From positions 62,001 to 126,000 of the forward strand of contig CAXIUP010000191.1 in the NCBI GenBank assembly GCA_964035015.1: a stretch of DNA of 64,000 bases, read 5' to 3'. Under the pieces are notes generated by a model, which was given only the letters and a program-made list of their open reading frames with translations, did no database searches and was not told the DNA's origin. The position numbers were made by a program, and so were the translations under genes. The stretch's first letter is position 1. Every line of letters starts with the position of its first letter. Source of the stretch: Corallium rubrum. Its lineage: Eukaryota > Cnidaria > Anthozoa > Scleralcyonacea > Coralliidae. Positions 1 to 64,000 of the stretch are shown here, piece after piece.

Positions 1-67
1 CTGAACAGTAAAATGATAATTTATACCAGAACAAAGAGATTAAATGAAAGTACTTATTACCTTCTAG

Positions 68-331
68 CAAGGGTATGGAATCATGAAGAATGCCTGCATA
101 ATTGCCATTAAACTCCATGACAAAGAATGGGTGAAGTTACAGCAGTTTGTACCATCTACTGGTGATGACAATAACATCCTCTATGGGAGTTTTTACTGGC
201 CAATTCTGGAACTAACAGAAAACGTAATATTTGTTGAGTCAAACCAAGTCATCAACAAAGCATCACTAATGCATGATTGCAAAAAATGGGCAATGCTCCT
301 TTGGTTTGGAAGAAAGACAGGCAACTATTGA
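68..331 (+). CDS. Last exon of a Plavaka-like transposase gene (left duplicate)
   Basis: The exon follows an acceptor (ttctag) and is open from CAAGGG for 87 codons to a TGA. It is identical to 20316-20579, where it joins upstream exons in phase 0. It includes the segments KNACIIAIKLHDKEW and NKASLMHDCKKW. The rest of this gene copy should lie left of the window if the tandem model holds. The internal ATG at 83 is probably not a start, because the frame opens upstream at the splice site. Confidence 0.6.
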   Translation, partial: QGYGIMKNACIIAIKLHDKEWVKLQQFVPSTGDDNNILYGSFYWPILELTENVIFVESNQVINKASLMHDCKKWAMLLWFGRKTGNY

Positions 332-2671
332 AAGGGAAGCTATAACCAGGAATGAACTTTTGTTTGTCCATTCTGATTATAAGTATTATATTTATTTAGT
401 AAATAGATTTTACCTTAGTGATAGCACCAATGGCAATGTTTAAACGAAATCCATTCACTATTCCATTGAAGTCCTCAGTTCCTTTCTACCAGACTATTAC
501 AATAACACAAGTTGATTCACATGATTTCCAAACTACATGTTATAATATTATACATGTACAGCCATTCTTTTTCACAATCTCAACTGTTAAAAGAAATGGT
601 ACATGCATGTATATATAAGACCATATTAGTATAAAACAACAATGGACTCTGTGGATGGATATTTTGTAAACATTATATAGATATCTCCATGCAATGTAAA
701 TTTCTAATTAAAGAAAATGGCTTTATAGGATTGATGCCATTGCATTAGGACTTAATTATTAAATCCAGTGTGAGTGATTTAAAGTCATGTACTGCGCAGT
801 GCCACACTGTTGAGAAGATTCGACAAGCAAAGTTCAAAATCAACAATTGCAATATGTCTATCTGTTTTTGTATGTTTTGTTGTTCAAGACATTACTTTGT
901 AAATAAATTAAGGGTAATCCCCGAGCCGGGCGACGGGCCGAAGGCCCGGAGCCCGGTGAGGGTGCTAATCTCGACACGCGTGGAATCCATTTTACACGCG
1001 TGTAGAAAAAGCGAGGGAGACGAAATCTGTGAAATAGTTTATTTATTTGTTTGTATATATATATGTTTGGTACGGTGTCACGCGGTAAGAATAGTTGGAC
1101 ACTGGTGACTAGCGACGAAGAAAACTAATAAATCTGTCAGTATTTTGCTTTCGTTTAACTAAATGGAGTCTGCTCTACTTAAATAATAAAAGTGAACAAC
1201 GAAGAAAAGGATACAAACAGCCGGTTTAATATATTTTGAAGCGAAACCAAGAGAACCTGAAGAAACCAAACGCTGTATCATGGTAAACAACTCCGTGGTC
1301 TCAATTAAGTTAACGGTAGGGGATTTGTAATTTGTATTTTGTCCTTATGTCCTAAAACAATATACAGCTTCACGTTTTCATGCTTTCCCTTTGCTCGTCC
1401 AAACCATAAGTTAGCTTAACTAAAGCTAACTTAAACCGCTACCTTAGGCTTACGTGGACGTGATGTTTTTCATTGACTTTGCATGCACTTTGTAATTTAT
1501 TCAGTATTAAACATACGCATGGGCTTTGTCGGTTTTCTTGCCTGTATTTCCAATTTTTCGACTGAAACGTTGGTCTGTTTAATACTTCTTTCTGGAATCT
1601 GATTCTACTGAATTGTTTTTATCTCAGACTATTATAAATGTAATTTTTGAGCTGTTAACTTTTAATTTTGCCTTTGCAAAACATCTATTGCATAGGCAAG
1701 CCATTTAAAGGCTTGCTAAAAAGAATCCATTTTGAAAACTAAAAACAATATAATTTTTACAACCAGAATTTAATAATGAAATCTAAGTTTTGCTTTGATA
1801 TGCTCAACTTTCATTAAATGATTTAAATAAGTTTTGTCATCCTATCCATAAATTCTATAATTATCCCAAGGATTTAATATAATTTGTTTTTATATCTGTT
1901 TGTTTTTATATTGGCTGTATATCAGGAGTGCTTATTCTAATCAGGGAGTGGGTGGGTGGGGTGTTTCAAAAAAGCATGTAAAAGTGGGCGAGGGGTTGTT
2001 GTGTTTATGTATTTCTAGTATATAAGTAAAGTACATACATTTGATATGATTTGCTGATCTTTCCTTTGACTTCTTTGAATTTCCATGTGCTTAGCTTCTT
2101 TCTTTAATAACAAGACACCTCGGTCAGGTGTTCACTCGGGCTGCTGGAAAGTGCAGAGATCTCTATAACGCGCGAGCAAATAGGTGGGAGTGGGCCGAGG
2201 GAGATCAGATCGAAGGCTGAATGTAGTGCAGGACTATCCTGAATTGCCAAGCTAAAGTGTCTGGAATTCAGGATGATCCTGATGCCGAGGGGACTTGGCT
2301 GTCCCACATGCAGGATATTAAACTAAAAAGCATATAACAAAAAAACAGTAGGGGTGTTGTGGTCAGGGTCTGAGAGGTGGAACTTTCTCCCTTGGGGGGT
2401 TGTGGATAGATTTAGAGTTACCAGCGGTTGTCGTTAGGTTTAGGGTCAGCTTTAGAGGTGGGGGTCAGGGTTGGGTTTCATTTTCTTTAATATTCAGAAT
2501 TATCTGGAATTCTAGACCATTTCACAAAAGTTACATATACAGGTCAAGTATTAACTAGCTTAAAAAGCTTAGTCCAGCACTTAGAAACTAGTACATCTAG
2601 TTCTGAACTGTTTCTAGTGTTTCTGACTGACTTATTGAGTTGCACAAAACTATTAATAGGAATATTATAGT
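332..2671. other. 3' flank of the transposase gene; no gene seen
   Basis: AT-rich sequence with only short chance frames. A GC-rich patch near 920-1010 contains two ACGCGTG boxes, and a G-rich stretch lies near 1950-2000. Part of it (about 2299-2480, GTTGTGGTC and GGGTTGTGG motifs) resembles 54760-54930, so it belongs to a dispersed repeat. The same sequence recurs at 20580-22919. Confidence 0.6.
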
Positions 2672-2760
2672 CAGTGGCGGATCAAGGCGAGGGCACTTTG
2701 GGCAAGTGCCAGGGCCCCGCTCTCTGGGGCCCCGTCGATTTTTGGCGTAAGAAACTGTCT
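2672..2760 (+). mobile_element. One end of a hAT-type MITE
   Basis: Starts CAGTGGCGGATC, like the element at 50867 that has an 8-bp target duplication, followed by a small GGGGCCCC-rich hairpin. I found no matching other end before the minisatellite, so it is either truncated or was split by array growth. Duplicated at about 22920. Confidence 0.45.
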
Positions 2761-2826
2761 TGTAAATTAATTCTAAACTTTGAAATCATTGTTTGAAAAT
2801 ATCTGAGAAATAGAACCATAGTTCCA

Positions 2827-4639
2827 GAAATCTAGGTTGAGTACCATAGAAGTCTAGGTTGAGTACCATAGAAGTCTAGGTTGAGTACCATAGAAGTCTA
2901 GGTTGAGTACCATAGAAGTCTAGGTTGAGAACCATAGAAGTCTATGTTGAGTACCATAGAAATGTAGGTTGAGTACCATAGAAATCTAGGTTGAGTACCA
3001 TAGAAGTCTAGGTTGAGTACCATAGAAATCTAGGTTGAGTACCATAGCAGTCTAGGTTGAGTACCAAAGAAGTCTAGGTTGAGTACCATAGAAATCTAGG
3101 TTGAGTACCATAGAAATCTAGGTTGAGTACCATAGAAATCTAGGTTGAGTACCATAGAAGTCTAGGTTGAGTACCATAGAAATCTAGGTTGAGTACCATA
3201 GAAATCTAGGTTGAGTACCATAGAAGTCTAGGTTGAGTACCATAGAAATCTAGGTTGAGTACCATAGAAATCTAGGATGAGTACCATAGAAATCTAGGTT
3301 GAGTACCATAGAAGTCTAGGTTGAGTACCATAAATTAAAATCTAGGTTGAGTACCATAGAAGTCTTAAGGTTGAGTACCATAGAAGTCTAGGTTGAGTAC
3401 CATAGAAGTCTAGGTTGAGTACCATAGAAATCTAGGTTGAGTACCATAGAAGTCTAGGTTGATTACCATAGAAGTCTAGGTTGAGTACCATAGAAATCTA
3501 GGTTGAGTACCTTAGAAGTCTAGGTTGAGTACCATAGAAATCTAGGTTGAGTACCATAGAAGTCTAGGTTGAGTACCATAGAAGTCTAGGTTGAGTACCA
3601 TAGAAATCTAGGTTGAGTACCATAGAAATCTAGGTTGAGTACCATAGAAGTCTAGGTTGAGTACCATAGAAATCTAGGTTGAGTACCATAGAAATCTAGG
3701 TTGAGTACGATAGAAATCTAGGTTGAGTACCATATAAATGTAGGTTGAGTACCATAGAAATCTAGGTTGAGTACCATAGAAGTTTAGGTTGAGTACCATA
3801 GAAGTCTAGGTTGAGTACCATAGAAATCTAGGTTGAGTACCATAGAAATCTAGTTTGAGTACCATAGAAGTCTAGGTTGAGTACCATAGAAGTCTAGGTT
3901 GAGTACCATAGAAATCTAGGTTGAGTACCATAGAAGTCTAGGTTGAGTACCATAGAAGTCTAGGTTGAGTACCATAGAAATCTAGGTTGAGTACCATAGA
4001 AGTCTAGGTTGAGTACCATAGAAATCTAGGTTGAGTACCATAGAAGTCTAGGTTGAGTACCATAGAAATCTAGGTTGTGTACCATAGAAATCTAGGTTGA
4101 GTACCATAGAAATCTAGGTTGAGTACCATAGAAATCTAGTTTGAGTACCATAGAAGTCTAGGTTGAGTACCATAGAAGTCTAGGTTGAGTACCATAGAAA
4201 TCTAGGTTGAGTACCATAGAAGTCTAGGTTGAGTACCATAGAAGTCTAGGTTGAGTACCATAGAAATCTAGGTTGAGTACCATAGAAGTCTAGGTTGAGT
4301 ACCATAGAAATCTAGTTTGAGTACCATAGAAGTCTAGGTTGAGTACCATAGAAGTCTAGGTTGAGTACCATAGAAATCTAGGTTGAGTACCATAGAAGTC
4401 TAGGTTGAGTACCATAGAAGTCTAGGTTGAGTACCATAGAAATCTAGGTTGAGTACCATAGAAGTCTAGGTTGAGTACCATAGAAATCTAGGTTGAGTAC
4501 CATAGAAGTCTAGGTTGAGTACCATAGAAATCTAGGTTGTGTACCATAGAAATCTAGGTTGAGTACCATAGAAATCTAGGTTGAGTACCATAGAAGTCTA
4601 GGTTGAGTACCATAGAAATCTAGGTTGTTGTACCATAGA
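2827..4639 (+). repeat. 22-bp minisatellite, about 80 units
   Basis: The unit is TAGGTTGAGTACCATAGAAG plus TC. Two variants, GAAGTC and GAAATC, are interspersed, with occasional private changes (for example GTACGATAG, a unit with TAAATTAAAATC, and TTGTGTACC). The array runs directly into the MITE at 4632, whose terminus also begins with TACCATAG. No spacers are present and nothing is coding. Confidence 0.97.
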
Positions 4640-4914
4640 TAATGGAAAGGGAACTGGATACGAAACTTACGAAACTGGAAACGATGTTTGCATAAGCAGC
4701 TAATGCACACAACGGGTGGTCCCACATGGCCAGGATCGGCTATTGCCGAAATTAAACAATAGTGTAATATCACTTAAGTTCAGCAGTGTCTGATATTAAA
4801 CCACCAGTTAGGTGATTAGCCCCTTATAAGTGTATAATTACCATAGCAAATTGCGCAAACATCGTTTCCGGTTTCGTAAGTTTCCTATTCAGTTCCCTTT
4901 CCATTATCTATGGT
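4632..4914. mobile_element. MITE with about 60-bp terminal inverted repeats
   Basis: The left arm reads ACCATAGATAATGGAAAGGG and continues to TGTTTGC. The right arm is its near-perfect reverse complement, ending CCATTATCTATGGT. The roughly 150-bp centre is not coding, although a piece near 4720 (TCCCACATG...TTAAAC) resembles other dispersed repeats. The superfamily is unknown. The target duplication is masked by the adjoining minisatellite. Confidence 0.8.
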
Positions 4915-5314
4915 TGTACCCAGCGGCCAGGCGCCGTAGATTAACTGTTTTCAGATGATCATTCAGATTGTATGATAAATCATCCTGCCAGTTCAAAAAC
5001 TTAAAATATATTTAGTTGCCCTGCATTGTAGTCTTTCAACCTTACTGATTTTAGTTATTGTCTGAGGTGCCCAAACTTCACATGTGTGGGCCAGGTACAG
5101 ATGCACTAGCAAATATGCAATAGGTGACTGGTAAAATATACTCGCACCCTACATCTATGCAATATCTTCATACAACATGAATCCAGATTCCATGTTTTTG
5201 CTTTAGAGCATGTTGGGAAGGCTCTTCAACTCTGCAGTGTTAGTACTGTAGTTGAATGTCAGACACTCTAATTTCTCTATACATTTTGGTACCATCCGCA
5301 TATAACACACACTT

Positions 5315-5316
5315 GT
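5315..5316. other. Tandem-duplication junction
   Basis: To the left the sequence equals 25564 leftwards; to the right it is unrelated to 25565 onward. The shared bases at the breakpoint are only CTTG, so microhomology is short. On the minus strand, the right-copy frame (AKCVLYADGTKMYREIRVSD) is the uninterrupted one and the left-copy frame is a chimera. That suggests 25564/25565 is the ancestral join and 5315/5316 the new one. Confidence 0.7.
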
Positions 5317-5436
5317 TGTTCCTTCAGCAATTGTTCTTTTTCCTTCACACTGCGTTTTCGCTGACTGCAAACCATTTCCAAGGAAGCGACCTAATTCAGA
5401 AACCAAATGATTAAATCATGCTAAACAAAAATCAAA

Positions 5437-5762
5437 TCTTCCAATTCTAATCCTAATCCTAATCCTAATCCTAACCCTAATCCTAACCCTAATCCTAATC
5501 TTAATCCTAATCCTAATCCTAAGCCTAAGCCTAATCCTAATCCTAATCCTAATCCCAATCCCAATCCCAATCCCAATCCCAATCCCAATCCCAATCCCAA
5601 TCCCAATCCCAATCCCAATCCCAATCCCAATCCCAATCCCAATCCCAATCTCAATCCCAATCCCAATCCCAATCCCAATCCCAATCCCAATCCCAATCCC
5701 AATCCTAATCCTAATCCTAATTCTAATCCTAATTCTAATCCTAATTCTAATTCTAATTCTAG
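5437..5762. repeat. Telomere-like hexamer tract (TAATCC / AATCCC / CCCTAA variants)
   Basis: About 54 hexamers. The outer parts are AATCCT and the middle is a near-pure AATCCC block (about 5553-5700). Occasional CCCTAA units match the animal telomere repeat (TTAGGG). It sits inside an intron of the coiled-coil gene and is interstitial, not a chromosome end. The long IGIG and LGLG frames over it are artefacts of the repeat. Confidence 0.9.
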
Positions 5763-5816
5763 TTATTCTAATTCTAATTCTAGTTATTCTAATTCTAATA
5801 GTTATTGTACTGTCAT

Positions 5817-5831
5817 TGTTGTTGCTGTTGC

Positions 5832-5901
<70 letters not shown>
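5817..5901. repeat. (GTT)n trinucleotide microsatellite
   Basis: About 27 GTT units with a few GCT interruptions. They read as poly-N, poly-T, poly-L, poly-V or poly-C depending on frame and strand. It lies in the intron next to coiled-coil exon c, and the splice sites of that exon exclude it. Confidence 0.95.
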
Positions 5902-6374
5902 ATTGCCATTTTGGCGGTTGTTGTCACTATTGTTATTGTTGCGATCTTCCAAATTGCACCAAAAAAAAATCCAACCTTGTGTGTCAGTTCCTTCCGTGCT
6001 TGCTCCGTTTTTGATAATTCTGCTTTGTTTTTCTCCAAACATTTTCGAATCTTTTCAATCTCCACGCCCTTCTCGTGTGACTCTCCTTTTTCTTCTTCCA
6101 ATGCTTTTGATAGTTCTGAAAATAGAAACCGGGAGAAAAATAGGATATTACTAAAAACTAATTGATCGAGTGTGAGATCTATATTTGCCCGAGGCTTTCG
6201 TACAAACCGAGCGAAAAAAGAATAAGGTATCATGTCAGCGTGATAAAAACGAAGGCAAATATTAATGAAGAATTTATTATATGGCTTTAGGTTCATTTCC
6301 TTCTTGGTTAAGACATGGTGTATAGTGCTATATTCTTTTGAAGGTAAATTCCATTAAGTTTCTTCTCTGTTGAT

Positions 6375-6740
6375 TAAACTTTGGGGAGGTACCCACATTA
6401 AGTGGTCGCCCCATTTTTCTATAATTATACTGCATTTTCGAGGAGATACCCATATTTTGTGTGGTGACCCCATATTTTTATAGTTACTATTATTTAATTT
6501 CGGGAAGATACTCACACTAAGTGGTGACCCCGTATTTTTATATTTTATACTTAAACTTATTTAGTATCGGGGAGATATCTACAGTGGTGACCCCATTTTT
6601 CTATAATTATAATTTCCGGGAGATACCTACTCTATGTAGTAACCACATATACATATACATAGTTTCCTTTTCATCCTATTTTTTATCTTATTTCTAAGAG
6701 ATATCCACAAAAGTTGTGGTAACTATACACCTTAAACCAT
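6375..6740 (+). repeat. Degenerate tandem repeat, about 60-75-bp unit
   Basis: Five to six diverged units share GGGGAGATACCCACA, AGTGGTGACCCC and TTTTTCTATAATTATA. They lie in the intron between exons c and b of the minus-strand coiled-coil gene. No frame stays open. Confidence 0.75.
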
Positions 6741-7152
6741 GTCTTATCCATTACCTGGTTGCTCACAAAAACTGTTCTTCTCTGTTGTTAATGCGGCGTT
6801 TGTCTTCAGATGTTGGCGTTTAGCTTATCTTTGAACTTGTTCGTTTCGCTTCATGTTTACACCTGTTAGGCTGGCTTAAAGATAAAGAGCTTTCAAGAAA
6901 AAGCAACACTATTGTCCCGGGGTGTATTATTGCTCGAAATTTTTCAACAAACATGCCTAATTTTTTGCAACTCAGAAATTTTCCAGCCAAAACTTAGCTG
7001 TCCATAAAAAGAGCAATACCCTTTTTTCCGGATCTCTCAGCAACCAATCATCAAGACTGGATGACTGAATTTTTAGCTAACTAAACTTTTGATTTTCAAA
7101 GTGTCTCATGACCCAGAAACGGCCTTAGACATATAGAAAAAAGTTACTGTAC
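6741..7152. other. Intron sequence, nothing recognised
   Basis: AT-rich, without a persistent frame or a clear repeat end. It lies within the coiled-coil gene intron. Confidence 0.5.
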
Positions 7153-7466
7153 CATGAATCTTGTCATTTTTCTGCTTCAGCTGCTGCCGTGATGACTTTC
7201 TTTCTTTCTTCTTCCAGTTCTTGCAGCTGTCTGGTAGCGCTGAGAATGGAAAGAGAAATAAATATGAATCAAATCATTCTATATAGTGTTAGAATTATCC
7301 TAAACAAATAAATTCCCAACGCAGCCTGGTGGAAAATCCGACATAGTTTAACACTACCCTAATATGAAAGTTGTTGAACTTAAAAAATCACTCAAGTGAA
7401 AGTAGAGTGCATCGTAGCCAGTGTTTTATATAGAACAAAGTGAACAGGTGGTAAACTGCCAAGAAT

Positions 7467-7736
7467 AGTTTTTATTAAAGAAATACCAAATGGTTTTCCG
7501 TGTTTGGATACTCTGATCCAAAGACGCGGGAAATTGCGAGACTGGAGAAATTAGCTTTTCGAAAGTCGAGCAAATTCCCCAAGTGTTTGGGTAAGAGTCT
7601 CCAAACACGGAAAAAACCCATTTGGTATTTCTTTTAAAAAATAATCACAAGTGAATATGCTATACTGTCCGACATTTTCAAAAAATCGTTTTGGTGGGAA
7701 TTTTCCGTGTTTGGATACTCTGATCCAAACACGGCA
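7467..7736. repeat. Foldback repeats with CCGTGTTTGGA arms
   Basis: AAGAAATACCAAATGG at 7467 is mirrored by CCATTTGGTATTTCTT at about 7618. A third arm forms a compact hairpin near 7707-7735 (CCGTGTTTGG ... CCAAACACGG). Probably a decayed foldback MITE cluster. Confidence 0.6.
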
Positions 7737-7786
7737 ATTGACCAATCAGGGTTCGCGTAGTATACATGTTATTTTATAAAACGAAA

Positions 7787-7822
7787 TACTGACGTTTCAA
7801 ACGGAGTCCTTCATCAGAATGA
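7787..7822 (-). ncRNA. Hammerhead-ribozyme-like motif
   Basis: On the minus strand the order is CTGATGA, a short hairpin segment, GAAACGTC, then AGTA. This has the CUGANGA and GAAA core boxes of a type I hammerhead. Stem I is weak (ATT with AGT, one wobble) and stem II is poor. It lies in inverted orientation to the copy at 7852. Probably a decayed copy. Confidence 0.4.
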
Positions 7823-7851
7823 AATGTCACTTTTTACTCTGATGGACATTT

Positions 7852-7886
7852 TACTCTGATGAAGGGTTCCGCTCGAAACGTCAGTA
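7852..7886 (+). ncRNA. Hammerhead-ribozyme-like motif
   Basis: TACT, CTGATGA (7856-7862), a stem II segment with GGG/CTC pairing, GAAACGTC (7875-7882), then AGTA, which pairs with TACT as stem I. Stem III would be the palindrome ACGT, too short to fold alone, as in dimer-type hammerheads known from Penelope-like elements. One extra A lies between the core and stem II. Confidence 0.5.
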
Positions 7887-8084
7887 TTTCGTTGTAAAAA
7901 CTATTCTCGGCAGTTTAAAAAACTTTTTCGACACTTTTCTTCACCACAAGCCACTAGATCGGAGCCATAAAATTGTGTGGGATAATTCAGATATTATCAC
8001 CACCAATGCGCGGTACCATCAAACACGTTGTCTAGAGGCCTGCATGGTATATTATAATAGCGTCCCCTCTCATTAGCTCGCGAT

Positions 8085-8212
8085 GGTGGTGTTCTATTTA
8101 ACAATTAGATTATGAGCTGAAATTTCTATGAGTGAATAGTTGACGAAAGCGAAGCTCTAGGCAACTACCATCTCATATAAATTGAGAGCGAATAATCTAA
8201 TTGTTTTAGTAG
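8085..8212. repeat. Foldback repeat (ACAATTAGA ends)
   Basis: ACAATTAGATTATGAGC at 8100 is mirrored by GCGAATAATCTAATTGT at about 8190. Related to the foldbacks at 31950-32050 and 41917-42035. Confidence 0.55.
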
Positions 8213-8527
8213 AAACTGACTTGTGTACCTTAGTTCTTCCAAATTATTTCAAAAAAACAAGCATAACCATTGTTTCTGTGCAAAAACCAAGGCAAAACAA
8301 ATCTTTCACTCCTCGTGTCCTCCATGTTATTTTACTGCATGGCCGCGCGACTCTGGTACTCAATTACCTACTCACTATCTATTGACGAATAGATAGCGAG
8401 TAGAGTAGCCAATCAGAGTGCAGCATTTGCAATAGTGTACTAGTAAGTTTATACTAAATATTGATAAATAACGTCATCAGTGGTTCTATATAAGGGTATA
8501 AATATGGGACCTGTCTTCAAAACGATC

Positions 8528-8570
8528 ACCCCTGATGAAGACACTAGATCGGAGTGTCGAAACGTTGGGT
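8528..8570 (+). ncRNA. Hammerhead-ribozyme-like motif with perfect stem II
   Basis: ACCC, CTGATGA (8532-8538), A, GACACT-AGATCGG-AGTGTC, GAAACGTT (8559-8566), GGGT. Stem I pairs ACCC with GGGT, stem II pairs six of six, and the cleavage-site base would be U. This is the clearest structured copy outside the PLE. The unpaired A before stem II and the minimal stem III (ACGT) are deviations. Confidence 0.55.
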
Positions 8571-9030
8571 CATGAAAAGTAACTTTTTAAGATACGTTCA
8601 AAAATCTTTTAAGCCAGAGTAGCGTTAAACCATGTCTGATTCTTTATCGGGAAGCATTGGGAATTTATTTGTTGGACTAAATATAGATTTTCATTTGAGA
8701 TAATTGACCAGACCTTGAGTTGTTTCTATTCACCTTACCAGTCATGTTGATTTTTCAGATTGTCATTATGCCGTCTGAGCATTTCGTTGAGCTCAGACAA
8801 AGACTTGCGTTCTTGCTGTGCCGCCGTTAAGGCTTTTTTCAGAGTTTCCAACCTTTCAAAGAACAAACAAAGAATGGACAGCTGGAAATTAAATAGAAGT
8901 TATTATACGGCACAATTATTTTCCGTAACGACCGCTGTCATTACGGATTTTTTCAGCCATGTTGTTTTCAACTAAACAACAAAAGAAAACAAGAAAACGT
9001 TTGGGAATTCAACAACCTGAGGACTAAATC

Positions 9031-9189
9031 ATGTATGAGTGGGACGATGAGCAATCTGGAAGCGAGTTTTATGATTCCGAAAGCGATAACAACAAGAGCA
9101 ACAACATTGAAAACGACGAGTTCATGTCACACGCTCGAGGTCACACTAAACTGACTAAAGTACGTATCATGACAAGGTCTAAATGTAAG
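9031..9189 (+). CDS. Possible 5' coding exon, acidic
   Basis: An ATG-led frame encodes an acidic, Ser/Asn-rich stretch (MYEWDDEQSGSEFYDSESDN ... TRSKCK) that ends at an excellent donor, AAG|GTATGT. It could be a first exon of the downstream plus-strand transposase gene or of an unrelated gene. I recognise no domain. Composition is the only support beyond the donor. Confidence 0.3.
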
Positions 9190-9212
9190 GTATGTTGTTT
9201 CAAAATGCCATA

Positions 9213-9376
9213 TAATAAACTTCTTATTAACCTCGTCCGCTTGGTCATTACGGAAAAATATCAGACCTCGGTCTTTATGTACAGACTTCGCCCTACGGGC
9301 TCGATCCGTACTGTCAAGACCTCGGTCTGATATTGTTCCGTAATGACCGCGCTCTCGGTTAATAAGAAGTTAATAA
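9213..9376. repeat. Foldback repeat
   Basis: AACTTCTTATTAACC on the left is mirrored by GGTTAATAAGAAGTT on the right. Inside, CAGACCTCGGTCT and GTCATTACGG boxes are also inverted. A diverged relative lies at 33600-33722. Confidence 0.75.
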
Positions 9377-10596
9377 ATTAAAAACTTTGTTTATAAAAAA
9401 ACTTCTTCATCTGCAAGATCTTCTAACAGTGATAACAATGTCCTTTACAGTCTTTCCATACCTCTCTTCGTTCTAAAGTTATTTAGATTTGTTAATCCCC
9501 AATAGGTTGTTTTTACCTAATATATGTTTATCTGTCTGTCTGTTCAATGTTTATCTGTATGTTTGTCTGTCACCAGGATATCTCAATTTGTCACCAGGAT
9601 ATCACAACTCGTCATTTTCAATGTTGTTGTCCTTTGGTTGTTATTGCTTTCGGGATGGCAAAACTTACTTTCAGATTGCTCATCGTTTGACACATGAGTG
9701 ATTTATTGCTGAGGTTAATGGATTGCACTTTTTCGCATTTATAGTAAGTCAAGAGAGCATAAAGGTAAGAGAGGGAATGTATAGTAATAGGTTTAGTTGT
9801 ATCCTTCTCACACATCATTACATATTCATAGCATTTCGGCCAATCCGGTTGCTTGATTTACGTCACATGTACTTACCTAGAAACCCAGTCTAAATCAGAG
9901 ACCAATTAATTCAAGTGCGAGAACAATACATATGTTAATTTAAAATTTCAATACTGTATTTAGAAATGTTTTCTAAATACAGTAAACTGTATTTAGAAAA
10001 CATTTCCCAATACAGTTTTCTGTCGCTGTAGAAACCAGTTCCAAATATACAACAGATTTTTTTTATCTAACAGCGCTTCACAATATAAGCGACTACATGC
10101 GATACATATATTAGAAGTAAAATAGACTAACAAGAAACCAAACTTACGTTGGTGCAATTTAAGTTATTCGACGACAGACAGAAACTTACGAAAAGCACTA
10201 AAACAGTGATGTTGCTTGCAGACTGATTGAAGTAATGAAGTTTAAACATCCATCTACCTTTCATAATATTATGAAGTACATATAAAAGTATACAAGACAG
10301 TCACCTCACGCTTTATTTTCTCCGGTATCGACCATTAACATCTTCTGTCTTCTTTAGTTTGTAAAGTTCTACCTTATTCCAATTGTCATCTATATTTTCT
10401 CTGCTCAATATCAGTCCTGGCTAAATTGATCCTGCTATTCAACATAATCTAATATATGTTATCCAATAAATCCAACGTCTTGGCGAACCAAAACTCCTGG
10501 CTGTTTTAAAACAAAATTTCCCCCTGTCTCTGCAAGCGCTTGACGACTAGTCTGTTCTGATTGCCCTCATTGCAATGAGAATCTAATGATGTGTAA
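9377..10596. other. No gene seen
   Basis: AT-rich sequence. Near 9950-10018 a small palindrome alternates CTGTATTTAGAAA and its complement. Nothing else is supported. Confidence 0.5.
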
Positions 10597-10742
10597 GAAG
10601 CTATTTCAAATCCTCGTTAGTGTTCTAGACTTGGTGGCCAAATCCCATGTGCCGTTAACAATAGCGAGGCGCAGCCGAGCTATTGTTAACGGCACATAGG
10701 ATTTAGAAACCACGTCTAGGACACTAACTCGGATTTGAAATA
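10597..10742. repeat. Foldback MITE
   Basis: TATTTCAAATCC...GTTAGTGT at the left is mirrored by ACACTAACTCGGATTTGAAATA at the right. CCGTTAACAATAGC arms surround a GC-rich loop. No coding content. Confidence 0.7.
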
Positions 10743-10966
10743 TCACGTAAATTAGGGGGATTTCCATTACCACAGTTAGACTGGTCAGTCCAGTAAAATG
10801 GAAGACGACACGTTTGAGACTTTGGGTGGTCAGACTGGAAATTTGGTCCTATGTATGTAATCAAAAGCAAGTCCAATCTGGCAGGACTGACCAGTACAAC
10901 CCTGTATATTGAACAGCTCCCTAAAACTATCCCGGGTAATTTATCAATTGTACAGGTTCTAGCATA

Positions 10967-11655
10967 GTATCAGGGCTTGGAATTTGCGGTATCCCGATAT
11001 CCACGGGATACTAGATTTTCGTTTTGGATACTAGAAGTCTTAACTTCAGTATCCAACGGGATACAATAAAAATTTCGACAGCGCACAGCCACAGAATCTG
11101 AAGCAACATCTTACAATGTAACGTAACATCTTACAATGTAACGCAACGTCTTATATAGAATGCAGTGTAACGTAACGTCTTAGAATGTAACGTAACGTCT
11201 TAGAATGTAACGTAACGTCGTAGAATGTAACGTAACGTCTTAGAATGTAGCGTAACGTCTTAGAATGTAGCGTAACGTCTTACAATGTAGCGTAACGTCT
11301 TAGAATGTAGCGTAACGTCTTAGATGATGTAGCGTAACGTCTTAACAATGTAGCGTAACGTCTTATAATGTAGCGTAACGTCTTAGAATGTAGCGTAACG
11401 TCTTAGAATGTAGCGTAACGTCTTAGAATGTAACGACACGTAATAACGTCTTAAAATATAGCGTTACGTCTTAGAATGTAGCGTAACGTCTCGCATTGTA
11501 ACGTAATGTCTTATAATGTAACGTAATACATGTACTGACACGAACTGTTATAGTTAATTTTAGATATTGCAAGTGGAGATGTTGAGTATTCAAAAGTGGG
11601 ATACTAGATTTCAAGGAGGGATACCAAATTCAGAAGCCTGGTATCCACTTGGATA
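10967..11655. mobile_element. Possible hAT-like element containing a 20-bp satellite
   Basis: Left end CAGGGCTTGGAATTTGC, right portion AAATTCAGAAGCCTG. GGATACTAGATTT boxes sit in both flanks of the satellite. I did not find a clean target duplication, so the limits are uncertain. Confidence 0.4.
11112..11528 (+). repeat. 20-bp minisatellite, about 20 units
   Basis: Unit GTAGCGTAACGTCTTAGAAT, with a GTAACGTAACGTC variant at both ends of the array. A few indels occur near 11150, 11325 and 11440. It lies just upstream of the first recognised transposase exon. Confidence 0.92.
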
Positions 11656-12235
11656 CTGCCGAAAATTTCGAATTTCATGCACTGCGTAGTGTATGTAAAC
11701 TTGTTTGTAGAACTGGAAGAAGGCAAAATAATGTATGATTCTTTGACAGAGCAAGATGTGCTGGTGCAATGCCCTGTATTGTGTGTCACAGCAGACAATC
11801 CTCGTGCATCTGAAATTGAACACCATCTTGGAAACAGTGCTAAGAGATATTGCAGAAAGTGTAATGTATGTAAAAGTTGTATGCATGTATACTGTAAATT
11901 TTGTAGGTTAGTAAACATAATTATTAGTATAAGTTAGTATTATTATTCACAGTAATTGTGGCCAATCTTTTGCTGTCAGGCAACATCAGAGAATGGAACA
12001 CATTTACAGACATTAAGAACAGATGCATTTGTCAAGGAGAGTTTACAGAAATTACAACAATGCAAGTATGTATATAAATAAGCTTACCATATTTTCTGGG
12101 CGATAACCCACAAGTTATCTCTTAATTTTGCTCTTAAACATAATCAGTGCGGGTAATAGGGTGGTGCAGGTAATCTGTTGGATTCTTAAGACGACGCCAC
12201 CACGGAGACTGGAGACCAAAGCATTCTTCTTTCAA

Positions 12236-13024
12236 CTACTGGTACATTCTCGTTCCCAGAGCCTCTCCCGTGCTGGCGCGCTGGAAAGGTTCTGGGGGAA
12301 TCCATAATCATCGCGAGCTGATTGGTTGTTCAAATTCAAAGGCCTATATATAACGGAGCTTAGTGAATGTTTATAAATAAACAGTATTTGAGACACGAAA
12401 TCTGACAACGAAGCACAATTCTAATATAGTTCTAATCCGAACAATTTAATCGAACGTTTTTCAAAGCAATCAACCCGTTTCCCCTTATATAATTAAATCA
12501 AACACGGAAGAGAGACAGCAATTTGAAACCGATAGGTGATAGACGATAGACAGCACACTGCAGGCTGTTAGAAGTAAATATACAAGTCAAATATAAACGA
12601 ACGGTGCAAAATATTAAAGAGAACTACCTTCACTAAAAGAAGCCGTAAACACGAAGAAATTCCGACACGGCCCTATTGCCAAGCTCTGAAGCGAACTCGT
12701 AAATTTTAATGTATTTTGCCTCACCGAGTAAATGCGGCGATGATCCACACTCGACAAGGCCCTTCTTCGAACGGAATCTACCATAATCAGAATTGTTCCA
12801 AAGTTAAACGAGTCAATACGAGACAGAATCGAAAACGAAAGGAAAATTATATTCCAAACAACTGTCGATGATCTCGTGTCCAACTCCCAAACCGCGAACT
12901 TAAACGCATGCGCTTTAGAAAGAACACCAAAGAATCTTGGTGTTCCGGTTTTGGATTCTCCCAGAGCCTTTCCAGCGCGCCAGCACGGGAGAGGCTCTGG
13001 GAACGAGAATGATACTGGTACTGT
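12236..13024. mobile_element. Non-autonomous element with about 65-bp inverted ends
   Basis: The left arm (CATTCTCGTTCCCAGAGCC ... GTGCTGGCGCGC) recurs inverted at about 12958-13020. The interior is not coding in any convincing way. It sits in the intron between transposase exons 2 and 3, just left of the Tc1 foldback. Confidence 0.75.
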
Positions 13025-13221
13025 ATTTTTTTTAAATTTTGTGGTCCCAAACCAAGGGAGCACGCCAGATCGACTGACCTGTATTTCTTCTTCTTTGTCC
13101 AGCATTCCTTCATTTATATTCAGCCATTTTGAAAAATGCGGTATATTCGGTTATTTCATTTTCGGAACGCACTCAGGTTTCCTTGGGCCCCGTAGCCTGC
13201 GCCGGCGATACACTAATGATA

Positions 13222-14095
13222 CAGTGGGTGCCAAAAGTATGAGTCGAGTCCCAATTTTTGCCAAATATTCGAGAAAAGTGTATCTTCTGAAAAATAAACT
13301 TGCATTATCTGATTCTCTACACGCATGTGCGTCAAGAATGGCTAAAGATTTAAGTGGAGGAGTTAGAGAAAAAATTATTGCTCTAAGTAACGAAGGTTTC
13401 TCACAGCGACAAATTGCTGCAAAGATAGGAGTGTCGAAAGGTGCTGTGCAGCGAACCGTGGAAAGGTTCAGAGAAACTCAATCCTATTCCAACCTACCGA
13501 AGTCTGGGAGACCAAGGTGTACTACACCACAAGAGGATCAGTTCATAAAAGTAACTTCTTTGCGTAATAGAACAGCAACTGCTGGTAATATTCAATCGAC
13601 AATTAACGCCACCCGAGAGAAAACAAACAGCAAAACAACAGTAAGAAGGAGATTGGCTGCAAGTGGTCTGAAATTACGCAAAGAAGTTACTTTTATGAAT
13701 TGATCCTCTTGTGGTGTAGTACACCTTGGTTTCCTAGACTTCGGTAGGTTGGAATAGGATTGAGTTTTTCTGAACCTTTCCACGGTTCGCTGCACAGCAC
13801 CTTTCGACACTCCTATCTTTGCAGCAATTTGTCGCTATGAGAAACCTTCGTTACTTAGAGCAATAATTTGTCCTCTAACCTTCACTAAGATCTTTAGCCA
13901 TCCTTGACGCACATGCGTGTAGAGAATTAGATAAACTTATTTTCAAATTATATATGGCAAAATCTTTCAAGGACAAAATGTGGGAGACAACTGCAGATCT
14001 CAATGTGCATGTTCAATAGCTAATGCAAGTTTATTTTTCAGAAGATACACTTTTCTCGCATTTTGAGACTGGACTCATACTTTTGGCACCCACCG
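13222..14095. mobile_element. Tc1/mariner foldback element (TA target site)
   Basis: Ends are CAGTGGGTGCCAAAAGTATG at the left and the complementary CATACTTTTGGCACCCAC at the right, flanked by TA on both sides. The two arms (about 13222-13568 and 13675-14095) are inverted copies of the 5' part of a Tc1-like element, each carrying the N-terminal DNA-binding region. The loop is about 106 bp. There is no DDE/DDD catalytic region, so it must be mobilised in trans or be dead. Confidence 0.9.
13338..13703 (+). pseudogene. Tc1-like transposase, N-terminal DNA-binding part only
   Basis: From ATG at 13338 the frame reads MAKDLSGGVREKIIALSNEG, then a homeodomain-like helix-turn-helix (SQRQIAAKIGVSKGAVQRTV) and a second part (GRPRCTTPQEDQFIKVTSLR ... 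TTVRRRLAASGLKLRKE) matching the two HTH units of Tc1 transposases. The frame stops at 13703, where the inverted arm begins. The whole catalytic half is absent. The same domain, decayed, lies on the minus strand in the right arm. The open frame upstream of 13338 is not homologous and is not part of the gene. Confidence 0.8.
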
Positions 14096-14675
14096 TATAT
14101 AATGCATTATTCAAAATGGCTGAATAGAAATGAAGGAACACCAAACAAAGAAGAAATACAAGTCAGCCTGGCATGCTCCCTTGCTCAAACCTATTACAGT
14201 ATTAGCAACTGCGGGTTATGCGATGGTGTGGGTAATACACTGATTTATTTTTCCCAAAGTGACATTTTTGTTGCTGTGCGGGTTATACACTGTGCGGTAT
14301 AGCCAGAAAATACGGTAATAGCTCAAATTCAAAACAATAAATTGTGAAAGTCAAGTATACTTTTCTAATCATTTCTATTACTCTATTTTACAGTGTATTC
14401 TAAACAGTAAACACTTAACTTCTCATTTAATGCCATCTTCTTATTTTTATATTTTTAAAGAAATGAAAGTCAGCGAAAAAAAGTACGAAAAGATACTGGT
14501 GTGACAGAAAAAGGTGGTGCCTTTGATTGTTTATCAGCTTTTTGCGGTTACACGTAAGAATATACCATTGACAATTACAAATGTACTGTACAGTAGTGTA
14601 ACATAGTGTTGCTATGCTGTACAGTAGGTTACTTGTCACTTTGTAAGTCAACCATTAAATGGCAAATTGTGCTTT

Positions 14676-15029
14676 ACCCTCTGTTCAGACTACGGTGCTC
14701 GGGTACGGTGCTTGGGCACGGGACCTTGTTCACATTCACGGTGCCTGGATCTGATAAGCGTTCACACAGAAAGCTTTCATGGCTTTTGCAGCTGTTTTGT
14801 CGCTTTAAGCCTCCGAATTACAAAGAATATTGAGCAAGAAGCGTGGGCACCACTTTGGGCACTGAAGACGTGTTCACATTAGTGCCCGTACCCGGGCACG
14901 GTGCCCGAGTACTACCTCAACACGCGGTGCCCAGTTTTGATTAGTTTGAGTTGGGCACTGCGAAAAAGTCGTGTTCACATTAGTGCCCGTGCCGGGCACC
15001 GTGATCGGGCACCTAGTCTGAACAGGGGG
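14676..15029. mobile_element. MITE with CCCTCTGTTCAGACTA ends
   Basis: The left end CCCTCTGTTCAGACTA is mirrored by TAGTCTGAACAGGGGG. The interior repeats GTGCCCG, CGGGCAC and GTTCACATTAGTGCCCG. It lies in the intron before transposase exon 4. Flanking TTA and CTA resemble a 3-bp PIF/Harbinger target site but do not match exactly. Confidence 0.75.
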
Positions 15030-15499
15030 CTACTATACTCTGTTATACAGACAAATAATATAGCATAATAATTATTTATAACAGCAAACTTACCTTAACA
15101 CAACTGTTAATCTATTCCCACTTATTTATAACCTTATTTTGCAGGAAGACACCAGTGGAAATACCACATACAGTATTGTGGGCCCAGTGAAGTATCTCCT
15201 TGGTGCAACAATCAAGTCAATGACATCTGAAAAGAAGAAACAGATGAATGCTAAAGATGCCAGCTTGGATATGACTGCATTTAGTCGAAGCATCAAAGGG
15301 AATATTACGAAAAATTATGGGTCCTATGTTGGCAGAGATTTTAAATTCTGGATGCAGGTAGCTGTTATTGTTTTGGAAGGGCTTCTCCCAGATGATAGTC
15401 TCACAGTGTGGTTTTTACTTGGTGAGGTATTGTATTATACACAGCACTGTATATTATAGCACAAATGTACATGTACAAATATGCATTGTTTATAAAACA

Positions 15500-16106
15500 T
15501 AACCCTCGCAGACAGAACAGGTAGATAATAGGTTAAATTTAACCAATTTAACCTATTATCTACCTGTATATATGTGTTTATAACATAGCTTTGATATAGC
15601 AACCTTTTTGATTGGCTGTCGTGCGTGCTCCATAACTCAGTGGAGCACGGCAAAAACGCGCGGGGAAAAATTTCAAAACAAAACTGAGTTTTAAATTGAT
15701 TATGGCCTTTTATATTATCAAAATACCAAGTCATTTAATTTTATCGAGTAATAAAGAACAACTACCCGGAAGACATAAATTGGGTATGGGTAACCGAGTT
15801 TAAACTGTCCTTTCGGTTGGATTTTAGTGAACAAAAAAGACTTGGCTACGAAAGTAGAAAAACACAACAACCAAAACGATCCGCTGGCTTGTGAAAGGAT
15901 TTAATCCTATGTTATAAAAGAAATGGCTCATGGTTTAGTGTGCTCCATCGAGTTATGGATGCACTTGGGAAATTTGGAGAGCACTCAAAAATCTAGAGTT
16001 GTTATCGGCTACGCCTCGACCAACTCTTACGATTTTTTCGTGCTCTCCCAATTTCCCGCGTGCATCCATAACTCGACGGAGCACGCTAAACCATGAGCCA
16101 TTTCAT
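15500..16106. mobile_element. Foldback element (GAGCACG family), copy 1
   Basis: Starts near a palindrome (AGGTAGATAATAGGTTAAAT and its complement, 15510-15560). The hairpin arms ATGGCTCATGGTTTAG...GTGCTCC and GGAGCACGCTAAACCATGAG bound 15922-16106. The whole block recurs in reverse orientation at 31155-32110, and part of it at 26225-26370. Confidence 0.8.
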
Positions 16107-16615
16107 AAATGAAATACATGCAAGTGATAACTGTATATGTTAATTAAACTGTTACTGTATTATTATTGAATTTCTATTGCTTGCAGATATTTACTATGGC
16201 TTATACAGCAGCCTATGTACCAGGAACCATGCAACAATTTTATGAACTGCTAGAAAAGTCCATTACAGGTTGTAACGATACTCGTCGTAAACAAGAAATG
16301 CGTCTCATTTACAAACTTGGTACCATTCACCCTCACGGCCTCAATAAGCGATTCTCTTTCATTTAGCTCACTCCACCACCATATTCCACACCTTTTCCTT
16401 AACCTTTTCCTGATGACGTAAATAGTGATTTATAACCTGTTTCTTTGCCTATTTGCAGGTAGCTGACCCACAAATTGGGTCAGCAGCTGCACACAGGCTA
16501 AAATTACATATTAATTTATTTGTTTACTTTGCTTTTATTGGCTTACATGTGTTCACGTGATTCCCATTGTAGCTCTGCTATAAATACGCGTGACCACATG
16601 TGAGTTGTTTACTAA

Positions 16616-16655
16616 TTTCTCCTGACGAAGGGCCTTCGCTCGAAACGTCGAGAAG
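16616..16655 (+). ncRNA. Hammerhead-ribozyme-like motif
   Basis: TTTCTC, CTGACGA (16622-16628), GGGC-CTTC-GCTC hairpin, GAAACGTC (16642-16649), GAGAAG. The flanks TTTCTC and GAGAAG pair over six positions (one wobble), giving stem I next to a GUC cleavage triplet. It lies in a transposase-gene intron. Confidence 0.55.
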
Positions 16656-16892
16656 ATTTTTCTGTTTTTCAGGCCAACGTGACTTAACCATGGTAATATT
16701 TGGATTTCAACCGTGGCCGACGCTGTCCTAAAATGCATCTGTTGCATCATCTTCCCCAGGATATGACTGACTTGGGTTCAGCAACGGGTTTCTCTACAGT
16801 AAGGTTAAAAACTGAAATCAATTCATTTACAGTCAAACTGGATGTTCTTTAGCATGTAACTTGCAATATTATAATTGTCAGTTGTTTGCTGT

Positions 16893-17035
16893 ACAAGCTG
16901 GGTTAGTTAGTAATACTCAGAAAAACTCTGAGCTCTGAGCGGGACTCGAACCCACAACCTTCTGATTGCTAGCCAGACGCTCTAACCATTGAGCCACTAG
17001 AACTCAGACAGTGGAGCAAGGTTAATTAAGGTAGT
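16893..17035 (-). mobile_element. tRNA-derived SINE, family B
   Basis: Read on the minus strand: an A box (GTGGCTCAATGG), a TAGCAA loop whose anticodon triplet reads AGC, a B box (GGTTCGAGTCC) and the tail CTCAGAGTTTTTCTGAG. It forms a large inverted pair with 17098-17240. Confidence 0.75.
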
Positions 17036-17097
17036 TATACCTTAGACTGTGCCCAGTCCTCCAGGAACGAGTCTTAACCGCTCGGTTACAAGTACTT

Positions 17098-17240
17098 GTT
17101 GGGCTCAATGGTTAGGGCATCTGGCTAGCATTCAGAAGGTTGTGGGTTCGAGTCCCGCTTAGAGCTCAGAGTTTTTCTGAGTATTACTAACTAACACAGC
17201 TTGTACAGCAAACAACTGACAATTATTACTAACATCAAGC
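17098..17240 (+). mobile_element. tRNA-derived SINE, family B, second copy
   Basis: A box GGGCTCAATGG, B box GGTTCGAGTCC, then CTCAGAGTTTTTCTGAGTA and the tail motif CTTGTACAGCAAACAACTGA. The same tail is amplified in tandem at 46821-47155. The acceptor arm does not close as in a working tRNA, so it is not called a tRNA gene. Confidence 0.75.
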
Positions 17241-17962
17241 TGCAATTTCTGAAACTAACTTGCAATATTATCTTGCACTACAGTGGCAATATTCCAATTG
17301 TGACGTGTAACAACAGTTGTTACATTTGTTCCTTTCCTACAGTACCTTTATTGTCAGTTTCAGTTCACTTTTCAATGTGTGGTTCAGAAGTTTATTGCCA
17401 AGTTTCAAATTACATTTCTAAATTCAGAAGTGATAACAAAGTTCAATTTGATATTCTATTCGAAGTTTACCTGTAGTTACATAAAACCTTAGGTCGAACA
17501 GACTAAGATCTGATTTCTTTTGGAAAATATGCTAAATTACCAGTAACCCTTTCACTACTAGCTGTTGGGCTCTCTTTAATATTTTATTAGAATAGGACTT
17601 CACATTAAATCTGATAGCATGCCAAAGCTTAAAAAATATTGCACTGCTGTTGCAGTATATGCTATTATGGTAAAAACTAAGTGAAAGCTAAAATATCATG
17701 TAGCTATGTGTATTATTTTTATATAGATTTGAGGCATTCAATGCAATTGTTTGTGGTCTAAATGTGAACAGCAACCGCCATGCGACAAGCATTGATATAA
17801 CCAAAGCAAGTGCTACAATGGAGAGACTTCGTTTTGTGTTGAAAGGAGTAGTGTGGTACACAAACAACGTAAGGTACTATTGTTCCCAGTAGACCGCGAA
17901 CACCATGGTTTTACACAGCCACCAGAAGAAGGTGGTTGGTTAGTTTAAACGTTCAGAAAACC

Positions 17963-18337
17963 CAGGGGCGTAGGAAGCTTGATAAAGTTAGGGGGGCCGA
18001 CTCCCACGAGGCACCAGCATGGTTGGCGCCGAGCGGAAAATTTTTGAAAATTTGGAGTCTCTAGATCGTCGGAAATGGCATTTTCAGAGTCTCCTCTACC
18101 TCTTTCGTTAGGCCCTTTCATTAATTCTTTCATTATAATTTGTGAGTCTATGCTATCCGTGAGTCAGGATGGATTATTATTATTAATTGGCCGATCAGCG
18201 CAATCGAAGTCGCACTTATAATGCAATTTTTTTAAATTCAATTATTTTTTGGGGGGGCCGAAAGCTATTCTGGCCCCCCTTTATAAAATATTGGGGGGGC
18301 CGCGGCCCCCCCAGCCCCCCCGCTTCTTACGCCCCTG
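17963..18337. mobile_element. hAT MITE with 8-bp target duplication
   Basis: Ends are CAGGGGCGTAGGAAG and CTTCTTACGCCCCTG. The flanks are AGAAAACC on both sides (17955-17962 and 18338-18345), a perfect hAT-type duplication. The interior has G/C runs and no gene. Inserted in the intron after transposase exon 6. Confidence 0.93.
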
Positions 18338-19147
18338 AGAAAACCGTCACGTGATCACACTGTTGTGTTCTTCTCGTGTGAAAACACAACGGTTCTGGCT
18401 AAGCGACTCATCAGTCAAGGACAGTCAAAATGAGTCGCTTCAGGTATTTAAACGAAGAACAACCTCGACTACAGTATCTGGATGACGAAAATACTTTTGT
18501 TCATCTTTCTGAAGATGCTAGAGCTTTCGCTAAGATGTTTTGATGCTCTGCTCGTGTCGAGACGGTTGAGAGTAAACGAATAACAATCAAGGTGCGACCA
18601 CTTCAGTTCAAATTTCAAGCATTAGAAAATCGTATCACGTGACCTATTTCAGACAGGCCGGGGTAGTTTTAATTAAATGGTTGTTTACGCGGTTTACTAA
18701 CAATAGTACATGTCCTTGTAATAACCTGTATTAAATCATATCAGTTTGAGAAAATGTGTACCAAGGTTTCTGATATGATTACAATTAATTCATATTATTA
18801 ATAGTTACAATTAATATACCAATACATGTACTGTACATGTACTATACCAATACTGGATATCTCCCATTTAGCCTATTCTCATTAACTTACCTGATAAATA
18901 CAGTAGATACATGTTTTTGCTTATGCACACTGTTCTTTATTGTTCAACAGGCACCAGGCAACTTGCAATCTAACTGACCTCGGCCACAGCTCCAAGATCC
19001 AAAGGTTTATTAACAACATTCCAGATAAAGAAAGTATGTCAAGCAAAGAAATTTATCAACATGGTAAATTGAGAAAGGTACAGATCTTTTCACATAATCA
19101 TTCTTGAATTTAGTGATTGTATCAGCAGCCATGAAAATCATTGTAAA

Positions 19148-19575
19148 CAGGCTTTGAAATAAGTGCCGGTCACTGACCGGTAAAATTTTACAGTTTGACC
19201 GGGCAAATACCATCGTTCGCGGACATGCATGACCGGTGAATTTTTGAATCCAAGTGAGAGCGAATGTGTCAAATTGTAATACGATATGTTGGTGTTGTGC
19301 CTATATACAAATATAATTCATAATCTATATTATAATACCTTTATCTGTCTGTGTGTGCATGTTTGTTTGTCTCACCGTCGTTACCTAAAAACTCAAAAAC
19401 GGTGACGCCGTTGGCCTGTTGTATATTATTGTTTCTAAACTCACGAGTCACGCGAACGACGAGTGCAAATAAGTAAAACTAAAAATGACCGGTAAAAATC
19501 CCACTGTGACCGGCAAATTTATTGAGCCGCCGGTCATAGTGACCGGTATACGTTTCAAATTTATTTTGAAGCCTG
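19148..19575. mobile_element. hAT-like MITE with GACCGGT repeats
   Basis: Ends CAGGCTTTGAAATAAG and a near-complement finishing GAAGCCTG. The flanks ATTGTAAA (19140-19147 and 19576-19583) are a perfect 8-bp duplication. The interior carries at least six TGACCGG/CCGGTCA boxes. Inserted in the intron after transposase exon 7. Confidence 0.92.
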
Positions 19576-22500
19576 ATTGTAAATATTCAAGGCCCTGTAA
19601 TTCCTAAATTCAAAATCTACCCAATCCTTTATATACTGACAGTATTTCACTGTGTATAAGTCGATTTTCTAGGACTTAAAATTGATGTCTAAAAGCCAAC
19701 CTCTACCTGTATAAAGAGTCATAAAATTATGCATGAAACCAATGATATTAAATTTTGTGTGAATACTACGGTATTCTGTGTATAGTACCTATCTCAAAAA
19801 TCACGATTTGTTTGGTCAAAAAATAGGGGGTCAACTCATATGCAAGGTTGACTTATATACAGCGAAATACAGTACTGTACTACAGTGCCTTTTCACCCTT
19901 GATAACTGGACAAAATCCTTAGGATTCTTTAAAGCATTCTTTTTTCAGAATAAATACATCTAGTAATTATTTTAGGGAAGATACAAGAATGGCAGACTGG
20001 AAAGTTGTTTGCTAAGTGAAATGTTCACAGTAGAAACTCGGAATGGATCAGGAATGAATGCCAGCCCTGGTGATTATTGCTATCCATTTGATGCCATGAC
20101 CGGAAAAACTCAAGAGTTGATAAATAAGGATGCCACAGTGACATATATAGATAACCAACAAAAGGTACAATAAATTATTACACAATTGTACATTAATTTA
20201 AAATATTTAAAAATTAAGATCTTAGTTGTATTGAATCATGTGAAAACACTGAACAGTAAAATGATAATTTATACCAGAACAAAGAGATTAAATGAAAGTA
20301 CTTATTACCTTCTAGCAAGGGTATGGAATCATGAAGAATGCCTGCATAATTGCCATTAAACTCCATGACAAAGAATGGGTGAAGTTACAGCAGTTTGTAC
20401 CATCTACTGGTGATGACAATAACATCCTCTATGGGAGTTTTTACTGGCCAATTCTGGAACTAACAGAAAACGTAATATTTGTTGAGTCAAACCAAGTCAT
20501 CAACAAAGCATCACTAATGCATGATTGCAAAAAATGGGCAATGCTCCTTTGGTTTGGAAGAAAGACAGGCAACTATTGAAAGGGAAGCTATAACCAGGAA
20601 TGAACTTTTGTTTGTCCATTCTGATTATAAGTATTATATTTATTTAGTAAATAGATTTTACCTTAGTGATAGCACCAATGGCAATGTTTAAACGAAATCC
20701 ATTCACTATTCCATTGAAGTCCTCAGTTCCTTTCTACCAGACTATTACAATAACACAAGTTGATTCACATGATTTCCAAACTACATGTTATAATATTATA
20801 CATGTACAGCCATTCTTTTTCACAATCTCAACTGTTAAAAGAAATGGTACATGCATGTATATATAAGACCATATTAGTATAAAACAACAATGGACTCTGT
20901 GGATGGATATTTTGTAAACATTATATAGATATCTCCATGCAATGTAAATTTCTAATTAAAGAAAATGGCTTTATAGGATTGATGCCATTGCATTAGGACT
21001 TAATTATTAAATCCAGTGTGAGTGATTTAAAGTCATGTACTGCGCAGTGCCACACTGTTGAGAAGATTCGACAAGCAAAGTTCAAAATCAACAATTGCAA
21101 TATGTCTATCTGTTTTTGTATGTTTTGTTGTTCAAGACATTACTTTGTAAATAAATTAAGGGTAATCCCCGAGCCGGGCGACGGGCCGAAGGCCCGGAGC
21201 CCGGTGAGGGTGCTAATCTCGACACGCGTGGAATCCATTTTACACGCGTGTAGAAAAAGCGAGGGAGACGAAATCTGTGAAATAGTTTATTTATTTGTTT
21301 GTATATATATATGTTTGGTACGGTGTCACGCGGTAAGAATAGTTGGACACTGGTGACTAGCGACGAAGAAAACTAATAAATCTGTCAGTATTTTGCTTTC
21401 GTTTAACTAAATGGAGTCTGCTCTACTTAAATAATAAAAGTGAACAACGAAGAAAAGGATACAAACAGCCGGTTTAATATATTTTGAAGCGAAACCAAGA
21501 GAACCTGAAGAAACCAAACGCTGTATCATGGTAAACAACTCCGTGGTCTCAATTAAGTTAACGGTAGGGGATTTGTAATTTGTATTTTGTCCTTATGTCC
21601 TAAAACAATATACAGCTTCACGTTTTCATGCTTTCCCTTTGCTCGTCCAAACCATAAGTTAGCTTAACTAAAGCTAACTTAAACCGCTACCTTAGGCTTA
21701 CGTGGACGTGATGTTTTTCATTGACTTTGCATGCACTTTGTAATTTATTCAGTATTAAACATACGCATGGGCTTTGTCGGTTTTCTTGCCTGTATTTCCA
21801 ATTTTTCGACTGAAACGTTGGTCTGTTTAATACTTCTTTCTGGAATCTGATTCTACTGAATTGTTTTTATCTCAGACTATTATAAATGTAATTTTTGAGC
21901 TGTTAACTTTTAATTTTGCCTTTGCAAAACATCTATTGCATAGGCAAGCCATTTAAAGGCTTGCTAAAAAGAATCCATTTTGAAAACTAAAAACAATATA
22001 ATTTTTACAACCAGAATTTAATAATGAAATCTAAGTTTTGCTTTGATATGCTCAACTTTCATTAAATGATTTAAATAAGTTTTGTCATCCTATCCATAAA
22101 TTCTATAATTATCCCAAGGATTTAATATAATTTGTTTTTATATCTGTTTGTTTTTATATTGGCTGTATATCAGGAGTGCTTATTCTAATCAGGGAGTGGG
22201 TGGGTGGGGTGTTTCAAAAAAGCATGTAAAAGTGGGCGAGGGGTTGTTGTGTTTATGTATTTCTAGTATATAAGTAAAGTACATACATTTGATATGATTT
22301 GCTGATCTTTCCTTTGACTTCTTTGAATTTCCATGTGCTTAGCTTCTTTCTTTAATAACAAGACACCTCGGTCAGGTGTTCACTCGGGCTGCTGGAAAGT
22401 GCAGAGATCTCTATAACGCGCGAGCAAATAGGTGGGAGTGGGCCGAGGGAGATCAGATCGAAGGCTGAATGTAGTGCAGGACTATCCTGAATTGCCAAGC

Positions 22501-23075
22501 TAAAGTGTCTGGAATTCAGGATGATCCTGATGCCGAGGGGACTTGGCTGTCCCACATGCAGGATATTAAACTAAAAAGCATATAACAAAAAAACAGTAGG
22601 GGTGTTGTGGTCAGGGTCTGAGAGGTGGAACTTTCTCCCTTGGGGGGTTGTGGATAGATTTAGAGTTACCAGCGGTTGTCGTTAGGTTTAGGGTCAGCTT
22701 TAGAGGTGGGGGTCAGGGTTGGGTTTCATTTTCTTTAATATTCAGAATTATCTGGAATTCTAGACCATTTCACAAAAGTTACATATACAGGTCAAGTATT
22801 AACTAGCTTAAAAAGCTTAGTCCAGCACTTAGAAACTAGTACATCTAGTTCTGAACTGTTTCTAGTGTTTCTGACTGACTTATTGAGTTGCACAAAACTA
22901 TTAATAGGAATATTATAGTCAGTGGCGGATCAAGGCGAGGGCACTTTGGGCAAGTGCCAGGGGCCCCGCTCTCTGGGGCCCCGTCGATTTTTGGCGTAAG
23001 AAACTGTCTTGTAAATTAATTCTAAACTTTGAAATCATTGTTTGAAAATATCTGAGAAATAGAACCATAGTTCCA

Positions 23076-24888
23076 GAAATCTAGGTTGAGTACCATAGAA
23101 GTCTAGGTTGAGTACCATAGAAGTCTAGGTTGAGTACCATAGAAGTCTAGGTTGAGTACCATAGAAGTCTAGGTTGAGAACCATAGAAGTCTATGTTGAG
23201 TACCATAGAAATGTAGGTTGAGTACCATAGAAATCTAGGTTGAGTACCATAGAAGTCTAGGTTGAGTACCATAGAAATCTAGGTTGAGTACCATAGCAGT
23301 CTAGGTTGAGTACCAAAGAAGTCTAGGTTGAGTACCATAGAAATCTAGGTTGAGTACCATAGAAATCTAGGTTGAGTACCATAGAAATCTAGGTTGAGTA
23401 CCATAGAAGTCTAGGTTGAGTACCATAGAAATCTAGGTTGAGTACCATAGAAATCTAGGTTGAGTACCATAGAAGTCTAGGTTGAGTACCATAGAAATCT
23501 AGGTTGAGTACCATAGAAATCTAGGATGAGTACCATAGAAATCTAGGTTGAGTACCATAGAAGTCTAGGTTGAGTACCATAAATTAAAATCTAGGTTGAG
23601 TACCATAGAAGTCTTAAGGTTGAGTACCATAGAAGTCTAGGTTGAGTACCATAGAAGTCTAGGTTGAGTACCATAGAAATCTAGGTTGAGTACCATAGAA
23701 GTCTAGGTTGATTACCATAGAAGTCTAGGTTGAGTACCATAGAAATCTAGGTTGAGTACCTTAGAAGTCTAGGTTGAGTACCATAGAAATCTAGGTTGAG
23801 TACCATAGAAGTCTAGGTTGAGTACCATAGAAGTCTAGGTTGAGTACCATAGAAATCTAGGTTGAGTACCATAGAAATCTAGGTTGAGTACCATAGAAGT
23901 CTAGGTTGAGTACCATAGAAATCTAGGTTGAGTACCATAGAAATCTAGGTTGAGTACGATAGAAATCTAGGTTGAGTACCATATAAATGTAGGTTGAGTA
24001 CCATAGAAATCTAGGTTGAGTACCATAGAAGTTTAGGTTGAGTACCATAGAAGTCTAGGTTGAGTACCATAGAAATCTAGGTTGAGTACCATAGAAATCT
24101 AGTTTGAGTACCATAGAAGTCTAGGTTGAGTACCATAGAAGTCTAGGTTGAGTACCATAGAAATCTAGGTTGAGTACCATAGAAGTCTAGGTTGAGTACC
24201 ATAGAAGTCTAGGTTGAGTACCATAGAAATCTAGGTTGAGTACCATAGAAGTCTAGGTTGAGTACCATAGAAATCTAGGTTGAGTACCATAGAAGTCTAG
24301 GTTGAGTACCATAGAAATCTAGGTTGTGTACCATAGAAATCTAGGTTGAGTACCATAGAAATCTAGGTTGAGTACCATAGAAATCTAGTTTGAGTACCAT
24401 AGAAGTCTAGGTTGAGTACCATAGAAGTCTAGGTTGAGTACCATAGAAATCTAGGTTGAGTACCATAGAAGTCTAGGTTGAGTACCATAGAAGTCTAGGT
24501 TGAGTACCATAGAAATCTAGGTTGAGTACCATAGAAGTCTAGGTTGAGTACCATAGAAATCTAGTTTGAGTACCATAGAAGTCTAGGTTGAGTACCATAG
24601 AAGTCTAGGTTGAGTACCATAGAAATCTAGGTTGAGTACCATAGAAGTCTAGGTTGAGTACCATAGAAGTCTAGGTTGAGTACCATAGAAATCTAGGTTG
24701 AGTACCATAGAAGTCTAGGTTGAGTACCATAGAAATCTAGGTTGAGTACCATAGAAGTCTAGGTTGAGTACCATAGAAATCTAGGTTGTGTACCATAGAA
24801 ATCTAGGTTGAGTACCATAGAAATCTAGGTTGAGTACCATAGAAGTCTAGGTTGAGTACCATAGAAATCTAGGTTGTTGTACCATAGA
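23076..24888 (+). repeat. 22-bp minisatellite, right copy
   Basis: Same unit and same order of GAAGTC and GAAATC variants as 2827-4639, including the private variants. Arrays of this kind usually change quickly, so the identity is informative about the age of the duplication. Confidence 0.97.
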
Positions 24889-25163
24889 TAATGGAAAGGG
24901 AACTGGATACGAAACTTACGAAACTGGAAACGATGTTTGCATAAGCAGCTAATGCACACAACGGGTGGTCCCACATGGCCAGGATCGGCTATTGCCGAAA
25001 TTAAACAATAGTGTAATATCACTTAAGTTCAGCAGTGTCTGATATTAAACCACCAGTTAGGTGATTAGCCCCTTATAAGTGTATAATTACCATAGCAAAT
25101 TGCGCAAACATCGTTTCCGGTTTCGTAAGTTTCCTATTCAGTTCCCTTTCCATTATCTATGGT
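24881..25163. mobile_element. MITE with about 60-bp inverted ends, right copy
   Basis: Duplicate of 4632-4914, again directly joined to the minisatellite. Confidence 0.8.
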
Positions 25164-25488
25164 TGTACCCAGCGGCCAGGCGCCGTAGATTAACTGTTTT
25201 CAGATGATCATTCAGATTGTATGATAAATCATCCTGCCAGTTCAAAAACTTAAAATATATTTAGTTGCCCTGCATTGTAGTCTTTCAACCTTACTGATTT
25301 TAGTTATTGTCTGAGGTGCCCAAACTTCACATGTGTGGGCCAGGTACAGATGCACTAGCAAATATGCAATAGGTGACTGGTAAAATATACTCGCACCCTA
25401 CATCTATGCAATATCTTCATACAACATGAATCCAGATTCCATGTTTTTGCTTTAGAGCATGTTGGGAAGGCTCTTCAACTCTGCAGTG

Positions 25489-25589
25489 TTAGTACTGTAG
25501 TTGAATGTCAGACACTCTAATTTCTCTATACATTTTGGTACCATCCGCATATAACACACACTTGGCTGCTGATGTTATAATGGCATGTT
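25489..25589 (-). CDS. Possible terminal exon spanning the duplication edge
   Basis: After the acceptor CTGTAG the minus strand reads HAIITSAAKCVLYADGTKMY, then REIRVSDIQLQY and a stop. The frame runs without a break across 25564/25565, whereas the left copy switches frame partners there. I recognise no family, and no donor exon was found upstream. Confidence 0.3.
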
Positions 25590-25789
25590 CTACAGTAGGT
25601 ACCATTTGTGTTTTTACCGACTATTGCCTGTCTTTGAGTTTGAGATCGGCAATGGACAGTAGTCTTATTGATCTATTAGGATTTATATTCGAAGTGCTTT
25701 GAACCTTTGAGTATGTAATTTTATGACAAGTATGTTATCCATATCTTGAATCAGTCATGTTCTTCATATATATACAGTAATACTTTAAT

Positions 25790-26589
25790 CAGGGCCGCTT
25801 TATCCTATGGACAAAAGGGGCAGCTGCCCAGGGCCCCGCGTGAGTGGGGCCCCCCCGGCCCAATGAGAAAAAAAAGTTTATTAATTGTGAAACGACTTAA
25901 AGAATATTTGAATTTTGAGTTTTTAGTATCTGCACAATGTACATATTGAATATGTGCCGATTAAATAGGCTCATGAAAATTGCAACGATATATGTGCTGT
26001 ACAACTTTCCTTTCCGACACACAATTAGATAACGAAATTTGCTTTATTTCACTCGAGAAGGTTCTGGGAACTACACTTGGAGACTGCGGGAAGCAGTAAA
26101 CCGGAAACATGGCGGCTCTTATATTTAGAGATGTTGACATGTTGTTCTGCCATATTCTATTTATAACCTATTCTATGCAAGGAAAAGAAACATATTAATT
26201 GCCCCTGTACATACAGACGCTATAAAATTAACTTCAATATGCATGGGACCACTTACAACGTCAACGCTGTTCTCAGCTATGCCTCGACCAACTCTTAACG
26301 CTTTTTTCCTGCTCTCCGAACTTCCCGCGTGCATCCATAACTCGATGGAGCACGCCAAACCATGAACCATTTCTTAAATATCAAAACTCGTTATAATAGG
26401 GTTACTATATATTACCCGTTATATTAGGGTTACTATTATTAGGGTTACTATGTTACTAATATTTGGGTTTTAAACAATTCTTATCCTATTTTCCAAAAAT
26501 CCTATTTCCGCCTTTCCCAACATTTTCCTATATAGGGACCCCATCATATCTCTCTGCCCAGGGCCCCATAATCTGTTAATGCGGCCCTG
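25790..26589. mobile_element. hAT MITE with 8-bp target duplication and a nested foldback
   Basis: Ends CAGGGCCGC and GCGGCCCTG. Flanks ACTTTAAT at 25782-25789 and 26590-26597 match perfectly. CCCAGGGCCCC boxes lie near both ends. About 26225-26370 is one arm of the GAGCACG foldback family (TGCATCCATAACTCGATGG). Confidence 0.92.
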
Positions 26590-26666
26590 ACTTTAATGAC
26601 ATATTGGCATGTGTGTACAACAGTACAAGCTTCCTGCAAGCATAGCAAATATTGTATACAACTCGT

Positions 26667-26909
26667 TTAGTAATAAAGCACATAACTAATAATGCAAAAA
26701 TATAAAGATACTGTTACTGTCAACAAACTGTTAACTGTTTCCTTAAAGTCAGTCATCTTCATGAATGTTCCTTGTGTTGTCACATCTTGGATTTTGTTTG
26801 CAATAGTTTTCATGAGGTTTACAGGTCCTGAGATCATTGAACAACTGTTAGTATTGCTGAAGCCATGTGAAAAACCTAATTCCTCGACCAAAAGCATGAG
26901 AAAGTGCAA
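26667..26909 (-). CDS. Possible exon, unknown product
   Basis: The open minus-strand frame includes ELGFSHGFSNTNS and MKTIANKIQDVTTQGTFMKM. The opposite strand is also open over the same span (hydrophobic), so the strand is uncertain. No clear splice pair links it to 25489-25589. It may be a decayed exon or chance. Confidence 0.2.
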   Translation of the reverse strand: MHFLMLLVEELGFSHGFSNTNSCSMISGPVNLMKTIANKIQDVTTQGTFMKMTDFKETVNSLLTVTVSLYFCIISYVLYY

Positions 26910-26939
26910 ACAGTGCCAATATAAAGATCCAGAATGTTA

Positions 26940-27784
26940 GCGTTTTGATCCTCATCTCTGTACTGGCGATATTATAAAATATTTATAGAATGTAGAGACC
27001 TGTTTAGCCATGAGAAAAATATACTGGCTAGCTTTGCCTTTGACGAAATTGTTGGTAGGTTTTCCAAGTAAATTGCTTATATGGTTGATCAGTGATGTGC
27101 TTGATACACAGTTCCACAGAGTAGGAACGAAGGAACATGACTGTCGATGAATTTTCGAAGTGATGGAATCGAACACTCGAAGTCTCGAACACTCGAAGGC
27201 AGGCTCCATAAATGGGAGGTATTGCGCAATTTTGCAATTTTGTGTGGCGAAAAAAACAAACGGAGTCGAAACCTAGACTCGGCTACCACAGTAGCCCGAG
27301 TAATAATTCTTTTCATGCAGTGCGCATGACCAAAACGCGCGATAATACACGATAGACGGGGGAAAACGCGTAAAAAACGTGAAAAATTCTCGATTTAATT
27401 AAACGACAAAAACATGATATCATGCCCGAACAACCATGTCAGAACAACCATGTTCGTGCATGTTACTTCATCACGCCAAAACAACGCCGTTATCATGCAT
27501 GAAACTTGCTGTTTCAACAACCTTGTTCATGTCTGTTCCTTCGACAAGCCAATGAACAGATTGCTCCAACATGCATGAACAAGCTTGTCAGCATGCATGA
27601 ACAAGCCTGTCAACAACTATGTTCAAGCTGACCAGCTCAACCATGTTCAAGCTTGTCGACATCAACCATGTTCAAGCCTGTCAACAAAACAAAAACAAGC
27701 TGTGCGTTTTTACGCGTGTAGTTGTCGCGCTTGATTCTCAATTCAAAGCTTTCTTTCGAGTTTGTCTGCAGTAAATATGGTGGG
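26940..27784. other. No clear gene; degenerate CATGTTCAAGC repeats
   Basis: From about 27420 to 27680 the sequence contains repeated CATGTTCAAGC, CATGAACAAGC and TTGTCAACA pieces in both orientations. A GGCTACCACAGTAGCCCGAG box near 27281 recurs in reverse at about 57070. Confidence 0.55.
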
Positions 27785-28355
27785 CAGAGGCGTAGGAAGC
27801 GGGAGTGGGGGTGGGGGACCGGGATGTTTGAGCCCCCCAATTTTAAATGGGGGGCTGAGCCTCCCCCCCCCCCGCCTCCCCCCCAAACAAAAAAAATAAT
27901 AAATAAATAAATAAAAAAAATGGCGAGTATTTGGTCAGGAAAGTGTGCCGAGTCTGCCGAGTGACGACGACAACAAAGTTAATTCTACGGAAGCTAAGTT
28001 GAGAAAGAATTAAAAGCTATTGTGTAGGTGTTTAAACACAATTAGTGAAAGATTATTAAAGCGACTTCAATGCAAGCAATCCCTAAAAAGTGTTCAGTTT
28101 TGTGAAGTGTCGTCTGTCGAGGCTTTAAAGTATGTTGGTTTAATAATTTCTTCGTTTTTATGTTAAAATTTGAACTATGCTTGCCGTAGAATTAAATGAA
28201 AAAGTTTCCTCAAATTGCTGAAAATTGTGTTTCCGAGGTTCTAGATTTCAAAATTTTCCGGGAGAGCACCCCCGAACCCCGCTAAAAATGCGGTCACTGA
28301 TTATCTGCATGTCGACTTCAGCCGCCCCAACTTTGAATCCGTTCCTACACCTCTG
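27785..28355. mobile_element. hAT MITE with 8-bp target duplication
   Basis: Ends CAGAGGCGTAGGAAG and TTCCTACACCTCTG. Flanks ATGGTGGG (27777-27784 and 28356-28363) match exactly. A poly-C run and an AAATAAAT tract lie near the left end. Same family as 17963-18337. Confidence 0.93.
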
Positions 28356-28363
28356 ATGGTGGG

Positions 28364-29614
28364 TAGAAGGTTTCTCTAAAATATCAGCACTTTTTAGCCA
28401 CGGGATATAGGGCTTCTCTTGTCTTGAAAACAACGTTTCCGAAGAAACCGTCTGGCCAGTTGAAATGCTTTATTAAATTGAGACCATACAGTGCGCCATA
28501 CTGTATCTTTGCATTCGGCACTTAACATCCTAACATTGGCATCATTCTATTGCTTCTGGTATTAAATCTTCATCGTAAACTTCCCTATGAAGTATTGTAC
28601 CATTTTTAGGGTCTGGCTTGTTGAAACATCCGAATACAACACACCGCAAAAGTATTTCGTCCTCATTTGTATACTAAACAAATGTAGTCGCAAATACAGC
28701 TTGTCCCGATTTGACGTCATCATCAGCCTTATTCGGACTCAGACTCTTTTCTCCCGGCCATTGTTTGGATATATGTATTTGAATATCTTGGGAAGTTTTC
28801 ATCTGTTGAAGGAGTGTTATATATCGTTAGAACCGTCTCAATACGGCCGATTTTTACAGAAAAAAAATAATTCTTGTATATGCACTTTAATATCCAATCA
28901 CAGGTCGGAGCAATTCCTCCATTTAGCCAGACGTCTGGGATTGTTGTCACTGCCGTTGTAGCTATTTGAACATAACTGCACAAAACTATGCATAATTATG
29001 TTTCCCAAGTAATATTTGAGAAAAGCAATCAACCCAGGGCATTTTCCCACCTCCCAATTAAAGGAAGGCCCTGGGAACAAGGTTGTGAATGGACGAGTAA
29101 ATTTTCCAAATATTGCAGTTTTGTAAAAGTTAGGAGGGTGACACACATGCCAATAAAACATGGTGTTATTAGCAGGAATCCCGGCTTCTGCTTGGCCGAT
29201 AAATTTATTACTTCTGTTGTCAAGGTGATGTGTTGTCTACACATGCGTGTACATGAATATATAATTTTGGGGTTTAAAAATAATTGAAATGTATTTGACT
29301 GAGTTTAGCTGACGAATATCAAATTTTAATAAAATGATGTTAATTAATGCTATTCGCACATCGAAGTATAGCTAATCGAAGTAATTCTTTGAAGAGATTT
29401 GGAGATAGAATGAGTCAAATACTCGAAGCGCGATGCCGCGATCAAAGCGTTAAGTATCATAATTACATTAAACTGTTTAAGTTATAATTATGCCAAGTCA
29501 CATACAAATTATCCAAGCTACTCTTGGCCAAACATGCAAAGCTTAAGAGCGGGTATAAATTAAAAGTTGCAAACACGTTGTTGTATATAATAGTGCGAAT
29601 CTTTCTTTTATTTA
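28364..29614. other. No supported gene
   Basis: Several short frames on both strands overlap one another, without splice context or recognisable domains. Nothing else stands out. Confidence 0.5.
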
Positions 29615-30345
29615 GGGCCTGTTCATATGATCCCGGTAAGCGAGATGTCCCGCTTACTGGGGATCTCGCCTCGTAGTTATTTTCCTATTAAAATTTGCAT
29701 TGCGTTCATATGAGCTAGCGGGCTGGCCCGCCTACCGAGATCTCGGCAGATTTTGCCGAGACCATAGGTAGGCGGGATGAAAATTTTCCCATATGAACAC
29801 GCCATCCCGCTGGTGCTTACTTTGTGTTTCGCGCACGAATATTTTATTCTCTGATCCTGACCCTGAAAACACCCCAATCCTCAAACCTAATCCTAATTTC
29901 AATTCTAATTCTACCGCAACCCCAACTCCAACCCTAACCCTAACCCTAATCCTAACCCTAACTCTAAACCTAACCCTAATGCATATTCGTGCGCGAAACA
30001 CAAAGTAATAACCATCCCGCTTAATGGGGTAAAGTCAAGAAACACAAATTTGGAATTTTTCGCTTTGATTCGACGATTTTTATCGAATTTATGGTTCCCT
30101 TACAGACAACTAACAAATTTGTTGTCAAAACAACGATTTTTTACCCAAACCAACCCATTAAAACAACAAAATCGCGAATATTAGATATTTTTGCCAAATC
30201 GTGGGAATTTCTCGGCGTGCTAATTTTAGTAACTTATACACTTAAATGTCATCGGTAGGCGGGATGAAATTGCCATACGAACGCGCGAAATATTTCGCCT
30301 CGCTTACCGGGGCATCTCGCTTACCGGGATCATATGAACAGGCCC
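29615..30345. mobile_element. PIF/Harbinger-like MITE (TTA target site)
   Basis: Ends GGGCCTGTTCATATGATCCC and GGGATCATATGAACAGGCCC, flanked by TTA on both sides, as PIF/Harbinger elements target. Internal GAGATGTCCCGCTTAC boxes are also inverted. There is no transposase frame. A second foldback is nested at 29817-30008. Confidence 0.88.
29817..30008. mobile_element. Nested foldback with a telomere-like core
   Basis: The 26-bp ends start TTACTTTGTGTTTCGCGCAC and are mirrored by GTGCGCGAAACACAAAGTAA. The centre is (CCCTAA)n-like: CTAACCCTAACCCTAAT, with ATTCTAATT variants. Only the core is repetitive, so it looks like a small transposon that picked up or grew a microsatellite. Confidence 0.8.
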
Positions 30346-30348
30346 TTA

Positions 30349-31150
30349 ATACCGATTTCAAATCCGAGCCTGCTCTTTCAACATTATTGACATGGGGCGT
30401 CCGTGTGCACTAACATCTTTGCTAACTTTGGAATTGTTCCCGAAGCTGAGTCACAGTATTTGCAACAGAATTGCAATCTCGAATCAATCCGTACTCAAAG
30501 AGCGATATGTTTGTGCTACCACATATATAAATACACCATACCGCGCCAGATAACGTCATGCGGAAGTGATAAGTTTATCGGCTAATAAGAAGCCGGAGAG
30601 ATTCCTGCTAATAACGCCATGTCCAATAAATACACACACTGACACCCCCACTCTCGCTACAGACCTCAGGCCCTGATCTGCATTAAGTCAAAATATGTTA
30701 TATATTTAAAGATTTTAAGACCCTTATCTTTCGCTCAAGTGTCCTCAAAATTAGTCAAAACGCAGAAAATTCCACTTAAGAGACACAAACTACAAAAATT
30801 TTCAAAACGGATTTGCCCCCAAACGAAAAAAACAACAAACTACAAATGTGTCATTACAAATGTGAAGCTGGGGTCATAAACCAGTTTTGAACATGTCCCG
30901 AGGGGGGCCTAGAATGAAAAAAAGGTTGGAAACCACTATTGTACGTGACTGTATATAAATTCACCTTTTCTCCAAGTCCAAACTCTTTCTGAGCAGATCA
31001 TTCACTACAACTATTGACACTTGGCTGTCAATTTCTTTTCATAATTCACACAGTATGTAGGAACATACGCATATCTTTACGATTGTCATCACTTCAAATA
31101 TCATACACAATCCAACAGGGTTCTTCGACTTTTAAAGTCGCATTTAATTT
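30349..31150. other. No supported gene
   Basis: AT-rich unique-looking sequence without a coding frame of note. Confidence 0.5.
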
Positions 31151-31154
31151 AAGA

Positions 31155-32110
31155 AATGGCTCATGGTTTAGCGTGCTCCATCGAGTTATGGATGCACACG
31201 GGAAATTGGGAGAGCGCGAAAAAATCGTATAGATTTTTGAGTGCTCTCCAAATTTCCCAAGGGCGTCCATAACTCGATGTGGAGCACACTAAAACCATGA
31301 GCCATTTCTTTTATAACATAGCATTAAATCCTTTCACAAGTGGGCGAATCCTTTTGGTTGTTGTGTCTTTCTACTTTCGTAGCCAATTCTTTTTGTTCAC
31401 TAAAATCCAACCAAAAGGACAGTTTATGTCTTCCGGGTCGTTGTTCTTTATTACTCAATAAAATTAAATGACTCGGTATTTTGATAATATAAAAGGCCAT
31501 AAAAAGTCCATTTAAAACTCAGTTTTATTTTGAAATTTTTCCCCGCGCTTTTTTGCCGTGCTCCATCGACTTTTGGTATACACCCAACCATCGTCTTATT
31601 ACAAATCCTGCATTCTGATTGGCTTCTCAACCGTTGTCTATTCGTGATGGACAACGTTTGAGAAAAATGAAAACAAACCTGAAAAAATATGGCAGTTAAC
31701 TCTCGTTTTGCAGACGTTTCGGAGGAATTTTTTGAGAGCTTGATAGAAAATTCTAGCCCTGAGAAAACTAAAAACGCCACAAAATATGGCATGAAGATTT
31801 TTAATGGTAAGGAAGGAAATACAATTAAACCGTATTTTATTAATTAAATCTACTTTTACGTGCCGCTCACGAGTGGTTATAACACAACATTTTCGTCAGT
31901 TTGCACTAGAAAAAATGTATTTTTAGAGTAGGTATAGGGTGTATACTAAAACAATTAGACAACTCGTCCTCGTTGTCTATGAGCGAATAGTCAACGAAGG
32001 CGAAGCCTGAGGCGAAGCCTCATAGACAACTCGGATTCGTTGTCTAATTCAGTGTTAAATGGAGCACGCACGACAGCCAATCAAAAACGTTGCTATATCA
32101 AAGCTATGTT
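31155..32110. mobile_element. Foldback element (GAGCACG family), copy 2, with a nested foldback
   Basis: The hairpin 31155-31320 (AAGAAATGGCTCATGGTTTA and its complement) continues into the reverse complement of 15500-15920. A different foldback (about 31568-32058, ACAATTAGACAACTCG arms) interrupts it at TGCTCCATCGA. The host element resumes at GGAGCACGCACGACAGCC. Confidence 0.8.
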
Positions 32111-32788
32111 ATAAAACCATTTAGAAGACCAGAAAGACGCCACATTTTGAAGGGGAGTTGCTTTTCCACGCGGAGAAGAAGGTAGCTGAGTCAGCGATAG
32201 ATCAGCGGCTTCACGCACAAGAGTTGATCAAAATAAAATCACATACTCCAGGGGGAGAGTATACTTTGAAAACAGTATTCACTAAAACTCGCATAAGAAT
32301 TGTGTAAATCTGCTAGTGGGTCTTGTTATAGTATATTAAGTTTAGTAGTAAACGTGGTTACTGATCATAGGAAGGGGAGAGTTCTTACTGTGGAGGGAGA
32401 GTGTTACTTGGGAAGGTGTATTTTTTTTTTGAGGGGGCGGTTACTTTCTAGGGGGGAGGGGGGGGGGGGGGTTACTTTAAAATGCGGTTACTTATGAGGA
32501 AGAGGAGATCAGGGTGTTACTTCAGAAGAGCGTTTACTTTCAAAATTTTGCAGTACTTAGATATGCATTTAATTTAAGAGTTAGGTGCACTTCAAAAAAG
32601 AGTAAATAGGAAGATTTTTTCAAGACATAACATGTCAACAATGTAATACAATACAATGCAATGTGGTATTGTTTGGATACTATTTTTAACTTAATTAAAC
32701 TTTGTTTTTAAGACAAACAGTATTGGTTTAGTTAACACAATGCGTGTTCTACTTTAATTTTAGTGATGTTTTAAAAGACGTTGACAGT
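32111..32788. other. 3' flank of the TLDc gene, with a poly-G tract
   Basis: Contains a T9 run followed by G-rich sequence (G14 near 32457) and repeated GTTACTT pieces (32300-32530). On the minus strand an ATTAAA signal lies about 30 bp past the TLDc stop (32754-32759) and could serve for polyadenylation. Confidence 0.5.
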
Positions 32789-33105
32789 TTAACCAAAGTA
32801 AAAGACTTCTACTTCAGATGGAGTGAAATGATAACTGCCAGCCAAGAGAGCTTGGGTGTTGCTGTAGCCAGAGCTGTAGCCAGATGGAGGTTGGTATGTG
32901 TAACCTAAATCTGTGTAAGAGCTTGTTGACAAGTGAGCGTTGTTGGCGATGTAGAGATCATTACCTCCAAAGGTGGGTCCATAACTAGATCTGTCGTGAA
33001 TTGCACTACTACTGCTTTGGACTGGAGCTTTAAATGGCTTTAAATCGTCTTTATTTTGGAGTGAGAAAAGAAACGCATCCGAGCTTGATTTATAACCACC
33101 TGACC
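32789..33105 (-). CDS. Exon 14: second half of the TLDc domain and stop
   Basis: Contains SDAFLFSLQNKDDLKPFKAP, SSYGPTFGGNDLYIANNAHL, TDLGYTYQPPSGYSSGYSN and FTPSEVEVFYF before TAA. This is the normal end of a TLDc domain (FLF.L.N......f......fG.gg.dl.i...........lg..y..p........ll.g...F...eiEVf.). Confidence 0.87.
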
Positions 33106-36100
33106 CTAAAAACAAAAGAAAATAACAAATAGTTGCAAACTGTTTTCAAATACTAATATTAAAGGAGGTTATGTCACGCTATTTTTAGCCTCGATTGTCT
33201 TATGTTGAAATTCTGAGCTGCAAACTTCAAAATTAAAGCTGTACATTAATTCAATTATAAAATATGAGTTACCCAACAACTATGGAAGATTTTTGAAACT
33301 TTAAGACCAAGTTTTTACACAAATTAGTCTAAACTTTGGTTACTCCCAGGCCACCAGAAATCAAGATGTCACATTTGCAATACCCTTCAATCTCGCCTTA
33401 ATTTTGATTACCTGTATTTCTGTGTAGGTACGGTTTCTAGTATCTTATATAATATATATCCGTTATTACAAAATTTTGTACAATTTTAGGTTTCTGGAAG
33501 AATGGCTAAAAATAGTCTGAGCCCCTTTAGATTATTGAAATATTTTTACAAATCAAACGTTGAACAATAATACTCTCATACTAAATAATAAAATTAGGAA
33601 CTACTTAACGGCGAGCGAGGTCATTACGGTAAAATATCAAAGATTGAGCGATAGGGAGGTAACGCTCAACGCCGAGATTTGATACTTTACAAAAGACCAA
33701 ACGGCCTAAGGTTATTAAGTAGGTTTTAATGATTCAAGCGGTTCTTTAAAGGAAAGGCCGAACAATCAAGCAAATACTAATGGCACACACACAAAGTTTT
33801 GTTGGAGAAGGGGTTTGGGGTGAAGTACTCCGATCGTGTAAAATTGTGGTCAAACATCATCCCAACGACTCATTATTACATGGCCTTAGACTGTTGTCCT
33901 GGGGTATATAATCCCCATTAGGACTCTGCTAATGCCCTAGGGGTAATAATCCCCGAGTAGGACATATCCTGCCAAAGGGGTAGCGACCCCCTAAGACATC
34001 GACCTGAACAAGGGGTCATAATCCCCTTGGACGGTTCTTACGATTCGACTGATCATTATATTTACATAAAATAACCTGAGTCTATGGGCTTGAAGGTGAC
34101 CATTGGGAGAACTTCATCCCCGAACCAGAACTTTATTTTTTACAGCAGGAACATAAAACCATCAAGAATATATTACACCAATGAATTATTTACAAAAATA
34201 GTTGCAAGTTCTTCAAACTATCTGTTCGTTCGTGGAGAAACATTACCACATGCTTCCCGGTGTCCATTGTTTAACACAACATAAAGGAAACTAGGCTAAA
34301 GATCTGCTATCAAATGATATTGGCAGATTACTTTCCACGTATATACCAATATTTTTCGTTTCGAAAATATTTGCGTAAGTGCAGCTTTGAAGCGGTGGGT
34401 GGGTGGGAAAAAATTCCTGTGTAGAGCTTACAAGCAGCTTTCAATGTAGAGCTCTTGGATAAAGTGATTAATTTTGGCGCGTTCTGAGCTTATATGTGAC
34501 TCTTGCGCGAATTGTAATTGGTTAGTTTTCCCACCGAAGAGAGAAGTAATGTTCTAATTGGTTAGCAAGTGCCGTATCACTTGTTTTTCACGTGCACTGG
34601 CAAGCTGGAAGAAAACGACCTTTAGAACTATCTGGCATATATATCGGTTGTTGATAGGTGGGAGTAACACCTTGGCCAACCTTCCTGTTCAGGGTTTTGG
34701 CACCGCTTGTAGTGAACGTTGTCTCATTAACTTTAATTTATATATTAGCACATATAAATTGGCTTTTATATGGTTCTTGTTACTCAAAAATCGATCAATC
34801 ATGATGTATTTTCTGGTCTCCGCCTCCTTTAACTTTGTCAAAATGCAGAACTAGGATTCTGCTGTTTATTTTCGTCAGCTATTTCAAATATTTTTATTGT
34901 TTTGAGTTAATAAAAGATTTTTAAGTTGTTGTTTTTTTTAGGATTTTCTTGCTTGTTTTCAATCGTAAGGCGTTTTTAATTCACGTCAGAAAGCAATCAC
35001 GTCGCACGATTTAAACGGAAGTAACCTGTGCCATACAAAATCCCTTTTCAATATCCTTTTCAATAAGGTGTTTAGACCATTGTGACCTTTGGAGCATGTC
35101 GAGAAAGAAATACAATGTTTACTAGTTAGTGTCATGTTGCACGGGAGTTTTTATAGACGTACCAAAATAGGTGAATACTTACGGTAAAGTGGGACAATTC
35201 AATTTTATGGTAGAACTGTATAGTTTAAAACATAATTAAACAATTTATGAATGTTGAACATGCTAAAATTACTTGGGTGATTAATCCAACAGCATTTTCC
35301 ATAGGCATTGTAGTCAAATAAATTTTGAAGAGAAATATTACCGAAAAAAGGTAAGCCCTCAGTGTTTTGACCAGCGCGGCGAGGGAACTTCAAGTAGTGT
35401 AACTAAAAGGCCTCCTGGCTTTCGTGCACGCTGCCAAACAAGGGTTGTTTTTTGATAAATATTTCGTAAATAATAAAACCACTTGAAATTAGTTGTCTGT
35501 CAACTGACTTAACTGTTTAGCATACTTAATCTCATCTATCTCGTGTATGAAACTGTTTTAAGCGCCTATAATATAGGGGGAGACATTAGGATTTTCGCTA
35601 TTGCGGTATCAGTTTTTGGTTTTCATACTGTATTTCGGTAATTTTGCAGCTTCGGTGAGGTATTTTGTTTTATCATTCAAGCAGGTTTGGTATTCCTTTA
35701 TTTTTTGACGCTACTGTGTTTTTTTACGATTTCTTTTTGGTGGTACTACGCTTCGGATTACCAATGTTCCCTTCATAATAGTGCGCCGTTCTACTGCTTA
35801 TCCCTCAAAGCTCGGTTTTCGTATAAGATCGTGTCCATATTTTTATTCAGTGACCTAAAATTAAAACTGAACAGTCCGAACAATCATTCAAAGCTATATA
35901 TTCCACTTTTATATAATCGTTCCAATCGCTTAGTGCTCAAGTCGATTGCGTGTAGCTGCTCGACTCAAATCGACAACTTTAGCGCAAATAGTTAAAATGA
36001 TACTATAATTATGTCGTTTCTACGAAGCGTATAACTTTGCGCGCGTGAATTTTGTAAATTGAATAGGTATAACTCCAGTCTTTTTTGTTCCAGTAAGTAA

Positions 36101-39100
36101 TGAATTGGGTGGAGACATGTTTCGGCTCCATCTCAGTTGAAGCCGCAACTCTACGAACGATTTTTGGATGCACAACTGCACGTGATGGAATAATTTTAAA
36201 TTGTGGAGCGCGGTCCGTAAAAATCGCACATGGAGCATCACCCGTAAAAATCTCTGACGTGCAGCACGGCCTGTTAAAATTGCACGAGTAGGGTCCTTAA
36301 AAATCGCACGTACACGGCGGCTTGTGAAAATGGCACATAAATCACGCGTGAAAATCGCATGTGGAGGTTGCAAAGACGACGCGACCGCTGTTAAAGTTGC
36401 ACAAAAATTTCTGAAAAATCTAATTATAGTTCGTAGAACGTTGCTTTTTTTGAGAGCAATAAACTGGAAAGTTTCTTTATGTTCATACGGAAGTTTCTTT
36501 AAGTTAGTATAGACGATGGTACTGGTTTATCTTTAAGGAAAATGTATTTAACCTTAAACAGTAAGTTGTGGTAATCGTCGGAGGCGCGATTGTACTATCA
36601 CTTTCAATAGCCGGCGCTAGAGGAGAGAGCTGGCCGAAAACAGAAGTTTGGTTTATTACAAATCTTTGTACACGTACAGTGTAGTTATGGGTTACAACCA
36701 CTGAACTATATATATGAACTGGATAGGGCATTCCGATCCCTATGAGCAGTATGGTCAGCAATCAAACATTTCATGCCAGTCGCCGCCATCTTACGTAGGA
36801 ATATACAAACAAATGACGCATTGCGGCCTTAGAACTTGTTTCCAATCCCAAAATTGACTGGCATAAGCAATCCTGACGTCAGCAAGGTCAGATTATACGG
36901 CGGAGGAATATTAAGTACTCTGTGCCGGGAGAGTCGGAAAAGCTGTAGAGCAAACAACACAGCCGGTTCGTTTAGTTTTCACTGTTTCACAACAAGAGAT
37001 ATTGTTAAGGCATTAAGATTACTATAAAAGTTACAATTTAAGACTTGGAATTGAATTCGATGTAGATTTTATAGTCTGTTTTTCAGTTTATATTATTGTG
37101 AAGTCTCCACGTTGTCGGCACTGAAGAAAAACAACGAAATTTAAAAGTTTCACAGCTCAGTAATAAAAACAAATGCAAGAAGTTAGCGTCTTAAACGTTA
37201 TTATTGAGTTACTTCTTTTGTCCTTACATTCGTTTAAATTTTCTTAAATAACTCTTTTTGTCTGTTTTTAATCTACGAAAGCTTTTGAACTAGTTTAGTG
37301 GCGACAATCTTAGGTAGTGGTCATGTCATCATACAGCTGGCACGCTAAATTCTGCCCCATGTCCTATCCAGTTTTATTTTTATTGAGTTCAGTGGTTACA
37401 ACTTGCTACTTTTAACAAGAAAGGAATCAAATTGAAGTCAGTACTTTTGTTGCAAAAAACATTTTCGACCAAGCCTCTCATTCATAAATTTCAAAGACAA
37501 ACAAAACAAAACAAAACAAAACAAAACAAAACAAAACAAAACAAAACAAAACAAAACAAAACAAAACAAAACAAAACAAAACAAAACAAAACAAAACAAA
37601 ACAAAACAAAACAAAACAAAACAAAACAAAACAAAACAAGGCAAGGCAAGGCAAGGCAAGGCAAGGCAAGGCAAGGCAAGGCAAGGCAAGGCAAGGCAAG
37701 GCAAGGCAAGGCAAGGCAAGGCAAGGCAAGGCAAGGCAAGGCAAGGCAAGGCAAGGCAAGGCAAGGCAAGGCAAGGCAAGGCAAGGCAAGGCAAGGCAAG
37801 GCAAGGCAAGGCAAGGCAAGGCAAGGCAAGGCAAGGCAAGGCAAGGCAAGGCAAGGCAAGGCAAGACAAGACAAGACAAAACAAAGGGACAGATAAAGTT
37901 TTTGGTAAAATAAACATAAAATAGCTTTTACGAACATTATAATCCAAAAACGCTCTCTTTCCCCGTTTTAATTAATTGCGAAAATGCCTGCCCTAAATCT
38001 TAACTTTCTTGTATTCAGAATTTTCCGATGCTATACGTCTTGAGAAAACATTTGTATTATTTTCACGGCAGTAACGTTTTTGTGGTATTCTCTTTATCAA
38101 GCTGCATTCAGTTTTAAAGAACATTAAATCTTAATTTTCATTCAAAAAGACATAACCAAAACAGTGTTACTCCTACCTGTCCATGAGAGATCATTATAAC
38201 CTCCAAAGATGTATTTTCCAACACGCACAATGGTAACGGTGGCGCCTTTATTGTCACATCTTAAGTGAAATGTAGACGCTGCCCATCCATCTTCTGAAGC
38301 ACGGTAACAAAGATTCCAACGAGTCTTGACAGGAAGCCATTGTTGAATATGTTTAAGAAAGTCGAGTCTACCAAGCAGGATAACGGATGAAGGATAATCT
38401 AAATTAATGTTCTACTGTGAGAAACTTAACGAAATTTAAACAATGTTGTTACTAACACTGACACTAAAAGTTAGGATAATTTTGATTTTTACTGTTTGAT
38501 GTACATTAAAGTGCCTATCTCAGGGTTGGGGATTTTACATATTTAGGATATTTGGAACATTTTAAGACGATTTGTAATATATCTTGTCAGACGAAAATTT
38601 GTGAAGTGATGTCAAAGCAGGGATTTAGAAATAGGGTTTAATATACACATATTCCTGCTTTGACGTCAAAATGACATCACTTCCGGAACCTTTAACAGCG
38701 AAAAAGCCCATGAAGATGAAATTTTCGTCTGACAAGATATATTACAAATCGTCTTAAAATGTTCCAAATATCCTAAATATGTAAAATCCCCAACCCTGAG
38801 ATAGGCACTTTAAGTGCTATTTCTGCAATTCTGCATTACTCTAGTTTGTATATATGGGCTTTCATCATGGCGAGAAATGGTGGACATAGAGAGGCGGAGC
38901 TAAAGCCCTATTAAACTAGTACCTATGTCGTGCGGTCGTCACAGTTCCGCGGTTCAGAAGAAAAGAGAACAACTAATTTATGCAATGTTGGATGAAATCT
39001 TCATTCGATGATCAGAAAATACTGAAGCTTTGAGATTGAAAACCGCAACAACGACAAATACAGGCTAGAACTGAAGAATATCATCGAAAAGACGGATCTT

Positions 39101-42100
39101 TATAGTAGCCGAATCAGATCGAAGCTTGTACGGAAATAGTATACCTCTGTTTGATTTTCGATAACGTGAGCAGCAAGGTTGGTACAATTTGCGTATTCGC
39201 CATATTGGCTTATGTTAGACTTGTGCTCAAAATAGTATATCAAAAACCGCAACGGATTTAATATCTGTGGCATATCGCTCATGATATTTATATCGCAGAT
39301 GTGTTGCACTATACGATTCAGATTGAAACATTTGAAATAATTTAAAAATTGACACTGCTACGACGATTGTTTAACTCATCTTCTATGTAAGTCCTATTAA
39401 TCTTGCAGAACTTTTCTAGTCAAAATTTTTGTAAGTGGGCATGCATTACGCGCCTGCGTGACCATTATTTCTCGCCATGTCCAGATTGGAGCCTCGCTAG
39501 CGCTCTGTTGTAATTGACTCTCGTTGTGATTTATTTGTACGTAATTTTTTTCTTTGTTCTTTAACTATCATCACAACGGAAGTTTAAATACCTAACCAAA
39601 TTAAAGCAAAGTTAAGACTGTTGAAATAATAATAAAAAATAATATGCACATATTAAATTATATATGATTTGCTTAAGAATATGTAACAATAACGTACGTT
39701 TGCTTCTATTTTCTGCTTGATTATAGCATGTTCGGAATGAGAAAAAAATGGAAAGAGAGAAAGTGGAAGATATAATAGGACTAAATTGGACTAAACAAAG
39801 AGTAAAAGGATTACACCACCAAGTGATGATATAGATTTTCTATACACACGACGACAATTATGGAATTTTAAAATGAGATGGTGGAGTAACTCGGCCAGGG
39901 ACCCCAATTTCTCTTTTCCAAAAAAAGGTCAGAATAACGAAATATATATAATTTTAAACTTAAAATCACTACAAAAATCTATACAAAAACAAATCAATAA
40001 ATTTGGTTTTTGTATATACTCGGACTTTAATCCAACACCTTTTTGAAGAAGGACTCTTTTCTGTCATCCATAAAAACCTTTTCAACAAACATTTTGTAAT
40101 CTTTAGAAAATTATTCTAAAAAGTTATATGATAAAACTTTCATACCCTATATGTTGATAGAATGATAGATTAGAGAAAAGCGATAGGAGATGATTAATAT
40201 ACAAGCTAAAGCCCTTAATAGATTTATATTGATAAATAACTTTGACAAGAAACGTCAGTATTTCCTTCTCTGAAATCTCAGCTCACCATCTTTAAGATTT
40301 TTTATACACCGTAGCACACTGCCGGCATGCACAGCACTCTACTTTTATATTACTCCATGATCTAATCTGATAAAAAGCTTCAAGTTTAGTACAAAATACC
40401 AACCTGACATTCTGTGTATGAATTGACTCAAAGTTTGATTCACGTTTCTCAGCTCTGTGTCAAGTCGAGAGAGATCGTTGTTTACATGACTTTCCAACCG
40501 TGTCTTTAGTTGAGATAGATCTGTGTTTACATTTCCCAACTGAGTCTTAAGTCGAGAGAGATCTGTGTTTATATGATTGTCCAACCGTGTCTCAAATTGA
40601 GTAAGACTTGTGTTTAATATGTTAATCACCTTTGAAGATAAAACAGAATTTGAGAAATTCAAATAGCCGAAGAAAATGGTCATCTTACCAACATGCAAAG
40701 AACTCAAAACGATTAACGCTGTATTTTAAAACAAATATGAATTTACCTTTTGATTTTGATTCTCAAGCTTTTTCTCAAATTGATTCAGTTTAGGTTCAAC
40801 CATTTTTGATGTCTTTTCAAGGACCTTAATCATTCAAATTCATAAAACAAACTCAACAAAATTATAAAAATACGTAGGCGCTGCATACATGCGGATATTG
40901 CTATTGAATTTGCCATTTGGCATGAATACAGTAGCTCAAATAAATTTTGTTTGAAAACATTACTTTATTAACTTTTCGCATAAAGTTGAACGGTCACGTT
41001 TAAAACATTTAACTTTATTTGGTACATTGAAAGGTTATTGTGTATAGTACGCCAACTTATAACAAATAAGTACTTTAATAAATTCTCTCTTTCCAAAGCA
41101 ATTTTTACCTCAAAAGAATAGCAGCCGCTCTCCGATACGATACCGTTGATGTGCCCAACACTCATCCTGGGATTACTGATATAGAAAATCTCGTGCATGG
41201 GGATTGTATTAAAACGGACATTTATATTTATAATTAGTATAAATTTAGAAGTTTATAATGCAAATCCTCGAATTTCATTGGCTATTGCAGGAGTTTATAA
41301 TTGGTGATATAAACCTCTGGGATAAACCAATGAAAGTCATGCTTTTAAAAAAAATGACCAATGACACAATGCGTAGCATAGCACGAACAATGATCATTAG
41401 AGCCAGCGGTTGTTCTGTTAAGCAACAATGGCGCCGAAATTATAACGAGTATGCAAATGAAAGAAGAAATTGAACATTTAGGCGAAGCAATACGTTCTAC
41501 AGAAGAAAAAAACCGGCTACAAAATGGTTAGAATGGAAATTATTAATGGTGAGAGCGTTAAATTGTTTATCTGTGTTCGTTTAAAACGAAATAACTGGAA
41601 ACAAAACACATTTCAAAATTACGCTTGCTGTTGACAAGATTTCGTGATGTAAACTATACGCTAAATTGAATGTTTCTTTCAACTTTTTGTCACTTTTACA
41701 AATCAAAGGAATGGATATATATTGTTTCAATATTGTACATGAAAATCCATGCTAAATTATGCAAGAAAACTTTACTTTTCCATCGGTTACTGTACGGGCC
41801 AAGGAAATGTCCGAAATGATCTTTGAACGTTTGTTGTTGGCAGTTAAAAAATGTATTAAACGAGCATCAAAGAATATGTTATGTTCGAGAACTTATTTAA
41901 CTTTTGCTGGTAAATTTATACTAAAACAATTAGACAACTCGCCCTCGTTTTCTATGAGCGATAGTCAACTCGGCTTCGCCTCGTTGACTATTCGCTCATA
42001 GAAAACTCGGGCTCGTTGTCTAATTGTTAAATAAAGTACCTTTTCCTCCTCGGCAACTACGTTCCAAGTTTTATTTGCTCTTACGTAAAGTTTCTTATTA

Positions 42101-45100
42101 TCTTTACGATATTCCATTAGTCCAGGAACGGATGGTATTTTTTTGACAGCAGCGCTATCAGAGACAACAACAATCTAGAAGAAAAAAGTTTTGATTTTTT
42201 TATTTCTCTTAATAAAGTGACTAAATTTCTCAATCATAACTCTCCCCCAAATCTTCATATATTTAAATTAAACCGCAATCCATCCATCAAGAATGCCTTA
42301 ATTATAAATAAGTCTAGTTAGAATTTAAGTTAACCAAGGATTTGCTATAGGTTTTTTAAAAGAAGATTCTATGCAGTTTTAAATACTTACTCCGTCGTTC
42401 AGAAGAACTTCGTTCTTGGCACAACGACCCTAATAAAAAAGACTGTCTGATCAGTAAAACAGAATTATTTATTAGATTAGAAAAAGTTAAGTTTGGGAAT
42501 GTCTTTCTCTTGTATACCCATTACACAATTAAATTTACACTTAAAAAATTGTTAAACGTATGTATCTCTAAATCTGATTTTTGTTAAACAAAAAACAAAA
42601 TATAAACGACTGCTGCCATAACCTAAGCTAACCTTTTTTGGTACTCCACTTCCATCTTTTAACTTGTACCACACAACGTCTCCATTGTCTGCAGTAACCT
42701 GGTACTCCATGCATTTGTTCCAGATTCTTTTTGGAAGAGCAGATCTCACCCAAAACCATGTATACACATTTTTTGTAATGGTTCCTCCGGGTTTAGCTTG
42801 GCAATCATCACCACAGTAATTTCCCGTACCAGCCAATGGACCATAACAAGCACAACACTAAATATGTTAATGTTAATAAAATAACTAGATTTCAAGAAAT
42901 TACAGTTCTGAGTCAATTATTAATTATAGACAACACTTACCTTATTATTGTCACAACCAATAAACGCTGTTGAATCATGGTGAATTCCAGAAACATTCCC
43001 AGTAGCACTGTAACTGTTGCAAGAAGAAATATATAAGATTATATAATATTATATAATAATTTTCACTAGTTGAAAAATGTTCACTAATCAGGAAGATTTT
43101 TCGCTAGTAAAAATTGTTTATTCAACGAGAAGTTCAAATTTGAAATGTATGATCTATTATTTCGTCAAGCTCAATTACTCAGAAAAGATTTCTGAGACCC
43201 GAGACAGGGTTCGAACCTGCAACGGTCATTAGAAAGTTGCAGGTTAGAACCCTGTCTGAGGTCTCAGAAATGTTTGTTACATTACACCAAGCTCGCTAAC
43301 GTACGTACCACATGCACTACATTCATGTATACGTACAACTTATGTCACTATTTATTTCTCTCATTCATTTTACATAAATCTCGGTACTTATATAATGAAA
43401 AGAAGTGTAGCAAGATTACCTGAAGGCTCCGGAAAAGGCAATTTGAAGATCAACTATAGGGTGATCATAAAAAGCAAAGCCTCGACTACATGGCCTTTCC
43501 AAACAAGAGTTCATCATAGCCTGTAAAATAGAATGTTAAACACAATAGTTAAATAATAGTTATTCCAATCCTCTCTACTGCTAAAGTACTGAGCACTTCA
43601 CAGTCTATTGCGCAAACCACTTATTGAACTATAATTATATATAATAAGCAAAAACTGTTAAAAAAACAACTTATACCCATCCAAACTTTGATGCTGGGTG
43701 ATGAGCAAAGCCAAAGACGGAGCAACGAAAGGTAGTCGTCACAATCTTTTCTGTCTGCAAGTCCTTCACATAAGAAATGTCTCCGATTCCAGACGTAGTT
43801 GGACCACATCCTCCTTGGTCCATTATCATAAGATTTTTTAATGGTCGTTTAGATTGCAGGCGAAAAGACCTAAGGCATAAAAAAGTGATAAATATCATTT
43901 CTTAACATCCACAAGTTAATAACGGTTATAACAACCATGAAGTAGGTTGACTGAGACAACTTTGTTTATGATAATACAATATTACAATGTAAACAGAATT
44001 AAGCCTGCATGAATACGTCGTATATAATAAGTGTGATGAAAAGAAAATTCTCGGTTATATACGATTAGGAACATACCATACAAAGAAACATATCTCCATT
44101 GTAAAATATTGTCTAAAGACATTATCTAAAATTGCCTACCAGTGTGCTTTGGTTTGTTTAAAATCTTCACTCGTTGCCATTTGAATTCTAAAATCCAAAA
44201 TCGGAGCATCACCAAGCGCACTAGACCAATGACGATCGCCGAATGGTTCAACAGGATAGTTATTGGATGGCACAGTGAATGTAATAGAGTCGTTTTTTCG
44301 CCCAATAAGCATAAAACCACCACCGTCTGTAGTCATATCACACCAGACCTTGATTGAAATAGAAAAATATCGTTAAATCATGCGATGCCGTATAGATAAA
44401 TGAATACATTAGAACAAACAAACGAACGAATATGAGAACGAACAAAGAAACTCGCCTACACACAAAATAAAGCTAAATGTCAATGTATCTTTAATCATAC
44501 AAAGACACAAAGTTATATCACTTATATAAGTTAAAGAGACTCCGATTTAAAATGCATATAATTAGCAAAATAAATCTTATGAATTTTATACAGATAAACA
44601 TGGCAGGCGCATTCACTAAGAAATCAAGCAAATGTGCTACAGTATGGTATTTGAGCTAGAAACTCTCAAAGCTTGCCATGGCCAGGCGCGTGTTTGGCTT
44701 GTTGCTCACGTGGGGCAAGCCAAACTTTTCTGCCGAGTAAGTAAGTGAAACGTCGATTTGTTAAATGACAATTTGCCAACTGTTTCTGAAAATCTGCCTA
44801 TTTCTAAAAATCTGCAGACTATTTCTAAAAATCTGCCATACGTCAAACACGCGCCTGGCCATGGCTTATTCATTTTGGAAGAAATTGCTGACAACTTTGT
44901 CACCTGCTCTATCTATATTCAATCCAAGTCTTTCCTTTAAGGTTACAAATAACGTTAAACTGCGTCGAAAAACCAACTTTGGTACTTAGTATCTCGAAAA
45001 TGGACTATCTACAGTACATAAATGCGATTATGATAATAAAGTTCATAAATGCATTAATAATTCACGAGGAAAACACAAATGAAATCAGTACCATGTCCGT

Positions 45101-47263
45101 GGTTTTATATATCTGATAAAGAAACCTCCTGATTTACATAAACTTTAGCTTTGATTTACTCGACTTAGACAACGTTATTTTTCAAACTTACTACGCCAGT
45201 GAACTTACCAAATGGGCCGTTTTTGAAGCTATTTAAAACATTCGCAGTACGTGCTTTATCAGATCTAAAACATTCGGCTATCGCCTCGTGTTTTAAATCT
45301 GATAAAACACTGCTGCTCATGTTTTAAATATTACATAAAAAAGTGTTCACGAAATTTTCATGAAAATAACAAATAAATAAAGTGCTTGTACTTTGTGCTT
45401 TCATTATTTCAATATATTATTATTTGTATGTGTTCTAACGACAACCAAATTTATACGAATCTTCAGCTTTATATATGGCAATTTTGTTGAATTAAATATA
45501 GTATAGACATATCTCGAAAGAACTATATACGTTTCTCTCTGACGAAGGGCCTTTGCTCGAAACGTTAGACTCCTACGCGTTCTCTGTTTCGGCAGTATAT
45601 CTAATCTTACTATATTCGATTGTTGTTTCTACACTGCCTACGCAGCGCCGTACTTTTATTTCACTATATATTTGATGTTTGAAGTTGGTTATAGTTATTT
45701 GTATCAGGAAACAAGCAATATTCATTTTAACCAGTGTGTAATGCATAAAAACGCAGTATATAAACACGTTAACTAGCAATGACGAACCTTCTTGGGAACA
45801 TTGCCATCAAGTTGTATCCAATAAAAGCCATCTTTAGCCTCTGCGTCTTTGTCCAAGATATCAGAGCAATCGTAACCAGGGTTGAACAATTCTCCAGGTG
45901 GGCTTACACCTAGATTAGAAAGTTTATACCGGCTGGTGGCGTACAATTACTCGTGATTATGAAGGAAATACCTATTTGCAACCTGCTGTATGTAATTATA
46001 CTTTTATAGTCAAACAGGCTGAAAGATCAGAACTAAAAACCAGCAATAAATTTAACCAAAGCCCACAAAATTTCATTTTAAATAACATTATGCAAAGCTT
46101 GAAAAAATTACAAAATAGTACATCCATCCATCCAGTGTTATCAAATTACAAAAAGCATTTACAAAAACGAAGAAATAAGAAAGACAATTACGATCGTATT
46201 CAATTTAGCAAACATATAGACCAGAAACAAGAGATCAAAAACTAAACAGAAATTCAAAAGCTTATATAAACAACGAAATATATCGTTGTAATGCATACCG
46301 TCGATTGGCCTCCACTGATAAATGCCATTGTTTTCAGTACAAATTAAAATTTTCTCCTTATTTTCTCGATCTTTGACCAACACTTCTTCAGCATGATTGC
46401 TTTTGTCACATGAACCAGGATCATCGCTGTCGAGAACTACGATGCCTCCCTATTCAATAAAAAATCACAAATTCAACAAACAAACAAACAAACAAACAAA
46501 CAGAGGGAGAAGATTGTCTTAAAACCTTGCCATGCATGAATAGACAACTCGGATAACTAAGCTTCCCGATCTCCTCATCTATACCAAAAGCAGTGGATAC
46601 GATTTTCGGTCTTGCCAAATTGTTTATCTCATTTACTTACACATCAACAATAGTCAATACAACTTTCTGTCTATAATTATATCCTGTTATATTAATGCAT
46701 TTTATAAGGTTGGTATATTAGTAACATGACCCACAACGTTACCCAAATGCAATCCCATCTATTCGAAACGTTACAGGTTCGAGTCCCGTCTAGAGTTCAA
46801 AGTTTCCTGAGTATTAACATGTAACCACAGGTTGTACAGCAAGAACTAACAAAAAATTACAAACTCCAAGCTGAGAGTACTACACTAACTAACGACAGCT
46901 TATACAGCAAGAACAAACAAAACATTACAAACTCCAAGCTGAAAGTACTATACTAACTAACGATAGCTTATACAGCAGGAAAAAACAAAACTTTACAAAC
47001 TCCAAGCTGAAAGTACTATACTAATTAACGACAGCTTGTACAGCAAGAACTAACAAAACATTACAAACTCCAAGCTGAAAGTACTATACTAACTAACGAC
47101 AGCTTGTACAGCAAGAACTAACAAAACATTACAAATCTCAAGCATGTTAACGTATAATTCGAATGATGGTCCCGCATAGACAGATATAAAAAGCCAAACT
47201 TACCTCACAAACATTGAATGATATTCCACAAAAGAGTACAACAATTCCAAACCAGCAATCCAT
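32789..47263 (-). CDS. Secreted fibrinogen-like / coiled-coil / TLDc protein, 14 exons
   Basis: Exons in transcript order: 47204-47263, 46299-46449, 45788-45909, 44140-44348, 43677-43869, 43420-43520, 42941-43013, 42633-42857, 42391-42429, 42040-42174, 40747-40824, 40404-40629, 38177-38398, 32789-33105. All have GT-AG introns and every phase agrees, giving 716 residues. Residues 1-20 form a signal peptide. C85 to about 378 hold a fibrinogen-like start (YDCSDILDKDAEAKDGFYWI, VWCDMTTDGGGFMLIGRK) and a Cys-rich region (CGPTTSGIGD, CCACYGPLAGTGNYCGDDC) like cnidarian 'skeletal organic matrix protein 5' relatives. Residues 392-436 resemble a collagen-type trimerisation segment. Residues 437-537 form a coiled coil. 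Residues 538-716 are a TLDc domain. TLDc proteins are usually intracellular, so a secreted one is unusual. Two genes (split at 40.8-42.0 kb) remain possible, but the frames join cleanly and no stop or start lies between. Confidence 0.75.
33600..33722. repeat. Foldback repeat in the last intron
   Basis: ACTACTTAAC...GGTCATTACGG is mirrored loosely by CCGAGATTTGATACTTTAC...TTATTAAGTAGG. Related to 9213-9376. Confidence 0.5.
33888..34042. repeat. Four palindromic GGGGT...ATCCCC boxes
   Basis: CTGGGGTATATAATCCCC, AGGGGTAATAATCCCC, AAAGGGGTAGCGACCCCC and AAGGGGTCATAATCCCC occur about 35-45 bp apart, each followed by a GGAC or AGAC motif. No gene. Confidence 0.7.
34043..36190. other. Intron sequence, no gene seen
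   Basis: Inside the intron between TLDc exons 14 and 13. AT-rich; a short hydrophobic frame at 35687-35995 has no recognisable features. Confidence 0.5.
36205..36415 (+). repeat. Degenerate tandem repeat, GTAAAAATCGCAC core
   Basis: Six to seven diverged units about 30 bp apart: CCGTAAAAATCGCACATGG, CCCGTAAAAATCTCTGACG, CTGTTAAAATTGCACGAG, CTTAAAAATCGCACGTAC and so on. Non-coding. Confidence 0.6.
37497..37885 (+). repeat. Compound pentanucleotide microsatellite, (AAAAC)n then (AAGGC)n
   Basis: About 27 AAAAC units switch abruptly near 37637 to about 45 AAGGC units, ending with three AAGAC and two AAAAC units. All long frames here (KQNKT, ARQGK, LPCLA) are repeat artefacts. In the last intron of the TLDc gene. 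Confidence 0.97.
38177..38398 (-). CDS. Exon 13: first half of the TLDc domain
   Basis: Contains SSVILLGRLDFLKHIQQWLP, TRWNLCYRASEDGWAASTFH and KGATVTIVRVGKYIFGGYND. These match the TLDc hallmarks (LLYRaS.DG.s...FH..CD.kG.T..iv...g.iFGGy...sW). Phase 1 at both ends. The 5-kb intron that follows holds microsatellites. Confidence 0.85.
38510..38809. mobile_element. Foldback MITE with TTAA target site
   Basis: The arms start AGTGCCTATCTCAGGGTTGG and run over 90 bp as near-perfect complements, with a loop near 38640. It is flanked by TTAA on both sides (38506-38509, 38810-38813), the target of piggyBac and Kolobok elements. The end sequence does not tell which. Confidence 0.88.
38868..39485. mobile_element. 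Possible element with CATGGCGAGAAAT ends
   Basis: CATGGCGAGAAATGGTGGACA at 38868 is mirrored by ATTATTTCTCGCCATGTCCA near 39465. The interior is AT-rich and non-coding. It is in the intron between exons 13 and 12. Confidence 0.45.
40404..40824 (-). CDS. Exons 11-12: coiled-coil stalk
   Basis: Exon 11 (40747-40824) reads VLEKTSKMVEPKLNQFEKKL and on to NQK. Exon 12 (40404-40629) contains three related stretches (TDLSRLKTQLGNVN, TDLSQLKTRLESHVN, NDLSRLDTELRNVN) with leucine spacing typical of a coiled coil. The near-repeats suggest internal duplication. This stalk would set the oligomeric state and separate the head from the TLDc domain. Confidence 0.75.
41917..42035. mobile_element. Foldback element (ACAATTAGACAACTCG)
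   Basis: AAACAATTAGACAACTCG...GAAAACTCGGGCTCGTTGTC forms a nearly complete hairpin with a GGCTTCGCC loop region. It abuts the donor of TLDc-gene exon 10. Same family as 31950-32050 and 8085-8212. Confidence 0.8.
42040..46449 (-). CDS. Exons 2-10: fibrinogen-like / skeletal-matrix-like region
   Basis: Exon 2 has GGIVVLDSDDPGSCDKSNHA and CTENNGIYQW. Exon 3 opens the fibrinogen-like fold (NPGYDCSDILDK). Exon 4 has WCDMTTDGGGFMLIGRK. Exon 5 has KNLMIMDQGGCGPTTSGIGD and FRCSVFGFAHHPASKFGW. Exon 8 has CCACYGPLAGTGNYCGDDC. Exons 9-10 end with RKDNKKLYVRANKTWNVV, which resembles collagen NC trimerisation segments. The paired cysteines fit an extracellular protein. The classical fibrinogen C-terminus (calcium loop, GGWW) is not seen, so it is only fibrinogen-like at its start. 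Confidence 0.75.
43190..43275. repeat. Hairpin of SINE-B halves
   Basis: TTTCTGAGACC...ACAGGGTTCGAACCTGCAAC faces its own complement across a short loop. It carries a B-box-like GGTTCGAACC in one arm, so it looks like two inverted 3' parts of the tRNA-derived family. Confidence 0.6.
44668..44872. repeat. Inverted repeat, CCATGGCCAGGCGCGTGTTT arms
   Basis: The left arm at 44678 and right arm at about 44846 are complementary (AAACACGCGCCTGGCCATGG). The interior has repeated AAAATCTGCC units. It is in the intron between exons 4 and 3. Confidence 0.65.
45047..45212 (+). repeat. Dispersed repeat, copy 1
   Basis: Shares about 165 bp (AAATCAGTACCATG, CCTGATTTACATAAACTTTA, CTTAGACAACGTTATTTTTC) with 56835-57000. 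No coding frame is evident. Confidence 0.75.
45226..45345. repeat. Foldback repeat
   Basis: TTTAAAACATTCGCAG...GTGCTTTATCAGAT is mirrored by ATCTGATAAAACACTGCTGC...TGTTTTAAA. Intronic. Confidence 0.7.
45536..45569 (+). ncRNA. Hammerhead-ribozyme-like motif
   Basis: TCT, CTGACGA (45539-45545), GGGCCTTTGCTC, GAAACGTT (45559-45566), AGA. Stem I is only TCT/AGA. About 60 bp downstream (TTTCGGCAGTATAT ... CTTACTA) matches the copy at 51704, so both belong to one repeat family. Plus strand, opposite to the surrounding gene. Confidence 0.45.
46778..47158 (+). repeat. SINE-B fragment with a tandem-amplified tail (68-69-bp unit)
   Basis: Starts with a B box (AGGTTCGAGTCCCGTC). Then about four units of ACAAACTCCAAGCTGAAAGT ... 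CTAACGACAGCTTGTACAGC follow, with starts near 46858, 46927, 46995, 47063 and 47131. It lies in intron 1 of the TLDc gene. Confidence 0.85.
47204..47263 (-). CDS. Exon 1: signal peptide
   Basis: MDCWFGIVVLFCGISFNVCE: a short N-terminus, a hydrophobic core and a Ser-Phe-Asn-Val-Cys end, followed by the donor GAG|GTAAG in phase 0. The ATG is preceded in frame by AT-rich non-coding sequence. This start places the protein in the secretory path. Confidence 0.75.
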
Positions 47264-47345
47264 CTTGAATCAAGATAAAACCAATTCAAACCAGGTTTAC
47301 TGCGGTTAGACCAAATTGATCACGCTCTTTTATTACCGAGCAGGA
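47264..47345 (-). promoter_or_regulatory. Likely 5' region of the secreted TLDc gene
   Basis: On the minus strand a TATA-like AATAAAAGAGCG lies about 55-65 bp upstream of the ATG, followed by a short putative 5' leader. No initiator or spacing can be verified by eye. Confidence 0.25.
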
Positions 47346-47800
47346 CAGTCAGTTCGTGTTGCGCAAAGTGAGTGGTTTGATAAGTTTTTGACAGATAAGG
47401 AAGCTAAGCCGCACTATTTTCTCCAAAGGAGATTTAACAAGCAAATAAACTATTATTTCTCACATCAAACTCATCATTTCCAGCTGTGTTTTGGAAGTAT
47501 TTGTTGTCAATATTGTCTAAGGCACACACACAATGAAAATTCAATATGTCTAGTTCCCATATGAAACTGGAACTCGAAAAAAATATGCACATGCGCGTCA
47601 ATTACGGAGTTGAAAGATGTTATACGTCGGTACATCATTTTGGCCAGATCTAAGTGAGAGGAAGTTCACGGTTAACGTGCATTAATCAAAATGCTATAAC
47701 AAAACTAAAAATATTTCCCCCCAACATTTTCTTCAACATTTGGAGTATCAACTAACCGAATTATTAATAAATCAAACCCAAACAACTTCATTCTGCGATT

Positions 47801-48178
47801 ATTATATCAACATTAGCCTACTACTTGGTAATGCACAAAAATAATAAAACATTTTTTATATTCATAATCTATATTATCATAATATCAACATTAATATTTG
47901 GTAATGCACAAAAATAATAAAGCATTTTTTAAATTCAGAACCTATGTTATTATAATATCGACATTAATATTTGGTAATACACAAAAATAATAAAGCATTT
48001 TTCAATTTCAGAATCTAGATTATGATATCAACATTAATAATTGGTAATACACAAAAATAATAAAGCAGTTTTCAAATTTAGAATGTAGATTATGATATCA
48101 ACATTAATATTTGGTAATACATAAAAATAATATAAAGCATTTTTTAAATTTAGATTATTATATCAACATAATATTTAG
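47801..48178 (+). repeat. Tandem repeat, about 70-bp unit, five copies
   Basis: The unit includes AACATTAATATTTGGTAATA, CACAAAAATAATAAAGCATT and AGAATCTAGATTATGATATC. AT-rich and non-coding. It lies about 0.5 kb upstream of the secreted TLDc gene. Confidence 0.88.
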
Positions 48179-49200
48179 GAAAAACAAATGTTGTATCAAG
48201 GTTGGAATAAAATCATGCATGCAAAAATGCTGGACAATCCAAAGTTAAATTTAAAATAATCAATTTCAAAAGTGGTGTTATAGCACTTGAAAAAAATTAT
48301 AATGAACCTGCAAGATTTGTTTGCAGTTTAACAAAAATGTGTGCTCTCGATTTAAAATCCGCATCCGAGCAAACAGAGCTCTCTTGAATAATCATGTACT
48401 AAACCAATATTGTCCAATTTGGAGAGAAGGACGAAAGGAAGGGACTGCGTAAATATCATGTTCTATTTTGCGAAACACCACAGCTGTTGATGTTTAACAC
48501 GTGTTCAAGTAAAAGACATTCTCGACATCATTAAGTAGAAATTTTCAGGTTGTTTAATTAGACTGAAATCTGATTGGCTAATCAATTAGCCAGCGCCAAC
48601 AGCCGTCTTTTTGACAGCTTTCATAGATTTTGCGGGTTTTGAACTGCACATTAATTTTATGATGAATATAGTTAAGATCTTTCATTATTCTATTATTTTT
48701 CTCGGCATCAATTGGCGGTAAAAACCTATACCTAATATGGGTAATATAAGGGAGTGTTTTTGAGGCGGTCTGAACTCCGGTCTGAATTTACGCATTTCTA
48801 TTTTTGTTTACATGCAAGGTTTGCTTGAAATTAGCTTTTGTTATTAATCAAGTATATGATCGCTGCTACTTCAAGATTCGTGTCAATGGCCTTCCAGCTC
48901 ATTACAACGCGGGAGGCATTATTTCATGTGGATTTGACACCAATCTCCTTTAAAATAACGTATTGAGTTTGAGAGGTGAAAGTATGCTTATTGAGTTGGT
49001 TAACATGCTTCTTTTTGCACTCCCAATGAGACTCTGAAAAGCCAACCTGGAGTTACAGGTCTTTTGGTCTTATAATGCATATATTCTACACTCGAAATTT
49101 TCTTTCACCCAAATTACCTAGAACATGCAATTTAATCGAGTGAAATGCCAAATATAACTTGTAATATACCCAACTCTACTCTCGGCACTACCACATTTTG
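48179..49200. other. No supported gene
   Basis: AT-rich sequence with no persistent frame or recognised repeat end. Confidence 0.5.
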
Positions 49201-49202
49201 TA

Positions 49203-49378
49203 TACAGAACTCTTGGCAATGGTTTCCGTAGCTGAGTGGTCAGAGCACAGCACTAGCATCGCAGGGGCGCGGGTTCAATTCCTTTCTGGAAGACCTTGAT
49301 GTTGTATTTTTCGCAACTGGTCTCGGTTTGGTCTTATAATGTATATATTCTACACTAGAAATTTTCCTTCAGAAAATT
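49203..49378 (+). mobile_element. tRNA-derived SINE, family A
   Basis: The tRNA-like head at about 49220-49293 has GTAGCTGAGTGG (A box) and GGTTCAATTCC (B box). It is followed by TTTTTCGCAACTGGTCTCGG and TATATTCTACACTAGAAATT, the family tail also seen near 57.6-58.5 kb. Confidence 0.75.
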
Positions 49379-49439
49379 ACCTAGACCTGAAATTAGGTCG
49401 GCGTGAACCAATTCTCAGGCAAAATTTATTAAATGATCT

Positions 49440-49945
49440 ATCTATCTTTCTGAAGTCATTTAAAGAGGCAACATCAAAATTTGAACTTGTCCAAATTATG
49501 TATGCTATACGTCAAGATTTGGAAATCTTCTCCTAAAGGCTTCCCTTGTCCTTGTTGGGCTTCTTGTTTCATGATAGGAAAGTACCATGAATGCTCTTTC
49601 CTCGGGAGTTAATTGTTGTCCAACCATCTTAAGACGGATGAAGTAAAGTGCACTTCTGCCTACATGGCAAACATGTGCATATAACTCTCATGAGGATTGT
49701 TATTACTCCAAGGAACCCCACATGATTTGATGCCGCATTGCTTCATTTGGAATCAAACTTTATTCCATGGATATGTATTCAAACTAGTATTCCGCACTCA
49801 AACAAAGCTGGGGTCAAAAACGGGATGGGCGACATTCGTTTGGGACACCCTGTATTTTTCCAAATCTGTAGGTGGCATAGATAATTTGAATAATTTGGAC
49901 AAGTTAAAATTTGGATGTTGCCTCTTTAAATGACTCCAGGAAGCG
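49440..49945. repeat. Inverted repeat, about 55-bp arms
   Basis: The left arm (TTTCTGAAGTCATTTAAAGA ... GTCCAAATTAT) is mirrored at about 49886-49940. The interior includes GGGACACCCTGTAT. Probably a decayed DNA transposon; the superfamily is not certain. Confidence 0.65.
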
Positions 49946-50429
49946 AGTAGATAACTATTTAGCTCTGAAAATTTCAGACAACAAAGAAGGAGTGATGGGC
50001 TTTCGGCGTGATATAAAAATTTATTTCTTGTACCCAAATTAAAGAAGATGCAAAACAAAAACGGATGGGGGGCATGTTTTTTGGGACCTGTGCAGTAAAA
50101 ACAGTTAATCCGACCTGAATTCAGGCATTTTCTTCCCATCTTCGTTTCTGCTTTGAGTTAGGTGATCTAAACGAAACATGAACCTTAATTTTTGTAATAT
50201 AGGCGTAGGTATTGGGAATTATACTATCCGACGAATAAATTTATTTCAACCTTACAATTCTGTTCAGGAAGAATCTTAGACAATTTTGACAAACTCCGAG
50301 AATCAAAATAACAATAGGAGTCAACAAGATACTGAAAATAACCAAACAATGAAACATATAATACTAATTTAGCAAAGTAAACTACGGCCATGCAAACAAT
50401 CTATATCTGACATGCGGCTGAGTGTTGCA

Positions 50430-50700
50430 TGTAGCGGCCTTTGCTGAAAGAAAATTTCGAGTATAAGAATATATATACTTTAAGACCAAACCAGGACCAG
50501 TCGCGAAAACGCAACATCAAGGCCTTTTGGCTGAAAAAAATCGAACCCGCGCGACCCTGCGATTCTCGTGCAGCGCTCCAACTACGGAGGCCGTTGCCGA
50601 GAGCTTTATAAGGAATTCTGTATAAATGGCGGTAAAGCTAAAAGAAGAATTGGATATATTACAAGTATTTCACTCAATTCAACTGCATGTTCTAGGGATT
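50430..50700 (-). mobile_element. tRNA-derived SINE, family A, diverged
   Basis: Minus-strand tRNA-like head around 50521-50592 (CGGAGGCCGTTGCC side, TCGAACCCGC B box complement) with the AAGACCAAACCAGGACCAGT tail. Confidence 0.65.
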
Positions 50701-51180
50701 TTTGGAAAAGGACAATTTTGTGTAAAAATATATACATTTTAAAACCAAACCAGGAGAAGTGGCGAAAACGCAACATCAAGTCTTCTGGTTAAGAATGAAA
50801 CTCGCGACTCTGCGTGCGATAGTAGTACAGTGCTCGGACGGTCTGACCACCGAGCTATAAGAGGGTCAGTGGCGGATTACCCAGTAGGCTGAGTAGGCTG
50901 AAGCCGACAGGCCCGGGCTTGCAAGAGGCCCGTAATTTCCAGAGAATGGATTTTTCATTAAAATTAGTTGTTATACGAATATCAGGGCCGTATCGTACAC
51001 TGTCTCAGAATGCAGGAAATGGCGTTTCCGAGACTCTAAATTCAAAAAAATTTCCGGAAAATATCGTCATAAAGGCCCGTGAATTTTATTTAGCCTCCAG
51101 GCCCCGAAACTGATAATCCACCACTGAAGAGGGTTGCTGCCAAGAGCTTAATAGTAACGACTTCTCTATATATAATGTTT
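50701..51180 (-). mobile_element. tRNA-derived SINE, family A, interrupted by a hAT MITE
   Basis: The tail AAACCAAACCAGGAGAAGTG and a decayed tRNA-like head run to 50866. The element resumes at 51127 with GGTTGCTGCCAAGAGC, which matches the continuation in other copies. Confidence 0.7.
50867..51126. mobile_element. hAT MITE with 8-bp target duplication, nested in a SINE
   Basis: Ends CAGTGGCGGATTA and TAATCCACCACTG. Flanks AAGAGGGT on both sides (50859-50866, 51127-51134). The interior has AGGCCCG boxes and AAATTTCCGG, shared with other hAT MITEs here. Confidence 0.93.
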
Positions 51181-51700
51181 ATTCATTAAGCTTCGCCACA
51201 TTTGCGACTATAATACAAATATGACAAACTACACACAACATTACACACAACAAGCACGGTATATAGCAACGCAACCGCAACAGCTTAGCTTTATAGGTTT
51301 AAACAAATGCGGACTAAAAACAACCACTATAGGTCGATTACACAACGCACATTGTTACATTTACAACAGACAGATTTTCAACTATTTTTTGCGTCATTAT
51401 ATAGGTCAAGTTTACAGCAGTAACACAAACTAAATACAAATCTAATTCAAATTCTTTATATCTTATTGTTCGCTGTTTTAGTTCGGTCAAAAGAATATTC
51501 CATGTTCTAGTGGTTTTAATTTGTTAAAAAAAGATTTCTGAAAAGCAAGAGTTTTGCATTTACGCTGGTTAATCATATGCCTCTACCTGAATTTAATCTT
51601 GTTACTTGGTGTTGATGCAGGGTGCTAGGCAAGATATCTGGATTGAAATCAAAGTAGTGCGCTGCGTAGGCCGTGTTGAAAAACAAATCGATAAGGTTTC

Positions 51701-51790
51701 TCTCTGACGAAGGGCCATCGCTCGAAACGTTGTTGACTTATACGTTCTTTGTTTCGGCGGTATATATCCAACCTTACTACATTTCGATAT
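51701..51790 (+). ncRNA. Hammerhead-like core and downstream conserved tail
   Basis: CTGACGA (51704-51710), GGGCCATCGCTC, GAAACGTT (51724-51731). Then TTTGTTTCGGCGGTATATAT and CCAACCTTACTAC match the repeat at 45.54-45.62 kb. Stem I is poor, so this copy may be inactive. Confidence 0.4.
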
Positions 51791-52416
51791 CTGGATTAAG
51801 TCGTATAAGTCCTTTAAATGAGAGAATTGCTTGGGTAAATTACAAGTAATATTTAGGGAGTTACTCTTTTAAACTGCATGTTGAATAGATTTTTGGACAA
51901 GGAGTAATTTCGAGTAATCGAGTGTAAGAAAATGTACATTTTCAGACCAAACGCCGTTGACGCGAATTTCCCCCGGAAAATTTTTGAATTTTGGGTCTCT
52001 GAAACGGCATTTCCCGCATTTTGAGGGCACTATTGAGCAAAATATAAAGGTCTTAAATCACAATTTTAGCAGTGTATCGCACCATGAATTTTGACTTTGA
52101 CAGTTCGTTGCGTGGGCGTGTGAACTGAAAATGTCGTGTACTTCGGAGTTCGGTATATTTGCGCTAAGACCAGATGGCTAAGTGTTGCGTTAATATCATC
52201 TTTATGATATTAACGTATTTCTCTTTAGAAATACCATAAAAGAATCAAAGATTATTATTTAGGCATTTTAATTTCAATTTTTCGAAGCGAAATGTGTGTG
52301 TGTGTGGGGCTAATTATGTCCAAAAAGTGGGGGGATGTGTCCCCCCTCCACCCCCCCCCCCCCCCGGATTGACGCGCCTGCTATCAAGCCCATCGTGTTG
52401 TCGAAAAACGTTATCT

Positions 52417-52454
<38 letters not shown>

Positions 52455-52910
52455 GGGGGGAAATCTCGGAAAGTCATGCAAAGTCTCATGAAAGGGTTAA
52501 TGGTATTAAGAAATAACTATAAGACACAATGTTTGAACCAAACTTTTATATTTGAAGTAGTTACTGTTTAATTTCAATTTATTTTTAATTTATTCAAAGG
52601 TTAATTAAGTTCCCCGCGTATATGCGCGGCATTTGTTTATTTCTGAGACTCAAACAAAAAAAAACTTGATGCAGTTGATATATTTCGTATTATACGGCTC
52701 TGAAGAAGAGCACAGCGTTTTGAGCCAACTCCATATTTAAATTAAGGCGAATAACATTGCTCATTTGACTAAAAACGGACGGTTTTGCTGCTTATAAATA
52801 TAGCGTCACCTCGCAACAGAAACGCAGATTTAAAATTCCACTCAACCGTAAGGACAATGAATAATCAACATAGAAATGTAAACAAACTCCGTAGTAACAA
52901 CTGTGCATGA
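51791..52910. other. No gene; GC-run repeat remnants
   Basis: Includes a fragment of SINE-A tail (51890-51945), hAT-MITE-like pieces (AAAATTTTTGAATTTTGGG near 51978), a (GT)n run near 52296 and a C15 tract near 52351. Confidence 0.5.
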
Positions 52911-53504
52911 TTCAGGCCCGTTTCAAACGTTGTTCTTAATACAAGCACTAAGCGAGACAGAAGAGCGACGTTTGAATCAATTAAGAGCGGCAGATTGTAT
53001 TTGGAGCGGCAAGGCCTGTCGTATTATGCGACGTTGGAACGAATTTGATTCAAACGTCGAACTTTTCATGTGCCGAACCTAATGCATAAATTATTTTACC
53101 TTAAAATTTGGGTTGAACAAGAATTGAGCATGCATGTGCAGAGGTCCGAGAATGAGGTAGAATCGTGGGACAAACGCTTTATATGACATTTCTAACAACA
53201 TAAGTACATGATATCTTTCAATAATACGTTATTAGCCATCTTCTTCTAGGCCTGTCTGACAAGTAGAAAACATGGTTATAGAAAACATCGTGTATAAATT
53301 ATCGGCAGTGTGTCGTAAAGCTAGAATCAAACTAATTTTATCATAAATTCGAGCAATTTGTGCTTCAAATGCGTTCGATGTATAGTGTGCATTAAAGTCT
53401 GTCGAGACGATAGCATTATTACGTGCTTAAAATAGAATTGATGTTTGTTTATAAAAAAAAACAATTAAGAGCGACTCTGGAGCGACGTTTGAACAACACG
53501 TTGC

Positions 53505-53868
53505 TCTCACTGATCTCAAATAAGACTCATTATATACTGGATAGAGCATCCGGTGCTCGCTGTGAAGTCGGAATAAATTAGTAGCGGCCATTTCAAGTGG
53601 GACCCACTTGGTTTTCATACAGCCACTTTTAAGTTCTCCCATAGCGACAGATACATGTCACAAAAATTTAGCTGGTTTTCGTTAAAAATCCGATCATTTA
53701 AAGCGAAAACCAGAGGCGAAAACTATGATTCAGCAATATTGTGGGTGCCACCGGATATGGTGGCCGCGAGATTTTTAGCCTCACTTCCGACTTCAATTTT
53801 TGCCGCGCGCGAAACAATAGATGCTCTATCCAGTATAATGAGTATATTATTTGAGATCAGTGGTTGCT
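53505..53868 (+). mobile_element. MITE, TCTCAAATAA...ACTGGATAGAGCATC ends, copy 1
   Basis: GATCTCAAATAAGACTCATT ... GATAGAGCATC is mirrored by GATGCTCTATCC...ATTATTTGAGATC. Its interior recurs in reverse at 54106-54470. The frames over it (MSQKFSWFSLKIRSFKAKTR) are shared only because of the repeat. Confidence 0.75.
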
Positions 53869-54105
53869 CTTCAGTTATCCTGCGAGTTTCCGACCTACGC
53901 AGGCTTCGGGGGAAAGTGCTCTGCCAACAAACTCGATATTTCTTTTTGAGCATGCGTGAACGGTTGCCAAGACACTATTTTGGCCCAGGCTCTAACACGT
54001 CACTTCCTATTTTTCTGCTTACGTGTGTTCGTAAACTAGAACTTGTTTGACCTGTTTAAAACCTGACTGACTCGCCCCAAACTTGGGGCGAAGATCGAGT
54101 TTGTT

Positions 54106-54470
54106 GGCAGAGCCCACTGATCTCAAATAATATACTCATTATACTGGATAGAGCATCTATTGTTTCTCGCGTGGCAAAAATTGAAGTCGGAAGTGAGGCT
54201 AAAAATCTCGCGGCGGCCATATCCGGTGGGACCCACAATATTGCTGAATCATAGTTTTCGCCTCTGGTTTTCGCTTTAAATGATCGGATTTTTAACGAAA
54301 ACCAGCTAAATTTTTGTGACATGTATCTGTCGCTATGGGAGAACTTAAAAGTGGCTGTATGAAAACCAAGTGGGTCCCACCTGAAATGGCCGCCGCTAAT
54401 TTATTCCGACTTCACAGCGAGCACCCGATGCTCTATCCCAGTATAATGAGTCTATTATTTGAGATGAGTG
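54106..54470 (-). mobile_element. Same MITE, inverted copy 2
   Basis: Near-identical reverse complement of 53505-53868, so the pair forms a roughly 360-bp-arm inverted repeat with about 240 bp between the arms. A more diverged relative lies at about 56270-56815. Confidence 0.75.
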
Positions 54471-54671
54471 GCAGAGCCCAGGTCGGAAAGGGGCTCTGAC
54501 TCGCAGGGTACTCTTCAGTCGCTCCCGAGTCGAATATAATTGTATTAGGTTTGGCGCATGAGAAGAGCGAAGTTTGAAGCGGGCCTAAACTTTCGTGATA
54601 AATATCATATGCATTCGAGTCTGACCCGGGCGCGCGGACATATTTTTGTATTTTCCCATAAAATATAACAA

Positions 54672-55031
54672 CATGTCCTCTCACTTGAGTATCATGATAA
54701 TCATCATTTCTTCACACAGTCGAATATGATGAGTATCATGATACTCAAGTGAGATTCTGTCCCACATGCGATGTTAAACTAAATTGCATATAAGAAAAGA
54801 ACCATTAGGGGTGTTGTGGTCGGGGTCTGAGAGGCGGGACTTTTTTCCGGAGGGTTGTGGTTAACGTTAGGTCCAACGGGGGGTTGTGGTTAGGGTTAGG
54901 GCCAGGTTTAGGGGTTAGGGTTGAGTTGGGCGTTTGGGGGTAGGGAATTCTTTTTTTTTAATGATGATTATTGTTAATCCAACGACATCTCACAAATGAC
55001 GATGATCATCATTTCGAAATGAGAGGATATG
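54672..55031. mobile_element. Element with TCCTCTCA ends and GGGTTGTGG repeats
   Basis: GTCCTCTCACTTGAGTATCA ... ATCATCATTTC on the left is mirrored by GATGATCATCATTTCGAAAT ... GAGAGGATA on the right. The centre (GTTGTGGTCGGGGTCTGAGA) is shared with 2299-2480. Confidence 0.6.
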
Positions 55032-56834
55032 CTGAATATAAATACACGGTCCGACGCAGAGGGTCCGACGGATAATCGGAACAAAGAGAAGAGATGCATG
55101 CGTATTAGCTCAATTTCTGACTTCCCAAGCGGGAATAAGATGCTCAATATTGAGCAACGTACTGGAACTCAAATGAGTTGAAGGTATAGGTTGAGTTCGA
55201 TGCTGTATGACATGATATCTGCAAGTGCAACAATAATACATGTACATTAACGTCGTATGTATGTTTAAAGTGCCTCCCTAGAATTTTAGTTTTTCATGGC
55301 TTCTTCATAGTCTATCCTTATTGCTGTCTATAAAATAACTATTACATAACTATTTTGTATACTGAACTGCAGAAGGAGAACCACACTTATGAAGTATTTG
55401 TTGAATAGTGCTAATATCTACTGTTACCATGGTAATGATGGCGTTTAAAATTGGTCAAATTTTCATGGTTTTTGTCTGTTTAGACGCATATCTCCAGTTT
55501 TCTTCTGTCAAAATTTCTAAAAATTGTCATCTGATCAGTTTTTTCCACATAGAACGCTACAGCAAAATATTACGGGAAGTTGTTAAGACAGATTGTTCGC
55601 TATAAACTTAATGGCTTAAAACAGTTCTGTGCACTATGGTCTATGTACAAAATTTTAAAGAAATTTACCGAAGCAAATGTGTGACATTTGAAGCATTTGT
55701 ACTGTTCGAACGGCTGCTGACGTGACAGACTATCAACTCGACAAGATTGCTATTTACGCATGTGCCGACGTCATACTCGTTACCAGTCCCTTCTTAAAAA
55801 CACCGAAGGGAGCCAAAATGTTTTTCGGCTATTTTTCTCAGAAAAGTTTACTGCTTTGTGTAAGAATGATATTAATGTCTTATGCATGTTGTTAAGAGAA
55901 TAGATGCTAGCTTGGATACTGGGCGCGAGGTTGAATTTTGACAAAGTATGACATGTAACACGTATCAGATTATTACTTAGGCTATTTGTGGTACGAGTCC
56001 AGGTTTTGGCTCGGGGGTTTTTTCTCGCGATTTTGCATTCTTTACGTCCGCTACTATTCATATTTCTGGTGAGTTGTTAGCCGTGTGATGGCCCACAATT
56101 AGAACGAGAATTGGTCTTCTAAAACTCTTTTGAAAGTTCGACATTCTTTATAATATTTTTGAATTCTTCGCCATATTTCTCGTTCCCATGCCTCGGTTCA
56201 AAACACACACGTGAGCACTTAACTCAAACACACACACGAAGAGTAGATTTCATAGAAATAATATCGGAAACGCTCAAAGCGTCAGTTCCACTAATCTCTA
56301 TATAACTCGATTGCTCATCCAGTTCCAAAAATGAAGCCACCGAAGATGACGAATTTGGAGTACCAAAATGCCCGGTACGGAAAGTTTGTATGGTTTGGTA
56401 GAACATTTCTGCTGTTGATTTCCACTGGTATTAAACAAAGAATACAGTACAAGGTTTAGAAGCTTTGTTGGTATTGGTATTATTAAGCAGTAAAACGTGT
56501 AATTTCGTAGTTTCTTACTTTGTCCGTTAATCAATAAACTTGCCTATATTATCACAAAACCCGTAAAATCAACGAAAACAGTAAATACCTTAATTATGAA
56601 ACTATCTATACACCTCCGGTAGTAAAACATGTCTTAACAAAGCCTTGAAGTATGCAGTTAATAATTTCGGACTCTATTTGGTCAACTTTACAACTCCAAA
56701 GGCCGCAAAGAGTACTGGACAGGGAGTAGTAGTAAGATGGCGGACCAGGCTTCAAAATTTTGACTGCTGGACATAAGGAATGCGCTATCCAGTATATATA
56801 AAGATCAGTGGTCTGTTCTTCATGCTTTCAAAAA
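55032..56834. other. No supported gene
   Basis: Short overlapping frames only. The 56270-56815 part looks like a diverged relative of the 53.5-kb MITE (GCTCATCC...CTATCCAGTATATA). Confidence 0.5.
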
Positions 56835-57000
56835 CTCATTAATAATCCACGAGAAAAACACAAAGGAAATCAGTACCATGCATGTCTGTCGTTCTATATC
56901 TGATTAAAAATCTTCCTGATTTACATAAACTTTAGCTTTGATTATCTCGGCTTAGACAACGTTATTTTTCAAAATTACTACGCCAATGAACGTTTTAGAA
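56835..57000 (+). repeat. Dispersed repeat, copy 2
   Basis: Matches 45047-45212 (see that entry), in the same orientation. Confidence 0.75.
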
Positions 57001-57601
57001 GCTCTCTTCCGACAATCATCATTCTTCCATCATGTAGACTCGCCTACCACGAGTAATTAACTAAACTAGGTCTCGGGCTACTGTGGTAGCCGAGTCTAGG
57101 TTTCGGTCGTGTTGTTGTTAGTGTTTTTTGGGGGTCGCGATATTGCCCCGACAGGCTTTGCGAAACTGAGGCATGTGACACTTCTGACGTTACAGCTCAA
57201 ATGCTGTTTCATGATGGCGGATTTTCATGCAGGAATGGCGAGTTTTTTCTTCTCCTGACGCCTCTGGTTGTGTTGTTCGAAGCTTGTGAATTTGTGTTTT
57301 AATGATAAACACGCTCGCAATGCTTTTATACTATAGTAGACCTGGGTTGGTCCGCGATCTCGATAACCGTACGCTGAAAGTGTGTAGTACTCGATCAACT
57401 CTCGATCAATTTTATACATGTGTTATTAATTAAATTGTACTGTAAATCAAAGATCAAAGAAACTTGATAAAGCCAACTTGCAAGTAAAATAAACATGCTG
57501 TGTTTTACATCTTCTTTACATATGTCTTACACCGAACTGACTTGTGTCTTTGAATGCTGTATGTAAATGTATGGAGGTTTAAACTGTATTAATATTTGTG
57601 T

Positions 57602-57900
57602 GTTCTAAGGATTTAGGGTGAAGGAAAATTCGAGTGTAGAATATATACATTTTAAGACCAAACCGGGAGCAGTTGCGAAAAATGCAACTACACAGGCCCT
57701 CCGGCAGGAATTGAACCCACGACCTTGCGATTCTAGTGCAATGCTCTGACCACTGAGCCACGGAGGCCGTTGCCGAGAGCTTGATCACGAGTTCTGTATA
57801 TATAATAAGGTGGTAATGCCAGGAGAGAATTGGGTATATTATAAATGATATTGGGCATTTCACTCGATTACATAGCATGTTCTAAGGATTTAGGGTGAAG
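57602..57900 (-). mobile_element. tRNA-derived SINE, family A, near-full copy
   Basis: The minus-strand tRNA-like head (57695-57768) has GGCCTCCG and CGGAGGGCC acceptor arms, A box TGGCTCAGTGG, a CTAGAAT anticodon loop (triplet AGA) and B box GGTTCAATTCC. The tail contains GGTTTGGTCTTAAAATGTAT and ATATTCTACACTCGAATTTT. The anticodon stem has a mismatch and the variable arm is short for a serine tRNA, so it is not a working tRNA gene. Confidence 0.85.
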
Positions 57901-57939
57901 GAAAATTCGAGTGTAGAATATATACATTTTAAGACCAAA

Positions 57940-58215
57940 AATGAAGGAAAATTCGAGTGAAATGCCCAATATCATTTATAATATACCCAATTCTCTCCTG
58001 GCATTACCGCCTTATTATATATACAGAACTCGTGATCAAGCTCTCGGCAACGGCCTCCGTGGCTCAGTGGTCAGAGCATTGCACTAGAATCGCAAGGTGG
58101 GTTCAATTCCTGCCGGAGGGCCTGTGTAGTTGCATTTTTCGCAACTGCTCCCGGTTTGGTCTTAAAGTGTATATATTCTACACTCGAATTTTCCTTCACC
58201 CTAAATCCTTAGAAC
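57940..58215 (+). mobile_element. tRNA-derived SINE, family A
   Basis: Inverted to the previous copy. The head is about 58052-58122, with a 3-base deletion before the B box (GCAAGGTGGGTTC). Nearly identical elsewhere. Confidence 0.85.
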
Positions 58216-58530
58216 ATGCTATGTAATCGAGTGAAATGCCCAATATCATTTATAATATACCCAATTCTCTCCTGGCATTACCACCTTATTATATATACAG
58301 AACTCGTGATCAAGCTCTCGGGAACGGCTTCCGTGGCTCAGGGGTCAGAGCATTGCACTAGAATCGCAAGGTCGTGGATTCAATTCCTGCCGGAGGGCCT
58401 GTGTAGTTGCATTTTTCGCAACTGCTCCCGGTTTGGTCTTAAAATGTATATATTCTACACTCGAATTTTCCTTCACCCTAAATCCTTAGAACATGCTACG
58501 TAATCGAGTGAAATGCCCAATATCATTAAT
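58216..58530 (+). mobile_element. tRNA-derived SINE, family A, tandem copy
   Basis: Directly follows the previous copy in the same orientation. The head is about 58326-58399, with small changes (GGCTTCCG, CAGGGGTCAG). Translations of these units (KCPISFIIYPILSWHY) are repeat artefacts. Confidence 0.85.
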
Positions 58531-58654
58531 ATTTGTGGTTTGCTTCATTTTTGCTTGTATTGTTTACTATTGATTTATTGTACTGATGTCTTGCAAATAA
58601 AAGTCGATGCTATTCAACAGTTTATACATTACTTTCATTAAGTGTTTATTATTG

Positions 58655-59272
58655 TTTGGGTACACCAATACGGCCACCATTTCAATGTTTAGTTACACCA
58701 GTATGGGGGCCATTTCATTGTTTTGATACACCAGTATGGCCACCATTTCATTCTTTTGGTACACCAATATGGCCACAATTTCATTGTTTTGGTACACCAG
58801 TATGGCTGCCATTTCATAGCCACACTATTTCATTGTTTCGGTACACCAATATGGCTGCCATTTCATTGTTTTGGTACACCAGTATGGCCACACTATTTCA
58901 TTGTTTCGGTACACCAGTATGGCTACCATTTCATTCTTTTGGTACACCAATATGGTCACTATTTCATTGTTTTGGTACACCAATATGGCTGCCATTTCAT
59001 TGTTTTGGTACACCAGTATGGCCACACTATATTTCATTGTTTTGGTACACCAATATGGCCGATTGGCCACTATTTCATTGTTTTGGTACACCAGTATTGC
59101 CACTATTTCATTGTTTTGGTACACCAGTATTGCCACTATTTCACTGTTTTGGTACACCAGTATGGTCACCATTTAGATGTTTTGCTACACCAGTAATGGC
59201 CACCATTTCAATGTTTTGGTAGACCAGTATGGCTGCCAAATCAATGTTTTGGTACACCAGTATACCCACCAT
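58655..59272 (+). repeat. 33-bp minisatellite with ATGGC(N)GCCAT cores, about 18 units
   Basis: Unit: TTTTGGTACACCAGTATGGC plus CACCATTTCATTG. CACCA/CTGCC and AGTATGG/AATATGG variants alternate. Because 33 is a multiple of three, several frames stay open (FGTPVWPPFHC, LVHQYGHHFIV), but no splice or start context supports a protein. One to two more units lie at 60505-60562. Confidence 0.95.
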
Positions 59273-59275
59273 GAT

Positions 59276-60500
59276 TTTCTCTATGATAAATATTCCACTA
59301 CTACAGTCAGTTGACTGAAAGTTGCATCAAATTCAACCATTAACTCCAAACAGCACTGCTGTTGTTCTATTATTTTGCAAGGCGCCAGCCCACAGTAGCC
59401 CGAGTTCACGCCTAGCGGGCGTCTTGTTGTTTTTTTGTTTGTTTGTTTTTTGTTGGGTTTTGTTTTGTTTTGGTTTTTTTGGAGGGGGGGGGGGGGGGGG
59501 CGTGATCATTAGACTCCCGGCCGCGCGCGAAGGCGATTTCATGGCCGTGTTGTCTCTTGAACGAAGCTTTTCTTGCCATTTTATCGATGTTTTTGAATAT
59601 TTCCACGACATTTCTTGGCACACTGCACAGCAGTCGTCCCAAACAAAGATGTCAGAGTAGTCGGACTATCAGCGAATCAAGGTGTATTAAAAATAATCGA
59701 AAACTTTAAACTGAAGGAGTGAAGGACGTCAGATCCAGAGAACAGTCACGTTTAATTATTGTGAAACCGGGGTTTGGCCGAGTTGTCTCCAGATGATCTT
59801 TTGAACGAAGTTTTTATTGCCATTTTATCGATGTTTTTCAATATTCACAAGACATTTCACTGTTCCTCAGTTCTTTACTTGTTTGAATAGCTTTGCAAGT
59901 GACCGAGTTATAGTTGATCAGTAACGCGGCTGACAATTGTCTTCAATTCATCATAAACATGCTTATAAATTAGGCTTTACAATGTTTACAACTGCACACA
60001 CGGGCGATCGCGGTAGACCTAGTACGTAAAAGATGACGAGCTATTTCAAAACAGGTTAGTCCTTGGTCTTGCTGTTTTATAGTTCGACAACTACAAAATG
60101 CAAGTATAATATTAAATAAGCGCCGAATAGAGCAAATACCGGTAAGATATCAATATGTTAAACATGTTCAGTGCATGTCTAGATATCGCGTGTCGTATTA
60201 CACTTTGGAAACGTGTGTTTTAAAACATGTTTAAATATTTTCTGTTTGTCCGAATTTAAATAAGTTCTATATCAAAATGATCGCTTGAATCTGCCGAATC
60301 CGACACCATAGGTTTTGTCTACTACATATATTAGATCCGTTGTTTAATTTTCAGAAAAACGTCCTTGTTTACATTTATACTAATTAGCGAACTTTCGGCG
60401 CTTCCTGCACCGCGGCAGTTCATATAGAGCGTTTCACCCACGTGATCGGTGGCCCCATTGGGGTGGTGAAACAATACAAAATATTTGAATAAGAAAGAGC
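59276..60500. other. No supported gene; poly-G tract and a repeated 90-bp piece
   Basis: A T-rich run leads to a G tract near 59484-59501. GAACGAAG...TTGCCATTTTATCGATGTTT occurs twice (about 59555 and 59800), so this is a diverged local duplication. Confidence 0.5.
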
Positions 60501-60645
60501 TAATTCCCATACCGTACACCAATATGGCCGCCATTTCATTGTTTTGGTACACCAATATGGCCGCCGTGACGTAAGATGAAAACGCTAGTATTTTGATGTA
60601 AATTTCAATGGCGGCGATTTCTTCGTGAATATTTGTAAGGTAAGT
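60501..60645 (+). promoter_or_regulatory. Possible promoter and first exon
   Basis: Two AATATGGCCGCC boxes (YY1-type AANATGGCNGCC), then TGACGTAA (CRE/ATF-like) at about 60568, then AATGGCGGCG and the strong donor TTTGTAAG|GTAAGTTCC at about 60640. This arrangement is typical of TATA-less animal promoters. The following exon was not found. Confidence 0.35.
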
Positions 60646-61162
60646 TCCTTGATTGTTTGCTAACGTACCTAATATTTTACGAAAATTTTACTTTACGAAG
60701 TATTTTTGAGTCTTTGTTTCGGGGTGGGAAACGTTTGGCCGCCACATCTCAACTGATTGTTCTGCTGATGTCTATTTGAAATATGGTGGTGAAAACACCT
60801 GTAAAGGAATGCGTATACTGCACGGTACATTGCGATCTCTGAGCGTCAAGTTTTAGACCAAACTATCACAAAACTTCGTGAATATGAAAGAATAGTGTTC
60901 GATTTATCAGGTTTACCTATCGATCCCCAACGATCCCCTCGATTTTACGTCGAAAATGATCGTGTTTTTTCCTTAATTTTTCACTTAAGTTTAGAGTTAG
61001 CATGATGTTGACAAAGTAAAGTAACATTAGTAAGCGCTTGCAAAGTGATTTATAAATGGGTATTGGTCTATAATTTATTGGCTGATTACTTTGATGAAGT
61101 TGGAGTCTCATAATATACATATAAGTGGTATGTATATATGTACAAGTGGTATGTACAACATC
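60646..61162. other. No gene; flank of the PLE
   Basis: AT-rich. Repeated AAGTGGTATGTA just precedes the truncated 5' end of the retroelement. Confidence 0.5.
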
Positions 61163-62818
61163 ATGAACGAAATCAATTCAGAGCTCAAAACCATTGCCGA
61201 TAAACTCAACATCTCTAAGCGCATAGATCCCATAAATAAGACTCCAGCATTCATATCATTAAAAGACCACAAGCCCGACTTTGAAAAACCAACCGAAATG
61301 CCGCCTAATCAACCCCAGCAAGAGCCAACTTGGAAAAGTCAGCAAAGCGCTACTTGACAAAATCAACAGCAGAATACGTGCCCAAACCCAAGTAAACCAA
61401 TGGCGAAACACCACCGACGCAATCTCTTGGTTTCAGTCAATTAAGAATAAAGAACGAAAAACATTTATTACATTCGACATCGTGGAGTTCTATCCCTCTA
61501 TTTCCGAAGAACTCCTCGACAAAGCAATCGCATGGGCCAAGCAGTTCACTGAAATATCCGAAGACGACATTGCAATAATAAAGCACGCCCGCAAGTCAGT
61601 CCTTTTCCATAACAACCGCACATGGTCAAAACGCAACTCAAACAGCATATTTGATGTGACTATGGGAAGTTTCGATGGAGCAGAAGTATGCGAACTCGTC
61701 GGCCTGTTCATCCTAAACTCACTGCAGAAACTCTTTGGCAAAGATGTTGGCTTGTACCGCGACGATGGCTTGGCTGTGCTCAACACTAAATCTGGCAGAC
61801 TATGCGACAAAGCAAGAAAAGACCTCTCACGCACATTCAACGAACTCGGACTAAGTATTACTGCACTAACTAACCAAACACGCACTAACTTCCTTGACGT
61901 AACACTCGACCTCACTAACGGCACTTACAAACCATACAGAAAACCAAATGACGAACCGCTTTACATTAACAGCTCCTCCAACCACCCACCGCCTATCCTA
62001 CGGGAACTCCCCCACTCGATTAACAAACGAATCAACACGCTATCTTGCGACAAACAAACGTTTGACATAGCAGCACAGGAATACAACGACGCCTTAAAAA
62101 AAGCAACTTCAACGCACGACTTAGCTACCAAACACAGAACACCAACGATGACCCACGACGCAACAGAACACGGAACGTACTATGGTACAACCCCCCTTAC
62201 AGTAAGAACGTAACGACTAACATTGCACACACATTTCTACAACTAATCGACAAACACTTCCCCACTACAAACAAACTGCACAAATTATTTAACAGACACA
62301 CTGTACGAGTAAGCTACAGCTGCAGCGAGAACATGAAATCTTTCATCTCAAGGCACAACAAAACAATACTAAAACGACACGATCAAAGAACTGAAACGAC
62401 AAACACGAACTGCACACGAAACTGCAACTGCAGACGTACTGAAAGATGCCCTATGCAAGGCAAATGCCTACAAACGAACGTTATTTACAAAGCCGATGTA
62501 ACAACTACAGACAACGACGAGACGAGAACATACATAGGAGTAACAGCAAACGCCTTTAAAACACGGTACAGGAACCACTGTAAATCACTAAACAACCGAC
62601 GATACCAAAACGAAACCGAGCTATCCAAACACGTCTGGCGATTGAGAGACAACAAGAGAGAATTTACCATCAAATGGGGAATCATTAAACAAACCCAAGC
62701 AAGCTCAAGAAGATGTCGCTTATGCCTAGAAGAGAAACTCCTGATCTTAAAAGGCCGGAAGAAGAACATTCTAAACAAACGCTCGGAACTATTTTCTAAA
62801 TGCCGCCATGTAACTTAA
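61163..62818 (+). pseudogene. Penelope-like element copy 1: RT + GIY-YIG, 5'-truncated, two frameshifts
   Basis: The frame begins at MNEINSELKTIADKLN, inside the ORF, with no N-terminus. RT blocks: LKDHKPDF, RLINPSKSQLGK, motif A FDIVEFYPSI, motif B MGSFDGAEVCELVG, motif C YRDDGLAVL, then NFLDVTLDL and KPNDEPLYINSSSNHP, the usual PLE C-terminal RT signature. A Cys-rich stretch follows (CTRNCNCRRTERCPMQGKC), then a GIY-YIG nuclease (VIYKADV, TYIGVTANAFKTRYRNH, CRLCLEEKL, NKRSE). Frame breaks: one extra A near 61283 compared with copy 2, and one missing A in the A7 run near 62096-62102; the correct frame after it reads NPPYSKNV. The RT-then-GIY-YIG order is that of canonical endonuclease-bearing PLEs. 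Reading by eye, I cannot exclude assembly errors in the A runs. Confidence 0.88.
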
Positions 62819-63076
62819 AACCCCCTGTAAATGTATATACATGAATAATTAAACATAATCTGTCAGTTGCCTGACGATCGCCGAAGTGCGTGAAACTCAG
62901 AGTAGTGACAGCAAAACTATTTGTCTTTGTTGATTTATTCTCGCTCTACTAGCAATAGTATCGAGCGCTCTTTTAGTTTTATGTCATCACCGTACCATCC
63001 GCGGTTATAATTATTGATATATACGCTCCTTGTTTAAGTAGAGCGCTCTCCTTGACATTAAACACCCAGGACAAAT
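62819..63076 (+). repeat. PLE inter-copy region (pLTR-like)
   Basis: Lies between the stop of copy 1 and the ATG of copy 2. It contains the hammerhead-like motif and GAGCGCTC boxes at about 62963 and 63043. In PLEs such a region serves as the 3' end of one copy and the 5' end of the next. Confidence 0.7.
62860..62912 (+). ncRNA. Hammerhead ribozyme-like motif of the PLE
   Basis: CTGTCAGTTGC, CTGACGA (62871-62877), T-CGC-CGAAGT-GCG-T, GAAAC (62892-62896), TCAGA, GTA, GTGACAGC. Stem I has five consecutive pairs next to the core (two wobbles) plus one more. Stem II has three G-C pairs after a U-U mismatch. Stem III is AC/GU with a five-base loop, and the cleavage triplet would be GUA. Short stem III is a known feature of PLE-borne type I hammerheads. 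Confidence 0.65.
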
Positions 63077-64000
63077 ATGCAACAGATTAAGTTTAATTAT
63101 TCATTGAAGAACATTGGCCTACCAACTCAAGACAGTTACCTCCGAAGCCTTATAGATAAAACCGACAGCTTTATTCAACGCATACGATGGAAAGCGCACT
63201 TCTTCCTGAAAGCCAACGAAAAGAACAACCCAAAGCCAGTAAACACATATGGACTGAAAACCAAGAACAGAGCACCACATATGGCAGAGCTAAAACCATT
63301 CGAGGACGATGTCGCGAGATTGCTGGAAAACGTTAAATTCAAAGACACCAAGGACGACTTCACACAAACACTGGAAAAAGACAAGAAAAGAATTGACGCC
63401 TCAAATAATGTTTTCGTCTCCGCAGACAAAACCAGAAACCTTTATGAAATGGAAGCCTCTACATACAACAAGCTTGTTACCGAAAATGTAACGAAGACAT
63501 ACAAACACGCAGAAGACAACACCATGAACGAAATCAATTCAGAGCTCAAAACCATTGCCGATAAACTCAACATCTCTAAGCGCATAGATCCCATAAATAA
63601 GACTCCAGCATTCATATTATTAAAAGACCACAAGCCCGACTTTGAAAACCAACCGAAATGCCGCCTAATCAACCCCAGCAAGAGCCAACTTGGAAAAGTC
63701 AGCAAAGCGCTACTTGACAAAATCAACAGCAGAATACGTGCCCAAACCCAAGTAAACCAATGGCGAAACACCACCGACGCAATCTCTTGGTTTCAGTCAA
63801 TTAAGAATAAAGAACGAAAAACATTTATTACATTCGACATCGTGGAGTTCTATCCCTCTATTTCCGAAGAACTCCTCGACAAAGCAATCGCATGGGCCAA
63901 GCAGTTCACTGAAATATCCGAAGACGACATTGCAATAATAAAGCACGCCCGCAAGTCAGTCCTTTTCCATAACAACCGCACATGGTCAAAACGCAACTCA
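63077..64000 (+). CDS. Penelope-like element copy 2: intact N-terminus and RT start, runs off the window
   Basis: An uninterrupted 308-codon frame from ATG (MQQIKFNYSLKNIGLPTQDS) to the window end. The N-terminal part (FIQRIRWKAHFFLKANEK, THMAELKPF-type region, FVSADKTRNLYEM) leads into the same RT as copy 1. 63524-64000 differs from 61163-61640 by one SNP (FILLKD against FISLKD) and one A. No premature stop is seen, so this copy may be active. The start is chosen because it is the first in-frame ATG after the pLTR-like region; the stop lies outside. Confidence 0.9.
   Translation, partial: MQQIKFNYSLKNIGLPTQDSYLRSLIDKTDSFIQRIRWKAHFFLKANEKNNPKPVNTYGLKTKNRAPHMAELKPFEDDVARLLENVKFKDTKDDFTQTLEKDKKRIDASNNVFVSADKTRNLYEMEASTYNKLVTENVTKTYKHAEDNTMNEINSELKTIADKLNISKRIDPINKTPAFILLKDHKPDFENQPKCRLINPSKSQLGKVSKALLDKINSRIRAQTQVNQWRNTTDAISWFQSIKNKERKTFITFDIVEFYPSISEELLDKAIAWAKQFTEISEDDIAIIKHARKSVLFHNNRTWSKRNS

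Follow-up and report, generated by a model that had tools for sequence, protein, structure and literature searches.

The window, a 64,000-nucleotide stretch of DNA from Corallium rubrum, holds a minus-strand gene whose 716-residue product comprises, from N- to C-terminus, a leader, a partly fibrinogen-like cysteine-rich head, a coiled coil and a full TLDc domain. Its C-terminal TLDc half is hypervariable in a large family, which favours recognition over a static matrix role. Judging from sequence, the TLDc domain of this family is most likely a germline-diversified recognition domain, located outside cells in the case of the window gene, and we moderately favour the view that the window protein is a secreted coiled-coil oligomer with variable TLDc ends for recognition. 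TLDc domains are otherwise described as intracellular, and a literature search of titles and abstract beginnings, with supplements and most subscription journals outside its scope, yielded no extracellular or hypervariable TLDc domain.

Gene structure and domain architecture

Re-derivation from the window sequence gave 14 exons on the minus strand, from 47263 to 32789, with 13 GT donors, 13 AG acceptors, no phase conflict and a TAA stop codon at 32791–32789, reproducing the chain and protein length of the initial annotation. Exon 1 (47204–47263) encodes the start methionine and the hydrophobic leader MDCWFGIVVLFCGISFNVCE, a probable signal peptide. The most hydrophobic hydropathy windows of the entire protein start here, the highest 19-residue mean beyond the leader being 1.1, and the copy on contig C13 has another candidate leader, MYFKIFLICLSLVGCSISK, at the equivalent place. 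Hydropathy and exon position thus agree with the leader as originally annotated, and the protein seems to be secreted.

The head begins with a two-cysteine segment in exon 2 (46299–46449), which has no Pfam match and is 98% identical to copy C202b and 38% identical to the C13 copy. A fibrinogen-C-like region starts in exon 3 (45788–45909) and includes exon 4 (44140–44348), which has a VWCDMTTDGGG stretch and matches to tenascin, intelectin and ficolin. Pfam assigns residues 83–151 to Fibrinogen_C (PF00147) with 29.2 bits against a cut-off of 22, in an alignment that spans only profile positions 3–71 of 221. Matches to fibrinogen-type structures end within the first 56–125 positions, and a complete fibrinogen-C domain, including its C-terminal binding part, was not found among them. 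The proposed fibrinogen-like head is therefore supported above the Pfam cut-off, but of a fibrinogen-C domain only the initial third is recognizable. We rejected membership in the intelectins because the N-terminal part alone matches: matches to intelectin and XEEL span only the first 50–83 residues of the fibrinogen-like region, and the sugar- and calcium-binding C-terminal region of intelectins has no match in the window protein.

The remainder of the head consists of exon 5 (43677–43869), which has no known domain and is under purifying selection (M0 ω 0.25, 10 copies), exons 6 (43420–43520) and 7 (42941–43013), the conserved, cysteine-rich exon 8 (42633–42857; M0 ω 0.22, 19 copies) and exon 9 (42391–42429), where it ends. 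Exon 10 (42040–42174) encodes the segment PSVPGLMEYRKDNKKLYVRANKTWNVV, which precedes the coil. Together, exons 9 and 10 are the most constrained part of the gene (ω 0.06 against C202b); no Pfam match was listed for them up to an E-value of 10, and exon 10 had no convincing match in the PDB. Exon 10 contains an LYVR...W motif, which we had taken to point to collagen-type trimerization, a domain that the initial annotation had also put forward for searching. We rejected trimerization of the collagen XV/XVIII type, as no Pfam profile supported it and collagen was absent among PDB matches up to an E-value of 10.

Exon 11 (40747–40824, phase 0-0) is an optional coil segment, and exon 12 (40404–40629), whose length varies from copy to copy, forms the coiled coil proper: 21 hydrophobic residues are chained at a spacing of three or four over 73 residues, a pattern reached by none of 10,000 shuffled sequences. 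The strict heptad count is weak (12 of 29 at best) because the spacing includes 4-4-4 steps; the continuous spacing nonetheless bears out the coil of the initial annotation. The TLDc domain is divided between exon 13 (38177–38398), which encodes its N-terminal part, and exon 14 (32789–33105), which encodes its C-terminal half. Pfam matches TLD (PF07534) to residues 551–716 with 90.5 bits (cut-off 24.5, E-value 1.5e-25) over profile positions 12–170 of 170, confirming a complete domain, and likewise finds TLD in copies C202b and C13.

Gene copies and genome-wide order

The full unit is repeated twice, once on the same contig and once on contig C13, and three intact copies, the window gene included, could be spliced in full. 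As two copies repeat the unit with exon-length differences that are all multiples of three, sequence comparison indicates that the window unit is very probably one gene. The initial annotation had named two separate genes as the outcome that would speak against it, that is, a secreted head protein next to a separate, OXR1-like intracellular coil–TLDc protein. Such a gene pair would have candidate starts for its second member in the window, an ATG nine bases before exon 11 and another in the open frame before exon 12. Comparison of four copies, however, showed that exon 11 with its ATG is decayed or absent in two of them and that the ATG before exon 12 is missing in the same two, whereas the donor of exon 10 and the acceptor of exon 12 are kept in all four. 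The genome-wide arrangement has aspects that fit a pair, since 25 of the 43 head clusters are not followed by any TLDc match in the 35 kb downstream, and such a head is lacking for 77 of the 95 first exons of TLDc. Against this, the remaining 18 head clusters have a TLDc exon on the same strand within 35 kb downstream and none of the 43 has one upstream, although joint duplication of a pair is conceivable. Together with the conserved splice sites and the preserved frame, this makes two genes exceedingly unlikely; the annotated layout stands, with head and TLDc domain recurring as a unit at 18 places in this genome.

Two further loci were noted in these comparisons. At one (L021), a head without TLDc, head exons 7 and 8 are present, and the next 7 kb contain no match to either exon 9 or exon 10. 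At the other (L026), EGF exons lie upstream of a TLDc exon; we left them unjoined because other genes could intervene.

Diversifying selection in two TLDc families

Exon 14 had an M0 ω of 1.46, and comparison of codon models with and without positive selection gave 2ΔlnL values of 223 (M1a/M2a) and 207 (M8a/M8), computed on paralogues within one genome with our own implementation, which uses fixed trees and a capped optimizer whose convergence had no independent check. Family-wide, 17 codons are positively selected, with a distinct signature in each of 23 genes. Their equivalents in the window gene are residues 614–616, 641, 642, 644, 645, 650, 653, 663, 665, 675, 680, 696, 703 and 704, together with a gap that follows residue 658. 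Pairwise identity is 0.35 at these sites and 0.90 elsewhere in exon 14, where 46 of the 91 remaining columns are invariant. The most frequent residue at the 17 sites is tyrosine (27%), followed by glycine, arginine, histidine and serine, a mixture of the kind met in binding surfaces. The sites may lie on the surface of the domain, and they are the positions to swap in a binding test. A predicted fold of exon 14 alone was discarded for its pLDDT of 31.

The same models detected no positive selection in exons 13, 5 and 8, which served as the three controls. Within the 16 copies from head-bearing genes, 2ΔlnL for exon 14 was 156; it was 169 on a third-position tree and 147 with shuffled tips, and the two halves yielded 64 and 65, compared to −0.4 for exon 8 with shuffled tips. 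Over the whole TLDc domain (exons 13 and 14), simple pairwise dN/dS is 0.75–0.84 and hence below 1.

Could gene conversion, the alignment or a mutational hotspot have produced this signal artificially? Exon 14 has likely been homogenized between genes, since its mean pS (0.111) is far below that of exon 8 in the same 13 genes (0.368), and homogenization violates the assumptions of codon models. The signal nevertheless survives the shuffling of trees, and counts of pairs with pN > pS, which need no tree, agree with the models: 145 of 253 pairs in exon 14, compared to 8 of 171 in exon 8, none of 45 in exon 5 and 6 of 231 in exon 13. A hotspot should have raised synonymous changes as well. The 24 exon-14 copies retrieved are all intact and, since all are 104–107 residues long, align with few gaps; a match at C13:16922110, listed with a stop, is not among them. 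We therefore consider an artefact very unlikely.

A second TLDc family is located downstream of TRIM-like frames with RING and B-box, neither of which Pfam detects in the window protein. The count used all 95 TLDc first exons and the 58 TRIM-like rows with a coverage of 300 or more of 385 residues. Of these 58 TRIM-like N-termini, 25 are followed by a first exon of TLDc on the same strand at a distance of up to 3.5 kb and none is preceded by one, an association defined by the proximity of frames. Within 12 kb, the counts were 29 downstream and 14 upstream, the latter because the genes lie in dense arrays. This family also shows positive selection, at 19 sites in the codon models. Of the 16 usable sites of the window family, 11 coincide with these 19 over 103 columns (p 1.1e-6) and five do not, so the overlap is partial.

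Possible function and relation to known systems

In the mechanism we propose, the coiled coil would oligomerize the protein and display the TLDc domains at its C-terminal ends, the head being the constant part and the C-terminal TLDc half the variable, putatively ligand-binding part. Tandem duplication, homogenization among the TLDc exons of different genes and diversifying selection acting on some 17 codons would have built the repertoire. Putative targets are most likely microbes, symbionts or other non-self. TRIM-like proteins normally act inside cells, and their putative TLDc recognition domains probably do so too. Whether one hypervariable TLDc surface on both secreted and TRIM-like proteins forms the outside and inside arms of a defence-like system appears to us an evenly balanced question; if so, extracellular and TRIM-like families would be linked through their overlapping variable surface.

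Recognition of self, by allorecognition or gamete recognition molecules, would be expected to leave an identical selection signature and would fit the many intact paralogues, each gene having its own signature; yet many variable columns are common to the TRIM-like relatives, which would normally act inside cells, where individuals do not touch, which renders this explanation doubtful. The leader, the cysteine-rich head with its conservation (ω about 0.25) and the coiled coil would also suit a structural protein of matrix or mucus, in mesoglea or skeleton, with TLDc as a passive cap. An ω above 1 in one exon, next to the 46 invariant columns, is unexpected for a passive cap, and we regard a structural role as distinctly unlikely.

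Snail FREPs, VCBPs and similar proteins are diversified invertebrate immune proteins in which Ig-type or fibrinogen domains vary. They are secreted multigene families with constant and variable parts, as we propose for the window family, but there the variable domain is not TLDc. If TLDc is indeed diversified for recognition, it would bring a new fold into the small set of domains used by animals in this way. Ficolins and other fibrinogen-C proteins follow a secreted oligomer plan, and ficolins and C1q present globular heads, to which the proposed C-terminal display of TLDc domains is comparable. Ficolins, intelectins, tenascin and other fibrinogen-C proteins match the window protein over the first 60–80 residues of fibrinogen-C; in contrast to them, its fibrinogen-like region is N-terminal and constant, the remainder of that domain is unrecognizable and another domain varies. 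TRIM proteins are known with a variable C-terminal SPRY domain; the TRIM-like genes described here share the frame of RING and B-box, but have TLDc downstream. Their variable columns overlap those of the window family, whose gene has a leader instead of RING and B-box.

Described TLDc proteins are reported to bind the V-ATPase of cells, which has been proposed as their conserved role (PMC11066047). OXR1, NCOA7, TBC1D24, mEAK7 and yeast Oxr1/Rtc5 have a complete TLDc domain in common with the window protein, which differs from them by its leader, its cysteine-rich head and its hypervariable C-terminal half. Diversification for recognition would extend the role of TLDc beyond the control of V-ATPase. 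In sequence searches, the window protein weakly matched the TLDc domains of skywalker (E-value 0.027) and mEAK7 (E-value 0.08).

Exon chain and domains

Rebuilding the minus-strand gene at window 47263 to 32789 from the sequence yielded a leader, a Cys-rich head and a segment preceding the coil in exons 1 to 10 (47263-47204, 46449-46299, 45909-45788, 44348-44140, 43869-43677, 43520-43420, 43013-42941, 42857-42633, 42429-42391 and 42174-42040), a coil in exons 11 and 12 (40824-40747, 40629-40404), the N-terminal part of a TLDc domain in exon 13 (38398-38177) and its C-terminal half in exon 14 (33105-32789). All 13 introns are GT...AG. The phases are consistent and the product has 716 residues, as the initial annotation had claimed. 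The TLDc domain and coiled coil it named are borne out by a Pfam match to TLD (residues 551-716, E 1.5e-25) and by a 3/4 hydrophobic pattern that is uninterrupted for 73 residues and was matched by none of 10,000 shuffles. The fibrinogen-like nature of the head holds in part: Pfam Fibrinogen_C matches residues 83-151 (E 9.9e-7), covering the first third of that domain alone. Thirteen head cysteines lie within residues 71-378. Hydrophobicity peaks in windows that start at the leader, with means of up to 2.1; past residue 25 the maximum is 1.1. The intron preceding exon 14 contains a long tandem repeat of five-base units at window 37500-37900, CCTTG and then TTTTG on the minus strand.

Linkage of head and TLDc exons

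The genome examined comprises 474 Mb in 312 contigs, the window being part of contig C202. A second copy on this contig (C202b, 32,078-10,676, minus strand) keeps the full series of 14 exons in order and encodes 678 residues. The copy on contig C13 (15,809,028-15,827,266) encodes 658 residues in 13 exons, without exon 11, its exon 1 being a candidate picked by leader and donor. In both, all differences in exon length to the window gene are multiples of three.

Comparing copies also bears on the possibility, raised initially, that head and TLDc domain belong to two genes. At the disputed exon 10-12 junction, the exon-10 donor and exon-12 acceptor are kept in four of four copies. In two of them exon 11, which adjoins the nearest ATG, is decayed or absent; these two also lack the ATG preceding exon 12. 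Genome-wide, at least 109 head exon matches (100 scored among 359 candidates) group into at least 43 clusters; 18 of the 43 listed have a TLDc first exon (exon 13) on the same strand within 35 kb downstream, and none has one within 35 kb upstream. Because the copies keep the junction, the upstream ATGs are lost in two of four and the order is so one-sided, these comparisons make a separate downstream TLDc gene very unlikely. Both modules also occur elsewhere, since, among the matches listed, no TLDc match lies up to 35 kb downstream of 25 of the 43 head clusters, and such a head is absent for 77 of 95 TLDc first exons. The 35 kb downstream of head copies at C46:11.34-11.47 Mb, C39:487-710 kb, C12:13.9-15.1 Mb and C34:34-37 kb (loci L021, L069) contain no TLDc match; exon 8 of those on C46 and C34 is 91-95% identical.

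Selection and apparent exchange in the TLDc exons

In pairwise comparison with C202b, the dN/dS of the window gene was 0.25 in exons 3-8, 0.06 in exons 9-10, 0.85 in the coil and 0.75 in TLDc. The same four segments gave 0.25, 0.11, 0.81 and 0.81 when compared with the C13 copy, where dS was 0.73 in the head and 0.18 in TLDc. For exon 14, we used 24 of the 31 matches with at least 72% identity (20 fetched, plus the window gene, C202b and two on C13; seven left out), all 24 intact, and for comparison 24 exon-13, 19 exon-8 and 10 exon-5 copies. Codon models were run with our own script (F3x4, fixed IQ-TREE tree). The 23 distinct exon-14 sequences gave an M0 omega of 1.46 and 2dlnL of 223 (M1a vs M2a) and 207 (M8a vs M8), with 17 sites at a posterior above 0.9. 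No positive selection was found in exon 13 (22 distinct sequences, one dropped; omega 0.43, 2dlnL 1.3), exon 8 (19 copies; 0.22, 0.3) or exon 5 (10 copies; 0.25, 0.1). In a tree-free count, pN exceeded pS in 145/253 pairs for exon 14, 6/231 for exon 13, 8/171 for exon 8 and 0/45 for exon 5.

Among the 16 exon-14 copies of head-bearing genes, 2dlnL was 156 with the full tree and 169 with a third-position tree (11 sites each), the signal was kept with shuffled tips (147, 15 sites), and the two halves analyzed separately gave 64 and 65. Exon 8 with shuffled tips had no signal (-0.4). Mean pairwise identity in exon 14 is 0.35 at the 17 sites vs 0.90 elsewhere; the 17-site signatures differ in 23 of 23 genes, and Tyr accounts for 27% of their residues, Gly for 13%, Arg for 10% and His for 9%.

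In the 13 genes having both exons, mean pS was 0.368 for exon 8 and 0.111 for exon 14, where it was the lower of the two in 61 of the 78 pairs; when four divergent-head genes were compared with the other nine (36 pairs), the means were 0.610 and 0.118. This low pS and the weak correlation of the two exons' distances (Mantel r 0.25, p 0.07) suggest exchange or conversion of TLDc exons between loci, with variable codons still changing. Exact identity was seen between two exon-14 copies on C13 and within each of two exon-13 protein pairs, the members of one pair lying about 391 kb from each other on C13; haplotypes duplicated in the assembly possibly lie behind this. At C13 15.6-16.9 Mb, a head-TLDc gene array contains repeated blocks at spacings of about 391 kb and 463 kb. 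Some of its copies are identical, so either the DNA is truly duplicated or the assembly carries both haplotypes.

A TRIM-like TLDc family and putative function

RING, B-box and coil (TRIM-like) frames precede other TLDc genes at L027 (C51:6278401-6288400) and L028 (C12:39301-49300), and further ones lie on C12, C1, C8 and C23. For 58 TRIM-like N-termini (at least 300 of 385 residues covered, out of 108 matches), a same-strand TLDc first exon lies within 3.5 kb downstream in 25 and upstream in none; within 12 kb the counts are 29 and 14. Diversifying selection is also strong in exon 14 of the TRIM-associated TLDc copies: 21 copies, 20 of which lie no more than 20 kb downstream of a TRIM-like match, gave an M0 omega of 2.13 and 2dlnL of 249, with 19 sites. 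In a joint alignment of 103 columns, 11 of the 16 usable window-family sites fall within these 19 (p 1.1e-6), with a Spearman correlation of 0.68 between column entropies. As the two families share ancestry, the overlap speaks for a common surface rather than independent origins. At L026 (C46:1045501-1055500), a TLDc exon has EGF and calcium-binding EGF exons upstream, possibly a third, extracellular architecture.

Judged from sequence, a constant secreted scaffold with a coil and a C-terminal domain bearing hypervariable residues corresponds to the layout of diversified binding proteins, for which ficolin, FREP, VCBP and TRIM-SPRY are comparison systems. A near-invariant TLDc framework would carry the hypervariable residues, among which Tyr, Gly, Arg and His are frequent. 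The window family would thus most likely recognize varied targets, microbial or other non-self, with allorecognition the next candidate role. A role in V-ATPase function has been described for TLDc proteins in PMC11066047; it may also apply to the window family, but would leave the selection on exon 14 unexplained. In a review (PMC5614904), the words "extracellular" and "secreted" have no matches.

Elsewhere in the window, a plus-strand frame at 12744-13703 includes a helix-turn-helix segment resembling those of transposases and, by eye, the Tc1/mariner type, and two overlapping plus-strand frames at 61263-62818 combine reverse transcriptase-like sequence with a GIY-YIG-type end, Penelope-like by eye. 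A single GFP-family exon match was found (G000:C15:1058146-1058367; six candidates scored genome-wide). Together with the fibrinogen-like, EGF and TRIM-like proteins it fits an animal and, from the known distribution of GFP, plausibly a cnidarian.
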